Translations under genes and position numbers: made by a program
Shown: positions 1-64,000 of the stretch, piece after piece
Layout of the letters: each line of letters opens with the position of its first letter
Numbering within the stretch: the first letter of the stretch is position 1
Notes under the pieces: model-generated
Told to the model about the DNA's origin: nothing
Database searches by the model: none
Seen by the model: the letters and a program-made list of their open reading frames with translations, nothing else
DNA from: Natronobacterium gregoryi SP2
Lineage (GTDB): Archaea > Halobacteriota > Halobacteria > Halobacteriales > Natrialbaceae
Assembly: GCF_000230715.2 (NCBI RefSeq)
Contig: NC_019792.1
Location: 434,001 to 498,000 of the forward strand
Length of the DNA stretch: 64,000 nucleotides
Direction of reading: 5' to 3'

Positions 1-392
1 CCGTTTGCCGCGTAGTACGAGCAGGTCAACGGCACGTCGAGTACCTCCTCGACGGCGTGCTGGCGGGACTTCCCCGTCTCGAGTTGCACGAGGTCGAGCA
101 GTTCTTCCCGCCGGTCGAGGACGAGGTCGCCGAACCGTTCGAGTATCGCCGCCCGCTCGTCGATCGTCGCCCGCTCCCAACCGGACTGGGCTGAGCGGGC
201 GCGTTCGACCGCAGCCGAGACGTCGTTGGCCGTACAGGCCGGGACCGATCCGATCGCTTCGTCGGTGACTGGCGTCCGAACCTCGAGCGACGACCGCTCG
301 CCAGGCGCTTCGATGCGGGCCGAGAGTCGCTCGAGACGTCTGGCAGCGAGCGTCGTCTCCGCGAAAATTTGCGGTCCGCTCGTCTGTCCCAT
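1..392 (-). CDS. Aldehyde dehydrogenase family protein, N-terminal part (runs off the window)
   Basis: About 130 residues are visible, beginning with ATG at 392 and still open at base 1. The fragment reads like the NAD(P)-dependent aldehyde dehydrogenase N-terminus: a substrate-side linker, then a segment with AAVERARSAQSGW and LDRREELLDLVQLETGKSR, which matches the first cofactor-binding helices of the succinate-semialdehyde/betaine-aldehyde type. The catalytic Cys and Glu lie beyond the window, so the substrate cannot be told. The gene points away from the neighbouring lipoprotein gene only by distance; both are on the minus strand, 127 bp apart. Confidence in the family is good, in the substrate low. 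Confidence 0.85.
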   Translation of the reverse strand, partial: MGQTSGPQIFAETTLAARRLERLSARIEAPGERSSLEVRTPVTDEAIGSVPACTANDVSAAVERARSAQSGWERATIDERAAILERFGDLVLDRREELLDLVQLETGKSRQHAVEEVLDVPLTCSYYAAN

Positions 393-519
393 GTCTCGAT
401 TCTCGACTCGAGAGCACCTGTAGTTTGGGTTAGAAGAACCTGTGGACGTGACGGCTCTGGCGATGCCGCACGTGCGACGAACTCGAGGTGAGTCTGCCGG
501 ACGAGGTGCGTGGGCCGTG

Positions 520-1809
520 TCAGCCCTCGTAGACGTACTGGTCGGCCATCTCGGCGGGCGTGATCACTTCGAGTTCGCCCTCGCCGACGAGTTCGTCGAT
601 CCGTGCGGCAGCTTCTTCGACTGCGGTGATCGATCTCTCGTCTTCGAGCGCGTAGAACGCGAGCGAGGTGATGCCGCCGTGTTCGGCCGTCCAGTCGAGT
701 TTGGTTGCCACGTCATCGGGGTCCGGATCGGACACGACCGAGCAGAGGTGTGGATTACTGGCGTACCCCTGACACTCGGCCTGTCCCGCGAACGCGAGGT
801 CGTAGTTCTCTTGGGCGAGTTCGTACGACTCCTCGGTGTACTCTGAGCCCGGGTACGCGAAGAACCGCGCGCCGTCTTCGTACCCTTGCTCCTCGAGCCA
901 GTCGATCGGGTCCGTCACGGTCGACTCGAGTTCGTTCGAACTCGCGTTGCCGAGGTGGACGCCCTGTGCGGACTGGCTGCCGATCGTCCAGCCCGCGCTA
1001 GCGAGTTCGCCGACCTGGTCGTAGGTGAGCCGGTCGCCCTGGACCGCGACGTCGGCACGGAGTCGGTCGGTCGGAACGAACGCCGTCGCCGGAAGGTCGT
1101 ACTCCTGGAGAATCGGCATCGCTTCCGTGTACTGAGACTCGTACCCGCCGTGGAACTGCAGCATGACCTTCCCGGTGTCGACGTCGGGAACGAAATGGAA
1201 GTCGTCGACCCACAACTGTCCCTCGGCGTCGTCGCCGAACCACCTGATGATCTGGAGAACGTAGACCTCGCTCAGGTCGGGTTCACCACGGACGCGCGTG
1301 AGGCCGAAGTTCTTGCGCGTCAGCGGCATGTCCTCCATCACCTGCTGGCTGTACTCGACGTAATCGCCGTCCTCGTCCTGAAGCTGGATTCGGACTATCC
1401 CGCGGTCGCTGGCGGTCATCGCGAGTCCGGGTGCGACGTTGCGGACGTCGATCGGTTCGTCCAGGGAACGACGAACCCTGACCTGCCCGTCCTCCTCGCT
1501 CGGCTCGAGTCGTGCACACTGTGAACCGCTAGAGGAGCGTTCCGGGTCGGCTCCGATCGAACCGATGTCCTGGAACGCGCCCCAGGGCTCGAGGTCCTCG
1601 AAGTCGTCGAAGGTCCCGAGGATTCCCGCCGTCTCTTCTGTTTCTTCTGTTTCTTCTTCCGTTCCTTCTTCCGTTTCTTCCTCGTCGTACTCGTCGTCGC
1701 CGTCTACGTCCGCGGGATCTTCTTCGTCGGCCTCGTCACCCATGCAGCCCGCGAGAGCGAGACCAGCAACAGTCGCCGTCGTCGTCGTGAGGTACGTTCG
1801 TCGCTTCAT
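520..1809 (-). CDS. Secreted lipoprotein with degenerate polysaccharide-deacetylase (NodB-like) domain
   Basis: The start at 1809 gives MKRRTYL followed by a hydrophobic stretch and a lipobox-type AGC, so it is probably a Tat-exported lipoprotein (a longer start at 1839 would add ten residues before the signal). After the lipid Cys comes an acidic Asp/Glu/Thr tether of about 50 residues, then a beta-sandwich-like region with WGAF and WVDDFHFV (carbohydrate-binding or discoidin-like, by inference), then a C-terminal domain with NodB features: KVMLQFHGGY, LPATAFVPTD, WTIGSQSAQGVHLG, FFAYPGSEY. In active enzymes the first motif is TFDDGY; here both catalytic/metal Asp are replaced (FHGG), and the HxxxH-type motif is also altered. 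Function is therefore more likely binding than deacetylation. Confidence 0.75.
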   Translation of the reverse strand: MKRRTYLTTTTATVAGLALAGCMGDEADEEDPADVDGDDEYDEEETEEGTEEETEETEETAGILGTFDDFEDLEPWGAFQDIGSIGADPERSSSGSQCARLEPSEEDGQVRVRRSLDEPIDVRNVAPGLAMTASDRGIVRIQLQDEDGDYVEYSQQVMEDMPLTRKNFGLTRVRGEPDLSEVYVLQIIRWFGDDAEGQLWVDDFHFVPDVDTGKVMLQFHGGYESQYTEAMPILQEYDLPATAFVPTDRLRADVAVQGDRLTYDQVGELASAGWTIGSQSAQGVHLGNASSNELESTVTDPIDWLEEQGYEDGARFFAYPGSEYTEESYELAQENYDLAFAGQAECQGYASNPHLCSVVSDPDPDDVATKLDWTAEHGGITSLAFYALEDERSITAVEEAAARIDELVGEGELEVITPAEMADQYVYEG

Positions 1810-2219
1810 CGGTGTGTGCCGAGACACAGACCGACTCACCGGATTGTTATGTGGCAGATAGTGCGAACCGTCGCCTGCTACCGGTTCGATTATCTCGGGT
1901 AACGGCGGCGAACACAGATGGCGAGAGCGTTCGTCGACGGGCGAACTTCTCTGGTTCTGGGCTCGAGAAGGTGATATCGCCGTGTAAGCACCGGCAAGCA
2001 GATGCAGTGAAGCACAACGTTGGTATAGGATCGGCCAACCACGTCGCAGTCGCTCGAGAGCGTCGCCTCTGGGCCAGTCGCCAGTTGCCTGGGCGTCGTA
2101 CTTTTATCCGATCGACCGACGTGGGTCCACTGTCTCGACTCGAGACTAGCCGTTCACGTGTCACTGCTGGGAACGGCGAAGCCGTCGAGACGACGTAGCC
2201 AGCCCACGGAGGACCCTAC
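1810..2219. other. Intergenic region, 410 bp
   Basis: It separates the minus-strand lipoprotein gene from a plus-strand gene and must hold both promoters. A CTTTTATC box at 2101-2108 is a possible TATA element for the rightward genes. No convincing reading frame or repeat was seen. Confidence 0.4.
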
Positions 2220-2606
2220 ATGAACTACAAGAAATTCGTCGGACAGGTCCAGCACAGACTCGAGTACGCACAGTTCGGTCCGGCCGTCAAGGCGAGCCGC
2301 GCAGTCCTGACGACGCTCGGCGAACGTCTCCAAGCAGGCGAAGCGACGGACCTCGCTAGCCCGCTCCCGATGGAGATCGACCGTTACCTGACCGAAGCAA
2401 ACCACGGACAGCGCTTCGACTACCAGGAATTTCTCGACCGAGTCGCCGAACGTGAAGGCGTCGATCGGGCGGACGCGAACTATCACGCACAGCAACTGCT
2501 CGCCGTCGTCGCCGATGTCGTCCCGCCCGGTAACGTCGAGAAGGTACGGGGACAGCTCCCAGCGGACTTCGAACCGCTGTTCGAACACGTCGAGATTGAC
2601 GAGTGA
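2220..2606 (+). CDS. DUF2267 family protein
   Basis: A 128-residue acidic soluble protein. The pattern FVGQVQHRLEYAQFGPAVKA near the N-terminus, followed by LTTLGERLQAGEATDLASPLP and later FLDRVAEREG and VRGQLPADFEPLF, is characteristic of the DUF2267 family, two repeats of a helical unit with unknown biochemical role that is often found near stress genes. The start ATG follows a short leader. Its stop overlaps the GTG start of the methyltransferase downstream (GTGA), so the two are probably translated as a coupled pair. Confidence 0.8.
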   Translation: MNYKKFVGQVQHRLEYAQFGPAVKASRAVLTTLGERLQAGEATDLASPLPMEIDRYLTEANHGQRFDYQEFLDRVAEREGVDRADANYHAQQLLAVVADVVPPGNVEKVRGQLPADFEPLFEHVEIDE

Positions 2607-3289
2607 GCGACGACCTCCCGCCAGCCCCAATCGCTCCCGTTTCCCGACCGAAAGCGGCCGCCAGGGACTGGTATGACTTCCTGAGCGCCTGGTACGATCT
2701 CGTTGCCGACTCGTTCGAAGCCCCGGCACGAGAGAGCGGTCTACGGCTGCTCGACCCCGGATACGGCGAACGAATTCTCGACGTCGGCTGTGGGACCGGC
2801 ACGGCACTCGTCCCGATCGCTCGAGCCGTCGGCGCGGCGGGAACTGCAGTCGGGATCGACCTCGCGCCGGGCATGTGCCGGTCGTCGCGGCGAGCGCTTG
2901 CAAACGCTGGCGTCGATCCTGGCGCCGTCGTCATGGGCGACGCGGCGACGCTGCCCGTTCCCGACGACGCCTTCGACGCACTGTTTGCGAGTTTCGTCCT
3001 CGAACTGTTCGACACCGTGGAACTCCCCGCCGTTCTCGAGGAGTGGCGACGCGTCCTCGAGCCGAACGGACGGCTCTGTGTCGTGGCGCTGTCTCGCCGT
3101 CCCGGCCCAGTAACCGAACTCTACGAGTGGATTCACGAGCGGTTTCCGACGACCGTCGACTGTCGGCCGATCTACGTCAGGGAGACGCTTCTCGAGTCCG
3201 GCTTTCGGGTCGTCGACGGCCGATCGGAACGGGTCTGGCGGTTGCCGGCCGAGGTTGTCCTGGTTCGGCAAGCGTCGTCGCGGTCGTAA
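2603..3289 (+). CDS. Class I SAM-dependent methyltransferase (UbiE/COQ5-like)
   Basis: 228 residues with a standard Rossmann methyltransferase core: motif I ILDVGCGTGTALVPIA (about residues 55-70), the acidic end of strand 2 in VGIDLAPGM, motif around GDAATLPVPDDAFDALF, and post-motif RVLEPNGRLCVVAL. The GTG start overlaps the stop of the DUF2267 gene by four bases, so expression is coupled. The substrate is not apparent; the family covers quinone, lipid and small-molecule methylation. Only a few bases separate its stop from the convergent stress protein gene. Confidence 0.85.
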   Translation: MSDDLPPAPIAPVSRPKAAARDWYDFLSAWYDLVADSFEAPARESGLRLLDPGYGERILDVGCGTGTALVPIARAVGAAGTAVGIDLAPGMCRSSRRALANAGVDPGAVVMGDAATLPVPDDAFDALFASFVLELFDTVELPAVLEEWRRVLEPNGRLCVVALSRRPGPVTELYEWIHERFPTTVDCRPIYVRETLLESGFRVVDGRSERVWRLPAEVVLVRQASSRS

Positions 3290-3297
3290 TCTCGACG

Positions 3298-4197
3298 TTA
3301 TATTGTGCCGGGACGCCCCCGGACTAGCGTTACTGGCCGGGGCGACCGACGGGCGACCCGTTCTGCGACAGACCCTGTCAGGAGCCGTGCGGCGAGCGAC
3401 CGACCGTGGCTCCCCATGACGATCTGGTCGACGCCTTCCGTCTCGGCGTACTCGACAATCGCCGCCGCCGGCTTCTCGTCGCCGGTTGCCGTCTCGATCG
3501 TCGCGTCGTGATCGTCGGCGAGTTCCGTCGCCGACTCGAGGATCTCCTCGGCGCGTCGCTCGTGAGCGGTCACGACTTTCTCGAGGTAGGTCCCTGCGAC
3601 GTCGGATCGCGGGCGATCGAACGGCAGCGACAGGGCGTGGAAGGCGACGTGGTCGGCGTCGGGAAACTGCGCGAGCACGTACTCGAGTGCCGCGTCTGCC
3701 TGTTCGGAGCCGTCGACCGGCACGAGGGCCGTCCCAGGTAGTTCGCGTTCTCGCATCGCCGTTGTCGACTCGGGGACGACCGTCGTCGACACCGGGGCAC
3801 GGCGGACGATGGCCTCGCTGACGCGACCGAGAAACGGTCGCTTGATCTGCGACTCGCCGTGACTGCCGAGGACGACGTGGTCGATCCCTCGGTCGTCGTC
3901 GGCAGCCACGGATAGAATCTCCGTGTGTGGCGTTCCGGTCCGGAGCAGTGTCTCGAACCCAGAATCGTGGCCGTACTCGTCGGCCCGGCCGGCCGCCCGC
4001 TCGAGGACACGTTCGCCGCGCTCGCGGGCCCGTTCCGTCGACGGAGGGTCGCCCCCGGCGGTCGCTCCGTGGTCGTGGGTCGGATCGACGGCGTAGAGTG
4101 CGGTCAGTGCGGCGTCGGGAAACGACGCGAGGCTGTACTCGAGGCCGGCAAAGCCGTGGTCTGAACCGTCGACCGGGACGAGAACGTGCTGTGGCAT
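3298..4197 (-). CDS. Tandem universal stress protein (two UspA domains)
   Basis: 299 residues made of two UspA folds. Domain 1 starts MPQHVLVPVDGSDHG and ends around the nucleotide-binding signature VVLGSHGESQIKRPFLGRV; domain 2 starts around TALVPVDGSEQAD (about residue 155) and ends with IVMGSHGRSLAARLLTGSV and a final strand PVTLVRG. Both G-x2-G-x9-GS/T signatures are complete, so ATP binding is likely. Such proteins are cytosolic and respond to stress or energy state. The gene is convergent with the methyltransferase on its right-hand side in coordinates. Confidence 0.9.
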   Translation of the reverse strand: MPQHVLVPVDGSDHGFAGLEYSLASFPDAALTALYAVDPTHDHGATAGGDPPSTERARERGERVLERAAGRADEYGHDSGFETLLRTGTPHTEILSVAADDDRGIDHVVLGSHGESQIKRPFLGRVSEAIVRRAPVSTTVVPESTTAMRERELPGTALVPVDGSEQADAALEYVLAQFPDADHVAFHALSLPFDRPRSDVAGTYLEKVVTAHERRAEEILESATELADDHDATIETATGDEKPAAAIVEYAETEGVDQIVMGSHGRSLAARLLTGSVAERVARRSPRPVTLVRGRPGTI

Positions 4198-4279
4198 AGT
4201 TGCTGGCGGCGGTGGTTCGCCGACCCGACGTTCTACACCGACGAGAATAAAGCCAGGCTACGATTAGGGCTGTCGAACG

Positions 4280-4990
4280 TCATTGCTTCTCGAGCGACGC
4301 CCGGTAGTAGTAGGTGTCGCGTGGTCGGCGAACCTCCGTGACGATCCAGTCGGTGCCGGTCGTCGCCTCACGGAGACGGTCGGGGCTGAACAGTCGGAAG
4401 AACAGGGTGTCGCCGACCAGGTCGGCGTACTCGTAGTGAAGCACGCGGTAGGCCAGTCCCGGTGTCGGATCGGCGCGGAATCCCAGCATCTCGTCTGCTC
4501 TCTCGGACGTTGGATCGTAGCCGTCGACGACGACCGTCGCCGCCGGCGTCGTGATCGTTGCGAGGTCCTCGAGCAATGCCTGGAGGCCCGCCATCGACCC
4601 CGCGAGCCCCAACTGAGTCCCGACGATCAGGACCGACCGGAACCGGTCGTGGTCGAACGTCTCGCGGAGGTCGAACATGTTGCCGTGGCGAACGTCTTCG
4701 ACGCCACGTTCCGCAAGAAGCGTCACCAGCGACTCGCTGACCTCGAGTGCGACAGTCTCGAACCGCGCCTGGAAGTACAGCGCGTCCCGGCCGGCACCGG
4801 CCCCGACGTCGAGCAACGACCCCTCGAGGTGTGACTCGAGCCATCCTGTGTCCGTTTCGGCCTCGAACTCGCCGAAGTAGAAGTCCTCGACCGGATGGGA
4901 CAACACCCTGTCGCCGTCACGCTGGTACAGCGGGTCCTCCCGCTGGCCCCGATAGTGGTCCAGCAACGCCCGTCCGAACGCGTCCGACAT
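4280..4990 (-). CDS. SAM-dependent methyltransferase
   Basis: About 236 residues from the ATG at 4990 (the frame is open further upstream, but the extra sequence is basic and unlike a haloarchaeal protein). Motif I is LLDVGAGAGRDALYFQ; then VALEVSESLVTLLAERGV gives the acidic strand-2 end, and VLIVGTQLGLAGS sits where the substrate loop is expected. The late HYEYADLVGDTLFFRLFSP resembles small-molecule methyltransferases. The substrate is unknown. It diverges from the phosphoenolpyruvate carboxylase gene across a 289-bp regulatory region. Confidence 0.8.
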   Translation of the reverse strand: MSDAFGRALLDHYRGQREDPLYQRDGDRVLSHPVEDFYFGEFEAETDTGWLESHLEGSLLDVGAGAGRDALYFQARFETVALEVSESLVTLLAERGVEDVRHGNMFDLRETFDHDRFRSVLIVGTQLGLAGSMAGLQALLEDLATITTPAATVVVDGYDPTSERADEMLGFRADPTPGLAYRVLHYEYADLVGDTLFFRLFSPDRLREATTGTDWIVTEVRRPRDTYYYRASLEKQ

Positions 4991-5110
4991 CGCTCTCGAG
5001 TGGCGTCTCGATCGGAACGCAGTTGAGCGTATCGGACGCCGCTCGGTGTGTCGACCCACGATCGAAACGATGCTCGAGACGGGGTCCCGAATCAGAAAAC
5101 TACAAACTGA

Positions 5111-5122
5111 AAAAACGTTTTT
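5111..5122. promoter_or_regulatory. 12-bp perfect palindrome in the divergent ppc/methyltransferase promoter region
   Basis: AAAAACGTTTTT is a perfect palindrome of unusually AT-rich composition for this genome, lying between two divergent genes. It could be an operator or simply a promoter-flexibility element; no regulator can be named from sequence. Confidence 0.35.
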
Positions 5123-5172
5123 GTTACACGGGTTGGTGCCGTACCCTCGGACGCAAATTACGTGATTTAACG

Positions 5173-5180
5173 TTATATAC
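5173..5180 (+). promoter_or_regulatory. Probable TATA box of ppc
   Basis: TTATATAC lies about 100 nt before the ppc start, preceded by an A-rich BRE-like stretch. Transcription from it would give a leader of roughly 75 nt. Confidence 0.45.
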
Positions 5181-5279
5181 CACACAGATCATCTTTATCT
5201 GCCGTCGCCGAACCGAGAAGGCGGTGGCAATAGTAAACTTCACCAGGGATTTTTACATCTCCACTACGTCTCCCGTGAT

Positions 5280-7970
5280 ATGCAACTCCACAACAGGGGC
5301 GTCCGACAGGACGTCCGCGAACTCGGCGCGTTGCTCGGCGAGGTGATCAAAGACCAGACCTCCCGAAGCGCGTTCGACACCGTCGAATCGTGTCGGCAAC
5401 GGTCGATCGAGTACCGGTCCGGCGATCTCGAGTCCCGCGAACCGATCGTCTCGCAACTCACGAATCGCTCGCCACACCAGCAACAGACCGTCGCGCGTGC
5501 ATTTACGACTTACTTCGAACTGATCAATCTCGCAGAGGAACGCGAACGAGTTAGATCGATCCGGGCCGACTCCCAGGACGGAACACTAGAAGACAGCCTC
5601 GAGACGGTCGCCGAGGAACTCAGCGAGAAAGACACCGAAACCGTTCGGCAGGTGCTCGACGACGTCCTGATCGAGCCGACGTTCACCGCTCACCCAACGG
5701 AAGCCCGACGAAAGACCGTCAAGGCGAAGCTCCGGACGATTTCGAAGCACCTCGAGGCGCTCGACGAACGGCTGTTGACCGACAAAGAGAAAGCCCAGAT
5801 GTGGCGTGACATCGACGCCGAGGTGACGAGCCTCTGGCAGACGCCCCAGGTCAGAAATCGTCAACCCGAACCCGAAGACGAGGCCCGGAACGTCCAGTGG
5901 TACCTCGAGAACACGCTGTTCGATGTCGTCGGCGAAGTGTACGACGAACTCGCCGACGCGATCGACGAGGAAGTCGATGGCGACCTCGAGATACCGAAAC
6001 TGTTCGAGTTCCGATCGTGGGCTGGCAGCGACCGCGACGGCAATCCCTACGTCACGCCGGAGGTAACTGCGAACACCCTGGAACGGCAGCGATCGATTAT
6101 CCTGGAACAGTACCGCGACCAGCTCAAGCGACTCTCGGGCGTGCTGAGCCAGGATGGGAGCCGGATCGACGCCGGCTCGGCGTTCGAGGCGTCGCTCGAA
6201 CATGACCTGGAACGGCTTCCCGGCAGTGCCCGGACTGCCAAACAGCGGTATCCAGACGAACCATACAGACAGAAACTCAAACTCATGCGCGAGCGGCTGG
6301 ATCGCGTCGGCGACGTTCGGCCCGGCGGCTACGACGACGCCGATGACCTCCTCGAAGACCTCGCGCTGATAGCCGAGAGCCTGCGAAACAACGGCTCAGA
6401 ACGCGTCGTCGATGCACACGTCGATCCGATCCGGCGGCGGGTTGCGACCTTCGGCTTCTCGCTTGCCAGCCTGGACCTGCGCGAACACCAGGAGAAACAC
6501 ACCGGAGCCATCGCCGAGGCACTCGAGGAGGAGGGAATCGACTACCACGCCCTCTCGGAGGAACAACGCGTCGAGTTTCTCACCGACGCAATCTTCCAGG
6601 ACGAACCCGTCCTCGATCTCGAGGACACCGACGGCTTCTCCGACGATACCTCTCGCGTGCTCCGGCTGTTCGCCGAACTCGGGAGCTGGCAGGCCGAGTA
6701 CGGCGTCGAGGCGATCGATACCTACTGTATCTCGATGACCGAGGAGCCGAGTCACGTTCTCGAAGTCCTCTTTCTCGCCGACCAGGCCGGCGTCGTCTCC
6801 TTGCCCGAACACTGTGGGATCGACGTGGTACCGCTGCTCGAGACCGAGTACGCCCTCTCCGGCGCGCGGCGGATCATGGGGACGCTGTTCGAGAACGAAG
6901 CCTACGCCCAGGCGCTCGAGGCCCGTGACCACACTCAGGAGATCATGCTGGGGTACTCGGATTCGAACAAAGAGAACGGCTTCCTCGCGGCGAACTGGTC
7001 GCTGTACAAGAACCAGCGTCGTCTCGGCGAGATCTGTGACGACTACGACGTGACGATGCGGTTGTTCCACGGCCGAGGTGGCTCCATCTCCCGAGGTGGT
7101 GGCCCGATGAACGAGGCACTGCTCGCTCTGCCCAACAGCACCGTCACGGGCCAGGTCAAGTTCACCGAACAGGGCGAAGCGATCGCCGAAAAGTACGGAA
7201 ACCCCCAGATCGCCGAACGAAACATCGAGCAGATGCTCAACGCACAGCTCCGAGCGCGCAAACAAGCTCTCGAGCAGCCCGAAGAGGAGGTCCGCGAGGA
7301 GTGGGTCGACGCCATGGAGACGATGGCCGATGCCGCCCGACAGGAGTACCGCGACCTCCTCGAGAGCGACGGCTTCGTCCAGTACTTCGAGCAAGCGACG
7401 CCGATCACCGTCATTGAGAACCTCAATCTCGGTTCGCGACCGGCATCCCGGTCCGGCGAGCGGACGGTCGAAGACCTGCGGGCGATTCCGTGGGTGTTCT
7501 CCTGGACCCAGTGTCGGTGCATTCTGCCGGGCTGGTACGCGGTTGCGGCCGGAATCGACGCGTACTTGGACGCCGGTGGCTCGACGGAGACGCTCCAGGA
7601 GATGTACGACGAGTGGCCGTTCTTCCGGACCACGCTCGATAACGCTGCGCTGTCGCTGTCTCGCACCGAACTCGGGATCGCCGAAATGTATGCGGAACTG
7701 GCCGACGAGGACCTTCGCAAGCGGTTTTTCCCCCGCGTGGCCGACGAGTACGAACGTGCGGTCGAACTGATCCAGACCATTGGCCAGCGCGACCAGCTAC
7801 ACACCCGCGACTGGCTGGGCGAGAACCTCGAGCGGCGCAACCCCTACGTCGATCCGCTGAACCTGCTGCAGGTATACTTGCTCGATCAGACCCACCGGAC
7901 CGACGTCGAGGAACGGACCCTTCGGCTGACGGTGAAGGGTATCGCCGCCGGCATGAAAAACACGGGATAG
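5280..7970 (+). CDS. ppc: Phosphoenolpyruvate carboxylase
   Basis: 896 residues, the usual length of the bacterial-type enzyme. It carboxylates phosphoenolpyruvate to oxaloacetate, an anaplerotic step feeding the TCA cycle. Visible signatures are FTAHPTEARRKT (catalytic His near residue 138), GYSDSNKENGFLAANW, LFHGRGGSISRGGG (catalytic His near 596), FTEQGEAIAEKYG, and the conserved C-terminal KNTG, which must be free for activity. The protein is complete. It stands alone, with a relic of an IS630 transposase and palindromic elements directly after its stop codon. Confidence 0.97.
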   Translation: MQLHNRGVRQDVRELGALLGEVIKDQTSRSAFDTVESCRQRSIEYRSGDLESREPIVSQLTNRSPHQQQTVARAFTTYFELINLAEERERVRSIRADSQDGTLEDSLETVAEELSEKDTETVRQVLDDVLIEPTFTAHPTEARRKTVKAKLRTISKHLEALDERLLTDKEKAQMWRDIDAEVTSLWQTPQVRNRQPEPEDEARNVQWYLENTLFDVVGEVYDELADAIDEEVDGDLEIPKLFEFRSWAGSDRDGNPYVTPEVTANTLERQRSIILEQYRDQLKRLSGVLSQDGSRIDAGSAFEASLEHDLERLPGSARTAKQRYPDEPYRQKLKLMRERLDRVGDVRPGGYDDADDLLEDLALIAESLRNNGSERVVDAHVDPIRRRVATFGFSLASLDLREHQEKHTGAIAEALEEEGIDYHALSEEQRVEFLTDAIFQDEPVLDLEDTDGFSDDTSRVLRLFAELGSWQAEYGVEAIDTYCISMTEEPSHVLEVLFLADQAGVVSLPEHCGIDVVPLLETEYALSGARRIMGTLFENEAYAQALEARDHTQEIMLGYSDSNKENGFLAANWSLYKNQRRLGEICDDYDVTMRLFHGRGGSISRGGGPMNEALLALPNSTVTGQVKFTEQGEAIAEKYGNPQIAERNIEQMLNAQLRARKQALEQPEEEVREEWVDAMETMADAARQEYRDLLESDGFVQYFEQATPITVIENLNLGSRPASRSGERTVEDLRAIPWVFSWTQCRCILPGWYAVAAGIDAYLDAGGSTETLQEMYDEWPFFRTTLDNAALSLSRTELGIAEMYAELADEDLRKRFFPRVADEYERAVELIQTIGQRDQLHTRDWLGENLERRNPYVDPLNLLQVYLLDQTHRTDVEERTLRLTVKGIAAGMKNTG

Positions 7971-7980
7971 AAAGAACGTA

Positions 7981-8041
7981 CGCTCAGATGACGAACGAGT
8001 TCGCCCCGTCGGTCTTCTCCCATCACTCGTTCGTCTCAGCC
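7981..8041 (-). mobile_element. Relic of an IS630-family transposase 5' end
   Basis: The minus strand reads MGEDRRGELVRHLS from an ATG, nearly the same as the first residues of the IS630-family transposase at 34592-35784 (MGGDRRGELVRHLS). The DNA similarity extends over the preceding leader, roughly 50 of 60 bases by eye against 35742-35803. The rest of the element is gone; palindromic element copy 1 begins where the match ends. Confidence 0.75.
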
Positions 8042-8116
8042 GGTCTGTTGTAATTCTTTACCGGTGATCGCTCGAACGAGGTAGCGATCACCGGTAAAAC
8101 GTTCCGACGATCCGTA
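8040..8116. repeat. 79-bp palindromic element, copy 1
   Basis: Divergent copy with a strong central stem TTTACCGGTGATCGC paired with its complement, and a right end ccgta followed by TCAG, which is shared with copy 2. It abuts the IS630 relic. Confidence 0.7.
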
Positions 8117-8120
8117 TCAG

Positions 8121-8195
8121 ACGGTTTGCTGTCCGTCGTTGTCGGCACACCCGCGATCGAAAGCGGTTGCACCGGAACGTCGGTACAGCCCCCGT
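8121..8195. repeat. 79-bp palindromic element, copy 2
   Basis: Starts ACGGTTTGCTGT and ends with a complementary ACAGCCCCCGT; internal arms around the CCGCGATC...GCGGTTGC core. It lies head-on to copy 1, separated by TCAG. Confidence 0.7.
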
Positions 8196-8269
8196 CTGGG
8201 AGAGGCGTTGGTACGTGACCGCTGGCGAGGACGAGAAGGCCTACAAGTCCGCGGTCGAACCAGCAGTCG

Positions 8270-8485
8270 ATGAGCGAACACAGGACGGTCGCCGACATCC
8301 TCGAGCGAGTTCGAGAGTCTCGGCGTCGCAAACGCTGTCCCGACTGTGAGAACGTCGTAACGATCCGGGGATTCAGAGGCGAGTACCAGTGGACGTGCCT
8401 GGGCTGTGACGCGGTCGGCTTCGGATACACCAGTCGGTCGGACGTACTCGAGGCGCTCGAGCAGCGGCGCAATCGATCGCAGTAG
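8270..8485 (+). CDS. Small zinc-ribbon protein
   Basis: 71 residues: a charged helix (MSEHRTVADILERVRESRRR), then KRCPDCENV and WTCLGCDAVGFGY, giving a CxxC...CxxC zinc ribbon, then a second helix. Haloarchaea encode many such proteins, probably DNA- or protein-binding modulators. The function is unknown. The gene follows two palindromic elements and is 69 bp from the downstream membrane protein gene on the same strand. Confidence 0.6.
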   Translation: MSEHRTVADILERVRESRRRKRCPDCENVVTIRGFRGEYQWTCLGCDAVGFGYTSRSDVLEALEQRRNRSQ

Positions 8486-8554
8486 GGCGGAAGCGACAGG
8501 TCGACACTGTCCGGAACAGCAAGACAAATACAGCTACTCTTCTAACGGCCGACA

Positions 8555-9157
8555 ATGGCAACTGCGGACGCAAAACGTCGGCTCCGGGAACGACCGATCG
8601 GTGCAACGGTTCTCCTGACGATTGTCGGCTACGTGCTGGTCATCGGGACGTTCCTTCTCGACGTGCCGATCTATCCCGACCTGACTCACGCACAGATCAA
8701 CCTGCTCACACACGTGATCGGCGTCATCAACGCGGCTGCGACGGTCTTGCTCGCCGCTGGCTGGTACTGGATCCGTGCGGGCGAGGTGCAAAAACACCGG
8801 CTGGCGATGGTCGGTGCGTTCGCGCTGATCCTGCTGTTTCTGGTGGTCTACCTGATCCGGGTCGGGGGTGGCGGCGAGAAACTGTTCCAAGGGCCAGAAC
8901 TGATCCGGTACGCCTACCTGCTCATGCTCGCGGTCCACATCGTCCTCTCGATCGTGGCGGTGCCGGTCGTCCTCTACGCGTTGGTGCTCGGGCTGACACA
9001 CACCCCGGCGGAACTCCGGAACACTGCCCACGCACGGATCGGTCGCATCGCCGCTGGAACGTGGATTCTCAGTCTCGTTCTCGGCGTCGTCACGAACCTG
9101 ATGTTGAACCACATCTACGACTACGAGTTCGCAGCGATGGTGCTCCCGCTGTTTTAG
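8555..9157 (+). CDS. DUF420 family membrane protein
   Basis: 200 residues with about five transmembrane helices: TVLLTIVGYVLVIGTFLL, a His-containing helix NLLTHVIGVINAAATVLLA, MVGAFALILLFLVVYLI, a His-containing LLMLAVHIVLSIVAVPVVL and TWILSLVLGVVTNLML. The motif order, with conserved His residues and HRLAM between helices, fits DUF420 (YozB/CtaM-like), proteins linked to assembly of haem-copper oxidases in bacteria. The oxidase role here is inference; no oxidase gene is adjacent. Confidence 0.8.
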   Translation: MATADAKRRLRERPIGATVLLTIVGYVLVIGTFLLDVPIYPDLTHAQINLLTHVIGVINAAATVLLAAGWYWIRAGEVQKHRLAMVGAFALILLFLVVYLIRVGGGGEKLFQGPELIRYAYLLMLAVHIVLSIVAVPVVLYALVLGLTHTPAELRNTAHARIGRIAAGTWILSLVLGVVTNLMLNHIYDYEFAAMVLPLF

Positions 9158-9363
9158 TGTAGCACAACGTACATAAGTCGATCCGGTAACTCCTCGAGAT
9201 GTGCTCGGCTTTCTTTCGTCTCTGTCAGGAACGTGCCAGAATTCGAACCCGAAGCGGTTGACCCTTTGCAAGCGCTACCGAAGACTACGATACCGCCCGC
9301 CTACTGGGCCGATTCGATAGACAACTCGCTCGATCCACGCGGACGTACTCACGAGAACAAACT

Positions 9364-9804
9364 ATGACGAAAGACGATAGCACGGAAACCGAGAAAGGCC
9401 CGTTACGGATTCTCAAAAAGACCGCTGCCACCGTGTATCGCCAGCACATGCGCAGGAAGACGACGTATACGACGTGGGGGAGGACGATGAATCGCTATTC
9501 GGCCTCCCAGCAACGGTCGAACGAAGTTCAGTTTCGGGAGCCGCGACACCCCTGCGAGAATCCGTTGCTTCTCGTGTGCTGTGAGACGGATTCGGAAGAG
9601 TGGTACTTCGAAGTGGCCTCACACGGCGACCACCTCGTCGCGACCGCTGCATGCCGTATCGACCGCCGACCAGACGGGAAAGAGCCACAGAGTCTCGGTG
9701 ACGCTAGTCTCGTCCCGAAAGACATCGAACAAGCGGTACTCGAGTACGACGGCCCCCACGCGGTCGACGTGGTTCGGAATCCGACCACGGAGCGCGGTGA
9801 CTGA
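9364..9804 (+). CDS. Hypothetical protein
   Basis: 146 residues, not recognised. The N-terminal third is basic (KKTAATVYRQHMRRKTTYTTWG), the rest acidic with a beta-rich stretch NPLLLVCCETDSEEWYFEVASHGDHLVATA. The start ATG follows an A-rich leader. Base use in the first third is less GC-rich than in its neighbours. Its TGA stop ends at 9804, exactly where palindromic element copy 3 begins, so the element may have set the present 3' end. Confidence 0.5.
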   Translation: MTKDDSTETEKGPLRILKKTAATVYRQHMRRKTTYTTWGRTMNRYSASQQRSNEVQFREPRHPCENPLLLVCCETDSEEWYFEVASHGDHLVATAACRIDRRPDGKEPQSLGDASLVPKDIEQAVLEYDGPHAVDVVRNPTTERGD

Positions 9805-9882
9805 TACGGCTTGCTGTATTCAATTACCGCCGATCGCCGACCGCGTTCTGGCGATCGGCGGTAACTAGTTACAGCAATCCGT
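9805..9882. repeat. 79-bp palindromic element, copy 3
   Basis: Begins ACGGCTTGCTGTA and ends TTACAGCAATCCGT; the centre is a long stem ACCGCCGATCGCC with GGCGATCGGCGGT. It starts at the base after the stop codon of the preceding gene. Confidence 0.75.
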
Positions 9883-10462
9883 CTGACGGGTGGGAGACAC
9901 ACAGCAACACGTGCTCGGGAATCAGAGTCAGAGTCGAAATCGAGACGGACAGTAACATGCCGTGAGTGATCGACCGATTGCGACGCTGAGCGTGGCCGGA
10001 GGCCCGGACGACGTTCTCGACCTGGACGCGTGTCCCGATAGCACAGAGACATCGCCCCCGATCGTAGATCGGCTATTCGGTGGCCGGATACCGCGACCTT
10101 CAGTCCGTGGGGAGATCACAGCAGTAACAGCCCGAAAGCCCACCCGCTTTAGCGGTGGGAGGAAGCGCGTAGGCTTGATTTAACTCCAGCTCGAATCGTG
10201 AAATACGCCCCACAGACCCAGAAGTGGTCGGTGAGACGGGCTGTCCGTCAGCCAGCCCCGGAGTCAGGGGGCGCTGATAGAGTCCCTCCGACTTCCTGCC
10301 TGATCGTCGCCTGAGAACGTCCCTGATTAGAAAGTCAGGGACGAGGGACTTTCGGGCCGGGAGCGCGAAACTCGGGAGTCCCACTGACAAGCCAACCCCT
10401 TCAGAGGTTGGTAGCTGACACAGTACGCAGTACTTTTGCACGCGGTCCCAGTAGTGGTGAGC
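9883..10462. other. Gene-poor region with an IS200/IS605-type remnant
   Basis: After palindromic copy 3 a short open stretch (about 9962-10180, GTG start) reads MSDRPIATLSVAGGPDDVLD and then runs into the hairpin end of the IS605-like remnant; it may be a truncated gene but has no recognisable family. The remainder is the remnant described next and the promoter of the CBS/ParB gene. Confidence 0.4.
10130..10415 (-). mobile_element. IS200/IS605-type element remnant with both hairpin ends but no tnpA/tnpB
   Basis: On the minus strand a left-end hairpin CCAACC...GGTTGG (10392-10411) and a right-end hairpin CCCACCGC...GCGGGTGGG type (10139-10159) enclose about 290 bp. The right end resembles the RE of haloarchaeal IS1341/IS605 elements, which overlaps the guide (omega) RNA of TnpB. 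A third hairpin GTCCCTGA...TCAGGGAC lies inside (10319-10341). No transposase or TnpB reading frame remains. Boundaries are approximate. Confidence 0.55.
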
Positions 10463-11269
10463 ATGGAGGTTGCGTCGGATCGGACGAAACCCCAGGTCGA
10501 AGAGTACATGACTCGAGACGTCGCCACCGTCTCGCCCGACGCGACGGTCGAGGCAGTCTCGACGCGGATCGCCGAAAGTGAAGGACACAATGGCTTTCCA
10601 GTCTGCGAACGCCGTCGCGTCGAAGGGTTCGTCAGCGCTCGAGACCTGCTGCGTGCCGCCGACGACGAGCCGATATTCAAGGTGATGACGACGGACCTGC
10701 TCGTCGCACATCCTGATATGAAGGTCACCGACGCTGCACGCGTCATCCTCCGATCGGGCGTCCAGAAACTCCCCGTCGTCGACGACGCAGGCAACCTCGT
10801 GGGCATCATCTCGAACGCAGATGTCATCCGGAGCCAGATCGAGCGGGCGACTCCCGAAAAAGTCGGAAAGCTGTTGCGAACGCTCGAAGAGATTCACGGC
10901 GTCGACCTCGAGCAGGAACGACGGACCGTCCCGATTGCGACTCTCACTCCGACCCAGGGGCGCGTGTACGCCGACGAGCTCGAGGGGCGGAAATACGAAC
11001 TCGAGCGTGGACTGGCCGAGCCGCTGGTGGTCATCGACAACGCTGGGACGCTGTTGCTCGCGGACGGCCACCATCGCGTGCTCGCAGCGGATCAACTCGA
11101 GATCGACGAGATGGACGCCTACGTAATCGTCATCGACCACGAGATCGATCTCGGGATGGCCCGGACGGCAGCAAAGGAGAACCTGGCGCAGATCGACGAC
11201 ATCGAGGTCGTCGACTACGCACGACACCCACTCGTCCGGACGACGAAACGATTACAGTTCGACGAGTGA
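10463..11269 (+). CDS. CBS-domain pair fused to a ParB/sulfiredoxin-like domain
   Basis: 268 residues from the ATG at 10463. Residues about 10-125 are two CBS repeats (YMTRDVATVSPDATV...NGFPVCERRRVEGFVSARDLL; VMTTDLLVAHPDMKVTDAA...KLPVVDDAGNLVGIISNADVI), which normally bind adenosyl nucleotides. The C-terminal half holds a ParB N-terminal-like fold: PIATLTPTQGRVYADEL, EPLVVIDNAGTLLLADGHHRVLAA. The GxHR motif marks the ParB/Srx nucleotide site. A cytosolic, nucleotide-sensing regulator is likely; the target is unknown. The gene stands alone. Confidence 0.8.
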   Translation: MEVASDRTKPQVEEYMTRDVATVSPDATVEAVSTRIAESEGHNGFPVCERRRVEGFVSARDLLRAADDEPIFKVMTTDLLVAHPDMKVTDAARVILRSGVQKLPVVDDAGNLVGIISNADVIRSQIERATPEKVGKLLRTLEEIHGVDLEQERRTVPIATLTPTQGRVYADELEGRKYELERGLAEPLVVIDNAGTLLLADGHHRVLAADQLEIDEMDAYVIVIDHEIDLGMARTAAKENLAQIDDIEVVDYARHPLVRTTKRLQFDE

Positions 11270-11274
11270 TTGAG

Positions 11275-11353
11275 ACGGTTTGCTGTCAGCCAGTTCCGGT
11301 GCGTCCGCGAGCCCGCCTGCGGTCGCGCCGGGACAGCGGGACAGCAGTCCGTA
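11275..11353. repeat. 79-bp palindromic element, copy 4
   Basis: Starts ACGGTTTGCTGTC and ends GACAGCAGTCCGTA, six bases after the stop of the CBS/ParB gene and preceded by TGAG. It lies between two convergent genes. Confidence 0.7.
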
Positions 11354-11438
11354 CGAAAGCAGTGTTCCGACGGTCGGTCGGCGCAACCGTGCTTCGCCCG
11401 GCGGCCGTGCCGGGCCCGACCGCCAGCGGTCACGACGG

Positions 11439-12503
11439 TTACTCGTCGCGTTCGATGACGAACGTCGTAAACTCCTCGAGTTTTCGAGTCGTCTCGTCGC
11501 CGAGGTCGACTGCGTCAAGTTCTGTGCGGGCTCGTGCAGCGAGGTCGAGTGCCCGCTCGCGAGCGTACTCGATGCTGCCTGCGTCCTCGAGGATCGAAAG
11601 CGCCTCGAGTACTTCCTCGTCGGTGTTCTCGTCGGCTTCGAGGATTTCGGTGAGTCTGGCTGCGTCCGCGGACGGGCTCTCTTCTAGGGCGTGGATGACC
11701 AGCAGCGTCTTCTTGCCTTCGCGGACGTCGTTGCCGAACTCTTTGCCGAACTCGCCGGCGCGACCGAGGGAGTTTTCGACGTCCAGGATGTCGTCGCCGA
11801 TCTGGAAAGCGACGGCGGTCAGTTCTGCGTAGTTGGCGAGTGCATCTTCGACCGCGGCGGACTGGTCGGTGATGATCGCGGCCAGTCGGGCCACGATCCG
11901 AGCGAGGCAGCCGGTCTTGCAGGCACACATCTCGAGATATTCGTCGGTGCTGATCTCGGCGTCGCCTTCGTTGTGCCAGCGAATGTCCATTCCCTGGCCG
12001 AGGTGGGTTCGGTTGAGTTCACACGTCAGCATCTCGTGGGCGGCCAGTCGCCGGTCGGCCGGGAGACCTGCTGGGTTTTCGGTGAGGACTTTCAGCGGCA
12101 AGAAATACAGCGCGTTGCCGGCGTTCAGTGCGATGTCCTGTCCGTAAATGTGGTGGAGAGCCGGTTGACCGCGTCGTTTCGTCGCGCCGTCCTCGACGTC
12201 GTCGACGATGATCGTCCCGTTGTGGAGAATTTCTGGTATACAGGCGTAAGGGAGATACTCTTCGGGGTCTTCTCCGAACTCTTCGACGAAGACCAGAAAG
12301 AGGACGGCGCGCCACCGTTTGCCGCCCCGATCCAGGAGCTCCCAGAACGGGTCCGCAAGCGCACGCTGGAGCCCCGCTGTATCGTACTTGTAGGTCGCCT
12401 CGCCGAAGAACGATTCGAGGTACTCGTCGTCTATCTCCCGGGGGACGAGGTCCTCGATGGCCTCGTCGATGGCCGGCCGCCATTCGGCAAGCGTCTCCCG
12501 CAT
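11439..12503 (-). CDS. Polyprenyl (geranylgeranyl/farnesyl-type) diphosphate synthase
   Basis: 354 residues from the ATG at 12503; the frame is open 21 codons further but those residues lack conserved features. It condenses isopentenyl diphosphate with an allylic diphosphate, the chain-building step for archaeal ether lipids and quinones. Motifs: GGKRWR at about 60-65, first Asp-rich motif DDVED at 101-105, second Asp-rich motif GDDILD at 236-241, and GKKTLL for the allylic site. Cys clusters EMCACKTGCL near 190-200 are unusual. Chain length cannot be set from sequence by eye. Convergent with the CBS/ParB gene. Confidence 0.9.
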   Translation of the reverse strand: MRETLAEWRPAIDEAIEDLVPREIDDEYLESFFGEATYKYDTAGLQRALADPFWELLDRGGKRWRAVLFLVFVEEFGEDPEEYLPYACIPEILHNGTIIVDDVEDGATKRRGQPALHHIYGQDIALNAGNALYFLPLKVLTENPAGLPADRRLAAHEMLTCELNRTHLGQGMDIRWHNEGDAEISTDEYLEMCACKTGCLARIVARLAAIITDQSAAVEDALANYAELTAVAFQIGDDILDVENSLGRAGEFGKEFGNDVREGKKTLLVIHALEESPSADAARLTEILEADENTDEEVLEALSILEDAGSIEYARERALDLAARARTELDAVDLGDETTRKLEEFTTFVIERDE

Positions 12504-12679
12504 ACGCTTCTCGAGAGCGACTAGGGTAAAAAAGATTCTCAGTTGCCAGTGACTTTCGGCAGTCATCGTGTCACCAATAAGCCATCACGACGACACGACG
12601 TTTCGATCGACACGCACACACAGCCATTTCGAATCGAAAAAGCGGTACAGTTACCACACCCCAGTTCCACGCATCCCCC

Positions 12680-13990
12680 ATGACGACCTGGATCAGTGAT
12701 TTGTTCACTAGTGACGTTGGCTGGACCCACCTCGAGGGGCTGGTCGATGTCGGCATTCGAATGGCAGGAAGCGACGGCGAACGCGAGGCCGCAGAGCTGA
12801 CCTGCGATGCGCTCGCTGAAGTTGGCACGCGAAACGCTCGCCTCGAGACGTTCGACGTCCAGGGCTGGACTCGCGGCGACAGCGAGGTTCTGGCTGGCGG
12901 AGAAGAACTCGAATGCATCGCACTTCCGCGCAGTCCCGACAATGCGACAACCGCACCGCTCGTCGATCTGGGTTACGGGCTCCCAGCCGACTTCGAGGAG
13001 GCCGACCTCGAGGGGAAAGTCGCAATGGTTCGCAGCGACATCCCCGACTACTACGAGCGATACATTCACCGCCGGGAGAAGTACTCTCACGCCGTCGAGA
13101 ACGGGGCAGCAGCCTTCGTCTACCGCAATCACGTCGAGGGCTGTCTTCCGCCGACCGGTAGCGTCGGCACCGCGGACGATCCGATCGGTGACATTCCAGC
13201 CGTCGGCGTCTCGAGCGAGGTCGGCGCACGTCTCGCCCGCCGCTACGATGGCGAAGAGATCGAGGTTCGCGTCGACGCAGACGTTCACGACGCCACGAGC
13301 CAGAACGTCCACGCCGAACTCGGCCCCGACACCGACGACCGCGTACTCGTGACGAGCCACGTCGACGCCCACGACATCGCCGAGGGTGCCATGGACAACG
13401 GCGCGGGAACGGCGATGGTCGTCGAGCTCGCGAACGCCCTCGCAAAACGTGAGGACGAACTCGAGACCAGAGTCGAGTTCGTCGTCTACGGGTCCGAGGA
13501 GGTCGGCCTCGTCGGTTCCTCGTATCACTCCGAGACCACCGATCACGACTCGATTGCGGCGATCGTCAACAACGACGGCGTGGTCCGTGACCGCACACTC
13601 GAGTTCTACACGCACGGGTTCGACGGTCTCGAGGACGCCGTCGACGCCGTCTCCCAGGAGTACGACCATCCGATGCAGACAGTGCCGCAACTCGGCCCTC
13701 ACAGCGACCACTGGCCGTTCGTCCAGTGGGGTGTCCCCGGCTACCACGTCAAATCGACTTCAGACGAGGTCGGTCGCGGCTGGGGCCACACATTCGCGGA
13801 CACCCTCGACAAACTCGAGAAACGCGACCTCCGCGAACAGGCCATCTTGCTGACCGCACTGGTCGTCGACCTCGCGAGCGAGGACCGGACGGTCGAACAC
13901 CGGTCGCCGGAGGCGATCGCTTCCGATCTCGAGGACCAAAACCTCGCGGAAGGGATGCGGATTACGGGCGGCTGGCCGTACGACGACTGA
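12680..13990 (+). CDS. M28 family zinc aminopeptidase
   Basis: 436 residues, no signal peptide, so probably cytosolic. A PA-type insert (about 90-195, with AAAFVYRNH) is followed by the M28 peptidase core. Di-zinc ligands can be picked out: His in TSHVDAHD, bridging Asp in GAMDNGAG, Glu pair in YGSEEVG, Asp in NNDG, and His in GHTFADTLDKL. It releases N-terminal residues from peptides. The neighbour on the left diverges across a 176-bp gap with AT-rich sequence. Confidence 0.9.
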   Translation: MTTWISDLFTSDVGWTHLEGLVDVGIRMAGSDGEREAAELTCDALAEVGTRNARLETFDVQGWTRGDSEVLAGGEELECIALPRSPDNATTAPLVDLGYGLPADFEEADLEGKVAMVRSDIPDYYERYIHRREKYSHAVENGAAAFVYRNHVEGCLPPTGSVGTADDPIGDIPAVGVSSEVGARLARRYDGEEIEVRVDADVHDATSQNVHAELGPDTDDRVLVTSHVDAHDIAEGAMDNGAGTAMVVELANALAKREDELETRVEFVVYGSEEVGLVGSSYHSETTDHDSIAAIVNNDGVVRDRTLEFYTHGFDGLEDAVDAVSQEYDHPMQTVPQLGPHSDHWPFVQWGVPGYHVKSTSDEVGRGWGHTFADTLDKLEKRDLREQAILLTALVVDLASEDRTVEHRSPEAIASDLEDQNLAEGMRITGGWPYDD

Positions 13991-13991
13991 T

Positions 13992-14070
13992 ACGGTTTAC
14001 TGTAAGTCATTTCCGGCACAACCGCGACCCGGGCGGCGGTTGCGCCGGTAAATCGTTACAGTAATCCGTA
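13992..14070. repeat. 79-bp palindromic element, copy 5 (identical to copy 8)
   Basis: From ACGGTTTACTGTAA to TTACAGTAATCCGTA, with GCGACCCGGGCGGCGG at the centre. All 79 bases match copy 8 at 34861-34939. It lies one base after the M28 peptidase stop codon. Confidence 0.9.
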
Positions 14071-14074
14071 TGAG

Positions 14075-14151
14075 ACGGGCTGCTGTACCGATGTACCGAC
14101 GCGACCGCGCGCTCTTGCGGTCGCGTCCGAAATGACCTACAGCAGACCGTA
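14075..14151. repeat. 79-bp palindromic element, copy 6
   Basis: Separated from copy 5 only by TGAG. Ends ACGGGCTGCTGT and ACAGCAGACCGTA; inner stem GCGACCGC...GCGGTCGC. Confidence 0.75.
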
Positions 14152-14237
14152 TGACCACTCCTGGCGGACCGTCTTCGCGTCTTCGTCCAGCACCAGCCAA
14201 CCGTACGCTTTTGCCCGGCCCTCGTGAATCCTCTCGT

Positions 14238-15041
14238 ATGGATTCCGCTACGTGGGTCCCCGGCGAGGAGCCGGTCGTCGGATGCCTCACGGACGAGGAG
14301 GCGACACCGACGCCGGAACTGCAGGTCGACGATCTCGAGTCCGTCGTCGAACCGTACGGCGGGACCGTCGCCACCGGCGACCTCGAAGACGTTCTGTCGA
14401 CGGACCCGTCAGTACTGGTCGTCCGGGGCGATAGCGGGCTCTCTGCAGTCGCTCGCGTAGGCGAACGCGCGACCGTGCTTCCAGTTGCCCCGGTTACGGG
14501 AATCGACGCCATCGATCCCGATCGGCTGTCCGCGGCTCTCGCAGCCGTCCTCGAGGGCGAGGCAACCGTCCGAGAGCGCTCGCTACTCGAGGTAGAGAGT
14601 ACTGGCTGGGACGAACTAACCCAAGCCTTGTTCGACGTCGCGCTCGTCACCGACGAACCGGCTCGCATCTCGGAGTACGGCGTCCGATCCCGTGACGGCG
14701 AGGTCGCAACCTTTCGCGCCGACGGCGTCGTCGTCGCAACACCCGCCGGCAGTCACGGCTACTCGAGTGCCGTCGACGCGCCCTTGCTTTCGTCGGCCGT
14801 CGACGCCGTCGCCGCCGCTCCCATCGCACCGTTTGTCACCAACACTCGCCGCTGGGTCCTCCCGGAGAACGTGACGCTTACCCTCGAGCGCAACGAAGGC
14901 GACGTGACTCTCCTCGCTGACGGGCGAGCGATCAATACGGTCTCGTTCGGCGCAGAGGTCACGATCACCGCTGCTCCATCGGGACTCGAGACACTCGTCG
15001 TCACTGACGAACACCTCGAGAGCACTGAATCGCTGGGTTAG
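14238..15041 (+). CDS. NAD-kinase-like protein with degenerate nucleotide motif
   Basis: 267 residues from ATG at 14238. The C-terminal half matches the ATP-NAD kinase beta-sandwich: DGVVVATPAGSHGYSSAVD corresponds to the TPTGSTAY motif, followed by APIAPF and a late LLADGR. The canonical GGDGT motif of the first domain, which supplies the catalytic Asp and binds phosphate, appears only as VVRGDSGLS (about residue 62-70). The protein is probably a divergent paralog beside a true NAD kinase elsewhere, and may bind nucleotides without phosphorylating them. Upstream are two palindromic elements. Confidence 0.7.
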   Translation: MDSATWVPGEEPVVGCLTDEEATPTPELQVDDLESVVEPYGGTVATGDLEDVLSTDPSVLVVRGDSGLSAVARVGERATVLPVAPVTGIDAIDPDRLSAALAAVLEGEATVRERSLLEVESTGWDELTQALFDVALVTDEPARISEYGVRSRDGEVATFRADGVVVATPAGSHGYSSAVDAPLLSSAVDAVAAAPIAPFVTNTRRWVLPENVTLTLERNEGDVTLLADGRAINTVSFGAEVTITAAPSGLETLVVTDEHLESTESLG

Positions 15042-15289
15042 CTATTGTACGGTTCCTCGTCGCGGTGGTGGTGTGGATTCGTGTTCTCGAGGGCCTCGGC
15101 TTCGCGCTGGTCGGACTTGTGTTCGATGTCCTGCCGTCGTCGCTCCTCGTCTTCGCGTTCTCGGGCTTCCATCTCTTCTTCGGTGAGCTGTTCTTCGTCC
15201 GCTTCGTCCCGTGTCTCTTCGTTGGCGAGTTCGATGTCTCGGCCGTGCTCGTCTGTTCTAGTCTCGTCTGGCTCGGTGTCGTCGGTCAT
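15038..15289 (-). CDS. Small highly acidic hydrophilic protein
   Basis: 83 residues from ATG at 15289, almost all Asp, Glu, Arg, Thr, with helical heptad-like charge patterns (EEEMEAREREDEERRRQ) and NPHHHRDEEPYNS at the end. Proteins like this are common in haloarchaea and have no known role. Its stop overlaps the stop of the convergent NAD-kinase-like gene by four bases. Confidence 0.6.
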   Translation of the reverse strand: MTDDTEPDETRTDEHGRDIELANEETRDEADEEQLTEEEMEAREREDEERRRQDIEHKSDQREAEALENTNPHHHRDEEPYNS

Positions 15290-15389
15290 GGTCCCGGCCG
15301 ACGGTACCGGGGAGCGAACAAAAGGGGTTGGGCTTGCGAGGGTCGGCCCCCCGATCGTCAGCGTCGCCGTTTGGCGATCGTCGACGACC

Positions 15390-16073
15390 TCACCAGGGCT
15401 CGCCCGAAGCGAGGTCGATCTCGTTATCGCTTTTTTCGGACGGGCAGATATCGGCCAATACGCAGTCGCTACAGTCCGGGTTCCGCGCCGTACAGACCGC
15501 ACGGCCGTGGTCGATACAGAGGTGAGTAAACTGCTGCCAGTAGCTCTCTGGAACGATCTCTATCAACTCCTCTTCGATACGTTCCGGACGCTTCTCTTCG
15601 GTGAGTCCCAGACGTCGTGAGAGTCGCTGGACGTGCGTGTCGACGACGATCCCCTCGACGACGTCGTGGCCGTGCTGGAGGACGACGTTCGCCGTCTTGC
15701 GGCCGACACCCGAGAGGTCGGTCAGTTCGTCCATCGTATCCGGCACTTCACCGTCGTGTTTCTCGGCGATCGCCTCACAGGCGCTTTTGATGTAACCCGC
15801 CTTGTTGTTGTAGTAGGTGATCGAGTTCAGATCCTCAGCGAGTTCGTCCTGCGGGACTTCGGCGTAGTCCTTCGGCCCATCGTACTTCTCGAACAGGTGT
15901 TTGGTCTCCTGGTTCACCCGCTCGTCCGTACACTGTGCAGAGAGGATGACGGCGATCAACAACTCGAGTCGGTTCGAGTACCGCAGCGAAATCGTCGAGT
16001 CCGGGTACTCCGTCTCGAGGCGCTCGGTGATGTCCTCGGCCTGTTCCTGCCGCGTCTCGCGTGGGGTTCCCAT
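15390..16073 (-). CDS. nth: Endonuclease III (DNA N-glycosylase/AP lyase)
   Basis: 227 residues. It removes oxidised pyrimidines and cleaves the abasic site in base-excision repair. The helix-hairpin-helix LSGVGRKTANVVL contains the catalytic Lys, the catalytic Asp is in VVDTHVQRLSRRLGL, and a C-terminal 4Fe-4S loop is complete as C-x6-C-x2-C-x5-C (VCTARNPDCSDCVLADIC). The start at 16073 yields MGTPRETRQEQ. It diverges from the ABC transporter operon. Confidence 0.96.
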   Translation of the reverse strand: MGTPRETRQEQAEDITERLETEYPDSTISLRYSNRLELLIAVILSAQCTDERVNQETKHLFEKYDGPKDYAEVPQDELAEDLNSITYYNNKAGYIKSACEAIAEKHDGEVPDTMDELTDLSGVGRKTANVVLQHGHDVVEGIVVDTHVQRLSRRLGLTEEKRPERIEEELIEIVPESYWQQFTHLCIDHGRAVCTARNPDCSDCVLADICPSEKSDNEIDLASGEPW

Positions 16074-16210
16074 AGGGGTGTGGTGGGATGCGGGTGGTTT
16101 CAGCGTTCGGGTTCGTCCGACCACGTGACCGGGACTCGCTTCCGACGGCAGCCTGCCAGATGCCAACACCTAACCACGATCCGACCGTCGGGTATCCAAC
16201 GAACGAGACG

Positions 16211-17338
16211 ATGACCCGATCCGACGGGCCCGGCCGAGAGGCCGGACCTCCGGCAATCCGCCTCGACGGACTGCGAAAGACGTTCGGCAGCGGCGAGAAC
16301 GCGGTGACGGCCGTCGACGACGTCTCCTTCGAGATCGAACGCGGCACCGTCGTCGGCCTGCTCGGACCGAACGGCGCTGGCAAGACGACGACTATCAAGT
16401 CGCTGCTCGGCCTGATCGTCCCCGACGCGGGAACCGTCGAGATCGACGGCATCGACGTACACAGCCAGCCGACGCGGGCCTACGATCGCGTCGGCGCGAT
16501 GCTCGAGGGCGCACGGAACGTCTACTGGCGGTTGACGGTCCGGGAGAACCTCGCGTTCTTCGCCGGACTAGGTGGTGACTCCCCCTCGACCGTCAGCGGC
16601 CGTCACGACGCGTTGCTAGAGCAGTTCGGGCTCGCTGACCGGGCGGAGACGGTCGTCAACGAGCTCTCCCGCGGGATGAAACAGAAGGTGTCGCTGGCCT
16701 CGACGCTGGCCCGCGACGTGGACGTGGTGTTCATGGACGAGCCCACGCTCGGCCTGGACGTCGAGACCTCCCTGGAGCTGCGTGCGGAGATCCGACGACT
16801 CGCGGACCGAGACGACGTCACGATTCTGGTCAGCAGCCACGATATGGACGTGATCGAAGACATCTGTGACCACGTGTTGGTCCTCGAGAACGGGCGGGTC
16901 GTCGCCGACGACGAGGTCGACGCCCTGCTCGACGTGTTTCGCTCTCAAGAGTACCGGATCGAGGTCGACGACGTACTTCCGGCGGCGGCACGGACCCGAC
17001 TCGAGACGGCTGTCGACGCGGAGTGGACGGCTAAACGGGACGACCGCCGTCGAACGACGATTTCGTTCACCGCGACCGGCAGCGACGAGTTCTACGACGT
17101 AATCGACGTGCTTCGGGAACACGACCTCCCGCTCAGGGACGTCGAGTCGGTGACGCCCGATCTCGAGGACGTGTTTCTCGAACTCACTGCCGAGGACGGG
17201 CAGCGTTCCACGGCCGAGAGTCCGGCTGACTCGAGTTCGCCGGCGCGTCCGTCCCGGGACGGCGAGCCGGCGAGAGACGGCGGAGCGGAACCGGCCCGAG
17301 ACGCCGGCGAGGAACTCGAGCGAGGTGACCGACGGTGA
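16211..17338 (+). CDS. ABC transporter ATP-binding protein
   Basis: About 375 residues from ATG at 16211 (an in-frame ATG at 16088 would add a low-complexity N-terminus). Walker A is GLLGPNGAGKTTTIKSLLG, the Q-loop region contains EGARNVYWRLTVREN, the signature is LSRGMKQKVSLA, Walker B is VVFMDEPTLGLD, and the H-loop is SSHDMD. The sequence after residue 240 is a C-terminal extension typical of multidrug/nodulation-type exporters, ending in an acidic, Ala/Glu/Arg-rich tail. The stop overlaps the permease GTG start (GTGA), so the two form one transporter operon. Substrate unknown. Confidence 0.92.
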   Translation: MTRSDGPGREAGPPAIRLDGLRKTFGSGENAVTAVDDVSFEIERGTVVGLLGPNGAGKTTTIKSLLGLIVPDAGTVEIDGIDVHSQPTRAYDRVGAMLEGARNVYWRLTVRENLAFFAGLGGDSPSTVSGRHDALLEQFGLADRAETVVNELSRGMKQKVSLASTLARDVDVVFMDEPTLGLDVETSLELRAEIRRLADRDDVTILVSSHDMDVIEDICDHVLVLENGRVVADDEVDALLDVFRSQEYRIEVDDVLPAAARTRLETAVDAEWTAKRDDRRRTTISFTATGSDEFYDVIDVLREHDLPLRDVESVTPDLEDVFLELTAEDGQRSTAESPADSSSPARPSRDGEPARDGGAEPARDAGEELERGDRR

Positions 17339-18156
17339 GCGACGGAACCCGGCGTGACTCTGGCGTGCCGGTTTCGATCCCCGATAGCTCGATTTTCCCG
17401 CTGTTGTGGGTCGTTGCCCGAAAACAGGTCGTGTTACTCCTCCGGTACCCGCTGAGCACTCTCTCGCGGTTTCTGACGATGCTCATCTTCTTCCTCGTAG
17501 TCTTCTTCGGCGGGCAGGCAGTCGCCGGCCCAGCCATCACCGACACGCTCGACGGGATCATCGTCGGTTTCTTCCTGTTTACGCTGGCGATCACCGCCTA
17601 CTCCGGACTGGCCTGGAACGTCACCCGCGAAGCCCAGTGGGGCACTCTCGAGCGACTGTTCATGTCGCCGTACGGATTCGGCACTGTCATGGGCGTCAAA
17701 GCCGCCATCAACGTCTGTCTGAGCTTCCTGTGGGGCGCTGCGTTACTCTTCGCGATGATGGGAATCTCCGGCCGGTGGCTCACGTTCGACGTCGTCACCG
17801 TCGTCCCGCTGGCGGCGCTGACGGTCGCCTCCGTGATCGGCATCGGCTTCTGTTTTGCCGGCCTCGCACTGGTCTACAAGCGCCTCGAGAACCTGTTCCA
17901 GCTCGTCCAGTTCGGGTTCGTTCCCCTGATCGCCGCACCCGTCGGCGGCCTCGAGTGGCTGAAACTGTTCCCTGTCGCACACGGTAGCTATCTCACTCGC
18001 GTCGCGATGAGCGACGGGGTTCGGCTCTGGGAGCTCCCGGCGTCAGAGCTCGCGATCCTGACGGTCGTCAGCGTGGCGTACCTTCTCGCGGGCTACTACT
18101 GTTTCGTCCTCGCGAGCCGGAAAGCTCGTCGGGAGGGGCTTCTCGGACACTACTGA
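17335..18156 (+). CDS. ABC-2 type transporter permease
   Basis: 273 residues with six hydrophobic segments, among them LTMLIFFLVVFFGGQAV, IIVGFFLFTLAITAYSGLAW, AINVCLSFLWGAALLFAMM, VVPLAALTVASVIGIGF, LVQFGFVPLIAAPVGGL and ILTVVSVAYLLAGYYC. The segment between the first two and EAQWGTLERLFMSPYGF is typical of ABC-2 exporters (NodJ/DrrB class). GTG start coupled to the ATPase gene. It forms the membrane channel for the pair. Confidence 0.9.
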   Translation: MSDGTRRDSGVPVSIPDSSIFPLLWVVARKQVVLLLRYPLSTLSRFLTMLIFFLVVFFGGQAVAGPAITDTLDGIIVGFFLFTLAITAYSGLAWNVTREAQWGTLERLFMSPYGFGTVMGVKAAINVCLSFLWGAALLFAMMGISGRWLTFDVVTVVPLAALTVASVIGIGFCFAGLALVYKRLENLFQLVQFGFVPLIAAPVGGLEWLKLFPVAHGSYLTRVAMSDGVRLWELPASELAILTVVSVAYLLAGYYCFVLASRKARREGLLGHY

Positions 18157-18234
18157 CGGTCGAACCATCACCGCCGGTATTCTTCGCGGCGAGATGCCGT
18201 GAGCTTTAAGCGACCGTCACGCCCGTGTCTGGGT

Positions 18235-19218
18235 ATGAAAGCGACCGCGATGGCCCACCCCATCCAGGGGCTGGTCAAGTACCACGGCATGCGAGATCAC
18301 GTCGAGCGACTCCCCTACCACGACAGTATCAGCGTCTGTACGGCCCCGAGCCACACCCGAACCACCGTCGAGTTCTCTATGGATTACGACGAGGACACCT
18401 TCGTCGTCGACGGCGAAGAACTCGGGGGCCGCGCCGCCGAACGGGTCGAAGCCGTCGTCGAGAAGGCCCGCTCGCTGTCCGACGCCGCCCACACGGTCTA
18501 TCCCGTCCGCCTCGAGAGCGAGAACAGTTTTCCGACGAACGTCGGACTCGGCTCCTCCTCGTCCGGTTTCGCGGCCGCCGCGATGGCACTCGCGGAGGCA
18601 GCGGAACTCGACGCCTCGATGCAGGAAATCTCGACGATCGCTCGAGTGGGGTCGGCGTCGTCGGCTCGCGCCGTGACGGGTGCGTTCTCCCAGCTTCAGA
18701 CGGGACTGAACGACGAGGACTGCGTCTCCCGCCGGCTCCCGACCGACCTCCACGAGAATCTAAAGATTATCGTGGGGCTCGTTCCCTACCACAAGGAGAC
18801 CGAAGACGCACACAACGAGGCCGAGGACAGCCACATGTTCGAGGCACGGAACGCCCACATCCACAGCCAGATCGCCGAGATGCGGGACGCGCTCCGCGAG
18901 AACGACTTCCACCGAACCTTCGAACTCGCCGAACACGACTCCCTCTCGCTTGCGGCGACGACGATGACTGGCCCCGAGGGATGGGTCTACTGGCAGCCCG
19001 CGACACTGGCGATCTTCAACCGCGTGCGCGAACTCCGTGAAGAGGAGGAGATCCCCGTCTACTTCTCGACGGACACCGGCGCGACCGTCTACGTCAACAC
19101 GACCGACGAACACGCCGAGTACGTCGAAGAACAGATCAGCGACTGTGGCGTCTCGACATCGATCTGGGAGGTCGGCGGCCCAGCGAAGCTGTTAGACGAG
19201 GACGAGCACCTCTTCTAA
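18235..19218 (+). CDS. mvaD: Phosphomevalonate decarboxylase (diphosphomevalonate decarboxylase homolog)
   Basis: 327 residues, GHMP-kinase fold. The ATP-binding loop is FPTNVGLGSSSSGFAAAA (about residues 100-117), and SASSARAVTGAF holds the decarboxylase-type Ser-Ala-Arg region. Haloarchaea are known to use phosphomevalonate decarboxylase with isopentenyl phosphate kinase in an altered mevalonate pathway, and this protein matches that subfamily by eye. It would supply isoprenoid precursors for the synthase at 11439. Start ATG at 18235 follows a GC-rich leader. Confidence 0.9.
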   Translation: MKATAMAHPIQGLVKYHGMRDHVERLPYHDSISVCTAPSHTRTTVEFSMDYDEDTFVVDGEELGGRAAERVEAVVEKARSLSDAAHTVYPVRLESENSFPTNVGLGSSSSGFAAAAMALAEAAELDASMQEISTIARVGSASSARAVTGAFSQLQTGLNDEDCVSRRLPTDLHENLKIIVGLVPYHKETEDAHNEAEDSHMFEARNAHIHSQIAEMRDALRENDFHRTFELAEHDSLSLAATTMTGPEGWVYWQPATLAIFNRVRELREEEEIPVYFSTDTGATVYVNTTDEHAEYVEEQISDCGVSTSIWEVGGPAKLLDEDEHLF

Positions 19219-19531
19219 ACGAACGTTTGCGCTTGGGCGTGCCGCGCTCTCGGCAAAATCTCGAGAGAGCGACGCTCTCTCGGGCTTCGCGGAATCTTCG
19301 ATTCCGCTTAGCTTCGATGAAAAGCACTCCTCCCTCCGTTCCGAACGCACAGCGTTCTCCACATCGGTCGTCGGCCCGCTCGCTCCCTGTGGTCGCTCGC
19401 GGTGAGCTTACAGGGAACGCCGGTCTTTCTCCGAGTCGGGCAAGCAGCCGCTTTGCGACTGCTTGCCGCTCTTTGTAAGCCCTGTTTTCTGTCCTGTCTC
19501 TGATTTCGGCGTCGAACTCGTCGGCAAAGAG
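19219..19531. other. Gene-free region carrying an array of perfect hairpins
   Basis: No gene is evident. Five back-to-back inverted repeats are present: 19262-19282 (10-bp arms), 19289-19307 (8-bp arms, loop TTC), 19343-19357 (6-bp arms, loop ACA), 19384-19416 (7-bp outer arms with a nested GCTC/GAGC pair) and 19439-19467 (9-bp arms). See the finding. Confidence 0.6.
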
Positions 19532-19712
19532 CTATACCGCCCGCTCGAGAACCTCGCGTTCCCGGCCCGGATCGAGTCGGCGGTCGGCTCTCCCACGTTC
19601 TTCGACCGACGCGACTTCCTCGAGGAACGCGCGGACAGGTTCCCGGTCAGGAGCGCCGACGCCGGTCTCGAGAACGTGATCGGCGACCGACTGCTCGCCG
19701 TCTTGCAGTAAC
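19532..19712 (-). pseudogene. Out-of-frame coding remnant after the LVIVD gene
   Basis: On the minus strand, in a frame shifted relative to the LVIVD gene, codons read LLQDGEQSVADHVLETGVGA and continue with normal haloarchaeal usage to a TAG at 19532. A TGA lies just upstream in the same frame and there is no start codon, so this looks like the end of a gene severed by a frameshift near 19705, either the true C-terminus of the LVIVD protein or a lost neighbour. Confidence 0.4.
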
Positions 19713-21104
19713 GCTCAGCGACGGGTCGCGGGCTTTCCTGTTCCCGTCGGCATCACCGGCGTTGCCCGTCTCCGAACGTCCAGTTGGGGTCCCGCTTTCG
19801 CCCTCGGGAACGGCGGTGTCGGGCTCGAGCAGCGATGGCGGCTCGGTCTGCTCGCCGGCGGCAAGCGGGAACGTGTACAGTGCTCCGTCGGTCGGTGCGT
19901 TGGGGATCGCGGGCGTGCTACTCGCAACGAACGTCTCGCCCGGTTCGGCGACGCGAGCGGTCCAGAAGCCCGCAGTCTTGGGATCGCGCCACCACGCGAG
20001 TGCTCTCGGCGACGTGGGATCACTCACGTCGTAGACGTTCACTCCGCCGCGGTACCACGACGAGTAAAGCACTCCGTCCCAGAGCTCGAAGTTGTGGGCC
20101 GTCGTCCACAGGCCGGCCTCGTAGCTCTCGTCGACCGCAGCCGGTGGCTCGATCGAACCCTGCAGTTCGGGAGCGGTCGACTCACTCACGTCGTAGAGGT
20201 CGATCCCGCCCGGCCCGTCCGGTTCCGCGCCACCGGTCGCCCACGCCTCTCTACCGACCGCGAGGAGGTCGCCCGTCTCGTCGACTGCGGCGTAGTGGTC
20301 GTTGCCCGGCAACCCAAGACGCGCCTCCGTGTCGTCTTCGATCTCGAGAGTCCGTTCGAGTGTCGTCTCTGCGACGTGCGAGAGGGACGCGGGCGTTCCG
20401 GGATCGGAGACATCCAACAGGTAGGTGCCGGCGTTCCAGTGAGCGAGATACGCGACGTCGTCGTGGACGTAGACATCGTGGAGATACCGGGTACGCCAGT
20501 CGACGTCTTTCCAGCCAGGGTCGCGCTCGGCGAGCGACCAGCGCCCGATCTCTTCGATCCCGTCGCCGACGTTGTAGACGACCAGGGGGTTCTCGGAGCG
20601 TCCGTTTGCGACGACGTAGAGGATCTCGCCCTCGAGATAGCAGTTGTGAATGTGAAACCCAGTCTCGTACGGCTCGTCGACGGGTTCGGGATCGCCGGGG
20701 TCGCTGACGTCGTAACAGACGAACCCGTGAAACGGATAGTTCGAACTCTCGTTTGCCGGCCCTGGGACCACCAGCCGGTCGCCGTCTACTTTGACGTCTA
20801 AAATCTCGAGGAGTGGATCGCCGTCGACCTCGATGCTGGCTTCCTCGAAGCGAAGGGACGGGTCGGCCGGATCGCTGACGTCGACGACGGCGAACCCGGT
20901 CGTCGTGGCGAGATAGACCGTCTCGCCGGCGTCGCCGACGACGGCCTCGGCGGCTCCGTCGACCGCAACCCGGCCGAGCGGTTCGTACGACTCGTCACTG
21001 TCGGCCGTCGCAACCGGGCTGTCGGCGGTCGAACTCGCCAGGACCGAGGTGGAAAGGCCAAGAGCGAGGGCGCCACTCCGACGAAGGAGCGTTCGTCGTC
21101 GCAT
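19647..21104 (-). CDS. Secreted LVIVD-repeat beta-propeller protein, probably frameshifted at its 3' end
   Basis: The start at 21104 gives MRRRTLLRRSGALALGLSTS, a twin-arginine type signal. The mature protein is built of repeats around VYLATTTGFAVVDVSDPADP, FVCYDVSDPGDPEPV, TYLLDVSDPGTPASL, GIDLYDVSES and GVNVYDVSDPTSP, the LVIVD motif of a beta-propeller. Conserved HIHNCYLEG and YLHDVYVHDDVAY suggest a metal-binding face. It acts outside the cell; the partner is unknown. The last 25 residues become Arg-rich (SVTARRRAVGRRSRSRD), the mark of an out-of-frame reading, which supports a frameshift near 19705. Confidence 0.8.
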   Translation of the reverse strand: MRRRTLLRRSGALALGLSTSVLASSTADSPVATADSDESYEPLGRVAVDGAAEAVVGDAGETVYLATTTGFAVVDVSDPADPSLRFEEASIEVDGDPLLEILDVKVDGDRLVVPGPANESSNYPFHGFVCYDVSDPGDPEPVDEPYETGFHIHNCYLEGEILYVVANGRSENPLVVYNVGDGIEEIGRWSLAERDPGWKDVDWRTRYLHDVYVHDDVAYLAHWNAGTYLLDVSDPGTPASLSHVAETTLERTLEIEDDTEARLGLPGNDHYAAVDETGDLLAVGREAWATGGAEPDGPGGIDLYDVSESTAPELQGSIEPPAAVDESYEAGLWTTAHNFELWDGVLYSSWYRGGVNVYDVSDPTSPRALAWWRDPKTAGFWTARVAEPGETFVASSTPAIPNAPTDGALYTFPLAAGEQTEPPSLLEPDTAVPEGESGTPTGRSETGNAGDADGNRKARDPSLSVTARRRAVGRRSRSRDRRRRS

Positions 21105-21288
21105 ACACTCCTCGACGGGTCGACCGACCAAATAGGTCGGGCAGCTACAGTAGCCACTGCACACCAGCTCACACGACACCTGTGCGATCGGTGGCCCGTA
21201 GTCGCAGTTGGGGCGATACTGTCGTTTCACCCGCCGATGGATCGATCCCACTCGTGTGTGCCGGTGCAACCCATCGGTTCAGTGACTC

Positions 21289-21368
21289 ATACTGTCGGAC
21301 AGAACGATTGTGAGAATTCGCCGCTCCCGTCTGGCGAATTCTCTTCATTGACTTCTGTCCGACAGTAT
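21289..21368. repeat. Nested 80-bp palindrome (unit C)
   Basis: Outer arms ATACTGTCGGACAGAA and its exact complement enclose a second inverted repeat with GAGAATTCGCC arms. It is directly followed by composite repeat copy 1, in the upstream region of the LVIVD gene. One copy was found in the window. Confidence 0.7.
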
Positions 21369-21370
21369 CA

Positions 21371-21541
21371 CTAGTACTCCGCCAAGCGTCGACTGCTGAG
21401 TGAACCCAGACGACCGCATTCGGTTTCACTCACCCGTTCAGGCTTGCCAAAGCACTAGTACCGTCCCAACCGTCGACTGACGGGTCGAATCGAGCCACAC
21501 CGCCAGATTCGACCCATCAGTTCAGGCTTGGCCCGCCACTA
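21371..21541. repeat. Composite A-B repeat, copy 1 (A+ B+)
   Basis: Unit A (about 85 bp, from CTAGTACTCCGCCAAGCGTC to GGCTTGCCAAAGCACTAG) is followed by unit B (from CTAGTACCGTCCCAACCGTC to CAGGCTTGGCCCGCCACTA). Each unit is an imperfect palindrome, and CTAG lies at the left edge and at the junction. The right end supplies the TAG stop codon of the ROK kinase gene on the minus strand (21539-21541). Confidence 0.85.
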
Positions 21542-22516
21542 TGTCGTGAACTTTCGACGATCACCAGTTCCGCCCGTCATCGCACTCGCGAGTGCGCCCT
21601 CGAGGACGACGTCGTCGCCGTGGTCGGTGACGCGAAACTCGGGGACGTTGTTCAGCAACATCTCGGAGACGCGCTCGCGGATCGGGTCGACGACCAACTT
21701 CTCGTTGTAGAGTGCAACGGCACCGCCGAAGGAGACGACGAGCGGCGCGAACGACTGGACGACGTTCGTGACACCGAGTGCGTTCCAGTGGACGAGTTGC
21801 TCGATCGTGTAGTCGGCCAGTTCGTCCTCGCCCGCCAGTTCAAAGACATCTCGCGCCGTGAACGCGGGGTCCTCGAGCGGCAGACTCGTCTCGATCGTCG
21901 GGTCGTCTTCGGCGAGTAGTCGTGTGTACTCGGGGATGCCGTTGCCCGAGCAGTAGGCCTCCCAGTGGCCGTCGTGGCCACAGCCACAGGTCAGGCGACC
22001 GCGCGGGTCGACGACGGTGTGGCCGACTTCGCCCGCGTTGCCGTCCCAGCCGTCGAGAATTTCGCCGTCACAGCAGACGCCTGCGCCGATCCCCGAGGAG
22101 ATCGTGATGTAGACCATGTCGTCGGGGTTGCGATCGGCGTGGAACCGCTCGCCGATGACGCCCGCGTTCGTGTCGTTGTGGAGGTAGACCTCCTCGCTGT
22201 CGATCAGTTTCTCGATCGGACCGGTGAGCGGAATCCGGTCGATCGAGTCGGGGAGGTTGGCCGGGTCGATCACTGCCCCTTCCGCGAGGTCGAACGGACC
22301 GATCGAGCCGATCCCCGCCGCCTCGATCCAGGTGGGTTCGATCCCAGCGTCATCACAGGCCTCGCGAAACGTCCGGAGGACGCCTTCCGTCACGTCGATT
22401 CCGGTGGGTCCGCGTGGCGTTTCGTTACGACTGACACCGATCGTCGTTCCGTCGTCGTCTCCGACGGCGGCCCGTACGTTGGTCGCGCCGAGGTCGACGC
22501 CGGCGTAATAGACCAT
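21539..22516 (-). CDS. ROK family sugar kinase (glucokinase-like)
   Basis: 325 residues from ATG at 22516. Phosphorylates a hexose, probably glucose, with ATP. The ATPase phosphate motif is GVDLGATNVRAAVGD, the sugar/base-binding block is NDTNAGVIGERF with catalytic Asp, then ISSGIGAGVCCDGEIL, GEVGHTVVD, a zinc-type CGCGHDGHWEAYCSG in which one usual Cys is His, and the adenosine motif VVSFGGAVAL. Complete protein. Its stop codon lies inside composite repeat copy 1, suggesting the original end has been replaced. Confidence 0.9.
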   Translation of the reverse strand: MVYYAGVDLGATNVRAAVGDDDGTTIGVSRNETPRGPTGIDVTEGVLRTFREACDDAGIEPTWIEAAGIGSIGPFDLAEGAVIDPANLPDSIDRIPLTGPIEKLIDSEEVYLHNDTNAGVIGERFHADRNPDDMVYITISSGIGAGVCCDGEILDGWDGNAGEVGHTVVDPRGRLTCGCGHDGHWEAYCSGNGIPEYTRLLAEDDPTIETSLPLEDPAFTARDVFELAGEDELADYTIEQLVHWNALGVTNVVQSFAPLVVSFGGAVALYNEKLVVDPIRERVSEMLLNNVPEFRVTDHGDDVVLEGALASAMTGGTGDRRKFTT

Positions 22517-22681
22517 CCTACCCGAACGGACACCGCCAGCGTACTTAACTACCAAGATACGACTCGGAGCCGAGTACTGTTCTACACACTCGAGGCCGCT
22601 CACCGCCTGCGAGCGAGTGGGCGACGGTCGAGAGGCGACGAGTCGACCGACACCTGTGCTCGTGTGGATTGCGCTACCGAT

Positions 22682-22852
22682 CTAGTACTCCGCCAAGCGT
22701 CGACTGATAAGTGAACCCAGACGACCGCATTCGGTTTCACTCATCCGTTCAGGCTTGCCAAAGCACTAGTACTGTCCCAACCGTCGACTGACGGGTCGAA
22801 TCGAGCGACACCGCCAGATTCGACCCACCAGTTCAGGCTTGGCCCGCCACTA
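22682..22852. repeat. Composite A-B repeat, copy 2 (A+ B+)
   Basis: Same arrangement as copy 1, with a few substitutions (ACTGATAAGTGAAC in unit A). It lies upstream of the ROK kinase gene, so that gene is bracketed by two direct copies 1.3 kb apart, an arrangement that could allow deletion by recombination. Confidence 0.85.
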
Positions 22853-22909
22853 GCGGTGCAACCGCCGTCTGGGTTGCGGTTGCGCCGGAACCGACGGACC
22901 GTAAACCGT
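22853..22909. repeat. 79-bp palindromic element, copy 7 (truncated)
   Basis: Only the right part remains (TTGCGGTTGCGCCGGAA...GTAAACCGT). It runs into composite repeat copy 2 on the left and ends at the stop codon of the stress protein gene on the right. Confidence 0.6.
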
Positions 22910-22910
22910 C

Positions 22911-23375
22911 TCACTCCATGACATCCAGGTCTCGGTAGTACGTGACGGGACAGGGCGACTGCAAGAGGATATCCTGTGACACCGACCCGAGAACTGCCTT
23001 CTCTGCCGGCGATCGCCGCCGCCCGCCGAGGACGATTCGGTCGGCGTCGACCGCCCTGGCCATGTCGACGACCTCGTCGCTCACGTCGCCGAGAGCACCG
23101 CGAATCTCGTAGTCGACGCCTGCGTCCTCGAACCTGTCGACGAGGTCGCCGACTGGCGGCCGATTCTCGGCGACTTCGTCGGGGTCGACGTGTTCGACGC
23201 GTTCTTCCAGTCCGAGATCGTCCCGGAACTCCTCGTACTCGTGGTCGGTGAAAGCGTGGCCGATCACGACCGACGCCTCGAGTGGTTTCGCGGTCTCGAG
23301 GACGGTCTCGGCGAGTCCGTTCGCACGAACCGTGTCCATCGGGCCGACGGCCAGCAAGATCGTATCAATTGCCAT
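22911..23375 (-). CDS. Universal stress protein (single UspA domain)
   Basis: 154 residues, starting MAIDTILLAVGPMDTVRANG. The fold is UspA, but the nucleotide signature is altered: IVLGGRRRSPAEKAVLGSVSQDIL keeps G-x2... and GS, with RRR in place of the usual GRxG. ATP binding is plausible but not certain. Its stop TGA is immediately followed by the truncated palindromic copy 7. Confidence 0.85.
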   Translation of the reverse strand: MAIDTILLAVGPMDTVRANGLAETVLETAKPLEASVVIGHAFTDHEYEEFRDDLGLEERVEHVDPDEVAENRPPVGDLVDRFEDAGVDYEIRGALGDVSDEVVDMARAVDADRIVLGGRRRSPAEKAVLGSVSQDILLQSPCPVTYYRDLDVME

Positions 23376-23447
23376 GTGCTGACATATCTGGACCGACCAG
23401 CATAAGTATTCACGTGCGTGCAGAATTTCGAACGGTGTCGACTCCGG

Positions 23448-23918
23448 TTACGGTGACCGGTCGAGTTCGTCGGCGGCGTCGACGCGACCGATCGCCAGCA
23501 GCGTCGAGATCCGTGCGTTCTCCTTGATCTGGACACCACCGTCGGCGACGGTCAGCGGGATCAGTGGGAGGTGTGAGACGACCTGCATCGACGGGTGGGA
23601 GACGCCACGGGCGAGCAGGTCGTTTCGCGGCTGGAGGAAGAGTGGCTCGTCGAGGTCGGTCAGGAACTCGTTGTGCTGGAGGACGTACTGTCCGCCCTCG
23701 AGGTGCCACCAGCCGAACTCGTCGTCGGGGTCGCGAAGTTCCGTATCGACTGGCTCGAGGTCGGCGTCCTCGAGTTCGTCGCCGCCGAAGTCGACGCGGC
23801 CGGGACCGGCGACCTCGTATATCGCACTCGCTGTCAGGTCGATGCCGTGTTCGTGGGCCTGTGCGGGTTCGTACACCAGGTTGTCGACGTAGTCGGCGAG
23901 CGGATGGTCGGCTGACAT
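23448..23918 (-). CDS. dCTP deaminase/dUTPase family protein
   Basis: 156 residues from ATG at 23918. The trimeric dUTPase fold is visible in VLQHNEFLTDLDEPLFLQPRN (strand motifs), the LLARGVSHPSMQVVSHLPLIP segment and VADGGVQIKENARISTL. In archaea, members of this group hydrolyse dUTP or deaminate dCTP to keep uracil out of DNA. Motif conservation is partial, for instance no clear SRSSxAR is visible, so the activity is uncertain. Divergent with the M20 hydrolase, about 100 bp apart. Confidence 0.7.
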   Translation of the reverse strand: MSADHPLADYVDNLVYEPAQAHEHGIDLTASAIYEVAGPGRVDFGGDELEDADLEPVDTELRDPDDEFGWWHLEGGQYVLQHNEFLTDLDEPLFLQPRNDLLARGVSHPSMQVVSHLPLIPLTVADGGVQIKENARISTLLAIGRVDAADELDRSP

Positions 23919-24019
23919 TCGGTGTGAACTGACGGTTCGAGACGGTAAAAAACGTGGCGTGTTCCGTCGGCGCTGCCGGGACGGGAACGCGTATTCCGTC
24001 GGACGACGAACGTGTACGT

Positions 24020-25318
24020 ATGAGTGAGAACGCGAGGGGGGACGGTGGCGGTGCCGGGCGAACGCTCTCGGTCGACCGTGATCGGCTCCGGTCGGACGTC
24101 GAGCGAAACGCCGAGTTCGGCGCAGTCGAGCCACCGGAGGCGAACGCACACGGACGAACCGTCCTGACGGGAACCGAGGCGAACCGACGCGCCCGCGACT
24201 CCCTCGTCGAGCGACTCGAGGACGCCGGACTCTCGGTCTCGGTCGACGCCGTCGGCAACGTCCTGGGCACGTGGACGCCGGAGTCGGCAAACCCCGATGC
24301 CGCGCCGGTCGTCGCCGGGAGCCACCTCGACTCGGTCCCCGAAGGTGGGATCTTCGACGGACCGCTCGGCGTCTACGCCGCCCTCGAGGCCGTCCGCACC
24401 CTGCAGGAAGCCGACGGCGAACCAGCGCGTCCGGTCGCCGTCGTCTCGTTCACCGAAGAGGAGGGCACTCGCTTCGGCGGCGGCCTGCTCGGCTCCGGGG
24501 TCGCGACCGGCCATCGGACAGTCGAGGACGCACTCGCGCTGACCGACGACGAGGGCACGACCCTCGAGGAGGCACTCGAGTCCATCGGCTACCGCGGCGA
24601 GAGTCGTCTCGAGCCGTCCGACTGGGATTCCTTCCTCGAGTTGCACGTCGAACAGGATACGCGTCTCGAGGAGCGAGCGGTGCCGGTCGGCGTCGTCACG
24701 ACGATCACAGGTATCCTTCACGCGGACGCCCGCTTCGTTGGCGAGACGGACCACGCGGGGACGACAGGGATGGCGGACCGGACGGACGCTCTCGCGGCCG
24801 CCAGCGAGTTCGTTCTCGAACTCGAGCGGGCGGGCCGGGAGTTCGCGGGCGAAGACGGAACCGCGGTCGCGACCGTCGGAAAGAGCCACGTCCGACCGAA
24901 CGCGACCAACGTCGTCCCCGGCGAGGTCGAACTCGGCGTCGACGGTCGCGACGTCGAGGCCGAGACGATGGATCGACTCCTCGAGCGGGCACGGAAGTGT
25001 CTCGACTCTCTCGAGGCCGACCGCGGCGTCGAGACCGACCTCGAGATCGAACTCGAGGTCGCGCCGGCGCCGATGACCGACCGCTGCCGGGAGGCCTTGT
25101 CGACGGGTGCCGACGCTGCGGGGGTCGAGTCGGTGTCCCTGCACTCGGGTGCGGCCCACGACACGATGTACGTCTCGCGGGTGACCGACGCCGGAATGCT
25201 GTTCGTCCCTTCTGAGGACGGGCTTTCGCATACGCCGTTCGAGTGGACCGACTGGGGGGACTGTGCGACGGGTGCTCGCGTGCTCGCCGAGGCGATGACC
25301 CGTCTCGCGGACGACTGA
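24020..25318 (+). CDS. M20 family amidohydrolase (N-carbamoyl-amino acid hydrolase/allantoate amidohydrolase type)
   Basis: 432 residues. Hydrolyses a C-N amide in carbamoyl or ureido compounds using two metal ions. Motifs in order: VDAVGNVLGTW, GSHLDSVPEGGIFDGPLGV with metal His and bridging Asp, SFTEEEGTRFGGGLLGS with the catalytic Glu pair, LHVEQDTRLE with another metal His, DHAGTTGMADRTDAL for the dimerisation/substrate domain, and HSGAAHDTMYVSRVT with the last His. The typical allantoate/hydantoinase family length is about 410, so it is complete. The leader of 22 codons upstream in frame is judged non-coding. Confidence 0.88.
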   Translation: MSENARGDGGGAGRTLSVDRDRLRSDVERNAEFGAVEPPEANAHGRTVLTGTEANRRARDSLVERLEDAGLSVSVDAVGNVLGTWTPESANPDAAPVVAGSHLDSVPEGGIFDGPLGVYAALEAVRTLQEADGEPARPVAVVSFTEEEGTRFGGGLLGSGVATGHRTVEDALALTDDEGTTLEEALESIGYRGESRLEPSDWDSFLELHVEQDTRLEERAVPVGVVTTITGILHADARFVGETDHAGTTGMADRTDALAAASEFVLELERAGREFAGEDGTAVATVGKSHVRPNATNVVPGEVELGVDGRDVEAETMDRLLERARKCLDSLEADRGVETDLEIELEVAPAPMTDRCREALSTGADAAGVESVSLHSGAAHDTMYVSRVTDAGMLFVPSEDGLSHTPFEWTDWGDCATGARVLAEAMTRLADD

Positions 25319-25363
25319 CGCTCGGTCCCGGAACTTGATACGTTGGCCGGTCTATGCTTACAC

Positions 25364-26041
25364 ATGGTCGACGTCCTCAGCGACGAGATCGAGCAGTTCG
25401 TACGGACCGTCGGACCCGACCCCGACGAGACGCTGTCCGAGATGGACGAGTACGCCCGCGAGCACGGGTTCCCCCACGTCGGGCCAGAGGTCGGCGGCGT
25501 CCTCCGACTGCTGGCGCGGCTGACCGACGCGAGGCGAATCTTCGAGTTCGGCTCCGGCTACGGCTACTCCGCGTACTGGTTCGCCGAAGCCCTGCCCGAA
25601 GACGGCGAGATCGTCCTCACCGAGGTCGACGAGGACGAACTCGAGATGGCACGCGGCTACATGGCCCAGGGCGGCTACGACGACCTCGCGTGGTACGAAC
25701 TCGGCGACGCGCTCGAGACGATCGGCCGGTACGACGGCCCGTTCGATGTCGTGCTGATCGACCACCAGAAACACCGGTACGTCGAGGCCTTCGAGGCGAT
25801 CAGGGAGAAGGTGCCAGTCGGTGGCGTCGTCGTCGCGGACAACGCCATCGCTGCCGGCGTCATCGAGTTCGACAAATTGCAGGAACTGATCGCAGGCGAC
25901 GCCACGGCGGCCGAGATCGACGCCAACGATCACACGGAAGGAATCGCCGACTACCTCGAGCACGTGACGACGGCCCCAGCGTTCGAGACCGTCCTGTTAC
26001 CGCTCGGAGAAGGGATCGCGGTCAGCTATCGCGTGGAGTAG
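25364..26041 (+). CDS. O-methyltransferase (class I, family 3)
   Basis: 225 residues. Motif I FEFGSGYGYSAYWFAEALP, acidic strand-2 end LTEVDEDELEMA, metal/catalytic Asp in DVVLIDHQKHRYVEAFEAI and VVVADNAIAAGV closely follow the catechol/caffeoyl-CoA O-methyltransferase family. The substrate is unknown. It follows the M20 gene by 45 bp on the same strand and may be co-transcribed. Confidence 0.88.
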   Translation: MVDVLSDEIEQFVRTVGPDPDETLSEMDEYAREHGFPHVGPEVGGVLRLLARLTDARRIFEFGSGYGYSAYWFAEALPEDGEIVLTEVDEDELEMARGYMAQGGYDDLAWYELGDALETIGRYDGPFDVVLIDHQKHRYVEAFEAIREKVPVGGVVVADNAIAAGVIEFDKLQELIAGDATAAEIDANDHTEGIADYLEHVTTAPAFETVLLPLGEGIAVSYRVE

Positions 26042-26466
26042 TCTGACGTCTCGGCCTCGACGTGGGCACCTGCCGAGGTGCCGTACTCGCGGGCTGCGAG
26101 GAACGCGGTCGAGCCACAGGCCGTCAGGAACGTTCCCCACGTGATCGCCGAAAGCGAGAGGACGATCGTTTCGTCCGGACCCGGTACCGCCGTGCCGACG
26201 GTTCCGAGCCCGACGGCGTGCAGTCCGGCGACCGCGAGGAAGGCGATCCAGAGAGCGAGAGAGAGTTGTGCGAGCGTCCGCCGAGTGACGGCTTTCGCGT
26301 ACCGCGCGAGTGTGTAGACGCCGCCGATCGCGACTGCCGTCGCCACGAGCGTCGGCACGGTCGCATCGATAGTTGTGGTCGCACCGCCCGCGACCGCAAA
26401 ACAGGCAAACGATACGGCGAGCAGGAGTCGATCCGAACTGGTACTGGCGTGGATCACGGCGTGCAC
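26026..26466 (-). CDS. Small membrane protein of unknown function
   Basis: 146 residues from a GTG at 26466 that lies about 27 nt after a strong TATA box (26493-26503), which decides the start; the longer frame upstream reads as basic non-coding sequence. Four hydrophobic helices are visible: LLLAVSFACFAVAGGAT, PTLVATAVAIGGVYTLA, LSLALWIAFLAVAGLHAVGL and SLSAITWGTFLTACGSTAF. Its 3' end overlaps the O-methyltransferase gene by 16 bp on the opposite strand. No family recognised. Confidence 0.65.
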   Translation of the reverse strand: MHAVIHASTSSDRLLLAVSFACFAVAGGATTTIDATVPTLVATAVAIGGVYTLARYAKAVTRRTLAQLSLALWIAFLAVAGLHAVGLGTVGTAVPGPDETIVLSLSAITWGTFLTACGSTAFLAAREYGTSAGAHVEAETSDYSTR

Positions 26467-26492
26467 CGCCTTGCCGGCAGGTGTAGGCGATC

Positions 26493-26503
26493 GGATATAT
26501 AAT
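26493..26503 (-). promoter_or_regulatory. TATA box for the small membrane protein gene
   Basis: ATTATATATCC on the minus strand, 27 nt before the GTG start, so the transcript would be leaderless. Confidence 0.65.
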
Positions 26504-27041
26504 TGTTGGTCGACCCAGCACCGATCGGGAAGCCGAACCGGCTGGCAGGCGGTGCGATCCCTACCGACTCCAGACTCCTGGTTCCGGCTCTGACGGTTCT
26601 GGCCGGTCGCTCGTTCTCGTCTCGTGCTTCTCGAAGGTTTCTCCCGCCGTGACAGGCGACCGCTGGCCGTCGGACTACGAGACACTCGTTCGTCCGAGTG
26701 TGGGTCCGACGGGGGGTCTCGAGTGACTGGGTCTCGAGCCACTCGAGCAGCGTCATCAGTTGCTCGGTCGCCGTGCGAGCGGCCGGGGGATCACGTTCGT
26801 CGGTCCTCCGCCAGGTGCGGCTCGGGCTGTTCGGGCGATGCAAGCGACACACCGGAAGGCGACTCTTCGGCCGTGTGCTCGCTTTCAGTCACGTCTCGCG
26901 GGGGAGAGACACGCGAGTCGATCCACGCCGCAGATCAACGCGTTGTCCGGTCGTCGATCGACCGTTCGATCGGCGTCGACGAGGATGTCGGCCAGGCATC
27001 GAAACGAGTATGTGGTCGTGGTCGAACACTCGAAGTAACGC
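26504..27041. other. Intergenic region, about 540 bp, no gene seen
   Basis: It lies between a minus-strand gene and the plus-strand HemY-type gene. Both strands have open stretches rich in Arg and Ser, the pattern of antisense reading, and no recognised domain or strong repeat. Confidence 0.4.
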
Positions 27042-28349
27042 ATGTCCGACAGTACTGGCGCGTCGACGTCCGACGAACCCACGAGCGTCGGCGTCGTCGG
27101 TGCCGGGATCACTGGCCTCGCGCTCACGCACTACCTCGCCGAGCGCGGTCTCGACGTCATGACCTTCGAGTCTGGCTCCGAACCCGGCGGGATCGTGCGC
27201 TCGAGTCAGATCGACGGCCGGGTCCTCGAGTACGGCCCCCAGCGAGCTCGGCTCGTCCCGGAGATCGAAGCGTTGGTCGACGAGTTGGATCTCCGAGACG
27301 AGCTGGTGGTGGCCGACGACGATCTCCCGCTGTACGTCTACGCCGACGGGCGACTCCGGGAAGTTCCCCGTTCGCTCTCGACGTTTTTCCAGACGGACCT
27401 CCTCTCCTGGCGTGGGAAGTGTCGCCTGCTCGTCGAACCACTGACCGCACCCGGCCAGCCCGACGAGCGAGCGGCCAGTCTGTTCGCCCGGAAGTTCGGC
27501 CTCGAAGCCTACCGCAACGTGATCGAACCGTTGTTCGGCGGACTCTATGGCTCCGATCCGGCCGATATGCCCGCCGAACACTCCCTCTCGCGACTGCTCG
27601 CACTCGAAAAGCGGAAGGGATCGCTCCTGCGGCCGGCCGTCGATCGGTTGATTCGTGGCGGAGAGACGCCGCCCCCCATCTCGTTCGACTCGGGGCTCCA
27701 GGCGCTTCCCGAGGCACTGTACGAGGCTCATCGCCTGTACGTTCACCTGAACACGACGGTCAGTTCGATCGAAACCGACGGGGACGGCTACGCCCTCTCG
27801 GCCGGCGGTCGAACCGTCACCGTCGACGAAGTCGTCGTGACCTCGACGGCGTCTGGAGCAGCGACGATTCTCGAGAGTCTCGATGGGCCGACCGTCGCCC
27901 CGCTGCGGGAACTGAACTACAACTCGCTGGTGCTCGTCTTCCTCGAGGCAGACGCCCAGACCGAGGGCTTCGGTTACCAGGTCAGACGTGACGAGGCGCT
28001 GTCGACCCGTGGTGTCACCTTCAACGATAGCCTGTTCGACCGCGATGGGATCTACACCGTCTATCTCGGCGGCACATCTGACCCCGGTGCAGTCGACCGA
28101 TCCGAGGAGGAACTCGCCACATTGGCTCGCCAGGAGTTCCAGACGGTGATGGGCGTCGACGCCGACGTCGTCGAAATAACGAGGCTGCCCGAGGTAATCC
28201 CAGCGTTCGACACCTCGTGGGCGGCTCTCGAAACCGTCTCTCTGCCCGACGAGATCACGCTCGCGGGCAACTACACGTCCCGCCTCGGCTTCCCCGGCCG
28301 GTTCCGGCAAGCAAAACGGATCGCCGACCGACTCGCCGCGGAGTCGTGA
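27042..28349 (+). CDS. hemG: HemY-type protoporphyrinogen/coproporphyrinogen III oxidase family
   Basis: 435 residues. FAD-dependent oxidase of porphyrinogen in haem synthesis. The FAD Rossmann motif is VGVVGAGITGLALTHYLAERG with downstream acidic TFESGSEPGG; substrate-domain features are EYGPQRARL, FARKFGLEAYRNVIEPLFGGLYGSDP and the C-terminal FAD motif LAGNYTSRLGFPGRFRQAKR, in which the usual G(x)5G context is conserved. The end pattern fits the HemY family rather than phytoene desaturases. No other haem gene is adjacent. Confidence 0.88.
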   Translation: MSDSTGASTSDEPTSVGVVGAGITGLALTHYLAERGLDVMTFESGSEPGGIVRSSQIDGRVLEYGPQRARLVPEIEALVDELDLRDELVVADDDLPLYVYADGRLREVPRSLSTFFQTDLLSWRGKCRLLVEPLTAPGQPDERAASLFARKFGLEAYRNVIEPLFGGLYGSDPADMPAEHSLSRLLALEKRKGSLLRPAVDRLIRGGETPPPISFDSGLQALPEALYEAHRLYVHLNTTVSSIETDGDGYALSAGGRTVTVDEVVVTSTASGAATILESLDGPTVAPLRELNYNSLVLVFLEADAQTEGFGYQVRRDEALSTRGVTFNDSLFDRDGIYTVYLGGTSDPGAVDRSEEELATLARQEFQTVMGVDADVVEITRLPEVIPAFDTSWAALETVSLPDEITLAGNYTSRLGFPGRFRQAKRIADRLAAES

Positions 28350-28366
28350 CCGCTGCCTATGATAAC

Positions 28367-28374
28367 TCTTAATA
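28367..28374 (+). promoter_or_regulatory. Probable TATA box of nikR
   Basis: CTTAATAG about 25 nt upstream of the nikR ATG, implying a leaderless transcript. The same octamer occurs at the katG promoter. Confidence 0.5.
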
Positions 28375-28397
28375 GCTAGACTGGGCCGAGTTATTAC

Positions 28398-28826
28398 ATG
28401 GCAGTCGTCAGCGTCTCGATGCCCGACGAACTTCTCGAGCGACTCGACCAGTTCGCCGAAGAGCACGGCTACACCGGCCGAAGCGAGGTCGTCCGGGAGG
28501 CCTCCCGAAACCTGCTCGGCGAGTTCGAGGACACTCGACTCGAGGACCGCGACCTGATGGGGATCGTCACGGTTCTGTTCGACTACGAGACCACAAGCGT
28601 CGAAGAGCGGATGATGCACCTCCGTCACGAGCACGAAGAACTCGTCGCCTCGAACTTCCACAGCCACGTCGGCGACCACTACTGTATGGAGTTGTTCGTA
28701 CTCGAGGGCGAACTCGAGGACATCTCGACGTTCGTCGGCAAAATTCGTGCGACCCAGGACGCGTTGACGGTCGATTACTCGGTCATCCCGGTCGACGACT
28801 TCGATCCGATCGCCCAGGGCCGATAA
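28398..28826 (+). CDS. nikR: NikR-type nickel-responsive transcription regulator
   Basis: 142 residues. An N-terminal ribbon-helix-helix ([19 protein letters not shown], then [17 protein letters not shown]) binds DNA; the C-terminal ACT-like domain binds nickel. The metal ligands of the E. coli protein (His76, His87, His89, Cys95) line up with His77, His88, His90 and Cys96 here (RHEHEE and [10 protein letters not shown]). It normally represses nickel uptake when the metal is sufficient. No nickel transporter is next to it; the following gene is a cupin. Confidence 0.9.
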
Positions 28827-28886
28827 GACAGTGGTAACGTCTGACGCGAGAGCCTAGTTTTACTGCTCTCCTCCCGAAGGAAGAGT

Positions 28887-29261
28887 ATGAGCTATCGAAA
28901 GGTCAACTACGAGGACGTCGACCAGGTCTCGAGCGCCATGCACTTCCTGTCGGACCCGCTCGAGACAGCGCAGGTCGGCGTCACCGTCGCGCGTTGCGAT
29001 CCGGGCTGGAAAAGCAAACCCCACGACCACACTGACAACGACCACGAGGAAGTCTACGTCCTCATCGAGGGTGAGGCGACGGTCGTGGTCGACGACGAGC
29101 CGGTCGAGATGGAGGCTGGCGACGCCCTCTCGATCCCGCCGGAGGCGACCCGCCAGATCAGAAACGGTAACGGGGAAAGCGCGTTCGTCCTCGTCAGCGC
29201 ACCGAGCATCGCAGACGACGAAGGCGATGACGAGTGGCTCCTGTCTGGATTCGCAGGCTGA
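28887..29261 (+). CDS. Small cupin-domain protein
   Basis: 124 residues, single beta-barrel cupin. Motif 1 is visible as KPHDHTDNDHEEVYVLIEG with the metal-binding His residues and Glu, and motif 2 around MEAGDALSIPPEATRQIRN, in which the usual His is Gln-like. The metal and the substrate are unknown. Sixty base pairs after nikR on the same strand, so co-regulation is possible. Confidence 0.8.
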   Translation: MSYRKVNYEDVDQVSSAMHFLSDPLETAQVGVTVARCDPGWKSKPHDHTDNDHEEVYVLIEGEATVVVDDEPVEMEAGDALSIPPEATRQIRNGNGESAFVLVSAPSIADDEGDDEWLLSGFAG

Positions 29262-29429
29262 GTCGGCTGTCTTTCCCGTTCGAGCTCGGTAGACTCTCGT
29301 CCGCAGTCTCGCCTCACGTGTCGTTTGGCGACGACCGGGCGACGACCGGGCGACGTCCGGACGGCGACGCCGCTCGAGCCCGTGAAAGCGGTCGGGATCG
29401 TTTAGTGACTCGCCGTAGACCCCGGAGGT

Positions 29430-29912
29430 AGGTGGGTCTTCATCTACTCGAAACACCACGCCGGCGTTTCTCTCGTCGTCGCGGCCGCACTGACAGCGTT
29501 CCTGTCTCCGGCGTCCCTCTTCGGGTACGACGTTTCACCCGTCGCACTGGTCGCCTACGGCACCGTGATCGGCGTCCTGATCGACCTCGATCACTTCCTC
29601 ATCGCGCGTCTCAAAACGGGGCGATGGGACGCCGTTCGGTTCTGTCTGCAGAATCCGCGAGCCGCGATCACAGACCAGCATCGGATCTTCGACCGCGGCG
29701 ACGTCGGCGTGCTCTCCCGGCTCCTGAGTCACCTCCTCATCGTCGGCCTGGTGGTTCCAGTACTCGCGCTCGAGAGCGTCGCTCTCGCCGTGGTAACTGC
29801 GGGCGTCCTCTACGTCCACGTCCTCACGGACGTCGCCTGGGACGCGCGCCGCGTAGAGCAGCAGGTCGACGACGCGGGAGACGAGACGGAACTGGTACGG
29901 GCGCTGCGGTGA
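29430..29912 (+). pseudogene. Integral membrane protein with HD-like metal site, start codon apparently lost
   Basis: The reading frame from 29430 codes for a membrane protein (WVFIYSKHHAGVSLVVAA, YGTVIGVLIDLDHFLIARL, LLSHLLIVGLVVPVLAL, YVHVLTDVAWDARR). The spacing of HH, DLDHF, DQHR and HVLTD resembles YdjM-type membrane metal hydrolases. No ATG, GTG or TTG occurs in frame before it until a GTG at 29565, which would remove 45 residues and the first helix. Codon 29430-29432 is AGG where ATG is expected, after a purine-rich GGAGGT. Either the start mutated or the shortened form is used. Confidence 0.6.
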
Positions 29913-30023
29913 GCGTCGGTTGCTCGGCTCGGATTGTGGCGTGGCCACGACGGCTCGAGTCTCGCCGCCGAGGGCAGAAGACCGCTCGACGCGACCTCGG
30001 TTGGCCCCACGCATGGAGGCACC

Positions 30024-30032
30024 GATTATATT
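30024..30032 (+). promoter_or_regulatory. TATA box of the first acyl-CoA dehydrogenase gene
   Basis: GATTATATT lies 24-32 nt before the ATG at 30056, typical for leaderless haloarchaeal transcription. Confidence 0.6.
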
Positions 30033-30055
30033 CCGTCAGCCGCGTTTCAACAGAT

Positions 30056-31207
30056 ATGGAACCACTCGACGATACCATCGTTCCGGAGCACGCACGCGAG
30101 ATCAAAGCCGAGGCCCGCGAGTTCGCCGACGAACACATCCGGCCGAACGCCGAGGAGTACTTCAGTTCGGGCGAGTACCCACACGAGGTTCTCGAGGCCG
30201 GTCAGGAGGCAACCCTCGTCGCCCAGGACATCCCCGAGGAGTGGGGTGGTCGCGGGCTCGAGTTGCCGGAGTTGCTCGCGGTCACCGAAGAGTTCTACCG
30301 GGCCGACGCGGGTATCGCGCTGACGCTGCAACTCGCGAGTTTCGGCTGCGAGCTGATCTACGAGTATGGCAGCGACGAGCAGTGCGAGGAGTACCTGCGG
30401 CCGGTCGCGGAAGGCGACCAGCTCTCGGGACTGGCGGTCTCGGAGCCCGAGACCGGCAGCGACCTCGCAGGAATCGAGACACGCGCGAGGAAGGAAGGAG
30501 GCGAGTGGGTGATAAACGGCGAGAAGTACTGGATCGGAAACGGCGTCGAGGCCGACTGGATCACCCTCTACGCCCGCACTGGCGACGACGAGGAGAATCG
30601 GTATGGCAACCACTCGATGTTCATCGTCCCGACCGACGCCGACGGCTACGAGGCCGAACACATCCCCGAGAAGATGGCGATGCGTGCCTCCAAGCAGGCC
30701 CACGTCGAGTTCGACGACTGCCGCATCCCCGAGGAGAACCTGATCGGCACCGAAGGCGCGGGCTTCTGGATGCTCGCGGAATTTTTCAACCACGGCCGGG
30801 TCGTCGTCGCGGGCCACGGACTCGGCATCGCCGCGGCCGCCCTCGAGGAAGCCTGGGCGTTCACCCACGGCCGCGAAGAGTTCGGCCGGACGATTTCGGA
30901 GTTCCAGGCCGTCCAGCACGGCCTCGCCGATATGTTACTCGAGTTCGAGAGCGCTCGAGCACTGACCTGGCGTGCCTGCGAGAAAGTTCAGGACGGTGAG
31001 AACGCCGGCTACTGGGCCGCACTGGCGAAGACGAAGGCGACCGAGACGGCCGTCGAGGTCTCCGAACAGGGAATGCAGTTCCACGGCGGCCGCTCGATCC
31101 TCGACGACCGGCGGATCGCCCGCACCTATCGCGACGCCCGCATCCCAGTCATCTACGAGGGGGCAAACGAGATCCAGCGAAACCTGATCTACGGGCAGGC
31201 ACAGTAG
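30056..31207 (+). CDS. Acyl-CoA dehydrogenase
   Basis: 383 residues from the ATG at 30056, placed by the TATA box. FAD enzyme for the first step of beta-oxidation. Signatures: LAVSEPETGSDLAGIETRA (FAD/substrate loop), KYWIGNGVEADW, REEFGRTISEFQAVQH, GMQFHGGRSI and the C-terminal VIYEGANEIQRNLI containing the catalytic Glu of the short/medium-chain group. Together with the next two genes it forms a fatty-acid oxidation cluster. Electrons would pass to electron-transfer flavoprotein. Confidence 0.94.
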   Translation: MEPLDDTIVPEHAREIKAEAREFADEHIRPNAEEYFSSGEYPHEVLEAGQEATLVAQDIPEEWGGRGLELPELLAVTEEFYRADAGIALTLQLASFGCELIYEYGSDEQCEEYLRPVAEGDQLSGLAVSEPETGSDLAGIETRARKEGGEWVINGEKYWIGNGVEADWITLYARTGDDEENRYGNHSMFIVPTDADGYEAEHIPEKMAMRASKQAHVEFDDCRIPEENLIGTEGAGFWMLAEFFNHGRVVVAGHGLGIAAAALEEAWAFTHGREEFGRTISEFQAVQHGLADMLLEFESARALTWRACEKVQDGENAGYWAALAKTKATETAVEVSEQGMQFHGGRSILDDRRIARTYRDARIPVIYEGANEIQRNLIYGQAQ

Positions 31208-31322
31208 CTTCGCTGGTAGCGGTAAACGTCGACGGAAGAAAGAGAAAAACGAGTCGCTTACTTGCCTTCGAATTCGGACTCCCCTCCGACCGACTCGCTG
31301 CGCTCGTCTTTCGACGTTTGCT

Positions 31323-33296
31323 TCACTTCCCCTCGAATTCGGGGTCGCCATCCCCCATGAAAGCCGTGATGCCCTCCATGAGATCGTCGGTCGCCATCAG
31401 GTGGCCGAACGCCGAGGCCTCGTACTCGAGGCCAGCGTCGGTGTCGTCGCGGCCCGCGAGGAAGGCGCGCTTGGTGAACTTCTGGGCGATTGGCGGCCCG
31501 CCGGCGAGGTCGGTCGCCACCTCGAGCGCGCGGTCCTCGAGGTCGTCGTTGTCGACGACTTCGTTGACGAAGCCGTACGCTTCCATCGTCTCGGCGTCGT
31601 AGCGCTCGGCGGTGAGGATGATCTCCTTTGCGCGGCCCTCGCCGACGATGTGCTTGAGTCGCTGGGTGCCGCCCCAGCCCGGAATGAGACCGAGGTCGAG
31701 TTCGGGCTGGCCAAACTCCGACCGCTCGCTGGCGACGCGCATGTCCGCACAGGTCGCCAGTTCCATGCCACCGCCGAGACAGTAGCCGTCGATGCCGGCG
31801 ACGACGGGCATCTCACAGGACTCGAGTTCGCCGAAGGCCTGCTGGCCCGCACGCGAAAGCTCCTGGCCCTCGATCGGGTCGGCACCACTGCCAGCCATGC
31901 TCTGGACGTCAGCACCGGCGGAGAAGGCTTTGTCGCCCTCACCGGTGACGAGAATCGCACGGACCTCGTCGTCGTCCTCGAGCAGGTCGACTGCAGTCGA
32001 GAGCTCCGCGAGCACGTCGTCGCTGATCGTGTTCATCCGGTGTGGCCGGTCGAGGACGACGTGGCCGACCATGTCGCCAGGGTATTCGATGCGGATGACC
32101 TCGAAATCGACGCCGTCGTCGTCCTCGCCGGTCTCGTAGAAGCCACCTTCGTCGGCACGGTCCGTGAGGAAGTCGGCGGGCTCGTAGCGTTTGTGGCCCG
32201 TCTCCTCGTAGGCCTCCTCGAGAGTGGCGTGGAGTTCCTCGAGGCCGTATTCGTCGACCAGCTTGACAGGGCCGTCGGGGAAACCAGCGCCGAGCTGGAC
32301 GGCCTCGTCGATCGATTCGGGCGGCGCGACGTCGTTGCCGATCAGTTTCGCGACCTCGTTTGCCATCGAAGCCAGCAGCCGCTTCTCGACGAGTTCGGCC
32401 TGTTCGTCGGTCGGGATGTCGACGCCCTCGCCGTCCTCGTAGTCGTAAAAGCCCTTGCCGGTCTTCTTGCCGAGTTCCTCGTTCTCGACTTTCTCCTCGA
32501 GCAGGGGCGCAGGCTCGTAGGCGTCGCCGAGTACCTCGTGCATGTACTCGAGGACGTGGTAGCTGACGTCGTTACCGACCTGGTCACCGAGTTCGAAGCT
32601 GCCCATCGGGAGCCCCATTCCGTACTTGGTGGTCGAGTCGACCTCGGCGATGGTCGCCTCGTCTTGGGTGACGAGCCAGGAAGCCTCGTTCATCAGGGGA
32701 ACGAGAATACGGTTAACGATGAAGCCTGGCGCATCCTTGTGGACGCGAACCGGTGATTTGCCGAAGTCGTCGGCGAGGGCCTCGACGGTGTCGAGAGTCT
32801 CCTCGGCGCTTTCGCCACCGGAGATGACTTCGACCAACGGCATCCGGACCGGCGGATTGAAAAAGTGCATGCCACAGAACTGTTCGGGGCGGTCCGTGAC
32901 CTCCGCCAGTTCCGTAATCGAGAGGCTCGAAGTGTTCGTCGCAAAGATTGCACGGTCAGGGGCGTGTTCTTCGACGTCGCCGTAGACGTCTTTCTTGATC
33001 TCCATCTTCTCTGGGACGGCCTCGATGATGACGTCGGCGTCCGAAACCGCCTCCTCCATGTCGACCAGTGGTGTCACCCGTTCGAGGGCGGCGTCGGCCT
33101 CGTCCTCGCTAAGCTGGTCGTTTTCGGCGAGTTTGCCCAGCGACCACTCGATCTGGTCGTAGCCGTCCTGGACGAACTCCTCTTTGATGTCGCGCATGTT
33201 CACGTCGTAGCCAGCCATGGCAGCGACTTCCGCGATACCGTGACCCATGTTACCTGCACCGAGAACTGCGACGGTGTTGATGTCTTCGAACTCCAT
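31323..33296 (-). CDS. Fused 3-hydroxyacyl-CoA dehydrogenase/enoyl-CoA hydratase
   Basis: 657 residues from ATG at 33296 (a TTG six bases upstream is also in frame). The N-terminal half is a NAD-dependent dehydrogenase: VAVLGAGNMGHGIAEVAAMA, VIIEAVPEKMEIK, ATNTSSLSITELAE and GMHFFNPPVRMPLVEVI. From about residue 390 an enoyl-CoA hydratase (crotonase) follows: ALVTGEGDKAFSAGADVQ-like, GYCLGGGMELATCADMRVAS with the oxyanion-hole Gly, and FGQPELDLGLIPGWGGTQRL with the catalytic Glu. The order is dehydrogenase then hydratase, reverse to bacterial FadB, as is usual in archaea. Divergent with the second acyl-CoA dehydrogenase. Confidence 0.95.
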   Translation of the reverse strand: MEFEDINTVAVLGAGNMGHGIAEVAAMAGYDVNMRDIKEEFVQDGYDQIEWSLGKLAENDQLSEDEADAALERVTPLVDMEEAVSDADVIIEAVPEKMEIKKDVYGDVEEHAPDRAIFATNTSSLSITELAEVTDRPEQFCGMHFFNPPVRMPLVEVISGGESAEETLDTVEALADDFGKSPVRVHKDAPGFIVNRILVPLMNEASWLVTQDEATIAEVDSTTKYGMGLPMGSFELGDQVGNDVSYHVLEYMHEVLGDAYEPAPLLEEKVENEELGKKTGKGFYDYEDGEGVDIPTDEQAELVEKRLLASMANEVAKLIGNDVAPPESIDEAVQLGAGFPDGPVKLVDEYGLEELHATLEEAYEETGHKRYEPADFLTDRADEGGFYETGEDDDGVDFEVIRIEYPGDMVGHVVLDRPHRMNTISDDVLAELSTAVDLLEDDDEVRAILVTGEGDKAFSAGADVQSMAGSGADPIEGQELSRAGQQAFGELESCEMPVVAGIDGYCLGGGMELATCADMRVASERSEFGQPELDLGLIPGWGGTQRLKHIVGEGRAKEIILTAERYDAETMEAYGFVNEVVDNDDLEDRALEVATDLAGGPPIAQKFTKRAFLAGRDDTDAGLEYEASAFGHLMATDDLMEGITAFMGDGDPEFEGK

Positions 33297-33361
33297 GGAC
33301 AAACATGCGATGGGGACCTGTTTGAACGTTTCCCTATTTCGTAAAGCAAACTACAATTTGG

Positions 33362-33368
33362 TTTATAT
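33362..33368 (+). promoter_or_regulatory. TATA box in the divergent acd/HADH promoter region
   Basis: TTTATAT precedes the rightward acyl-CoA dehydrogenase by about 45 nt. The 115-bp divergent region (33297-33411) is AT-rich and likely carries the control of both genes; the matching box for the leftward gene is not clear. Confidence 0.5.
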
Positions 33369-33411
33369 CTGGTTACAAAGGTCTTTATCGATCGCTCGGT
33401 AACGATTGTCT

Positions 33412-34563
33412 ATGGAATTCGGACTCACCGAAGAGCAAGAACAGATTCGCGAGGAAATCCAGCGGTTCGCGGAAAACGAGATCGTCCCCGTCGCCGGCGA
33501 GTACGACACCGAGGAAAAGTACCCACACGAGGTCGTCGACAAAGCCGCCGAGATGGGACTGACCGGTCCCTACATCCCGATGGAGTACAGCGGAGCCGGC
33601 TACTCGATCCTCGACACTGCGATCATCACCGAGGAACTGTTCTCCTACGATCCCGGTATCGCGCTGTCGATCGTCTCCACCTCCTTCGGCTGTGAGGCGA
33701 TCATGAACTTCGGCACCGAAGACCAGAAAGAACGGTTCCTCGAGCCCGTCGCACTGGGCGAGAAGATCTCGGGTGCTGCGATCTCCGAACCCGACACCGG
33801 CTCGGACGTCTCTTCGGTCTCGACGCGGGCCGAGAAAGACGGCGACGAGTGGGTCATCAACGGCAACAAGATGTGGATCACCAACGGGACCGTCGCGGAC
33901 TTCCTTGTCGTCCTCTGTGAGACCAACCCCGACGCCGAAGGCCGATACAACGGCTTCAGCCAGCTCATCGTCGAAACCGACCGCGACGGCGTCAAGACCG
34001 AAAAGATCACCGGCAAACTAGGCATCCGCTCGTCCGACACGGCCGAAGTAATCTTCGACGACGTCCGCGTCCCCGAAGAGAACCTCGTCGGAACCAAAGA
34101 CGCCGCGTTCATGCAGCAGATGCAGTTCTTCGACGAAACGCGCGTCGCCGTCGCCGCACAGGGCGTCGGTATCGCGAAAGGTGCGATCCGTGCGTCCCTC
34201 GAGTACGCACAGGACCGCGAACAGTTCGGCAAGTCGATCTCCGAGTTCCAGGCGATCCAGCACAAACTCGCCGAGATGGAGACCGACACCGAAGCCGCTC
34301 GCAACCTGACCTACAAGGCCGCCTGGAACGTCGACCAGGGCGGCGACGTCACCAAACTCGCCTCGATGGCCAAAGAGTACGCCTCCCGCGTCGCCGTCGA
34401 CGTCGCCGACGAAGCCGTCCAGATCCACGGTGGGGCCGGCTACGTCGACGACTTCCCCGTCGAACGCTTCTACCGCGACGCCAAGATCACCCAGATCTAC
34501 GAGGGCACCAGCGAAATCCAGAAGAACGTCATCGCCCGCGAGATGCTCGGCAAGGGCTTCTAG
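33412..34563 (+). CDS. Acyl-CoA dehydrogenase
   Basis: 383 residues, the same length as the gene at 30056 and a clear paralog. Signatures: [70 protein letters not shown] and the catalytic Glu in [15 protein letters not shown]. The RDAKIT and VERFYRD end pattern fits short-chain (butyryl- or isovaleryl-type) dehydrogenases. Start ATG at 33412; a TTG six bases before is in frame. An IS630-family element begins at its stop codon TAG. Confidence 0.95.
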
Positions 34564-34591
34564 AGACGAAGTTTTGCTCTGCGAGCGCGGC

Positions 34592-35784
34592 TTAATGATT
34601 AAGATAACTTTTGCAAATATGGACTGGGAACTGGTCGATCCAAGACTTGGCGAATCCAAGTCGATCGGTGAGGGTGTTGAAGAGACGGCGAGCGAGAGTG
34701 CGGAACGCGCTCTCGCTCGCCACGACGATTGGTGAAGCATTCCGTTTGAGCACTTTCCAGACCTGCTCGATTGGATTGAGATGCGGTGAACCGACCGGAA
34801 GAAAGACGAGATCGATACCGAGTTGATGTGCGCGCTTGCGCGTGTGCTCACAGATGTGAGACGGTTTACTGTAAGTCATTTCCGGCACAACCGCGACCCG
34901 GGCGGCGGTTGCGCCGGTAAATCGTTACAGTAATCCGTATGAGACGAGAAGTCGTCCAAGACGAGCAGAATCCGCGTTCCCGGATTCTGCTCGCGGACCT
35001 CCTCCAATAGGGCACAGATGTTCTCTTTCGATTGATCTTCAGGGAACGTCAGGACACTTTCGCCGGTAAGCGTATAGCACCCGACCGCTGGTTCGTCAAG
35101 CTTCACCAGCGGTCGTTCCAGTGTCGGATCATCGACGTACCACAGTCGATGCGAATTGTCGTATGGTTGCGGGTGAGAAGCGTCAGAAAAACCGACGACA
35201 GTTCCCCCATCTGTACAAATATCGTCGTCGAGGACCCAGCCTTCGTCCTCAGCATCAGGACGCTTGTTATGTGCTGTCTCTGGTTCCTCGTCGAACGCGT
35301 CTGCGACGCGTTCTTCGAGGATTTCATCGGCGTTTTCTGGCCGGGAGGGTCGTTTGGGACGTGGTTTAGCGTAGGAGAGTCCGAGATTCCGGAGGAATCG
35401 GCCGAGATAATCCGGGTGGTACTCAACATCGAACTCTTCGTCCAAGAGTTGATGAACTTCTTGTGCTTTCCAGGGTTGTCCCTCTCGAAGAAGTTCTAGA
35501 AGACGCTCTTGTTCCTCGTCACCGAGCTTCGGGGGCCTTCCGCCCCCGAAGTTCGGTGTCAACTGACCCAGCCCGCCATCGTTCCATCGACGTGCCCAGC
35601 GACTTCCAGTCGACGCAGATTTCCCAACGTCGTCGGCTGCTTCTTCGTACGTTGCACCCTTGTAGAGACGTTTGACAAAGGTGAGCCGCTTGACGACCTT
35701 TGGATCGTCTGCTTCGTCCAGCAGACGATCCAACTCCTCCTCGCTCAGATGACGAACGAGCTCGCCTCGCCGGTCTCCTCCCAT
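34592..35784 (-). pseudogene. IS630-family transposase interrupted by a palindromic element
   Basis: The N-terminal part (from ATG at 35784) has an HTH of the Tc1/IS630 kind: YEEAADDVGKSASTGSRWARRW then GGGRPPKLGDEEQERLLELL, and LLDEEFDVEYHPDYLGRFLR. The catalytic domain follows, with the second Asp in LLVLDDFSSH, where the 79-bp element interrupts. Reading resumes at ICEHTRKRAHQLGIDLVFLP and SPHLNPIEQVWKVLKR with the final Glu of the DDE triad. Without the insert, the halves join in frame at SSH-ICE. A shorter product of about 302 residues ends inside the element and lacks the last Glu, so it is inactive. Confidence 0.9.
34861..34939. repeat. 79-bp palindromic element, copy 8, inserted in the transposase gene
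   Basis: Identical over 79 bp to copy 5. It is flanked by TGAG on both sides (34857-34860 and 34940-34943), and the repeat can be read as seven bases, TGAGACG. Removing the element and one flanking copy restores the transposase frame, so this is a real, recent insertion with target duplication. Confidence 0.92.
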
Positions 35785-35913
35785 TACCCCGTTCGTCTTA
35801 GCCCACGCCCAAAACTTCTGTCACTCATTACGCTCCGCTCAGATTCGATCAAAAGCACCTCTCCTTTCCCTCCAGCCGCGTGAACGCGGCTTCCGGGTCA
35901 GTCGTCGACCCGC

Positions 35914-36276
35914 TCACGGCTCCACCTCGAGTCGTGTGAGCACGATCGTCGCGGCGTCCACGAGGTCGGCGGTGAGACGGTACTGGCCGGCCTCTTGGAC
36001 GTCGACGGCGAACGAGTCTCCCTCGACGTCCCCGCCGTCGACCTACACGTGTCGCTGCTCGTCGGGATCTCTCACGGACACCGCGTCGACGACGGTCGGA
36101 CGAAAGCCGGTGGCCTGCTCGACGGTGAACGTGACGACCTCCGCCTCCGCGTCGTGGTCCCCATTGGCGACCGTCTTCACTTCCGGAGCGTCGGGACGGC
36201 GATCCGGCGCTCGCTGGACTGCGTTACAGCCAGCGAGGGTGGCTGGCAGGGTCGCAAGGAACGTTCGGCGATTCAT
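35914..36276 (-). pseudogene. Small lipoprotein gene with an in-frame stop codon
   Basis: Start ATG at 36276: MNRRTFLATLPATLAGCNAV is a signal with a lipobox Cys, followed by a probable beta-sandwich segment (VANGDHDAEAEVVTFTVEQ). A TAG at 36043-36045 follows PDEQRHV. The same frame then continues without break for 43 codons as VDGGDVEGDSFAVDVQEAGQ and YRLTADLVDAATIVLTRLEV to a TGA. A single C-to-G change in a TAC (Tyr) codon would create this stop. The whole product would be about 120 residues. Function unknown. Confidence 0.7.
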
Positions 36277-36423
36277 TCGGCAGCCATTAGCAGGTAAATA
36301 TAGATAGTTTGTGGGTCAACGGCAGTGAAAATAGTCGCCGCAACGTCGCCGTCTGCGTCGCAGCCACGATTCTCCGCTGCGACGCCGGGAGCGTTTTGCC
36401 TCGCCGAACCGTACGGGAAATCG

Positions 36424-37167
36424 ATGAGAGAATTCGTCTTCGCCCTCGAGTACGAACCCGGAACGAACCCGGTCGCGGACGTGCTCGCCGCCTATCCCGA
36501 CGCGTCGATCCGATCGCTGTCGTGTCACGTCACAAAAGATAGCCTCTGGCGCGTCGATCACGCAGAGGGGGCAGACGAGGCCCTCGAGAAACTCGAGTAC
36601 GCCTACGAGCACGCCGACTTCTTCGCGGATTGTCTCGTCAAAGACGACTGCGGTGCCGACTGCGACGTCCAAGTGATCGATCGGTCGAACGGGGCGCTCG
36701 TGGTCTACACCTACTGGGATCGGACCGATGTCTGTACGTCGGTTCCCCACGTTGCACTCGAGGAACTCGGCGAGGGACTGCTGTTCGAAACCTATCGCGA
36801 GGGACGCCGCTATCGGTGGCGGATCGTGCTCGGCAACGGAGCACCGATCCACGACTTCTTCGACGCGCTGGGCGACGAAGTCGGCGACTGTACCGGAATG
36901 GAGATGCTTCGGTTGACGGAGCTCGATCCCGATCGGACTGCTCCGAACGTCGAGGGGACACTCCCCGACGAACAACGCGAAGCACTGCACGCGGCGGTCG
37001 ACCACGGCTACTACGAGACGCCACGGCAGATCGATCTCTCGGAACTGGCCGAAGAACTCGACATTCCACGGTCGACGCTTTCCTACCGACTTCGGCGTGC
37101 CGAGGCCGAACTCGCGACAGCCTTCGCTGCGACAGACGATTCACTCGAGCAACTGGCACGGCTCTAG
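36424..37167 (+). CDS. HTH-10 (bacterio-opsin activator type) transcription regulator
   Basis: 247 residues from ATG at 36424. The N-terminal domain begins MREFVFALEYEPGTNPVAD and includes CHVTKDSLWRVDH and a Cys-containing FADCLVKDDCGADC that could bind a metal. The C-terminal helix-turn-helix is LPDEQREALHAAVDHGYYETP, then IDLSELAEELDIPRSTLSYRLRRAE, the haloarchaeal HTH-10 signature. The downstream gene is a heavy-metal ATPase on the same strand, so metal-dependent control is a reasonable inference. Its stop TAG is the first part of composite repeat copy 3. Confidence 0.85.
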   Translation: MREFVFALEYEPGTNPVADVLAAYPDASIRSLSCHVTKDSLWRVDHAEGADEALEKLEYAYEHADFFADCLVKDDCGADCDVQVIDRSNGALVVYTYWDRTDVCTSVPHVALEELGEGLLFETYREGRRYRWRIVLGNGAPIHDFFDALGDEVGDCTGMEMLRLTELDPDRTAPNVEGTLPDEQREALHAAVDHGYYETPRQIDLSELAEELDIPRSTLSYRLRRAEAELATAFAATDDSLEQLARL

Positions 37168-37335
37168 TACCGTCCCAACCGTCGACTGACCGGTCGAATC
37201 GAGCCACACCGCCAGATTCGACCCATCAGTGCAGGCTTGGCCCGCCACTAGTGCTTTGGCAAGCCTGAACGGATGAGTGAAACCGAATGCGGTCGTCTGG
37301 GTTCACTCAGCAGTCGACGCTTGGCGGAGTACTAG
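37164..37335. repeat. Composite A-B repeat, copy 3 (B+ A-, i.e. A+ B- on the other strand)
   Basis: Unit B in forward orientation is followed by unit A in reverse. CTAG occurs at both edges and the left one supplies the TAG stop of the HTH-10 regulator gene. It separates the regulator from the P-type ATPase gene. Confidence 0.85.
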
Positions 37336-37404
37336 CGTAGGCCGACGCCACGTTTGGCGCACGCCAAACAAGCGGTATGCTCCCGCAGTCGTTACTCGAG
37401 AGTG

Positions 37405-39945
37405 ATGAGTGAGTTGTCTTCCGAGACGCCGGACTCGAGTCGTCGACTCGAGCTTCTGGTGCCCGAGATGGACTGTCCTTCCTGTGCCGGGAAGATACGC
37501 AAAAGCGTCGAGGCGCTCGAGGGCATCGACGAGATCGAACCACGAGTGACGAGCGGCCGCCTGGTCGTCGACTACGATCCGACGGTCGCCACTCCCGACG
37601 AGATCCGAGAGCGCGTTCGAGCCGCAGGTTACGCGATCGAAGCTGCAGGCGGCGAGCTCACGCTGTCGGTCCCCGAGATGGATTGTCCCTCCTGTGCTGG
37701 CAAGGTCGAGAACGCACTCGCCGCCCTCGAGGGCGTTGGCGGAATCGAGACGCGGCCGACGTCGGGTCGCGTGACGGTGTCGGTTGCGGCGGACACCGAC
37801 TCGGAGACGCTCGTCGACGCCGTCGAAAGTGCAGGCTACGACGCGACGCTGCTGTCGGACGACGGTGACCCGCTCTCCGAGAAGCAGGCGGTCTGGCGGA
37901 GTCGCCGGGCCGTCGGGACTGCCGTCGGTGCCGTCCTCGTGACCGCCGGAATCGCGCTCGAGTTCGTCGTTCCCGGAATCGACCCGCTGCTGGGAACGAT
38001 CGCGGGACGGGAGTACGCGCTTTCGCATGTCCTCTTTATCGTGGCTGTCGTCGTTGCCGGAACGCCGATTCTGCGCAATGGCTACTACTCGGCGCGAAAC
38101 CGGAGCCTGGACATCGACTTCTTGATGACCGTCGGCATCGTCGCCTCCGTCGCGGCTCACCATCCGTTCGAGGGGGCGTTGCTTGCGGTGTTGTTCTCGG
38201 TCGCGGAGTTACTCGAGCGGTTCTCGATGGACCGTGCCCGGGATTCGCTGCGGGAACTGATGGATCTCTCGCCGGACACCGCGACGGTCAAACGCGACGG
38301 GGGTGAGGAGACGATCCCCGCGGACGAACTCGTCGTCGGCGACGTGGTCGTCGTCCGACCGGGCGAGAAGATTCCCGCGGACGGGATCGTCCGCGACGGC
38401 GAGAGTGCGGTCGACCAGTCCCCGATCACGGGCGAGAGCGTCCCCGAAGACAAAACCGAGGGCGACGAGGTGTACGCCGGCACGATCGCCGAATCGGGCT
38501 ATCTCGAGGTCGAAGTCGAGAGTGCGGGAGACGACTCGACGCTCGCCCGGATCATCCGGATGGTCGAGGACGCCGAACGCGAAAAGACCGAACGCGAGCA
38601 GTTTATCGACCGGTTCGCGAGCGTCTACACGCCGATCGTGGTTGTGCTCGCGGCCGCGGCTGCGGTCGTGCCGCCGCTTGCCTTCGGCGCGTCCTGGAGC
38701 TACTGGTTCGTCGTCGGCCTGACGCTGCTCGTGATCTCCTGTCCCTGCGCGCTGGTCATCTCGACGCCAGTCAGCGTCGTCTCGGGGATCACGAGCGCCG
38801 CCCGCAACGGCGTCCTCATCAAGGGCGGACGCCACCTCGAGGCGGTCGGCGATAGCGACGTGCTCGCGGTCGACAAGACGGGGACGTTGACCGAGGGCGA
38901 CCTTTCGGTGACCGACGTGATTCCGCTCGAGGGGGCAGACGAAGCCGAGGTCCTCCGGCGTGCGAGTGCAGCCGAACGACGCAGCGAGCACCCGATCGGT
39001 CAGTCGATCGTCGGCTACGCGGACGAACAGGGAGTCGACGCCGACTGCGAGGTCGGCGACTTCGAGGCGTTGACTGGCAAAGGCGTTCGTGCGGAAATCG
39101 ACGGCGAAACCCACTACGTCGGCAAGCCCGACTTGTTCGACGGCCTCGCGGACCTCGAGCACGTCCACGTGACGACCGACGGCGGCGTTGCACTCGAGTC
39201 GCTGGGATACGAGACTGCCTCGAAATGTAATCGTCCGGGCTGTCTGGACGTGGTTGCCGACGTCGTGCCGAAACTCGAGGCTGAGGGGAAGACGGTCGTG
39301 ATCGTCGGCTCCGAGGACGGACCACTCGGCGTGATCGCCGTCGCCGACCGCGTTCGGCCCGAAGCCGAGTGGGCCGTCTCCCAACTGCAAGACCAGGGGG
39401 TTCGCGTCGTGATGCTCACTGGCGACAACGAGGGCACCGCGCGAGCGATCGCGAACGAGGTCGGAATCGACGAGTACCACGCCGAACTCCTGCCGGAGGA
39501 GAAACTCGAGTGGATTCGACGACTCGAGAACACCGAGGACGACGAGGACGGTTCCCAGGACGACGCCCACGTCGCCATGGTCGGCGATGGGATCAACGAC
39601 GCACCCGCGCTGGCGACCGCGACCGTCGGAATCGCGATGGGCGCTGCGGGGACCGACACCGCACTCGAGACGGCCGACGTGGCGTTGATGGGCGACGATC
39701 TCACCCGGCTGCCGTACCTCTACGAACTCTCGGGGAAGGCAAACGGCGTCATCCGGCAGAACATCTGGTCGAGCCTCGCGGTGAAGGCAGTGCTCGCTGT
39801 CGGCGCACCGTTTGGCATCGTCACGGTGATCCACGCCGTCGTCGTCGGCGACATGGGGATGAGTCTGGGCGTGACGGGCAACGCGATGCGACTCGCGAAC
39901 GTCGAGCCGGAGACACCCGAAGCGATAGCCGAGATCGAGCGGTAA
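37405..39945 (+). CDS. Heavy-metal P1B-type ATPase (Zn/Cd/Pb type by motif)
   Basis: 846 residues from ATG at 37405. Exports metal ions at the cost of ATP. Two N-terminal metal-binding domains each have MDCPSCA (Cys24/27 and Cys94/97). Core motifs: TGESVPEDK, transmembrane SCPCALVISTP with C446-P-C448, phosphorylation site DKTGTLTEG (Asp490), and GDGINDAPAL. The CPCALVISTP form and an Asp in the last helix (VVGDMGMSLGVTGNAMRL) are typical of Zn/Cd/Pb transport and not of copper. An unusual CNRPGC segment is inserted in the nucleotide domain (about residues 611-616). Confidence 0.92.
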   Translation: MSELSSETPDSSRRLELLVPEMDCPSCAGKIRKSVEALEGIDEIEPRVTSGRLVVDYDPTVATPDEIRERVRAAGYAIEAAGGELTLSVPEMDCPSCAGKVENALAALEGVGGIETRPTSGRVTVSVAADTDSETLVDAVESAGYDATLLSDDGDPLSEKQAVWRSRRAVGTAVGAVLVTAGIALEFVVPGIDPLLGTIAGREYALSHVLFIVAVVVAGTPILRNGYYSARNRSLDIDFLMTVGIVASVAAHHPFEGALLAVLFSVAELLERFSMDRARDSLRELMDLSPDTATVKRDGGEETIPADELVVGDVVVVRPGEKIPADGIVRDGESAVDQSPITGESVPEDKTEGDEVYAGTIAESGYLEVEVESAGDDSTLARIIRMVEDAEREKTEREQFIDRFASVYTPIVVVLAAAAAVVPPLAFGASWSYWFVVGLTLLVISCPCALVISTPVSVVSGITSAARNGVLIKGGRHLEAVGDSDVLAVDKTGTLTEGDLSVTDVIPLEGADEAEVLRRASAAERRSEHPIGQSIVGYADEQGVDADCEVGDFEALTGKGVRAEIDGETHYVGKPDLFDGLADLEHVHVTTDGGVALESLGYETASKCNRPGCLDVVADVVPKLEAEGKTVVIVGSEDGPLGVIAVADRVRPEAEWAVSQLQDQGVRVVMLTGDNEGTARAIANEVGIDEYHAELLPEEKLEWIRRLENTEDDEDGSQDDAHVAMVGDGINDAPALATATVGIAMGAAGTDTALETADVALMGDDLTRLPYLYELSGKANGVIRQNIWSSLAVKAVLAVGAPFGIVTVIHAVVVGDMGMSLGVTGNAMRLANVEPETPEAIAEIER

Positions 39946-40011
39946 CTCGAGCGGCGACGACTAGGTTGTAAATCCGCTCGGCTCGGTCTCCCGGCTCGCC
40001 TTGAACGCCGA

Positions 40012-40230
40012 TCACTCGACTGCCACCGTGCCGGGCACCAATCCCGTCCCGACCACGAGGTCGAGCAGTTCTCGATTCGGGTAGCCCTCCATCCCGAACG
40101 TTCCTCTCACGAGTCTCGTCACGACGACGAGTAGCACGATCACCAGCCGAATCGGGATCGGCCGGGCCGGACTCTCGAGTCCTCTGTAAGCGGAGTCCAC
40201 GATGGCGAACGCGATCATCGTTCCTGTCAC
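40012..40230 (-). CDS. Small membrane protein coupled to the YdjM-like gene
   Basis: 72 residues with a GTG start that overlaps the stop of the upstream gene (GTGA). It has one long hydrophobic helix, PIRLVIVLLVVVTRLVRGTF, after a short hydrophobic N-terminus (MIAFAIVDSAYRGL), and ends GTGLVPGTVAVE. No family was recognised with confidence; the helix and the RGTFGMEG pattern recall PsiE-like membrane proteins only loosely. Confidence 0.5.
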   Translation of the reverse strand: MTGTMIAFAIVDSAYRGLESPARPIPIRLVIVLLVVVTRLVRGTFGMEGYPNRELLDLVVGTGLVPGTVAVE

Positions 40231-40748
40231 GGTCGCACTCGTTCGAGTCCTGGCCGCCCGTCGTGCCACCACAGCGCGAGTCCGGCGACGAAGATCACTG
40301 CCTCGAGCCACAGCGTCGTCGCCTCGAGCCCCAGTCCGGGCACCGTCCCCAGCGGTTTGACGCCGCTGTACTCGGGCATGTACGTGACCGGCCACAGGAG
40401 AAAGCCGAGTTCGTGGTAGTCGCCGGCCAGAACGTGCCAGGGGACATCGGTCGCGACGTGGGACCCGTATCCGATCGCGACGGCGACGCCGAGGCGTTCC
40501 CGTCCGTGGCGTCGAGCGACGAGCCACACGATAGCGACGAGGGGAATCGCAAAGAGCAACGAGTGACCGACCGTTCGGCCGACCGGCATCACTCCCGCGT
40601 GGTACAGCGGTTGATCTAGCAGGTCGGGGAAAGCGGCAGCGACGATCGCTACTGCTGCCGGGGTCGATGCTGGTGGCTCGCCGTCGGCCCATCGGGCATA
40701 GACCGCGTAACAGAGATACCCTACCACCGGGTGGACGATCGGTTGCAC
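40227..40748 (-). CDS. YdjM-like membrane-bound metal-dependent hydrolase family protein
   Basis: 173 residues, four to five membrane helices. Conserved polar residues sit in helices: MQPIVHPVVGYLCYAVY with His, AAAFPDLLDQPLYHAGVMP, TVGHSLLFAIPLVAIVWLVA, GSHVATDVPWHVLAG. The HP...FPDLLD...H...GHS...SHVATD pattern is the signature of this family. Activity is not established. It is followed by a coupled small membrane protein gene and diverges from the flavoprotein gene at 40894. Confidence 0.8.
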   Translation of the reverse strand: MQPIVHPVVGYLCYAVYARWADGEPPASTPAAVAIVAAAFPDLLDQPLYHAGVMPVGRTVGHSLLFAIPLVAIVWLVARRHGRERLGVAVAIGYGSHVATDVPWHVLAGDYHELGFLLWPVTYMPEYSGVKPLGTVPGLGLEATTLWLEAVIFVAGLALWWHDGRPGLERVRP

Positions 40749-40893
40749 GGCCGACTCTACGGCGGCGATCGCCCTAAATTCCCGGACGGAACGACAGACC
40801 TAAACCTATTCGAGAGCCACTCAAACACACTTTCTCGGCCGATCGACGTGGTTTGGGGAGACACGTATAGGTGTTCGCTCCTTTCTCAAACTG

Positions 40894-42759
40894 ATGTCAC
40901 CACCATCGTCTGGGACGGACCGGTCGCGTGAACTGGGACGGCCGAGCGACACTCGAGCCGCCGGGGTCGCCGAGAGGTTCGACGACGCGAGCGGTCCAGT
41001 CGACGACCTCGAGTACGGCGTCGTCACTCCACCGGTGCTCGTGATCGGCGCGGGTGCGGCCGGTGCCCGCGTCGCTATCGAACTCGCCGAATCGGGCGTC
41101 GACCCGCTGGTGATCGGCAAGCGGGATCACGGCGACGCCCACACGACGTGGGCTGCCGGCGGCGTCAACGCCGCACTCGGTTCGCTCGACGAGGCAGACG
41201 ACTGGACGATCCACGCCGCGGACACGCTGAACGAGGGCCACCACCTGAACGATCCCGAGGCCGTCGAACTCACTGCCCGTGAGATGCCCGCCCGCATCCG
41301 CGAACTCGACGAGTGGGGGATGGATCTCGACCGCACAGCGGACGGGAAGATCAACCAGCGATACTTCGGTGCCCAGTCCTACCGGCGCACGTGTTTCGTC
41401 GGCGACCGGACGGGTGAGGCCATGCTCGAGACGTTGATCGACCGAGCCCAAGAACTCGAGGTCCCCTACCGGGAGAACGTGATGATCACGCGACTGCTCT
41501 CGGACGGCGAGCGGGTCTCGGGTGCCGTCGGGTTCGACGTGGAATCGGGCCGAGGGCTGGTGTTTCGGTCGAACCACGTCGTCCTCGCGGCCGGCGGCTT
41601 CTCCGCGGTCTACGAACGGCACTCCTCGAGAGACGACGAGAACAACGGCGACGCACAGGCGCTGGCGCTCGAAGCAGGTGCGAGCCTGCTTGATCTCGAG
41701 TTCGTCCAGTTCCATCCGACGGGAATGGTCGGCGAACGCTACGGGGAAGAGTGGGACGGCCGACTCGTCACCGAGGCTGTCCGTGGTGAAGGCGGTCGCC
41801 TCTACAACGCAGAGGGCGAGCGGTTCATGGAACGGTACTCGCCCGACCAGATGGAACTTGACGCCCGAGACGTGGTCGCCCGTGCGATCGGCCGCGAGAT
41901 CGAAGACGGACGGGGAACCGAGTACGGCGGCGTCTACCTCGATATCTCTCACCGCGACGGCGACTACGTCCGCGAGCGCCTCCCGCGGATGGTCGAGCGC
42001 TTCGAGTCGCTGGGCGTCGACATCACCGAGGAACCGATCGAAGTCGCTCCGACGGCCCACTACACGATGGGTGGCGTCGACGTCGACTTCAGGACGGGCG
42101 AAACCGGCGTCGACGGACTGTACGCCGTGGGCGAGACGGTGGCGGGTGTCCACGGTGCGAATCGACTTGGCGGCAACTCGCTGGCCGAGACCGTCGCAAT
42201 CGGGAAACTGGTCGGCGAACACGTCGCCGACGCCCTCGAGGCCGGCGACACCGATCCGGAGTTGACTGACGACCAGCGAGCCGTCACCGAACGGGAGTTC
42301 CAGGCCCTCGAGTCGCTTGCAGACGCCGACGGGGACGTAGCTCCAAGGACACTGCTTGCAGCGCTCCGAGAACTGATGTGGGATCACGCCGGTATCCTCC
42401 GCGACGAGGACGAACTTCGCGACGGCCTCGAGAGACTCGCTGCGCTTCGAGAGCGAACGGCCGACTTGGGTGTCGCTGGCGACCGAACCTCGAAGTCTTT
42501 CGAGTATGCCGTCGACCTCTCGTTTAGCCTCACCGTCGCCGAGACGATGCTGCAGATGGCCCTCGAGCGGACCGAATCCCGCGGCGCACACCACCGGACC
42601 GACTATCCCGAGACCGACAAAGAGTGGCGAACCAACCTCGTCGTCTCGGCCGAGGACGGCGAACTCGCAATCCGACGGCGTGGTGTCGGCGAACCCAGTC
42701 GTTCCGTCCAGGAGGCGCTCGAGGAAGGGTACGAACTGGACTACCACCACCTCGAGTAA
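40894..42759 (+). CDS. SdhA/NadB-like FAD oxidoreductase
   Basis: 621 residues. FAD Rossmann motif VLVIGAGAAGARVAIELAESG at about 48, then AHTTWAAGGVNAAL, where His83 sits exactly at the position of the covalent-FAD His of succinate dehydrogenases (NadB has Ser). Catalytic segments LLDLEFVQFHPTG, VTEAVRGEGGRLYN with the catalytic Arg, APTAHYTMGGVDVD and GANRLGGNSLAE are intact. The C-terminal helical domain ends with SRGAHHRTDYPETD. It is either an unlinked fumarate/succinate dehydrogenase flavoprotein or an aspartate oxidase; no FeS subunit or nadA/nadC is adjacent. Confidence 0.85.
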   Translation: MSPPSSGTDRSRELGRPSDTRAAGVAERFDDASGPVDDLEYGVVTPPVLVIGAGAAGARVAIELAESGVDPLVIGKRDHGDAHTTWAAGGVNAALGSLDEADDWTIHAADTLNEGHHLNDPEAVELTAREMPARIRELDEWGMDLDRTADGKINQRYFGAQSYRRTCFVGDRTGEAMLETLIDRAQELEVPYRENVMITRLLSDGERVSGAVGFDVESGRGLVFRSNHVVLAAGGFSAVYERHSSRDDENNGDAQALALEAGASLLDLEFVQFHPTGMVGERYGEEWDGRLVTEAVRGEGGRLYNAEGERFMERYSPDQMELDARDVVARAIGREIEDGRGTEYGGVYLDISHRDGDYVRERLPRMVERFESLGVDITEEPIEVAPTAHYTMGGVDVDFRTGETGVDGLYAVGETVAGVHGANRLGGNSLAETVAIGKLVGEHVADALEAGDTDPELTDDQRAVTEREFQALESLADADGDVAPRTLLAALRELMWDHAGILRDEDELRDGLERLAALRERTADLGVAGDRTSKSFEYAVDLSFSLTVAETMLQMALERTESRGAHHRTDYPETDKEWRTNLVVSAEDGELAIRRRGVGEPSRSVQEALEEGYELDYHHLE

Positions 42760-42819
42760 CTCGGTGGTCCGCGACCGGGACGTATATGTCTGCCCGGTCC
42801 TGTAGAACCGAGACGGCGA

Positions 42820-43428
42820 ATGTTCGAAGCGGCCCACTCGGTCCTGCGAAAGGACCCCGTGATGGCGGAGCTCGTCGATCGCCACGATCCGTACGTCGAA
42901 CCGGACTGGGGCGAGTACGAGCGCCTTTGTATTTCGATTATCAACCAGCAACTGTCGACTGCCAGCGCGACGGCCGTCCGCGAACGCGTGTTCGACGTTC
43001 TCGACGGTGACGTAACCCCCGAGCGAGTGCTGTCCGCCGACGACGCCGCGCTCCGCGACGCGGGCCTCTCCCGGCGCAAGGTCGAGTACGTGCAAAACGC
43101 CGCTCGAGCGTTTCAGGAGCACGACTACTCTCGAGCGGGGCTGGCCGACTCTTCCAACGAGGAGGTGGTCGATCGACTCACCGAAATCACGGGCATCGGG
43201 GAGTGGACGGCCCGAATGTACCTCCTGTTCGTCCTCGAGCGCCCGGACGTGCTTCCGCTCGGAGACCTCGCGATCCGTCGGGGTATCGAGGAACTGTACG
43301 CGGATGGCGAAGAACTGACTCGAGCGGAGATGCGCGAAATCGCAAAACAGTGGCGACCGTACCGTAGCGTCGCGACCCGATACGTCTGGGCAGAGTACGA
43401 ATCGGACTCGAAGAGCGACGACTGCTGA
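42820..43428 (+). CDS. AlkA-type DNA-3-methyladenine glycosylase (HhH-GPD)
   Basis: 202 residues. Removes alkylated bases from DNA. The core runs from SIINQQLSTASATAV to the helix-hairpin-helix ITGIGEWTARMYLLF and the catalytic Asp in LPLGDLAIRRG; there is no Cys cluster, as expected of AlkA and not of endonuclease III. Complete. Sixty base pairs after the flavoprotein gene. Confidence 0.9.
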   Translation: MFEAAHSVLRKDPVMAELVDRHDPYVEPDWGEYERLCISIINQQLSTASATAVRERVFDVLDGDVTPERVLSADDAALRDAGLSRRKVEYVQNAARAFQEHDYSRAGLADSSNEEVVDRLTEITGIGEWTARMYLLFVLERPDVLPLGDLAIRRGIEELYADGEELTRAEMREIAKQWRPYRSVATRYVWAEYESDSKSDDC

Positions 43429-43876
43429 GACAGTCTGGATGCACAACCGGCGCACGGTAACGAACGTGACACGCAGTATATCCGGGGAACCGGAGACTGA
43501 ACCCCCGGTAACGTAATATTTTGAGAAATGTAGTCGTCCGACACTGTCCGTCGTTCGTGGAAATGACTCCATTGGTCAGGAAAACGTTCAGAAAAGTCGA
43601 AACGACGGTCGAAAACGGAGGCAGCGACTTTCGAGGCTACACTGGCGGTTTACTGGGGTACTGACGTGTATAAACGACGTGTTTGCCGTCGACGGCCGCC
43701 CATTCATAACTGCAATTATCTCTTGTGGCGGGCGTGGAAAAACGGGCGACGCCGAGAGGGGATACCGCTGTATCGGTCGTTTCCCGGTATTAATTCTCGA
43801 AATGGTGCCGTGGACAAGCGAAACAGACGCCGCTATTTATGCGTGTTATGGGCCAAGCGTCGCTGCCCACAAGGGC
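43429..43876. other. Intergenic region, 448 bp
   Basis: No gene seen. It is moderately AT-rich near 43510-43530, and it ends with the TATA box (43833-43840) of the acidic secreted protein gene. The sequence upstream of that box is open in one frame but lacks haloarchaeal codon use. Confidence 0.45.
43833..43840 (+). promoter_or_regulatory. TATA box of the first secreted acidic paralog
   Basis: CTATTTAT lies 37 nt before the ATG at 43877 and 46 nt before the in-frame ATG at 43886. Confidence 0.5.
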
Positions 43877-44545
43877 ATGAGAGATATGAGCGAGGACTAT
43901 CAAAACGGAGACTCACGGCGCTCATTTATGAAGAAAGGCACGCTGGCTGCGACCGCCCTCGCAGTCGGTGCCGGCGCTACCGCAGGAAGCACCGCTGCCC
44001 AGGAAAACGACGAAGGCGAAGTCGTGGTGCACGCACACGACTACTACCCGGAAGCGACCTTCGAGGTGCTAACCGAGTTCGACACGCCGACTCGTGACAG
44101 CTTCCTCGAGAACCTCGACGAGGACGGGGACGTGTTCGACGATCCGGCTGACTGGAACGTGCACGCGGTCCGTATCGAAACGGATGGCGACGGCAGCCCA
44201 CTTGGATACGTCATGGAAGAAGAGACGCTGAACCTCAGCGAGGGAGACGGAGGGTCGTTCGCCGAGACCGCGTCCTTCCGATCCCCAGCTATGAACCTGC
44301 TCGAGGTCGACGCCACGGCCGAAGAAGTCGACGACGAAGACGACGAGGTCGACGACGAAGACGACGAGATGAACGACGAGGTTGACGACGAAGATGACGA
44401 GATGAACGACGAGGTTGACGACGAAGATGACGAGATGAACGACGAGGTTGACGACGAAGACGACGAGATGAACGACGAGGTCGACGACGAGGAGAACGAC
44501 AACAACAACAACAACAACGACAACGACGACGGTATCTTCGGGTAA
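43877..44545 (+). CDS. Secreted acidic repeat protein, paralog 1 of a new three-member family
   Basis: 222 residues. The Tat signal has SRRSFMKKGTLAATALAVGA and an AxA-like TAAQ cleavage site. The mature core has VVVHAHDYYPEATFEVLTEF, RDSFLENLDEDGDVFDD and DWNVHAVRIETDGDGSP, which align with the two genes at 49455 and 50009. The tail is an 11-residue repeat (DDEDDEMNDEV, four full units encoded by near-identical 33-nt repeats, 44361-44491), then Asn-rich NDNNNNNNDND and the end DDGIFG. Asp/Asn repeats suggest calcium or cation binding at the cell surface; this is inference. The start at 43877 or 43886 (fourth codon) both retain the signal. Confidence 0.8.
   Translation: MRDMSEDYQNGDSRRSFMKKGTLAATALAVGAGATAGSTAAQENDEGEVVVHAHDYYPEATFEVLTEFDTPTRDSFLENLDEDGDVFDDPADWNVHAVRIETDGDGSPLGYVMEEETLNLSEGDGGSFAETASFRSPAMNLLEVDATAEEVDDEDDEVDDEDDEMNDEVDDEDDEMNDEVDDEDDEMNDEVDDEDDEMNDEVDDEENDNNNNNNDNDDGIFG
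44361..44491. repeat. Tandem 33-nt repeats in the acidic tail
   Basis: About four units of 33 nt, each encoding DDEDDEMNDEV, nearly identical in DNA (GATGACGAGATGAACGACGA core). Such arrays change length by slippage or recombination. Confidence 0.85.
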
Positions 44546-44669
44546 CCACATCTTCTCCGTTTCGGAAGCGAACGGACCGACGACCCCGTCCGACAGCTCC
44601 CCGCCGTGACCGTTCCACTGTGTCGTGGCGGGCCGGGTTCATTTTCTATTCTGGAAGTCGTTGGCTGAG

Positions 44670-44744
44670 ACAGGTCACTGTCAGCCGTTTGCAGTACAAC
44701 CGCGACCGAAGGCGGTTCACCGGAACATCGTTCCGGCAATCCGT
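44670..44744. repeat. 79-bp palindromic element, copy 9 (diverged)
   Basis: Preceded by TGAG; left end ACAGGTCACTGTC and right end ATCCGT, with a core CAACCGCGACC...GGCGGTTCACC. Between two convergent genes. Confidence 0.6.
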
Positions 44745-44834
44745 CTGATACGGACTCCACATCTACCAGTGACGGTCCACACCGACAAAAACCGGAGTAG
44801 TAGACGATCCGCTACGGGCAGCAGGTCGAAGCCG

Positions 44835-47800
44835 TCACGGCCGTTCCGTCGGCTCACTCCCACCGAAAGCGTCTGTCCGTTCGACGTGTCGATGCCACAG
44901 AACAAGGAAACTCGGAAGGACGAAGACGCTCCCCAGAAACGCGTACGCGATCGTCAACGCGATGATTATGGCGAACTGCTCGAGCACCGTCAGGATAGCG
45001 AACACGAGCATTCCGAATCCCAGGGCGGTCGTCCCGGCGCTGCCAAACAGCGCCCCGCCGGTTCCCGTGACGCTCCGATGGAGGGCATCCTGCAGTGACT
45101 CTTCGCGTCCCCGTTCGATCATAAACCGTTCGGTCATGTGGATGTTGTAGGCGACGCCGAGTCCGATCGTCAAGCTCGTGATCGTTCCGGTCACGACGTT
45201 GAACGGAATCGACAGCAGATGCATCGTCCCGAGTATCCAGGTCACAGAGAGGACGATCGGTGCGAGGGTGATCGCTCCGAGGGTCGCGCTCCCGTATCGC
45301 ACCCGATAGGCGATCATGAGCACGAGGAACACCCCCGCTATACTCACGAGGAGACTCTCGAACACTGCCTGGAAAACGTCGTCTTCGACGGCATCGAAGA
45401 CGATCGGCTGCCCAGTCGCCGCCGCCTCGAGTCCATCTCCCTCTATTTCGGCTGCGATCGCCCGGCCGTCCGCCGTCACGTGTTCGGCATCCGCGTCGGC
45501 GTCGACCGAGACGAGCAACTGAAGCGCCTCGTACTCGCGGCCAGTAGACGAGTCCTCGTCTTGCTCGGTCCAGTTGAGCACGTCGACAGCACGGTCCTCG
45601 TCGGCTTCGACGAACTCGTCGTAGACGTCCTCGAGATCCTCATCGGGGATGTCGTCGCCGGTCGTATCCGCGTCGGTGAACGTCTCGTTGAACGTCTCGT
45701 TCTGTGCGGCGGCCGCTTGCATTTCCGACAGCGGACTGGTGACGTGTGGCTCGTCGTTCGGGAGGATGATCGTCGTCTCGAGTTCATCAGCCAGCGTTTC
45801 CGCTTCGTCGATCCGCTCTAACGTATCGTTTTGGGTCACGTTCCCGTCGACGACGACGTGCAACCGCTCGTCTAACCTGAGGAATCGTTCGTCGACGTAC
45901 GAGAGGCTCGCGTCGGTCTCGTACTCGCCGACTGCGAGGGGTTCGGGCAATTCCTGTGCCCACTCCGGAGGATCGTCGGCGATGAAATCTTCGTCGTCGA
46001 AGGTCGTATCGATCTGGATAGCGCCGATCGTGCCGCTTGCCGTAAGTACCACCACGAGAGCGACGACGAGCCATGGACTCTGATCGGACGCTTTCTGCCC
46101 CAGCGACAACACCTTGGAGATCCGGCCGCCACCGGTTCCGAACGCTGGCTTCCGTCGGTCCATGCCGAGCCACTCGAACACTTCGTCGAGTTCGACTTTG
46201 ACCGCCGGCACGAGCGCGCCGAAGATAGCGAACGCAGAGACGATGCCGAACGCGCTTGCGATCCCGAACTCCTGGATCGGCTCGATCGGACTGACCACGT
46301 TCGAGAGAAAACCGATCGCCGCCGTCGTCGTGACCCAGAGAAACGCGATACCGAGTCCGACCAGGACGACTGTCATCGCCTTCCTGGGCGCGGCTTCGTC
46401 TTCACTCGCCGCTCGTCTGCGCTGCTCCCGGTGTCGCATGAACACGTGGATCGAATAGTCGATACTCAATCCGATGAGCAACACCGGTACCGCGATCATG
46501 ATCTGGTTGAACTCGATCCCCGTCCAGCCCATGAACCCGAACGTCCAGACGAGCACCAGACCGATCCCGAACAGCCCCAACACGATGTCGAGCAGGTCGC
46601 GGTAGACGATCGTCAACACGACGACAACGAACAGTGCTGCAAGTGGTAAAACGAGCGTGAAACTGTCTATCATCGACCGGTCGATCTCGTCGGCTAAAAT
46701 CCCACCCCCGAACACGAGCGCATCGTCGCCGAACCGGTCGTCTGCGATTTCCGCCAGCGCGATCTGCTGGTCGACGATCTCGTCGTCCGCGTCAAAGGCA
46801 AGCGCCTCGGCCTCCTCAGTCTGCTGAGTCACGAACAACATCCTAGCGTCGGCCGTCGCCGAGCCAGTCTCGAAGTCACGTGGAACGAACAGGAACAACT
46901 CCCGCTGGGCGTCGTCGCCAAGGGTCTCCTCCGTCACGTTCTCGACCTCCGACTGGTTCATCCCCTCTATCTCCTCGAACTGTTCGTCGAACGTCAACTC
47001 GAGATCCGGAATCTCCTCTTGCGCCTGCTCCTCCAAGTCGTCTCCCCACCGCTCTACCGTCGCAATTCTAGCGGCGAAAACGTCGTCCTCGACAGCTCCG
47101 TATATCTCCTCGAGTTCCGCGGAGAGTTCGCCGGTTCGTTCTTCGAACTCGTCCACCGAAATCGGGTCGAACTGTGCACTGAACCCAACTTCGATCAGTT
47201 CACCCTGAACCGTGCGGGTCTCCGCGAGCAGTTCCGCGAAGGCCGCGTACTCCTCGTCGGTCAACGTCTCGCGGGCCTCTTCGTCGACTGCCTCGAACTC
47301 GGTTTCGAGACCGGCGCGCTCGCCTTCGTAGGTCTCCTCGTCGATCGCCTCGAGTTCGAAGGCAAGTTCGTTCTCGACGTAGACCGCCTGGATGTCGCGC
47401 GTCTCGTTTAGCAGTTCGACTGCCCGCTCCGAGCGCTCCTCGAGTGCCACGCGTTCGGCCTCGATTTCGGCAGCCGCGTCGGCGAAAACCTCTTCCTCGA
47501 CAGCGTCGTAGATCCCCTCGAGTTGCGCGCCGAGTTCGGCCGTGCGCTGTTGGAACTCTGCCTGGCCGATCTGTCCCCGTTCGAACTGGACACCGACCTG
47601 AAACAGTTCGCCCTGTACCTCTCGCGTGTCCAAAAGCAGGCTCGCGAAGACCGCGTACTCCTCGTCGGTCAGCGTCTCGCGGGCCTCCGCGTGAACGGCC
47701 GCGAACTCGCTTTCGAGACGCTCGCGCTCGGCCTCGTAGGTCCCCTCGTCGATCTGGCCGGTCTCGAACGCCAGCTCGTTTTCGGCGTAGGCCTCCTGGA

Positions 47801-48728
47801 CGGCGCGAGTCTCGTTTAGCAACTCGACCGCCCGCCCCGAGCGCTCCTCGAGTGCCACGCGTTCGGCCTCGATTTCGGCAGCCGCGTCGGCGAAAACCTC
47901 CTCCTCGACAGCGTCGTAGATCCCCTCGAGTTGCACACCGAGTTCGGCCGTGCGCCGTTCGAATTCCTCGTCGTCGAGGCCGTCGAACTCGTGTCTGACC
48001 CCGAGACGGAACAGTTCGCCCTGGGCCTCGCTGGCGTTTACGAGCAACTTCTCGAACGCCTCGTACTCCTCGTCGGCGAAGGCGTCCTGCGCTCTGTCTT
48101 CGACAGCCGCCGCTTCGTCCTCGAGACGCGCGCGCTCGAATTCGTACACTTCCTCGTCGATCGCCTCGAGTTCGTACGCGAGTTCGTTCTCCTCGTTGGC
48201 CTCCCGCAAGTCGCGGGCCTCGTCGATCAGTTCGACGGCGGTGTCGACGTCTGCTTCGAGCGCTTCGGACTCGTTTTCCAGATCCTCGAACCTGTCTTCG
48301 ACGAGGTCGGCTTCGTCGCCCTGGACGGACGCAGTCGCGACGATTTCCGACAGTCCCTGGAACGGATCGTCTTCGACGAGACTCTCACGTACTGTCTCGT
48401 TCTCCCGCAACTCGCGTTGGAAGGCAAGCGTCTCGAGCAACGACTCGTTCGAGAGGACATCGTCACCGCGTAGCACGACCTGGGTCGTCGTCTCGTTTGC
48501 CTCGACACCGAACCGCTCCTGGGCGGCGTCGTATTCGTCGGCCTCCTCGAGGTCGGCCTCGAACTGCTCGAGAGACGCCTCTTCCTCGAGGAGGAGAATT
48601 CCGTTCCCAAGTATCAGCGAGAGCACGAGCATCGTGGCGATCACCGTCTTGCTCCACCCGGTTATCACGCCGAGGAGACGTTCGCCCGCGCTCGAAGAGT
48701 CCGACTCGTCCCCTCGAGTTCGTTTCAT
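44835..48728 (-). CDS. RND superfamily (MMPL-type) membrane exporter with repeated helical ectodomain
   Basis: 1297 residues. After a first membrane helix (TVIATMLVLSLILGNGILL) comes an external region of about 560 residues. It contains three ~136-residue helical repeats, recognisable by AVELLNETRA...YENELAFE, EARETLTDEEYA, EVQGELF...GV and RTAELGAQLEGIYDAVEEEV; repeats 2 and 3 share long identical stretches. Then follows the first RND membrane block (LVLPLAALFVVVVLTIVYRD, VPVLLIGLSIDYSIHVFMRHR), a second external region, and a second block (IGLGVAYNIHMTERFMIERG, LFGSAGTTALGFGMLVF). The Asp in GLSIDYSIH is the proton-relay position. It probably exports a lipid or hydrophobic compound. Its repeats could span the S-layer or bind the neighbouring secreted proteins; that is inference. 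Confidence 0.88.
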   Translation of the reverse strand: MKRTRGDESDSSSAGERLLGVITGWSKTVIATMLVLSLILGNGILLLEEEASLEQFEADLEEADEYDAAQERFGVEANETTTQVVLRGDDVLSNESLLETLAFQRELRENETVRESLVEDDPFQGLSEIVATASVQGDEADLVEDRFEDLENESEALEADVDTAVELIDEARDLREANEENELAYELEAIDEEVYEFERARLEDEAAAVEDRAQDAFADEEYEAFEKLLVNASEAQGELFRLGVRHEFDGLDDEEFERRTAELGVQLEGIYDAVEEEVFADAAAEIEAERVALEERSGRAVELLNETRAVQEAYAENELAFETGQIDEGTYEAERERLESEFAAVHAEARETLTDEEYAVFASLLLDTREVQGELFQVGVQFERGQIGQAEFQQRTAELGAQLEGIYDAVEEEVFADAAAEIEAERVALEERSERAVELLNETRDIQAVYVENELAFELEAIDEETYEGERAGLETEFEAVDEEARETLTDEEYAAFAELLAETRTVQGELIEVGFSAQFDPISVDEFEERTGELSAELEEIYGAVEDDVFAARIATVERWGDDLEEQAQEEIPDLELTFDEQFEEIEGMNQSEVENVTEETLGDDAQRELFLFVPRDFETGSATADARMLFVTQQTEEAEALAFDADDEIVDQQIALAEIADDRFGDDALVFGGGILADEIDRSMIDSFTLVLPLAALFVVVVLTIVYRDLLDIVLGLFGIGLVLVWTFGFMGWTGIEFNQIMIAVPVLLIGLSIDYSIHVFMRHREQRRRAASEDEAAPRKAMTVVLVGLGIAFLWVTTTAAIGFLSNVVSPIEPIQEFGIASAFGIVSAFAIFGALVPAVKVELDEVFEWLGMDRRKPAFGTGGGRISKVLSLGQKASDQSPWLVVALVVVLTASGTIGAIQIDTTFDDEDFIADDPPEWAQELPEPLAVGEYETDASLSYVDERFLRLDERLHVVVDGNVTQNDTLERIDEAETLADELETTIILPNDEPHVTSPLSEMQAAAAQNETFNETFTDADTTGDDIPDEDLEDVYDEFVEADEDRAVDVLNWTEQDEDSSTGREYEALQLLVSVDADADAEHVTADGRAIAAEIEGDGLEAAATGQPIVFDAVEDDVFQAVFESLLVSIAGVFLVLMIAYRVRYGSATLGAITLAPIVLSVTWILGTMHLLSIPFNVVTGTITSLTIGLGVAYNIHMTERFMIERGREESLQDALHRSVTGTGGALFGSAGTTALGFGMLVFAILTVLEQFAIIIALTIAYAFLGSVFVLPSFLVLWHRHVERTDAFGGSEPTERP

Positions 48729-49454
48729 TGGTGCGTCGTATCGAACGGGTGTCGCGAAACGGTTGTCGTCGCGTTCGGCCAGGGGTCACTGATACGAGTT
48801 ACTGTAATCAATCACCGCCGATCGCCAGAACGGGTCGGCGATCGGCGGTAACTAGTCACAGCAATCCGTATGAGGAGTCGGGCCGTCTGGATAGCGCCCG
48901 TGGACTGTGCCGTTCGTCCGTGGGTCGGTCGGCTAATTTGTCGGCCGCAACGACCCAGTTCGGTGCCGATCACGATGGATTCGCCGCCGCGACCGTCACT
49001 CGTGGTGGGACCTCCGCATCGAGCGTCCGGGGAATCGATGTCGTCCTGGCTTCGTTCGGTTGGCACGACCGGCCGTTACTCCATTGACGAGGGACATAAG
49101 TCCCACACGTCCGTTCGGTACGAAGACTGTTCGAACGACTGATACGAAACAGTGTACCTGTCTGCTGGCGCAACGACGGCCAAGCGACAGTCGTGCTGGC
49201 AGCGACATACGGCGGTCCGGCGGTCGTTGGCCTCCGCCCGGTCCAGTCAGCCGGGACGACGTTCCGACACCAGCACGGCCACGAGCAGCGGATCGATTCC
49301 GATTCTCTCACCCGGTCGAGCCAATCGTGAATCGCCTCGAGGTCAAGCCCTGAGCTTTCTCCCTGCCTGTAAACGACGGCATTACTCGAAACCGGCAACC
49401 GGCCACAGCCCATCGGGATGTACCACGGACAGGTGGCAACCGAAAGCCGAGCTA
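48729..49454. other. Gene-free region, about 725 bp, with one palindromic element
   Basis: It holds palindromic copy 10 near its left end. The remainder has several overlapping open stretches without domain similarity or typical codon use; no gene is claimed. It must hold the promoter of the RND gene on the left. Confidence 0.4.
48794..48870. repeat. 79-bp palindromic element, copy 10
   Basis: Same GATCGCC subtype as copy 3, with CACCGCCGATCGCC paired with GGCGATCGGCGGT; ends ACGAGTTACTGTAA and CACAGCAATCCGTA, followed by TGAG. Confidence 0.75.
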
Positions 49455-50009
49455 TCAGCCGAAGAGTCCGTCGTCGTTGTCGTCGGTATTGTTGTTGTTG
49501 TTACTGTCGTTCTCTTCGTCGTCGACCTCGTCGTTCTCTTCGTCGTCGACCTCGTCGTTCTCTTCGTCGTCGACTGTCATTTCGACCTCGAGCAGATCCC
49601 AGTCGGTGTCCCAGAACGACGGTGATTCACCCATCGTTCCTCGATCACCCGGGTCCGGATCGATGTCGTTGTCGATCATCACGACTGCCAGCTCACCAGC
49701 CGGCTCGCCGACCTCGACGAGTATCGAGTAGACCTCCCAGTCGTCGTGATCGTCGAAGGCGTCCTCGCCGTCGTCGTACTCTTCGAGAAACTCGCTTCGG
49801 TTTCGCTCCTCGAAGCTCGTCAAGACGACGAACTCCTCGTTCGGGTAGTAATCTCGTGCCTTGAGGACGACGTCTTGGGTGTCTTGGGCGCTAGCGCTGC
49901 CTGCAGTGATCGAAACACCGGCACCCGACGCAAGCGCAGTAGCTGCAGCCGCTTCCAGTTTTTTACCGTCTGACGATTCGTCCGGTCGGTCGTGGTCGTC
50001 AACTGTCAT
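49455..50009 (-). CDS. Secreted acidic repeat protein, paralog 2
   Basis: 184 residues. The N-terminus has a KK rather than RR signal (GKKLEAAAATALASGAGVSI) ending in SASAQ, so a Sec or weak Tat route is possible. The core DVVLKARDYYPNEEFVVLTSF, RSEFLEEYDDGEDAFDD and DWEVYSILVEV aligns with paralogs 1 and 3. The tail is an 8-residue repeat DDEENDEV followed by NDSNNNNNTDDND and the end DDGLFG, almost the same end as paralog 1. Its ATG overlaps the TAA of paralog 3 (TAATG), so both are made from one mRNA. Function unknown. Confidence 0.8.
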   Translation of the reverse strand: MTVDDHDRPDESSDGKKLEAAAATALASGAGVSITAGSASAQDTQDVVLKARDYYPNEEFVVLTSFEERNRSEFLEEYDDGEDAFDDHDDWEVYSILVEVGEPAGELAVVMIDNDIDPDPGDRGTMGESPSFWDTDWDLLEVEMTVDDEENDEVDDEENDEVDDEENDSNNNNNTDDNDDGLFG

Positions 50010-50455
50010 TAGAAGTCGACCTCCGTCTCGATCAAGTTCCGTTCGCGGTCGCGAAACGAGCCGATTTCACCCATCGTACCCGAGTCGCCGGGATCGACAT
50101 CCGGTTCGTCGTTGTCGACGTCGATCATCAGGTGGCCCAGTTCACCTTCGCTCTCGCCGATTTCGATTCGAACGACAAACACCTCCCAGTCGTCTACGTC
50201 GGTGAACACGTCTCCGTCGGGATCGTACTCCTCCAGAAAATCGTTTCGCGTCCCCGTCCCGAACTGAGTCAGCACTTCGAAATCAACGTCTGGATAGTAA
50301 TCTCTTCCGTGGAGGAAGGCATCATCATCCGGAGCAGCGGTGGCACTGGTGCTCGTCGATCCAGCCCCGACCGCGAGTGTGGTGGCCGCGAGTATCCCGT
50401 TCTTGATGAACGCTCGCCTCGAATCGCCTGCCGCGTTCTGCTTGTCTTCTGTCAT
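50009..50455 (-). CDS. Secreted acidic protein, paralog 3 (no repeat tail)
   Basis: 148 residues from ATG at 50455. Twin-arginine signal SRRAFIKNGILAATTLAVGA with a TATAA cleavage region, almost the same as in paralog 1. Core: FLHGRDYYPDVDFEVLTQF, RNDFLEEYDPDGDVFTD, DWEVFVVRIEIGESEGELGH and DPGDSGTMGEIGSF. It ends after RNLIETEVDF, where the other two paralogs go on into repetitive tails, so it defines the core domain of about 110 residues. It is the first gene of a two-gene operon. No known family was recognised. Confidence 0.8.
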   Translation of the reverse strand: MTEDKQNAAGDSRRAFIKNGILAATTLAVGAGSTSTSATAAPDDDAFLHGRDYYPDVDFEVLTQFGTGTRNDFLEEYDPDGDVFTDVDDWEVFVVRIEIGESEGELGHLMIDVDNDEPDVDPGDSGTMGEIGSFRDRERNLIETEVDF

Positions 50456-51062
50456 GCTCTCGTAATGTACGCAGTTTCGGTCGTTCGTTCGCTCGCCCAC
50501 CGGTCCTCGTTCGTCACGTCTTGCCCACAATCCGCGAGCAATTCGACCAGTACCGTCCCCAACCGAGAGACTGGATGCAATCAGCCGACCGCAATCGTTT
50601 CACCCACTACTCGACGTGGAGACGGTCCCAGGTTACTGCATCGTCGTGACCCTCCGTGTCACCGGATGAACGGAGCCCAGCAGCAGGTGTAAATCCCCAC
50701 AGACAGCAATTAACGGGAGTGGGATCGCTAGCCACCGTTACAACTGAACGGTCAACTCTCTCGCTCCGTAAACCGGGTTCACAACTGAAGCCCACTCGAG
50801 TAGTAGCGACGATACAGGTAAACCTGGAGGCCAGTAGTAGAGACAAGTGAATTGGGCGACCGGTGAGACGATGTCTCGTCAGTCATTTCGGTGCAACCGC
50901 GCCCCGAAGCGGTTGTACCGGTCTATCGTTGTGCAATCCGAAAGAGATACCGTGGAGAAGACGGAAAGCCGCCGGCCTACCGAACGACACCGAGCGCTCG
51001 AGCCGGCTCTTTACGGAACGGTCACCGACAGCGCGGTCGAGGTATGGCAACCGGTCGGACGG
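50456..51062. other. Gene-free region, about 600 bp
   Basis: It contains the upstream region of the paralog 3/2 operon and diverged palindromic copy 11. No gene seen. Confidence 0.4.
50868..50940. repeat. 79-bp palindromic element, copy 11 (diverged)
   Basis: Preceded by TGAG; core GGTGCAACCGCGCCCCGAAG and GCGGTTGTACCGG; right end GTGCAATCCG is incomplete. Confidence 0.6.
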
Positions 51063-53638
<2,576 letters not shown>

Positions 53639-53878
53639 CTACGAGTGATCGATCACGAGGTAATCGTCGATATCACGGAGTCGACCGACAGGAACGAGTA
53701 ACGAACCGTCGGATTCGGTCTCGAACCCGTAGGTGCGCTGTGTGGCCGGAGTAACGAGCAGAGAGGTCAGTTCGCCGCTCTCGATGTTCATCTTCGTGTT
53801 CTTGACAGTGCCGATCTCGGTACCGTCCGATCCCAACACGGGCGTGCCGGCGAGTTTGGAGGCGAGAATCGTCGTCAC
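53639..53878 (-). CDS. PRC-barrel domain protein
   Basis: 79 residues: ILASKLAGTPVLGSDGTEIG, VKNTKMNIESGELTSLLV, LLVPVGRLRDIDDYLVI. This is the six-stranded PRC-barrel, found in proteins of RNA processing and photosynthetic reaction centres; haloarchaea hold several short, single-domain forms of unknown role. Complete, single gene. Confidence 0.8.
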   Translation of the reverse strand: MTTILASKLAGTPVLGSDGTEIGTVKNTKMNIESGELTSLLVTPATQRTYGFETESDGSLLVPVGRLRDIDDYLVIDHS

Positions 53879-54343
53879 ATCTCCTCTTTCGACGAAGGAA
53901 TAAATAAAACGACGGGTCCAGGAAAGGAACTACACACAGGCCTCCTCGAGCGCGTTCGCCGTTCGCATCTGCGCGCCGACGGCGTCTCCCCAAATAGTCA
54001 CTGTGAGGACATCAACCTGCCCGTTCGGTCGTTCGGCAGCAACACCGGCTTGCGGTCACGTCTACAGGCGGAGCAGGCCGAGCCGAGGCGGTTCACGGAG
54101 CGTCAAAACACCGTTGCCGTCTGAGACGAAATGCTGTAACGGTTTACCGGTGCGACCGCAAGAGGACTCACGGTCGCGCCGAAACTGACTGACAGCACAC
54201 CGTATGAAACGGCGATCGACACACACTCCGCGAAGCCACCCGGTGTCGCGGCCGCCCGTCCCGACGGCGGGCAGTATCGCCTTCGTCTCCCTGTTCGCGT
54301 GGCGCTCACCACGCCGAAGCCGTGGATACGTATTCGCGCAGTA
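53879..54343. other. Gene-free region, about 465 bp
   Basis: Contains palindromic copy 12 and otherwise GC-rich sequence without a credible gene. Confidence 0.4.
54126..54204. repeat. 79-bp palindromic element, copy 12
   Basis: Between TGAG and TGAA; ends ACGAAATGCTGTAA and GACAGCACACCGTA, core GGTGCGACCGC and GCGGTCGCGCC-like arms. Confidence 0.65.
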
Positions 54344-55825
54344 TCACCCCTTTCCACCGGCAGAGCCGAGTACCGACCGAACCTCTCGTAAATCGAGCAA
54401 GCCGCTCGCAATCGCCAACCCCGCCCAGATCACCGTCCCGAGCACGATCGCACCGAACAGCATCACGAGACTCGAGACCAGCGGCGTTACGAGCGAGACG
54501 GCGACTGCCATCACCAGCGAGATCCCACACACTGTCCCGATAGACCGGGCGAGTCGACCGACCCGAAGCGAGAGTTCCCTGTGGAGGATATAGAGGTTAA
54601 CCGCGACGTACACCGTGTGCGTGGCGACAGTCGCGATTGCAGCACCGACGATGCCGATCGTCGGGATGAGCGCGAGATTCAATCCGAAGTTGGCGACTGA
54701 CGTCACACCCTTGGCGATCGCACGGTGGCGAGCACGACCGAGATAGTCCAGGCTGTCGCTGGTGAGATTCGTGACCGCCTGCAAGACGACGAACCCCGCG
54801 AGTACCTGTAAGACCGGAATCGCTCCCTGGTACTGGGGAAACACCATCGTGACGAACGGGTCGGCGACGAGGACGAGCCCTACGGCCGCAGGAATGTAGA
54901 CCAGCATCGTATGAGTCAGCGACTTCTCGTAGAGCCGGCGGGCCTGCTCGAGTCGTCCGCTGGCTTTCTGCTCGCCGAAGTTGGGCGAGATCGTAAAGCC
55001 GAGCGATTCGGCCGGCGCGAGCAGGAAGTCGGTGATTTGCTTGCCGAGCTGATAGAATCCAACTGCGGCGGGCGTGAGGAAGAAGCCGACGAGAACGACG
55101 TCGAGACGCTTGTCGATGACGTTCGCGCTCCGGGTCGCCGTCAGCGGGATGCTGTACTCGACGAGTCGCCGGGAAAGTCCGTCTTCGTACGCGTCGGCAG
55201 GGTCGTACGTGCAGTAACACTTGTAATAGAGGAGCACGAGGCCAAACGCCCCCGCGATAGCGTAACCGACGATGTAGCCGAATAGAGCTCCGAGCGCACC
55301 GAACCCCAGTCCGACGAAGCCGAGAGCGAAGACGAGCCGCGTCGCGCCGCTGACCGCCTGGACGGCGGCACTATACCCCAGTCGGTTGAACCCCTGGAAC
55401 GCCATCATCGAAAAGCCGCTAAAGGAGTTTGCGACGATGAACAGAACCCCCGCCGCGAGAAACGGCGCGGCGTCAGGGTCGCCTAGCGCGACCGCGATTC
55501 GCTCGTGAAAGAGCAACAGCGCGTACGCGACGACGGTGAGTACGACCAGTTTGTAGACGATCGCCGACCGAAGCAGGTGAGGGAGCTGGCCCTCGTCTCT
55601 CTCACTGTACTCGGAGATGTACCGCGCAGTCGACTTGCCCAGGCCCAGGTCAGCAAACAGCTGGACGACCATCAGAATCCCGATCGCCCAATAAAGCGCA
55701 CCGTAGCCGTCCGGATTCAGGACCCGCGCCAGAACGATCATCAACAGCGCACTCGAGAGCATGTAGACCGCGCGAGAGACGAGCGTCGCCTTGAATCCGC
55801 GGACGATGTGTTCCCGTGTACTCAT
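54344..55825 (-). CDS. Polysaccharide flippase (Wzx/RfbX, MOP superfamily)
   Basis: 493 residues with about 14 membrane helices, among them VYMLSSALLMIVLARVL, WAIGILMVVQLFADLGLG, LVVLTVVAYALLLF, FLAAGVLFIVANSFSGF and LVMLFGAIVLGTVIWAGLA. The start STREHIVRGFKATLVSRAVY and the helix 2 motif ADLGLGKSTARYISEY are typical of the Wzx branch. It would move lipid-linked glycans to the outer face, for S-layer glycoprotein N-glycosylation or polysaccharide export. No glycosyltransferase is in view. Confidence 0.9.
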   Translation of the reverse strand: MSTREHIVRGFKATLVSRAVYMLSSALLMIVLARVLNPDGYGALYWAIGILMVVQLFADLGLGKSTARYISEYSERDEGQLPHLLRSAIVYKLVVLTVVAYALLLFHERIAVALGDPDAAPFLAAGVLFIVANSFSGFSMMAFQGFNRLGYSAAVQAVSGATRLVFALGFVGLGFGALGALFGYIVGYAIAGAFGLVLLYYKCYCTYDPADAYEDGLSRRLVEYSIPLTATRSANVIDKRLDVVLVGFFLTPAAVGFYQLGKQITDFLLAPAESLGFTISPNFGEQKASGRLEQARRLYEKSLTHTMLVYIPAAVGLVLVADPFVTMVFPQYQGAIPVLQVLAGFVVLQAVTNLTSDSLDYLGRARHRAIAKGVTSVANFGLNLALIPTIGIVGAAIATVATHTVYVAVNLYILHRELSLRVGRLARSIGTVCGISLVMAVAVSLVTPLVSSLVMLFGAIVLGTVIWAGLAIASGLLDLREVRSVLGSAGGKG

Positions 55826-55963
55826 AGAGAATCGCGTGCAGACGGCTACTCCGTCCGTCTACTCGAGGGATGACCCAATCGACCAATTGTAATGCGGAGA
55901 CAACAGGGGGACAGCTGCCCGCCCGCGGGCGAAACTGCGGTCTACTCGAGGTGTACAGTCGAA

Positions 55964-56386
55964 CTAACCGGACGAATCTGGAGCGATCGCCTCGAGTTTG
56001 AGCCCCTTGGGACTCTCGCAGTAGAGCGCGTAGTAGCCACCTGCGTAGGGGTGCTGGTCTTCGTAGAGGACGCGCGAGTCGTCTCGAGCGCGGGCGCACT
56101 CGGTGAGGTAGTCGACCTGTTCTCGCGAATCCGCATGGAAGGCGAGGTGGTTCAGACCGGGTGTCCGTCGATCGAACGCCGCGGTATCGTCGTCCGCCTG
56201 CACGATCACGACGTAGGTCGGTCCGTTGATCCACGACCGCCCGCCATCCCACTCGTCTTTCCGTTCGTACCCCAGTTCCGTCAGCCACCACCCCCAGAAG
56301 TCGACTGATGTCTCGAAGTCCGAGACGTAGAGTTCGACGTGATGGAGTTGTCCGAGCCTGTTCGGGTCGGCGTGGTCGTGGTCCAT
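55964..56386 (-). CDS. VOC superfamily (glyoxalase/dioxygenase-like) protein
   Basis: 140 residues from ATG at 56386. One beta-alpha-beta-beta-beta pair unit at each half: LHHVELYVSDFETSVDFWGWW holds a metal His; GLNHLAFHADSREQVDYL the second; GLKLEAIAP the metal Glu. The YAGGYYALYCESPKG turn is typical of the fosfomycin-resistance/extradiol branch. The substrate is unknown. It is followed by a gap of 31 bp to the GNAT gene on the same strand. Confidence 0.85.
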   Translation of the reverse strand: MDHDHADPNRLGQLHHVELYVSDFETSVDFWGWWLTELGYERKDEWDGGRSWINGPTYVVIVQADDDTAAFDRRTPGLNHLAFHADSREQVDYLTECARARDDSRVLYEDQHPYAGGYYALYCESPKGLKLEAIAPDSSG

Positions 56387-56417
56387 ACGCCGACCAGTCA
56401 CCGATTTTATAAAAATT

Positions 56418-57167
56418 TTACAGGTACGACGCGTCCCATCGCGTTGCTTTCCGCCGATTTCCGCAGACGTTACACTCGATGCGACCCATGGTGTCCATCG
56501 CGTTGTCCAGCGAGTCGCAGTTCCCACAGAGCCAGCCGTACCGCTTCTCGCGATCTTCCGTCTGGTAGGCGGTGTAGAACGGCGATTTCGAGCCACGTGC
56601 TGCCTCACCGTAACTGATAAAGACCGTCTCGCCGTCCACCTCGAGTTCGTCGATCGCACCCCACCCTTCGTCCTCGAGTTCGCTTTCGACGTAGACGGCC
56701 TCGGTGAACGTCTCCGAACCGATCTCGACCTCGCGCTTGCCGGCCTTCTCGAAGCCGTGATCCCGGTAGAACTGGTTGCCGCCTTCGTTGTCCGCGAGGA
56801 CGAATCCCTGAACTTGTTCGGCACCCGCCTCGAGCAACGTCTCGCGCGTCCGGACCAGTAATCGAACGCCGGTGCCGTCGCCCCGGTGGTCGGGATCGAC
56901 GTGGAGCCACAGCAACTTGCCGGTTCTGTGTGGCTTGCCGACGAGTTCGGTCTGGGAGAAGGCAACGACGTCGCCGTCGCGTTCGACGACGAGGACGAGC
57001 GTGTCGTCGTCCTCGAGATCGTCCTCGAACCCATCGCCGTACCACTGGTCGATCGCGTCCGAAACTGTCGCTTCCGAGAGGAAGTCGGTGTAGGTAGAAC
57101 CCAGTGAGCGGTCGGCGATCGATCGGATGGCGTCGACGTCCGATTGCGTTGCTTCGCGAATTTTCAT
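56418..57167 (-). CDS. GNAT acetyltransferase with C-terminal zinc-ribbon domain
   Basis: 249 residues. The GNAT fold covers the first 150 residues (MKIREATQSDVDAIRSIADR, LLWLHVDPDHRGDGTGVRLL with the acetyl-CoA pyrophosphate loop, and NEGGNQFYRDHGFEKAG). After a linker, a domain with FYTAYQTEDREKRYGWLCG and CxxC pairs (LCGNC and CNVCG) forms a zinc ribbon seen in haloarchaeal DUF5816-type proteins. The acceptor is unknown; the ribbon suggests a protein or nucleic acid target. Confidence 0.85.
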   Translation of the reverse strand: MKIREATQSDVDAIRSIADRSLGSTYTDFLSEATVSDAIDQWYGDGFEDDLEDDDTLVLVVERDGDVVAFSQTELVGKPHRTGKLLWLHVDPDHRGDGTGVRLLVRTRETLLEAGAEQVQGFVLADNEGGNQFYRDHGFEKAGKREVEIGSETFTEAVYVESELEDEGWGAIDELEVDGETVFISYGEAARGSKSPFYTAYQTEDREKRYGWLCGNCDSLDNAMDTMGRIECNVCGNRRKATRWDASYL

Positions 57168-57706
57168 GACTCGAGTTACGATATCCTCCTACAAAACGTA
57201 TACCCACGAGGAGAGTTTTTCGAAAGTTTCGTCGGGAAGTCGCCGATCGATCAAAACACTTGCATTGGAACAGGGACAGTCGAAACGGTGCCTGTCGGCA
57301 ACCAGCGGTCCTGCAGTCCGGTGGGCACTGATACGGATGCTGTACCAGTTTCCTGGTGTCACTGCTTCATCCGGTTTACTGTAGTCGATTACTGTCGATC
57401 GCCAGAACGGGGCGGCGGTCGTCGGTGATCGTTACAGCGATCCATATCAGGCCTCGAGGCTTGTCCCCGAGGGACTTCACGGCCGAGACCACACAGCAGG
57501 GTCACGCTCTTCTGTCTTCTTCGCCCCACATGGCAGTGCTCGCCCGCGAACGAACGATCTGGGACGCGAGACCGAAGCCAGCGGACAGCTGTATGACTGA
57601 CGTATCGGCGGGCTGTCCCGAATCCGTTCGGGAGTTGGGCACGCACGTCGGTTCGAGATTCGGTCTCGGTCACAGAGTAACGGAAATCGGACACGATAAA
57701 AGTAAC
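57168..57706. other. Gene-free region, about 540 bp
   Basis: Contains palindromic copy 13 (57370-57446). The stretch 57450-57700 has open frames on both strands but none with a recognised family or typical codon use. It ends with the sdh promoter. Confidence 0.4.
57370..57446. repeat. 79-bp palindromic element, copy 13
   Basis: Starts TCCGGTTTACTGTAGTCGAT and ends GTTACAGCGATCCATA, with the GATCGCC-type centre; partly diverged. Confidence 0.65.
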
Positions 57707-57716
57707 TTCTATACCC
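57707..57716 (+). promoter_or_regulatory. TATA box of the sdh operon
   Basis: CTTCTATACC about 30 nt before the sdhC ATG. A four-codon ATG-AGC-GTA-TGA mini-frame (57735-57746) lies just upstream and overlaps the sdhC start, a possible translation modulator. Confidence 0.5.
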
Positions 57717-57743
57717 TCGCGGTCAAACCGTCCATATGAGCGT

Positions 57744-58205
57744 ATGAGTCAGTCTTACAATCGCGGCCTCATCGAGGACTTCGGTCGCTGGAAGGAGTTC
57801 TCGGCCGGGATGTGGGCGTGGATCTTCCACAAGTTCACCGGGTGGATGCTGATCGGCTACCTGTTTACCCACATCGCGGTGCTGAGCACGGCGATCGGGG
57901 CGGCACAGGGCGAAGAAGTAACGGTTAGCGCGGAGGCGCTGCCGAACGTCGACGGAACGGGAGAAGTCTCCGTCGACATATACACGGCAACCCTCGGGGG
58001 ACTCGAGGGGTTGGTCATCGTCCGTGTCCTCGAGATTGGCCTGCTCGCGGTAGCCGTGTTCCACATCTTGAACGGCCTTCGGCTGCTCATGATCGACCTC
58101 GGAATCGGCCTCGAGGCACAGGACAAGAGCTTCTACGCGTCGCTGATCCTGACGGGAGTTATCACCGTCGCCAGCGTCCCAACGTTCCTCGCGGGGGTGT
58201 TCTAG
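57744..58205 (+). CDS. sdhC: Succinate dehydrogenase cytochrome b subunit
   Basis: 153 residues, three membrane helices: [40 protein letters not shown] and [26 protein letters not shown] and [10 protein letters not shown] provide haem ligand His candidates and the quinone-site signature. It anchors the SdhAB dimer to the membrane and passes electrons to menaquinone. First gene of a four-gene operon, two bases from sdhD. Confidence 0.9.
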
Positions 58206-58206
58206 C

Positions 58207-58572
58207 GTGTCCGAACGCTACTCCACGTTCACGCCTGGTGGAACTGGATGGCTCCTCCAGCGGATCACGGCGGCGTTTCTCGTCGTCGTGCTCGCCTTCC
58301 ACTTCTTCCAGCTTCACTTCGTCAATCACGCGGCCGACGTGACGTTCGCTGGCACGCAGGCCCGAATGGAAAACGTTGGCTACTTCCTGACGATGGTGTT
58401 GTTCCTGATCGCCGGCGCATTCCACGGCCTGAACGGCGTCTACAACGCCCTAGTCAACCAGGGCCTCAAGGGGACCCCAAAGAAAATCGTGTTCTGGGTC
58501 CTTGTCATCGCAGGTGTCGCGTTGATCGTCCAAGGGACCTACGTCGCACTCGCTATGGCGGGATGGAGCTAA
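58207..58572 (+). CDS. sdhD: Succinate dehydrogenase membrane anchor subunit
   Basis: 121 residues, three helices: AAFLVVVLAFHFFQLHFV, LTMVLFLIAGAFHGLNGVYN and IVFWVLVIAGVALIVQGTYV. GAFHGLNGVYN is the conserved segment with haem or quinone-site His. GTG start one base after the sdhC stop; sdhB starts one base after its own stop. Confidence 0.9.
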   Translation: MSERYSTFTPGGTGWLLQRITAAFLVVVLAFHFFQLHFVNHAADVTFAGTQARMENVGYFLTMVLFLIAGAFHGLNGVYNALVNQGLKGTPKKIVFWVLVIAGVALIVQGTYVALAMAGWS

Positions 58573-58573
58573 C

Positions 58574-59449
58574 ATGAGTACGCAACAACAAGAACCCGAA
58601 ACCCAGGAAGCACCGGACGACCCCGAAATGAAGGGTGTGCAGTCGCCACAGGAACGGCGACTCGAGAAGAAAGACGCGAAAGCCAAGGAAGAGCCCGCAC
58701 GGAAAGCCCAACTGGAGGGTGAAACGGTACACATCAAGGTGTTTCGGTACGATCCCGAGGTCGAGGGCAAGCAGGAGCCGCGCTTCGACGATTTCCACGT
58801 CCCCTTCGAGAAAGGGATGACCGTCCTCGACGCGGTCATCTACGCCCGCGACGAGTACGACTCCTCGCTTACGTTCCGCCACTCCTGCCGACAGGCAGTC
58901 TGTGGCTCCGACGCGTTCTTCATCAACGGCAGACAGCGACTGGCGTGTAAGACCCAGATCTCCGACCTCGAGCAGCCGATTCGCATCGAGCCGCTGCCTC
59001 ACCAGGAGGTCGTCAAGGATCTGGTCGTCGACATGAGTCACTTCTACGATCAGATGCACGCGGTCGAGCCGTACTTCCAAGACGAGGACACGCCGCCGGT
59101 GAGTGACCTGGAAGAACAACGCCAGAGCCGCGAGAACCGCGAGAAGATCAAGATGTCGACGCGGTGTATCTGGTGTGGCGCGTGTATGTCCTCGTGTAAC
59201 ATCGCAGCCGGCGACAACGAGTACCTCGGCCCAGCGGCGATCAACAAGGCCTACCGGTTTGCGATGGACGACCGCGAGAGCGAGGAGATCAAAGAGCACA
59301 GGCTCCGTATTCTCGAGCAGGAACACGGCGTCTGGCGGTGCCAGACGCAGTTTTCCTGTACCGAGGTGTGTCCAAAAGACATCCCGCTGACCGAGCACAT
59401 TCAGGAGCTCAAGCGGGAGGCAGTCAAGAAGAACCTGAAGTTCTGGTAA
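58574..59449 (+). CDS. sdhB: Succinate dehydrogenase iron-sulfur subunit
   Basis: 291 residues with a charged N-terminal extension of about 50 residues typical of haloarchaea. The 2Fe-2S site is C105, C110, D113, C125 (SCRQAVCGSDAFF...LAC), where Asp replaces one Cys as in the E. coli enzyme. The other clusters are in CIWCGACMSSCNIA and QFSCTEVCPKDIP. It carries electrons from the flavin to the membrane subunits. Two bases separate it from sdhA. Confidence 0.95.
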   Translation: MSTQQQEPETQEAPDDPEMKGVQSPQERRLEKKDAKAKEEPARKAQLEGETVHIKVFRYDPEVEGKQEPRFDDFHVPFEKGMTVLDAVIYARDEYDSSLTFRHSCRQAVCGSDAFFINGRQRLACKTQISDLEQPIRIEPLPHQEVVKDLVVDMSHFYDQMHAVEPYFQDEDTPPVSDLEEQRQSRENREKIKMSTRCIWCGACMSSCNIAAGDNEYLGPAAINKAYRFAMDDRESEEIKEHRLRILEQEHGVWRCQTQFSCTEVCPKDIPLTEHIQELKREAVKKNLKFW

Positions 59450-59451
59450 CT

Positions 59452-61287
59452 ATGTACGAACACGACGTCATCGTGGTCGGCGCTGGCGGCGCTGGCCTCC
59501 GAGCCGCAATCGCAGCGCACGAGGCGGGAGCCGACACGGCACTCGTCTCGAAACTCCACCCGGTCCGCAGCCACACCGGTGCAGCCGAAGGTGGTATCAA
59601 CGCCGCACTCCAGGAGGGCGACGACTGGGAACTGCACGCCTACGACACGATGAAGGGGTCGGACTACCTGGGCGATGCCCCGGCAGTCGAGACTCTCGCA
59701 CAGGACGCTCCCGAGGAGACCATGCGCCTCGAGCACTGGGGAATGCCGTTCTCCCGTGAGGAAGACGGACGCGTCTCCCAGCGGCCGTTCGGCGGCCTCT
59801 CGTACCCTCGGACCACCTACGCCGGTGCCGAGACCGGTCACCACCTGCTGCACGTGATGTACGAGCAGGTCGTCAAACGCGGCATCCAGGTCTACGACGA
59901 GTGGTACGTGATGAACCTCGCGACCACGAACGAGGACGACCCCAACGAGCGCGAGTGTCACGGCGTCGTCGGCTACGACGTCCAGTCCGGCACCATCGAA
60001 GGGTTCAAAGCCAACGACGGCATCGTTCTCGCGACCGGCGGTCCCGGGCAGGCGTTCGATCACACCACCAACGCCGTCTCCTGTACTGGCGACGGCCACG
60101 CGATGGCGTACCGAGCGGGTGCGCCACTCGAGGACATGGAGTTCATCCAGTTTCACCCCACGTCGCTTCCCTCGACCGGCGTCCTCATCTCCGAAGGCGT
60201 CCGCGGCGAAGGTGGCATCCTCTACAACAACGAGGGCGAACGGTTCATGTTCGAGTACGGCTACGCGAACAACTCCGGCGAACTCGCCTCCCGCGACGTC
60301 GTCGCCCGGGCCGAACTGACCGAGGTCGACGAAGGACGCGGCGTCGAAGACGAGTACGTCCACCTCGACATGCGCCACCTCGGCGAGGAACGCATTCTCG
60401 ACCGCCTCGAGAACATTCTGCACCTCGCGGAGGACTTCGAGGGCGTCGACGGCCTCGTCGAGCCGATGCCGGTCAAGCCCGGCCAGCACTACGCCATGGG
60501 CGGCATCGAGACCGACGAGAACGGTCAGACCAACATCGACGGTCTCTACGCGGCTGGCGAGTGTGCCTGCGTCTCCGTCCACGGCGGTAACCGACTCGGC
60601 GGGAACGCACTGCCAGAGCTGATCGTCTTCGGCAAGCGCGCCGGCCGCCACGCCGCCGGCGAGGATCTCGGCGACCCCCAGATCCTGACCGGCTACGGCG
60701 ACGACGTCGAAGACGACGGCACCGAACTTCCCGTCGAGCCAGGTGCGGCCGGACTCGAGACTGCGAGTGGTGTGGCTGCCGACGGAGGCGTCATGGCAGA
60801 CGCGGACGGTCTTCTGGAGCGTGCCGTCGAGCGCGAACGCGAGCGCGTCGACCGGCTGATGGACAGAGACGACGGCGTCCAACACTCCGAGATTCGCCAG
60901 AAGCTCCAGAACGCGATGACCGACTACGTCAACGTCTTCCGGACCGAAGAAGGCGTCAAGAAGGCACTGAAGATCATCCGCGAGTGCCGTGAGGAGTACC
61001 AGAACGTCTACGTCGACGACCCCTCGCGCACCTTCAACACGGACCTCCAGCAAACCTACGAGACGCGGAACCTGATCGACGTCGCGGAGACGATTGCGCT
61101 CGGTGCGCTGGTCCGCAACGAGTTCCGTGGGGCTCACTGGCGACAGGAGAACCAGAAGCGCGACGACGAGAATTGGCTCAAGCACACGCTCATTTCCTGG
61201 GACGACGGCGAGCCAGAGATCTTCTACCGGCCCGTCATCCTCGAAGGCGAAGAGAAAGAGTACGAGCCAAAAGTGCGGAGTTACTGA
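59452..61287 (+). CDS. sdhA: Succinate dehydrogenase flavoprotein subunit
   Basis: 611 residues. Oxidises succinate to fumarate. FAD motif VIVVGAGGAGLRAAIAAHEAG; covalent-FAD His41 in RSHTGAAEGG; substrate Arg in ISEGVRGEGGILYN; HPTSLPSTG; QHYAMGGIETDENGQTNIDG; HGGNRLGGNALPELIVFGKRAG; C-terminal RNEFRGAHWR. Complete. The order C-D-B-A is the one known from haloarchaea. Confidence 0.96.
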   Translation: MYEHDVIVVGAGGAGLRAAIAAHEAGADTALVSKLHPVRSHTGAAEGGINAALQEGDDWELHAYDTMKGSDYLGDAPAVETLAQDAPEETMRLEHWGMPFSREEDGRVSQRPFGGLSYPRTTYAGAETGHHLLHVMYEQVVKRGIQVYDEWYVMNLATTNEDDPNERECHGVVGYDVQSGTIEGFKANDGIVLATGGPGQAFDHTTNAVSCTGDGHAMAYRAGAPLEDMEFIQFHPTSLPSTGVLISEGVRGEGGILYNNEGERFMFEYGYANNSGELASRDVVARAELTEVDEGRGVEDEYVHLDMRHLGEERILDRLENILHLAEDFEGVDGLVEPMPVKPGQHYAMGGIETDENGQTNIDGLYAAGECACVSVHGGNRLGGNALPELIVFGKRAGRHAAGEDLGDPQILTGYGDDVEDDGTELPVEPGAAGLETASGVAADGGVMADADGLLERAVERERERVDRLMDRDDGVQHSEIRQKLQNAMTDYVNVFRTEEGVKKALKIIRECREEYQNVYVDDPSRTFNTDLQQTYETRNLIDVAETIALGALVRNEFRGAHWRQENQKRDDENWLKHTLISWDDGEPEIFYRPVILEGEEKEYEPKVRSY

Positions 61288-61388
61288 CGCGCCGATCGGG
61301 GGTTCGCTCACCGCTTGGCGCGATCGGCCGGTCGTCTCGCTGGCGGAAACCAGCAGGGCTATCCGTTTGCCCTCGATACGCTCGAGCA

Positions 61389-61595
61389 ATGAGCCTCGAG
61401 CGATTCGTGTACGCGAACCTCGTTCTCGCGCCGCTTCTCGTCGTGGGTGGCTATCTCTTCTGGGAGTCGCTGCCGGTACTCGTGCTCCCGCTGGGGGTTG
61501 GCTATCTTACGGTCGTCGCGCTCTTGGCCTTTGGCTGGGTGATGCCTCGCGTAGCGACGGCAGTCCGATCTGTGGCTGCCCGACTGTTCGGGTGA
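61389..61595 (+). CDS. Small membrane protein
   Basis: 68 residues with two helices, FVYANLVLAPLLVVGGYLFW and LPVLVLPLGVGYLTVVALLA, and a basic C-terminal tail. Not recognised. One hundred base pairs after sdhA; a role with the Sdh complex would be only a guess. Confidence 0.5.
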   Translation: MSLERFVYANLVLAPLLVVGGYLFWESLPVLVLPLGVGYLTVVALLAFGWVMPRVATAVRSVAARLFG

Positions 61596-61685
61596 GACGT
61601 GCCGTCGGTGGCCCGCGGGACCGATCGAGAAGTCGAGTCACAGATCCACAGTGATAAGGATCGGGACCGGCTACCGTAAGTCGAT

Positions 61686-62990
61686 ATGTTGTTGTCGGGG
61701 ACAGTGATCGTCGACGCCGAAACCGTCATCGACGACGGTGCTGTCGTCGTCGAGGACGACCGGATCGTCGCCGTCGGTGAGCGGACGGACTGTATCGAAC
61801 GCTATCAGGACCGCGAGCGCCACGAGTACGACCTGCTTGCGCCGGGTACCGTCGGCGCACACGTCCACTCCGTCCAGAGTCTTGGTCGCGGCATCGCCGA
61901 CGATACCGCCTTGCTCGAGTGGTTGTTCGACTACGTGCTCCCGATGGAGGCCTCCCTGTCGGCCGAGGAGATGCGTGTCGCAGCCGAGTTGGGCTATCTC
62001 GAGTTGATCGAGAGCGGGACGACGACCTGTATCGACCACCTCTCGGTCCACCATGCCGGAGAGGCATTCGAGGCAGCCCGCGATATGGGCATCCGCGGTC
62101 GACTCGGCAAGGTGATGATGGACACGGACGCTCCGGAAGGGCTGCTCGAGGACACCGACGACACACTCGACGAGAGCGAGCGGCTCATCCAGCGGTATCA
62201 CGGCGTCGAGGATGGCCGAATTCGGTACGCGCTGACGCCACGGTTCGCCGTCAGCTGTACCGAGGCGTGTCTCCGCGGCACTCGTCGGCTGGCCGACGAG
62301 TACGACGGCGTCTACATCCACACTCACGCCAGCGAGAACCGTGACGAGGTCGCCACCGTCGAAGAAGAAACCGGACGACGAAACGTCCACTGGCTCGACG
62401 AGGTCGGGTTGACGGGCGAAGACGTCGTCCTCGCTCACTGTGTCTGGACCGACGAGAGCGAACGAGAGCTGCTCGCGGAGACCGGAACTAACGTCACCTA
62501 CTGTCCTTCTTCGAACATGAAACTGGCAAGCGGCGTCGCACCGATCCACGACTACCTCGACCGAGGGATCAACGTCGCGCTCGGCAACGACGGCCCGCCG
62601 TGTAACAACACGCTCGATCCGTTCACCGAGATGCGACAGGCGAGTCTTCTCCAGAAAGTCGACCAACTCGAACCCCAGACACTGCCTGCCCGTACTGTCT
62701 TCGAGATGGCGACGGTAAATGGCGCTCGAGCGGCAGGGTTCGACGCCGTCGGGCAACTCCGTGAGGGCTGGAAAGCAGACATCGTCGGCCTCGAGACGGA
62801 TCTCACGCGCGCAACGCCGATCCACGACGTGCTCTCGCATCTCGTCTTCGCGGCCCACGGCGACGACGTGCAGTTCACGATGGTCGACGGCGAGGTTCTG
62901 ATGGCCGACGGAGACGTTCTCGTCGCCGACGCCGACGCGATCCGCGACCGAGCACGCGAGTGTGCGGCCGCACTCGAGGTCGCCCCCTGA
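61686..62990 (+). CDS. Amidohydrolase-family deaminase (5'-deoxyadenosine/SAH/MTA deaminase-like)
   Basis: 434 residues. Metal ligands of the cytosine/adenosine deaminase branch: HxH in GTVGAHVHSVQSLGRG, His in IHTHASENRDE, His in VVLAHCVWTD and Asp in ALGNDGPPCNN. TPRFAVSCTEACLRG and YCPSSNMKLASGVAPI are typical of the MtaD/DadD group. In archaea members deaminate 5'-deoxyadenosine, MTA or SAH, recycling products of radical-SAM and methyltransfer reactions. The exact substrate is not decided by sequence. Length matches the family. Confidence 0.85.
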   Translation: MLLSGTVIVDAETVIDDGAVVVEDDRIVAVGERTDCIERYQDRERHEYDLLAPGTVGAHVHSVQSLGRGIADDTALLEWLFDYVLPMEASLSAEEMRVAAELGYLELIESGTTTCIDHLSVHHAGEAFEAARDMGIRGRLGKVMMDTDAPEGLLEDTDDTLDESERLIQRYHGVEDGRIRYALTPRFAVSCTEACLRGTRRLADEYDGVYIHTHASENRDEVATVEEETGRRNVHWLDEVGLTGEDVVLAHCVWTDESERELLAETGTNVTYCPSSNMKLASGVAPIHDYLDRGINVALGNDGPPCNNTLDPFTEMRQASLLQKVDQLEPQTLPARTVFEMATVNGARAAGFDAVGQLREGWKADIVGLETDLTRATPIHDVLSHLVFAAHGDDVQFTMVDGEVLMADGDVLVADADAIRDRARECAAALEVAP

Positions 62991-63034
62991 CAACGCGCTC
63001 TGCCGAACTACCCTTCGACGATCGACGTTTTCAG

Positions 63035-63229
63035 TCAGAAGCCGAACGTCCCGGCAAGATCGACGGTTAGATCTAGCGACTTGACGATCTTGTAGCCGAG
63101 ATAGATCCCGACGATCCCCATCAGTCCCGGTAGTTCCGGGGGTGCTGGGATCGGCACGTCGAACAACGCGAAGAAACCACCAGTTATCGCCCCAGTAACG
63201 AGTCCGAGAAAGACGAGTTCGTAATTCAT
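63035..63229 (-). CDS. XapX-domain small membrane protein
   Basis: 64 residues with ELVFLGLVTGAITGGFFALF, IPAPPELPGLMGIVGIYLG and KIVKSL. The APPxLPGLMGIxGIYLG signature defines XapX, a short membrane protein of unknown function. Complete; ATG at 63229. Confidence 0.85.
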   Translation of the reverse strand: MNYELVFLGLVTGAITGGFFALFDVPIPAPPELPGLMGIVGIYLGYKIVKSLDLTVDLAGTFGF

Positions 63230-63352
63230 ATCGGTCAACGGGGCGGCGCGAACGAAAAGTCTCCGATTCCAGAACTCACTCGAGTACTCCCGAGACAACG
63301 CCTCGAGAGTGCCCGATCCTGCCGCCACATTTCGACTATCGTCGACACTTAA

Positions 63353-63360
63353 CTTTATTA
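63353..63360 (+). promoter_or_regulatory. TATA box of the small HTH protein gene
   Basis: CTTTATTA lies 25-32 nt before the ATG at 63385, giving a leaderless transcript. Confidence 0.55.
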
Positions 63361-63384
63361 TTGTCGAACCGATGAACGTGTCGT

Positions 63385-63618
63385 ATGCAACCGACTGCGG
63401 AATCTGTTCCGGAGCGGAACGTATCGATTCCCAACGACCTCGAGTCGCCGCGTGCAAAACTCGTCTACCTCTACCTCGCAGCACACGGGGACTGTCAGGC
63501 CGACAGACTCTGTACAGACCTCGAGCTATCGAAAAGTACCGTGCTCTCGATTACAAGTACGCTCAGAAAGCGAGGCCACCTGGAGCGACGAGACGGCCAG
63601 TACGAGCTCACCCACTAG
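63385..63618 (+). CDS. Small winged-helix transcription regulator (MarR/TrmB-like)
   Basis: 77 residues holding one DNA-binding domain: SPRAKLVYLYLAAHGDCQAD, LCTDLELSKSTVLSITSTLR (recognition helix) and KRGHLERRDGQYELTH (wing). Such stand-alone winged helices are numerous in haloarchaea. The target is unknown. Its stop TAG is part of the CTAG end of composite repeat copy 4, so the gene may have been slightly longer or shorter before the insertion. Confidence 0.8.
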   Translation: MQPTAESVPERNVSIPNDLESPRAKLVYLYLAAHGDCQADRLCTDLELSKSTVLSITSTLRKRGHLERRDGQYELTH

Positions 63619-63786
63619 TACTCCGCCAAGCGTCGACTGCTGCGTGAACCCAGACGACTGCATTCGGTTTCACTCATCCGTTCAGGCTTGCCAAAACACT
63701 AGTGGCGGGCCAAGCCTGCACTGATGGGTCGAATCTGGCGGTGTCGCTCGATTCGACCCGTCAGTCGACGGTTGGGACGGTACTAG
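63615..63786. repeat. Composite A-B repeat, copy 4 (A+ B-)
   Basis: Unit A forward is followed by unit B reversed, with CTAG at both edges. It is the same arrangement as copy 3 read on the opposite strand, and differs from copies 1 and 2 by inversion of unit B. Confidence 0.85.
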
Positions 63787-63844
63787 ATCGAACCGACCGA
63801 CACGACCTGGTTCGACCCAACAGTGGAGGCTTGGGCTGTTGCTA
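63787..63844. repeat. Degenerate half of composite unit B
   Basis: TGGTTCGACCCAACAGTGGA and GGCTTGGGCTGTTGCTA resemble the right half of unit B but are worn, suggesting an older insertion beside copy 4. Confidence 0.45.
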
Positions 63845-63868
63845 TGAGGATGGATTCGCCCGTCGTGT

Positions 63869-64000
63869 TCAGAGTTCGATCCGTTCGACGAGCTGTTCGT
63901 GGTTCTCGTTCGTGTTGACGGCGACGATCCGGATTTCGTCCTCGAGCCCGGAGTCGCGGAGTTTCGCCTTCAACAGATTGTCGACCTGGTAGACGCCAGC
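63869..64000 (-). CDS. C-terminal end of an unidentified gene (runs off the window)
   Basis: The last 43 codons on the minus strand read AGVYQVDNLLKAKLRDSGLE, DEIRIVAVNTNENHEQLVER and IEL, then TGA. Codon use is typical. The rest lies beyond base 64000 and no family can be named from this part. Confidence 0.6.
   Translation of the reverse strand, partial: AGVYQVDNLLKAKLRDSGLEDEIRIVAVNTNENHEQLVERIEL

Follow-up and report, generated by a model that had tools for sequence, protein, structure and literature searches.

Hitchhiking through the Tat translocase has so far been described for a few bacterial cofactor enzymes, among them Ni-Fe hydrogenases, formate dehydrogenases and PaoABC, in which one partner carries a twin-arginine signal and another is signal-less (PMC10924467, PMC4273604). 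The signal and a C-terminal feature can be split between the partners, as in formate dehydrogenase, where the signal and the C-tail lie on different subunits (PMC10924467). A literature search of open-licence papers returned no paper on Tat hitchhiking in haloarchaea. Tat export in Haloferax volcanii requires the twin arginine (RR), and substrates mutated to KK persist in precursor form (PMC2945643). A second point of comparison is the HVO_A0466 type of haloarchaeal locus, where an RND gene adjoins the gene for an exported protein that is held to be a likely functional partner; HVO_A0466 itself is described as four Ig domains that form a long fibre, with a TM helix at the C-terminus (PMC11349517).

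The window analysed here, a stretch of 64,000 nt from Natronobacterium gregoryi SP2 (NC_019792.1, positions 434,001 to 498,000), likewise has an RND gene next to genes for exported proteins; the RND exporter P0004 is the sole gene between P1 and the genes P2 and P3 (Table 1). The preliminary description had reported three paralogs with one shared core, two of them with Asp/Glu/Asn repeat tails and the third ending after the core, placed around an RND gene with a repeated ectodomain; genes, strands, stops, tails and repeats were all borne out. Over ~105 residues the three cores are 42-53% identical, and 31 columns of their alignment are invariant, including D-Y-Y-P, V-L-T, F-L-E, D-W and G-D. 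When P3 was used as a query against the genome it recovered the other two paralogs (E 5e-35 and 7e-31), with the rest at chance level. The tail of P1 contains a 33-bp unit repeated 5.2 times (44320-44490) and that of P2 a 24-bp unit repeated 2.9 times (49506-49574). P1 had been given a start at 43877, in place of which we prefer 43886 (MSEDYQ) as the probable one, from analogy with P3. The stop of P3 and the start of P2 overlap by one base, therefore P3-P2 is a coupled pair and a unit separate from P1, which is a convergent gene.

Tat-type signals had been assigned to all three proteins. This stands for P1 and P3, whose motifs (SRRSFMKK and SRRAFIKN) follow the pattern S/T-R-R-x, then a weakly hydrophobic A-rich region and A-x-A; the Tat signal model TIGR01409 scores P1 slightly under its cut-off, and the genome encodes TatC. 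It does not stand for P2, whose leader has KK where RR is expected (DGKKLEAA; MTVDDHDRPDESSDGKKLEAAAATALASGAGVSITAGSASA), and this proved the most informative feature of the locus.

Table 1. Positions of the core genes, the RND exporter and their parts within the window.
Feature	Position	Strand	Remarks
P1	43886..44545	+	Start probable; twin arginine of the Tat signal at 43916-43921; core ~44012-44320; tail of acidic repeats with DDGIFG at its end
P1 acidic tail	44321..44542	+	D/E/N-rich; 33-bp tandem repeat
RND exporter P0004	44835..48728	-	HAE3/MMPL-like, 1297 aa; PF03176, TIGR00921; two other genomes have a longer relative, an RND::ABC-2 permease fusion
Repeated helical ectodomain of RND	47235..48204	-	408-bp (136-residue) unit, about 2-2.4 detectable copies
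P2	49455..50009	-	Leader Tat-like but with KK (49959-49964) in place of the twin arginine; core ~49575-49883; acidic tail with DDGLFG at its end
TAATG, P3 stop/P2 start	50007..50011	-	One-base overlap at 50009; translational coupling; gaps of -4 to +2 nt in related pairs (n=30)
P3	50009..50455	-	Twin arginine of an intact Tat signal at 50414-50419; core ~50012-50323; tail absent

The statement that the core lies outside described families held up in profile HMM and structure-prediction searches. Neither singly nor as a profile of 23 diverse members did the cores match Pfam, NCBIfam or PDB sequences. Only 2 of the 23 members gave a weak profile match to SH3_16 (E 0.035), and Foldseek gave no fold match. 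AlphaFold models built with 12 natural sequences (P3, pLDDT 82 and pTM 0.76; P2, pLDDT 87 and pTM 0.79) predict one common, compact, beta-rich topology of strand, strand, helix and five strands, for which Foldseek found no match below E 0.3 in the PDB or among viral structures (BFVD). GFP-like and OB-like candidates were weak, with TM below 0.46, and were discarded. Proteins of the P1/P2/P3 type thus have a single core of 8 secondary-structure elements, with a hydrophilic tail or none; unlike HVO_A0466, they consist of one ~105-residue domain and no TM helix.

Within the samples searched, the family is confined to Halobacteria of the window's order. A first profile found it in 67/391 genomes of the class, and a second in 72/125 genomes of the window's family; in a sample of the phylum it occurs in 9/295. 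It is thus an addition to the catalogue of domain families, absent from Pfam and NCBIfam and present in more than half of this haloarchaeal family's genomes. A viral or mobile-element origin was rejected: viral contigs contained no relatives and plasmids only one, which is distant. At one locus the core domain is fused to a plastocyanin-type copper-binding domain (L085:5393-6334; PF00127, E 3e-15). The cation binding suggested earlier gained no direct support; neither the acidic loop nor the tail is conserved family-wide. Two Natrinema halophilum homologs are annotated 'calcium-binding protein'; no Ca-binding domain was recognised in these or in the 23 diverse cores, and no conserved metal-site pattern was found in the core. 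An EF-hand reading of DPDGDVFTDVDD was rejected, since the spacing and the glycine vary even between close orthologs and are lost elsewhere.

The 42 neighbourhoods with called genes show that core genes are mostly tandem. Moreover, signals and tails are distributed unevenly within the tandem pairs. A census of 148 distinct members, from which divergent third paralogs were excluded, comprised 79 with RR and a tail, 17 with RR and no tail, 29 with a degenerate leader lacking RR and 23 without a leader. The excluded type is a third, very divergent paralog (SLDDYRPG...) that stands behind many A-B pairs (e.g. L075:5295-5597, L077:6990-7295) and mostly has no recognisable Tat leader. None of the 49 tandem pairs is without RR, 40 have exactly one and nine have two. 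Random pairing gives 23.9 +/- 3.4 pairs with exactly one RR (maximum 36 in 20,000 shuffles), a comparison that overstates significance because both the members and the pairs are related. Likewise, exactly one tail is present in 46/49 pairs, against 24.7 +/- 3.5 in the shuffles. In P3-P2 types the signal is on the first gene and the tail on the second, and in A-B types both are on the first. Of the 30 pairs spaced by -4 to +2 nt, 29 have a downstream gene without RR (the exception, in L047, is a P2-type protein with KRR), compared with 6/31 among loosely spaced pairs; the 49 pairs are not independent, and the tight ones come from a few lineages (the P2 type, plus between one and three clades of the B type). 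All 23 leaderless members lie directly behind a member with RR. The family tree requires 13 or more changes of RR status. The cores of signal-less members are under purifying selection, as are their partners (median dN/dS 0.25 for the P2 type, 0.31 and 0.38, against 0.18-0.39 in the partners).

We propose, at about even odds (a probability of roughly 0.5), that P3 and P2 form a paralogous heterodimer, or a higher heteromer, that is exported through Tat as one unit. On this proposal both proteins would fold and assemble in the cytoplasm, and P3 would present the sole working twin-arginine signal to the translocase. P2, the product of the overlapping downstream gene, would hitchhike and contribute the single acidic tail. 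Once outside, the complex might be a binding module, either soluble or associated with the surface, in which the tail would act as a polyanionic, flexible arm or spacer. The window's genome and two others would couple the pair to an export module of the RND or RND-ABC kind, maybe as its substrate-binding or delivery partner. The hallmark of known hitchhikers is found at the locus, namely a signal on one subunit only and genes that are adjacent and coupled (TAATG; 29/30 tight pairs), and signal and C-terminal feature are divided between P3 and P2 as in formate dehydrogenase. Unlike the bacterial cases, however, the partners here are paralogs built on a single small domain, have no recognised cofactor, are archaeal and show repeated signal loss. 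If the proposal is true, these cofactor-free pairs offer an archaeal test, with many natural replicates, of the rule that Tat exports pre-assembled complexes, and the many signal-less members within a family of exported proteins are accounted for. We regard as tentative, and rather unlikely, the wider claim that this new-fold haloarchaeal family consists of obligate Tat-hitchhiking paralogous heterodimers with a repeated division of labour between signal and tail, which in some lineages partner a fused RND-ABC export machine from outside the cell.

The signal-less members could also have nothing to do with a complex: their leaders might still be in use, through inefficient Tat export or through Sec, or the genes might be duplicates that are drifting. 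P2 and the other leader-bearing members without RR do retain the Ala-rich region, the A-x-A site and a hydrophobicity equal to that of their RR partners. Some of these members may therefore be exported on their own. Many different residues have taken the place of RR, and tandem duplication is frequent. As a general account, however, this is unlikely: every pair keeps an RR and 40 of 49 keep exactly one, signal loss tracks tight coupling, and the cores are conserved. Moreover, KK in place of RR blocks Tat export in haloarchaea (PMC2945643).

Co-export of P3 and P2 also has to be weighed against the possibility that the partner lacking RR is a cytosolic companion, which binds its signal-bearing paralog before export for chaperoning or proof-reading, like Tat-specific chaperones, and stays inside. 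The 23 leaderless members, translationally coupled behind an exported partner and with cores under purifying selection, speak for such a role, and signal-less partners might simply be cytosolic. P2-type proteins, however, keep an A-rich leader with A-x-A and bear the acidic tail that the exported partner is missing, which would be odd for a cytosolic chaperone. We consider this account quite improbable.

P0004 matches PF03176 (MMPL) above the cut-off (E 2.6e-38) in two stretches that correspond to two membrane halves. Its best subfamily match is TIGR00921 (HAE3; E 1.3e-65), where its 221.8 bits fall under the curated cut-off of 351.9, so that by sequence we call it HAE3-like and make no claim of subfamily membership. 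It departs from HAE3/MMPL proteins in its 136-residue repeated ectodomain and in having two orthologs fused to an ABC-2 permease. Orthologs more than 75% identical occur in 3/125 genomes of the family, namely the window's, a contig of Natronolimnohabitans sp. A-GB9 (G406; L087/L091) and G029 (L052). The next-best RND is 60% identical over a partial length and has no adjoining core gene. In G406 and G029 a single ORF encodes the RND and, C-terminally, an ABC-2 permease domain (L087:10229-14848, 1539 aa; L052:7774-12345, 1523 aa). Genes for an ABC ATPase and another ABC-2 permease come next, the latter 31% identical to the fused domain (E 2e-11); the fusion was not found in any other of the 125 genomes (2/125). 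Between G029 and G406 the ABC ATPase is 96% identical, the RND 80% and the regulator 77%, a contrast that hints at recombination or strong constraint.

Both of these modules sit behind a Bat/HTH_10 regulator. Core genes have this regulator as a neighbour in L046, L047, L049, L050, L052, L054 and G406. Eight genomes contain its best orthologs (at least 54% identity), and in seven of them the ortholog adjoins a core gene; in the eighth, the window genome, the ortholog (72%) is solitary (L090:7358-8044, genome 2977857-2978543). The order P1 - RND - P2 - P3 - katG is common to the window and G406, but at this locus the window is missing both the regulator and the ABC part. No ABC remnant is recognisable downstream of its RND. 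The window has lost the ABC genes and the regulator of the RND module. G029 carries the module at another locus, therefore the module appears to travel as one piece. Same-genus relatives (L051, L057, L059), and likewise L048, have P1 as a resident gene, flanked by nadB/alkA on one side and katG on the other. P1 is self-sufficient, with signal, core and tail in a single chain, and belongs to this chromosomal spot. The bracketing of the RND by three paralogs is thus kept in one other genome (G406), and it stems from a module placed beside a resident P1.

It had been suggested that the exporter and the secreted proteins act together. For the small module a functional link between pair and RND is plausible: the RND ortholog is directly downstream of a P3-P2 pair in 3/3 genomes, once at a non-syntenic locus, and on the basis of these three the pair may have a role with it. 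The link does not extend to the family as a whole, and here the HVO_A0466 type differs, as only three genomes tie a core pair to an RND. The ortholog is absent from 69/72 core-bearing genomes of the family, and none of the 40 other core neighbourhoods examined by called genes contains an RND; therefore the core family does not need one. That three secreted proteins and the RND form one dedicated, perhaps cation-binding, cell-surface system is improbable, since the constant adjacency and the regulator and ABC genes in two of three genomes are outweighed by the many core-bearing genomes without the RND, the older residence of P1 and a core with no conserved metal-site pattern.

A scan for conserved blocks with a narrow alignment returned four named loci. 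A functional tie of the core to katG or DNA repair was rejected, because the katG, alkA, thyA/folA and aconitase neighbours look like lineage-wise synteny (identities by eye). Upstream of the locus (37354-39945) lies a gene for a heavy-metal P-type ATPase with an HMA domain, syntenic in relatives as judged by eye. Lastly, L150-L153 contain an ABC module of a related kind, with two ABC-2 permeases and an ATPase that is 61-65% identical, and no RND. In L150 and L151, for which genes were called, it lies near multicopper-oxidase-like, YHS-domain or halocyanin-like genes (names assigned by eye), which suggests that these modules reside in metal-related islands.
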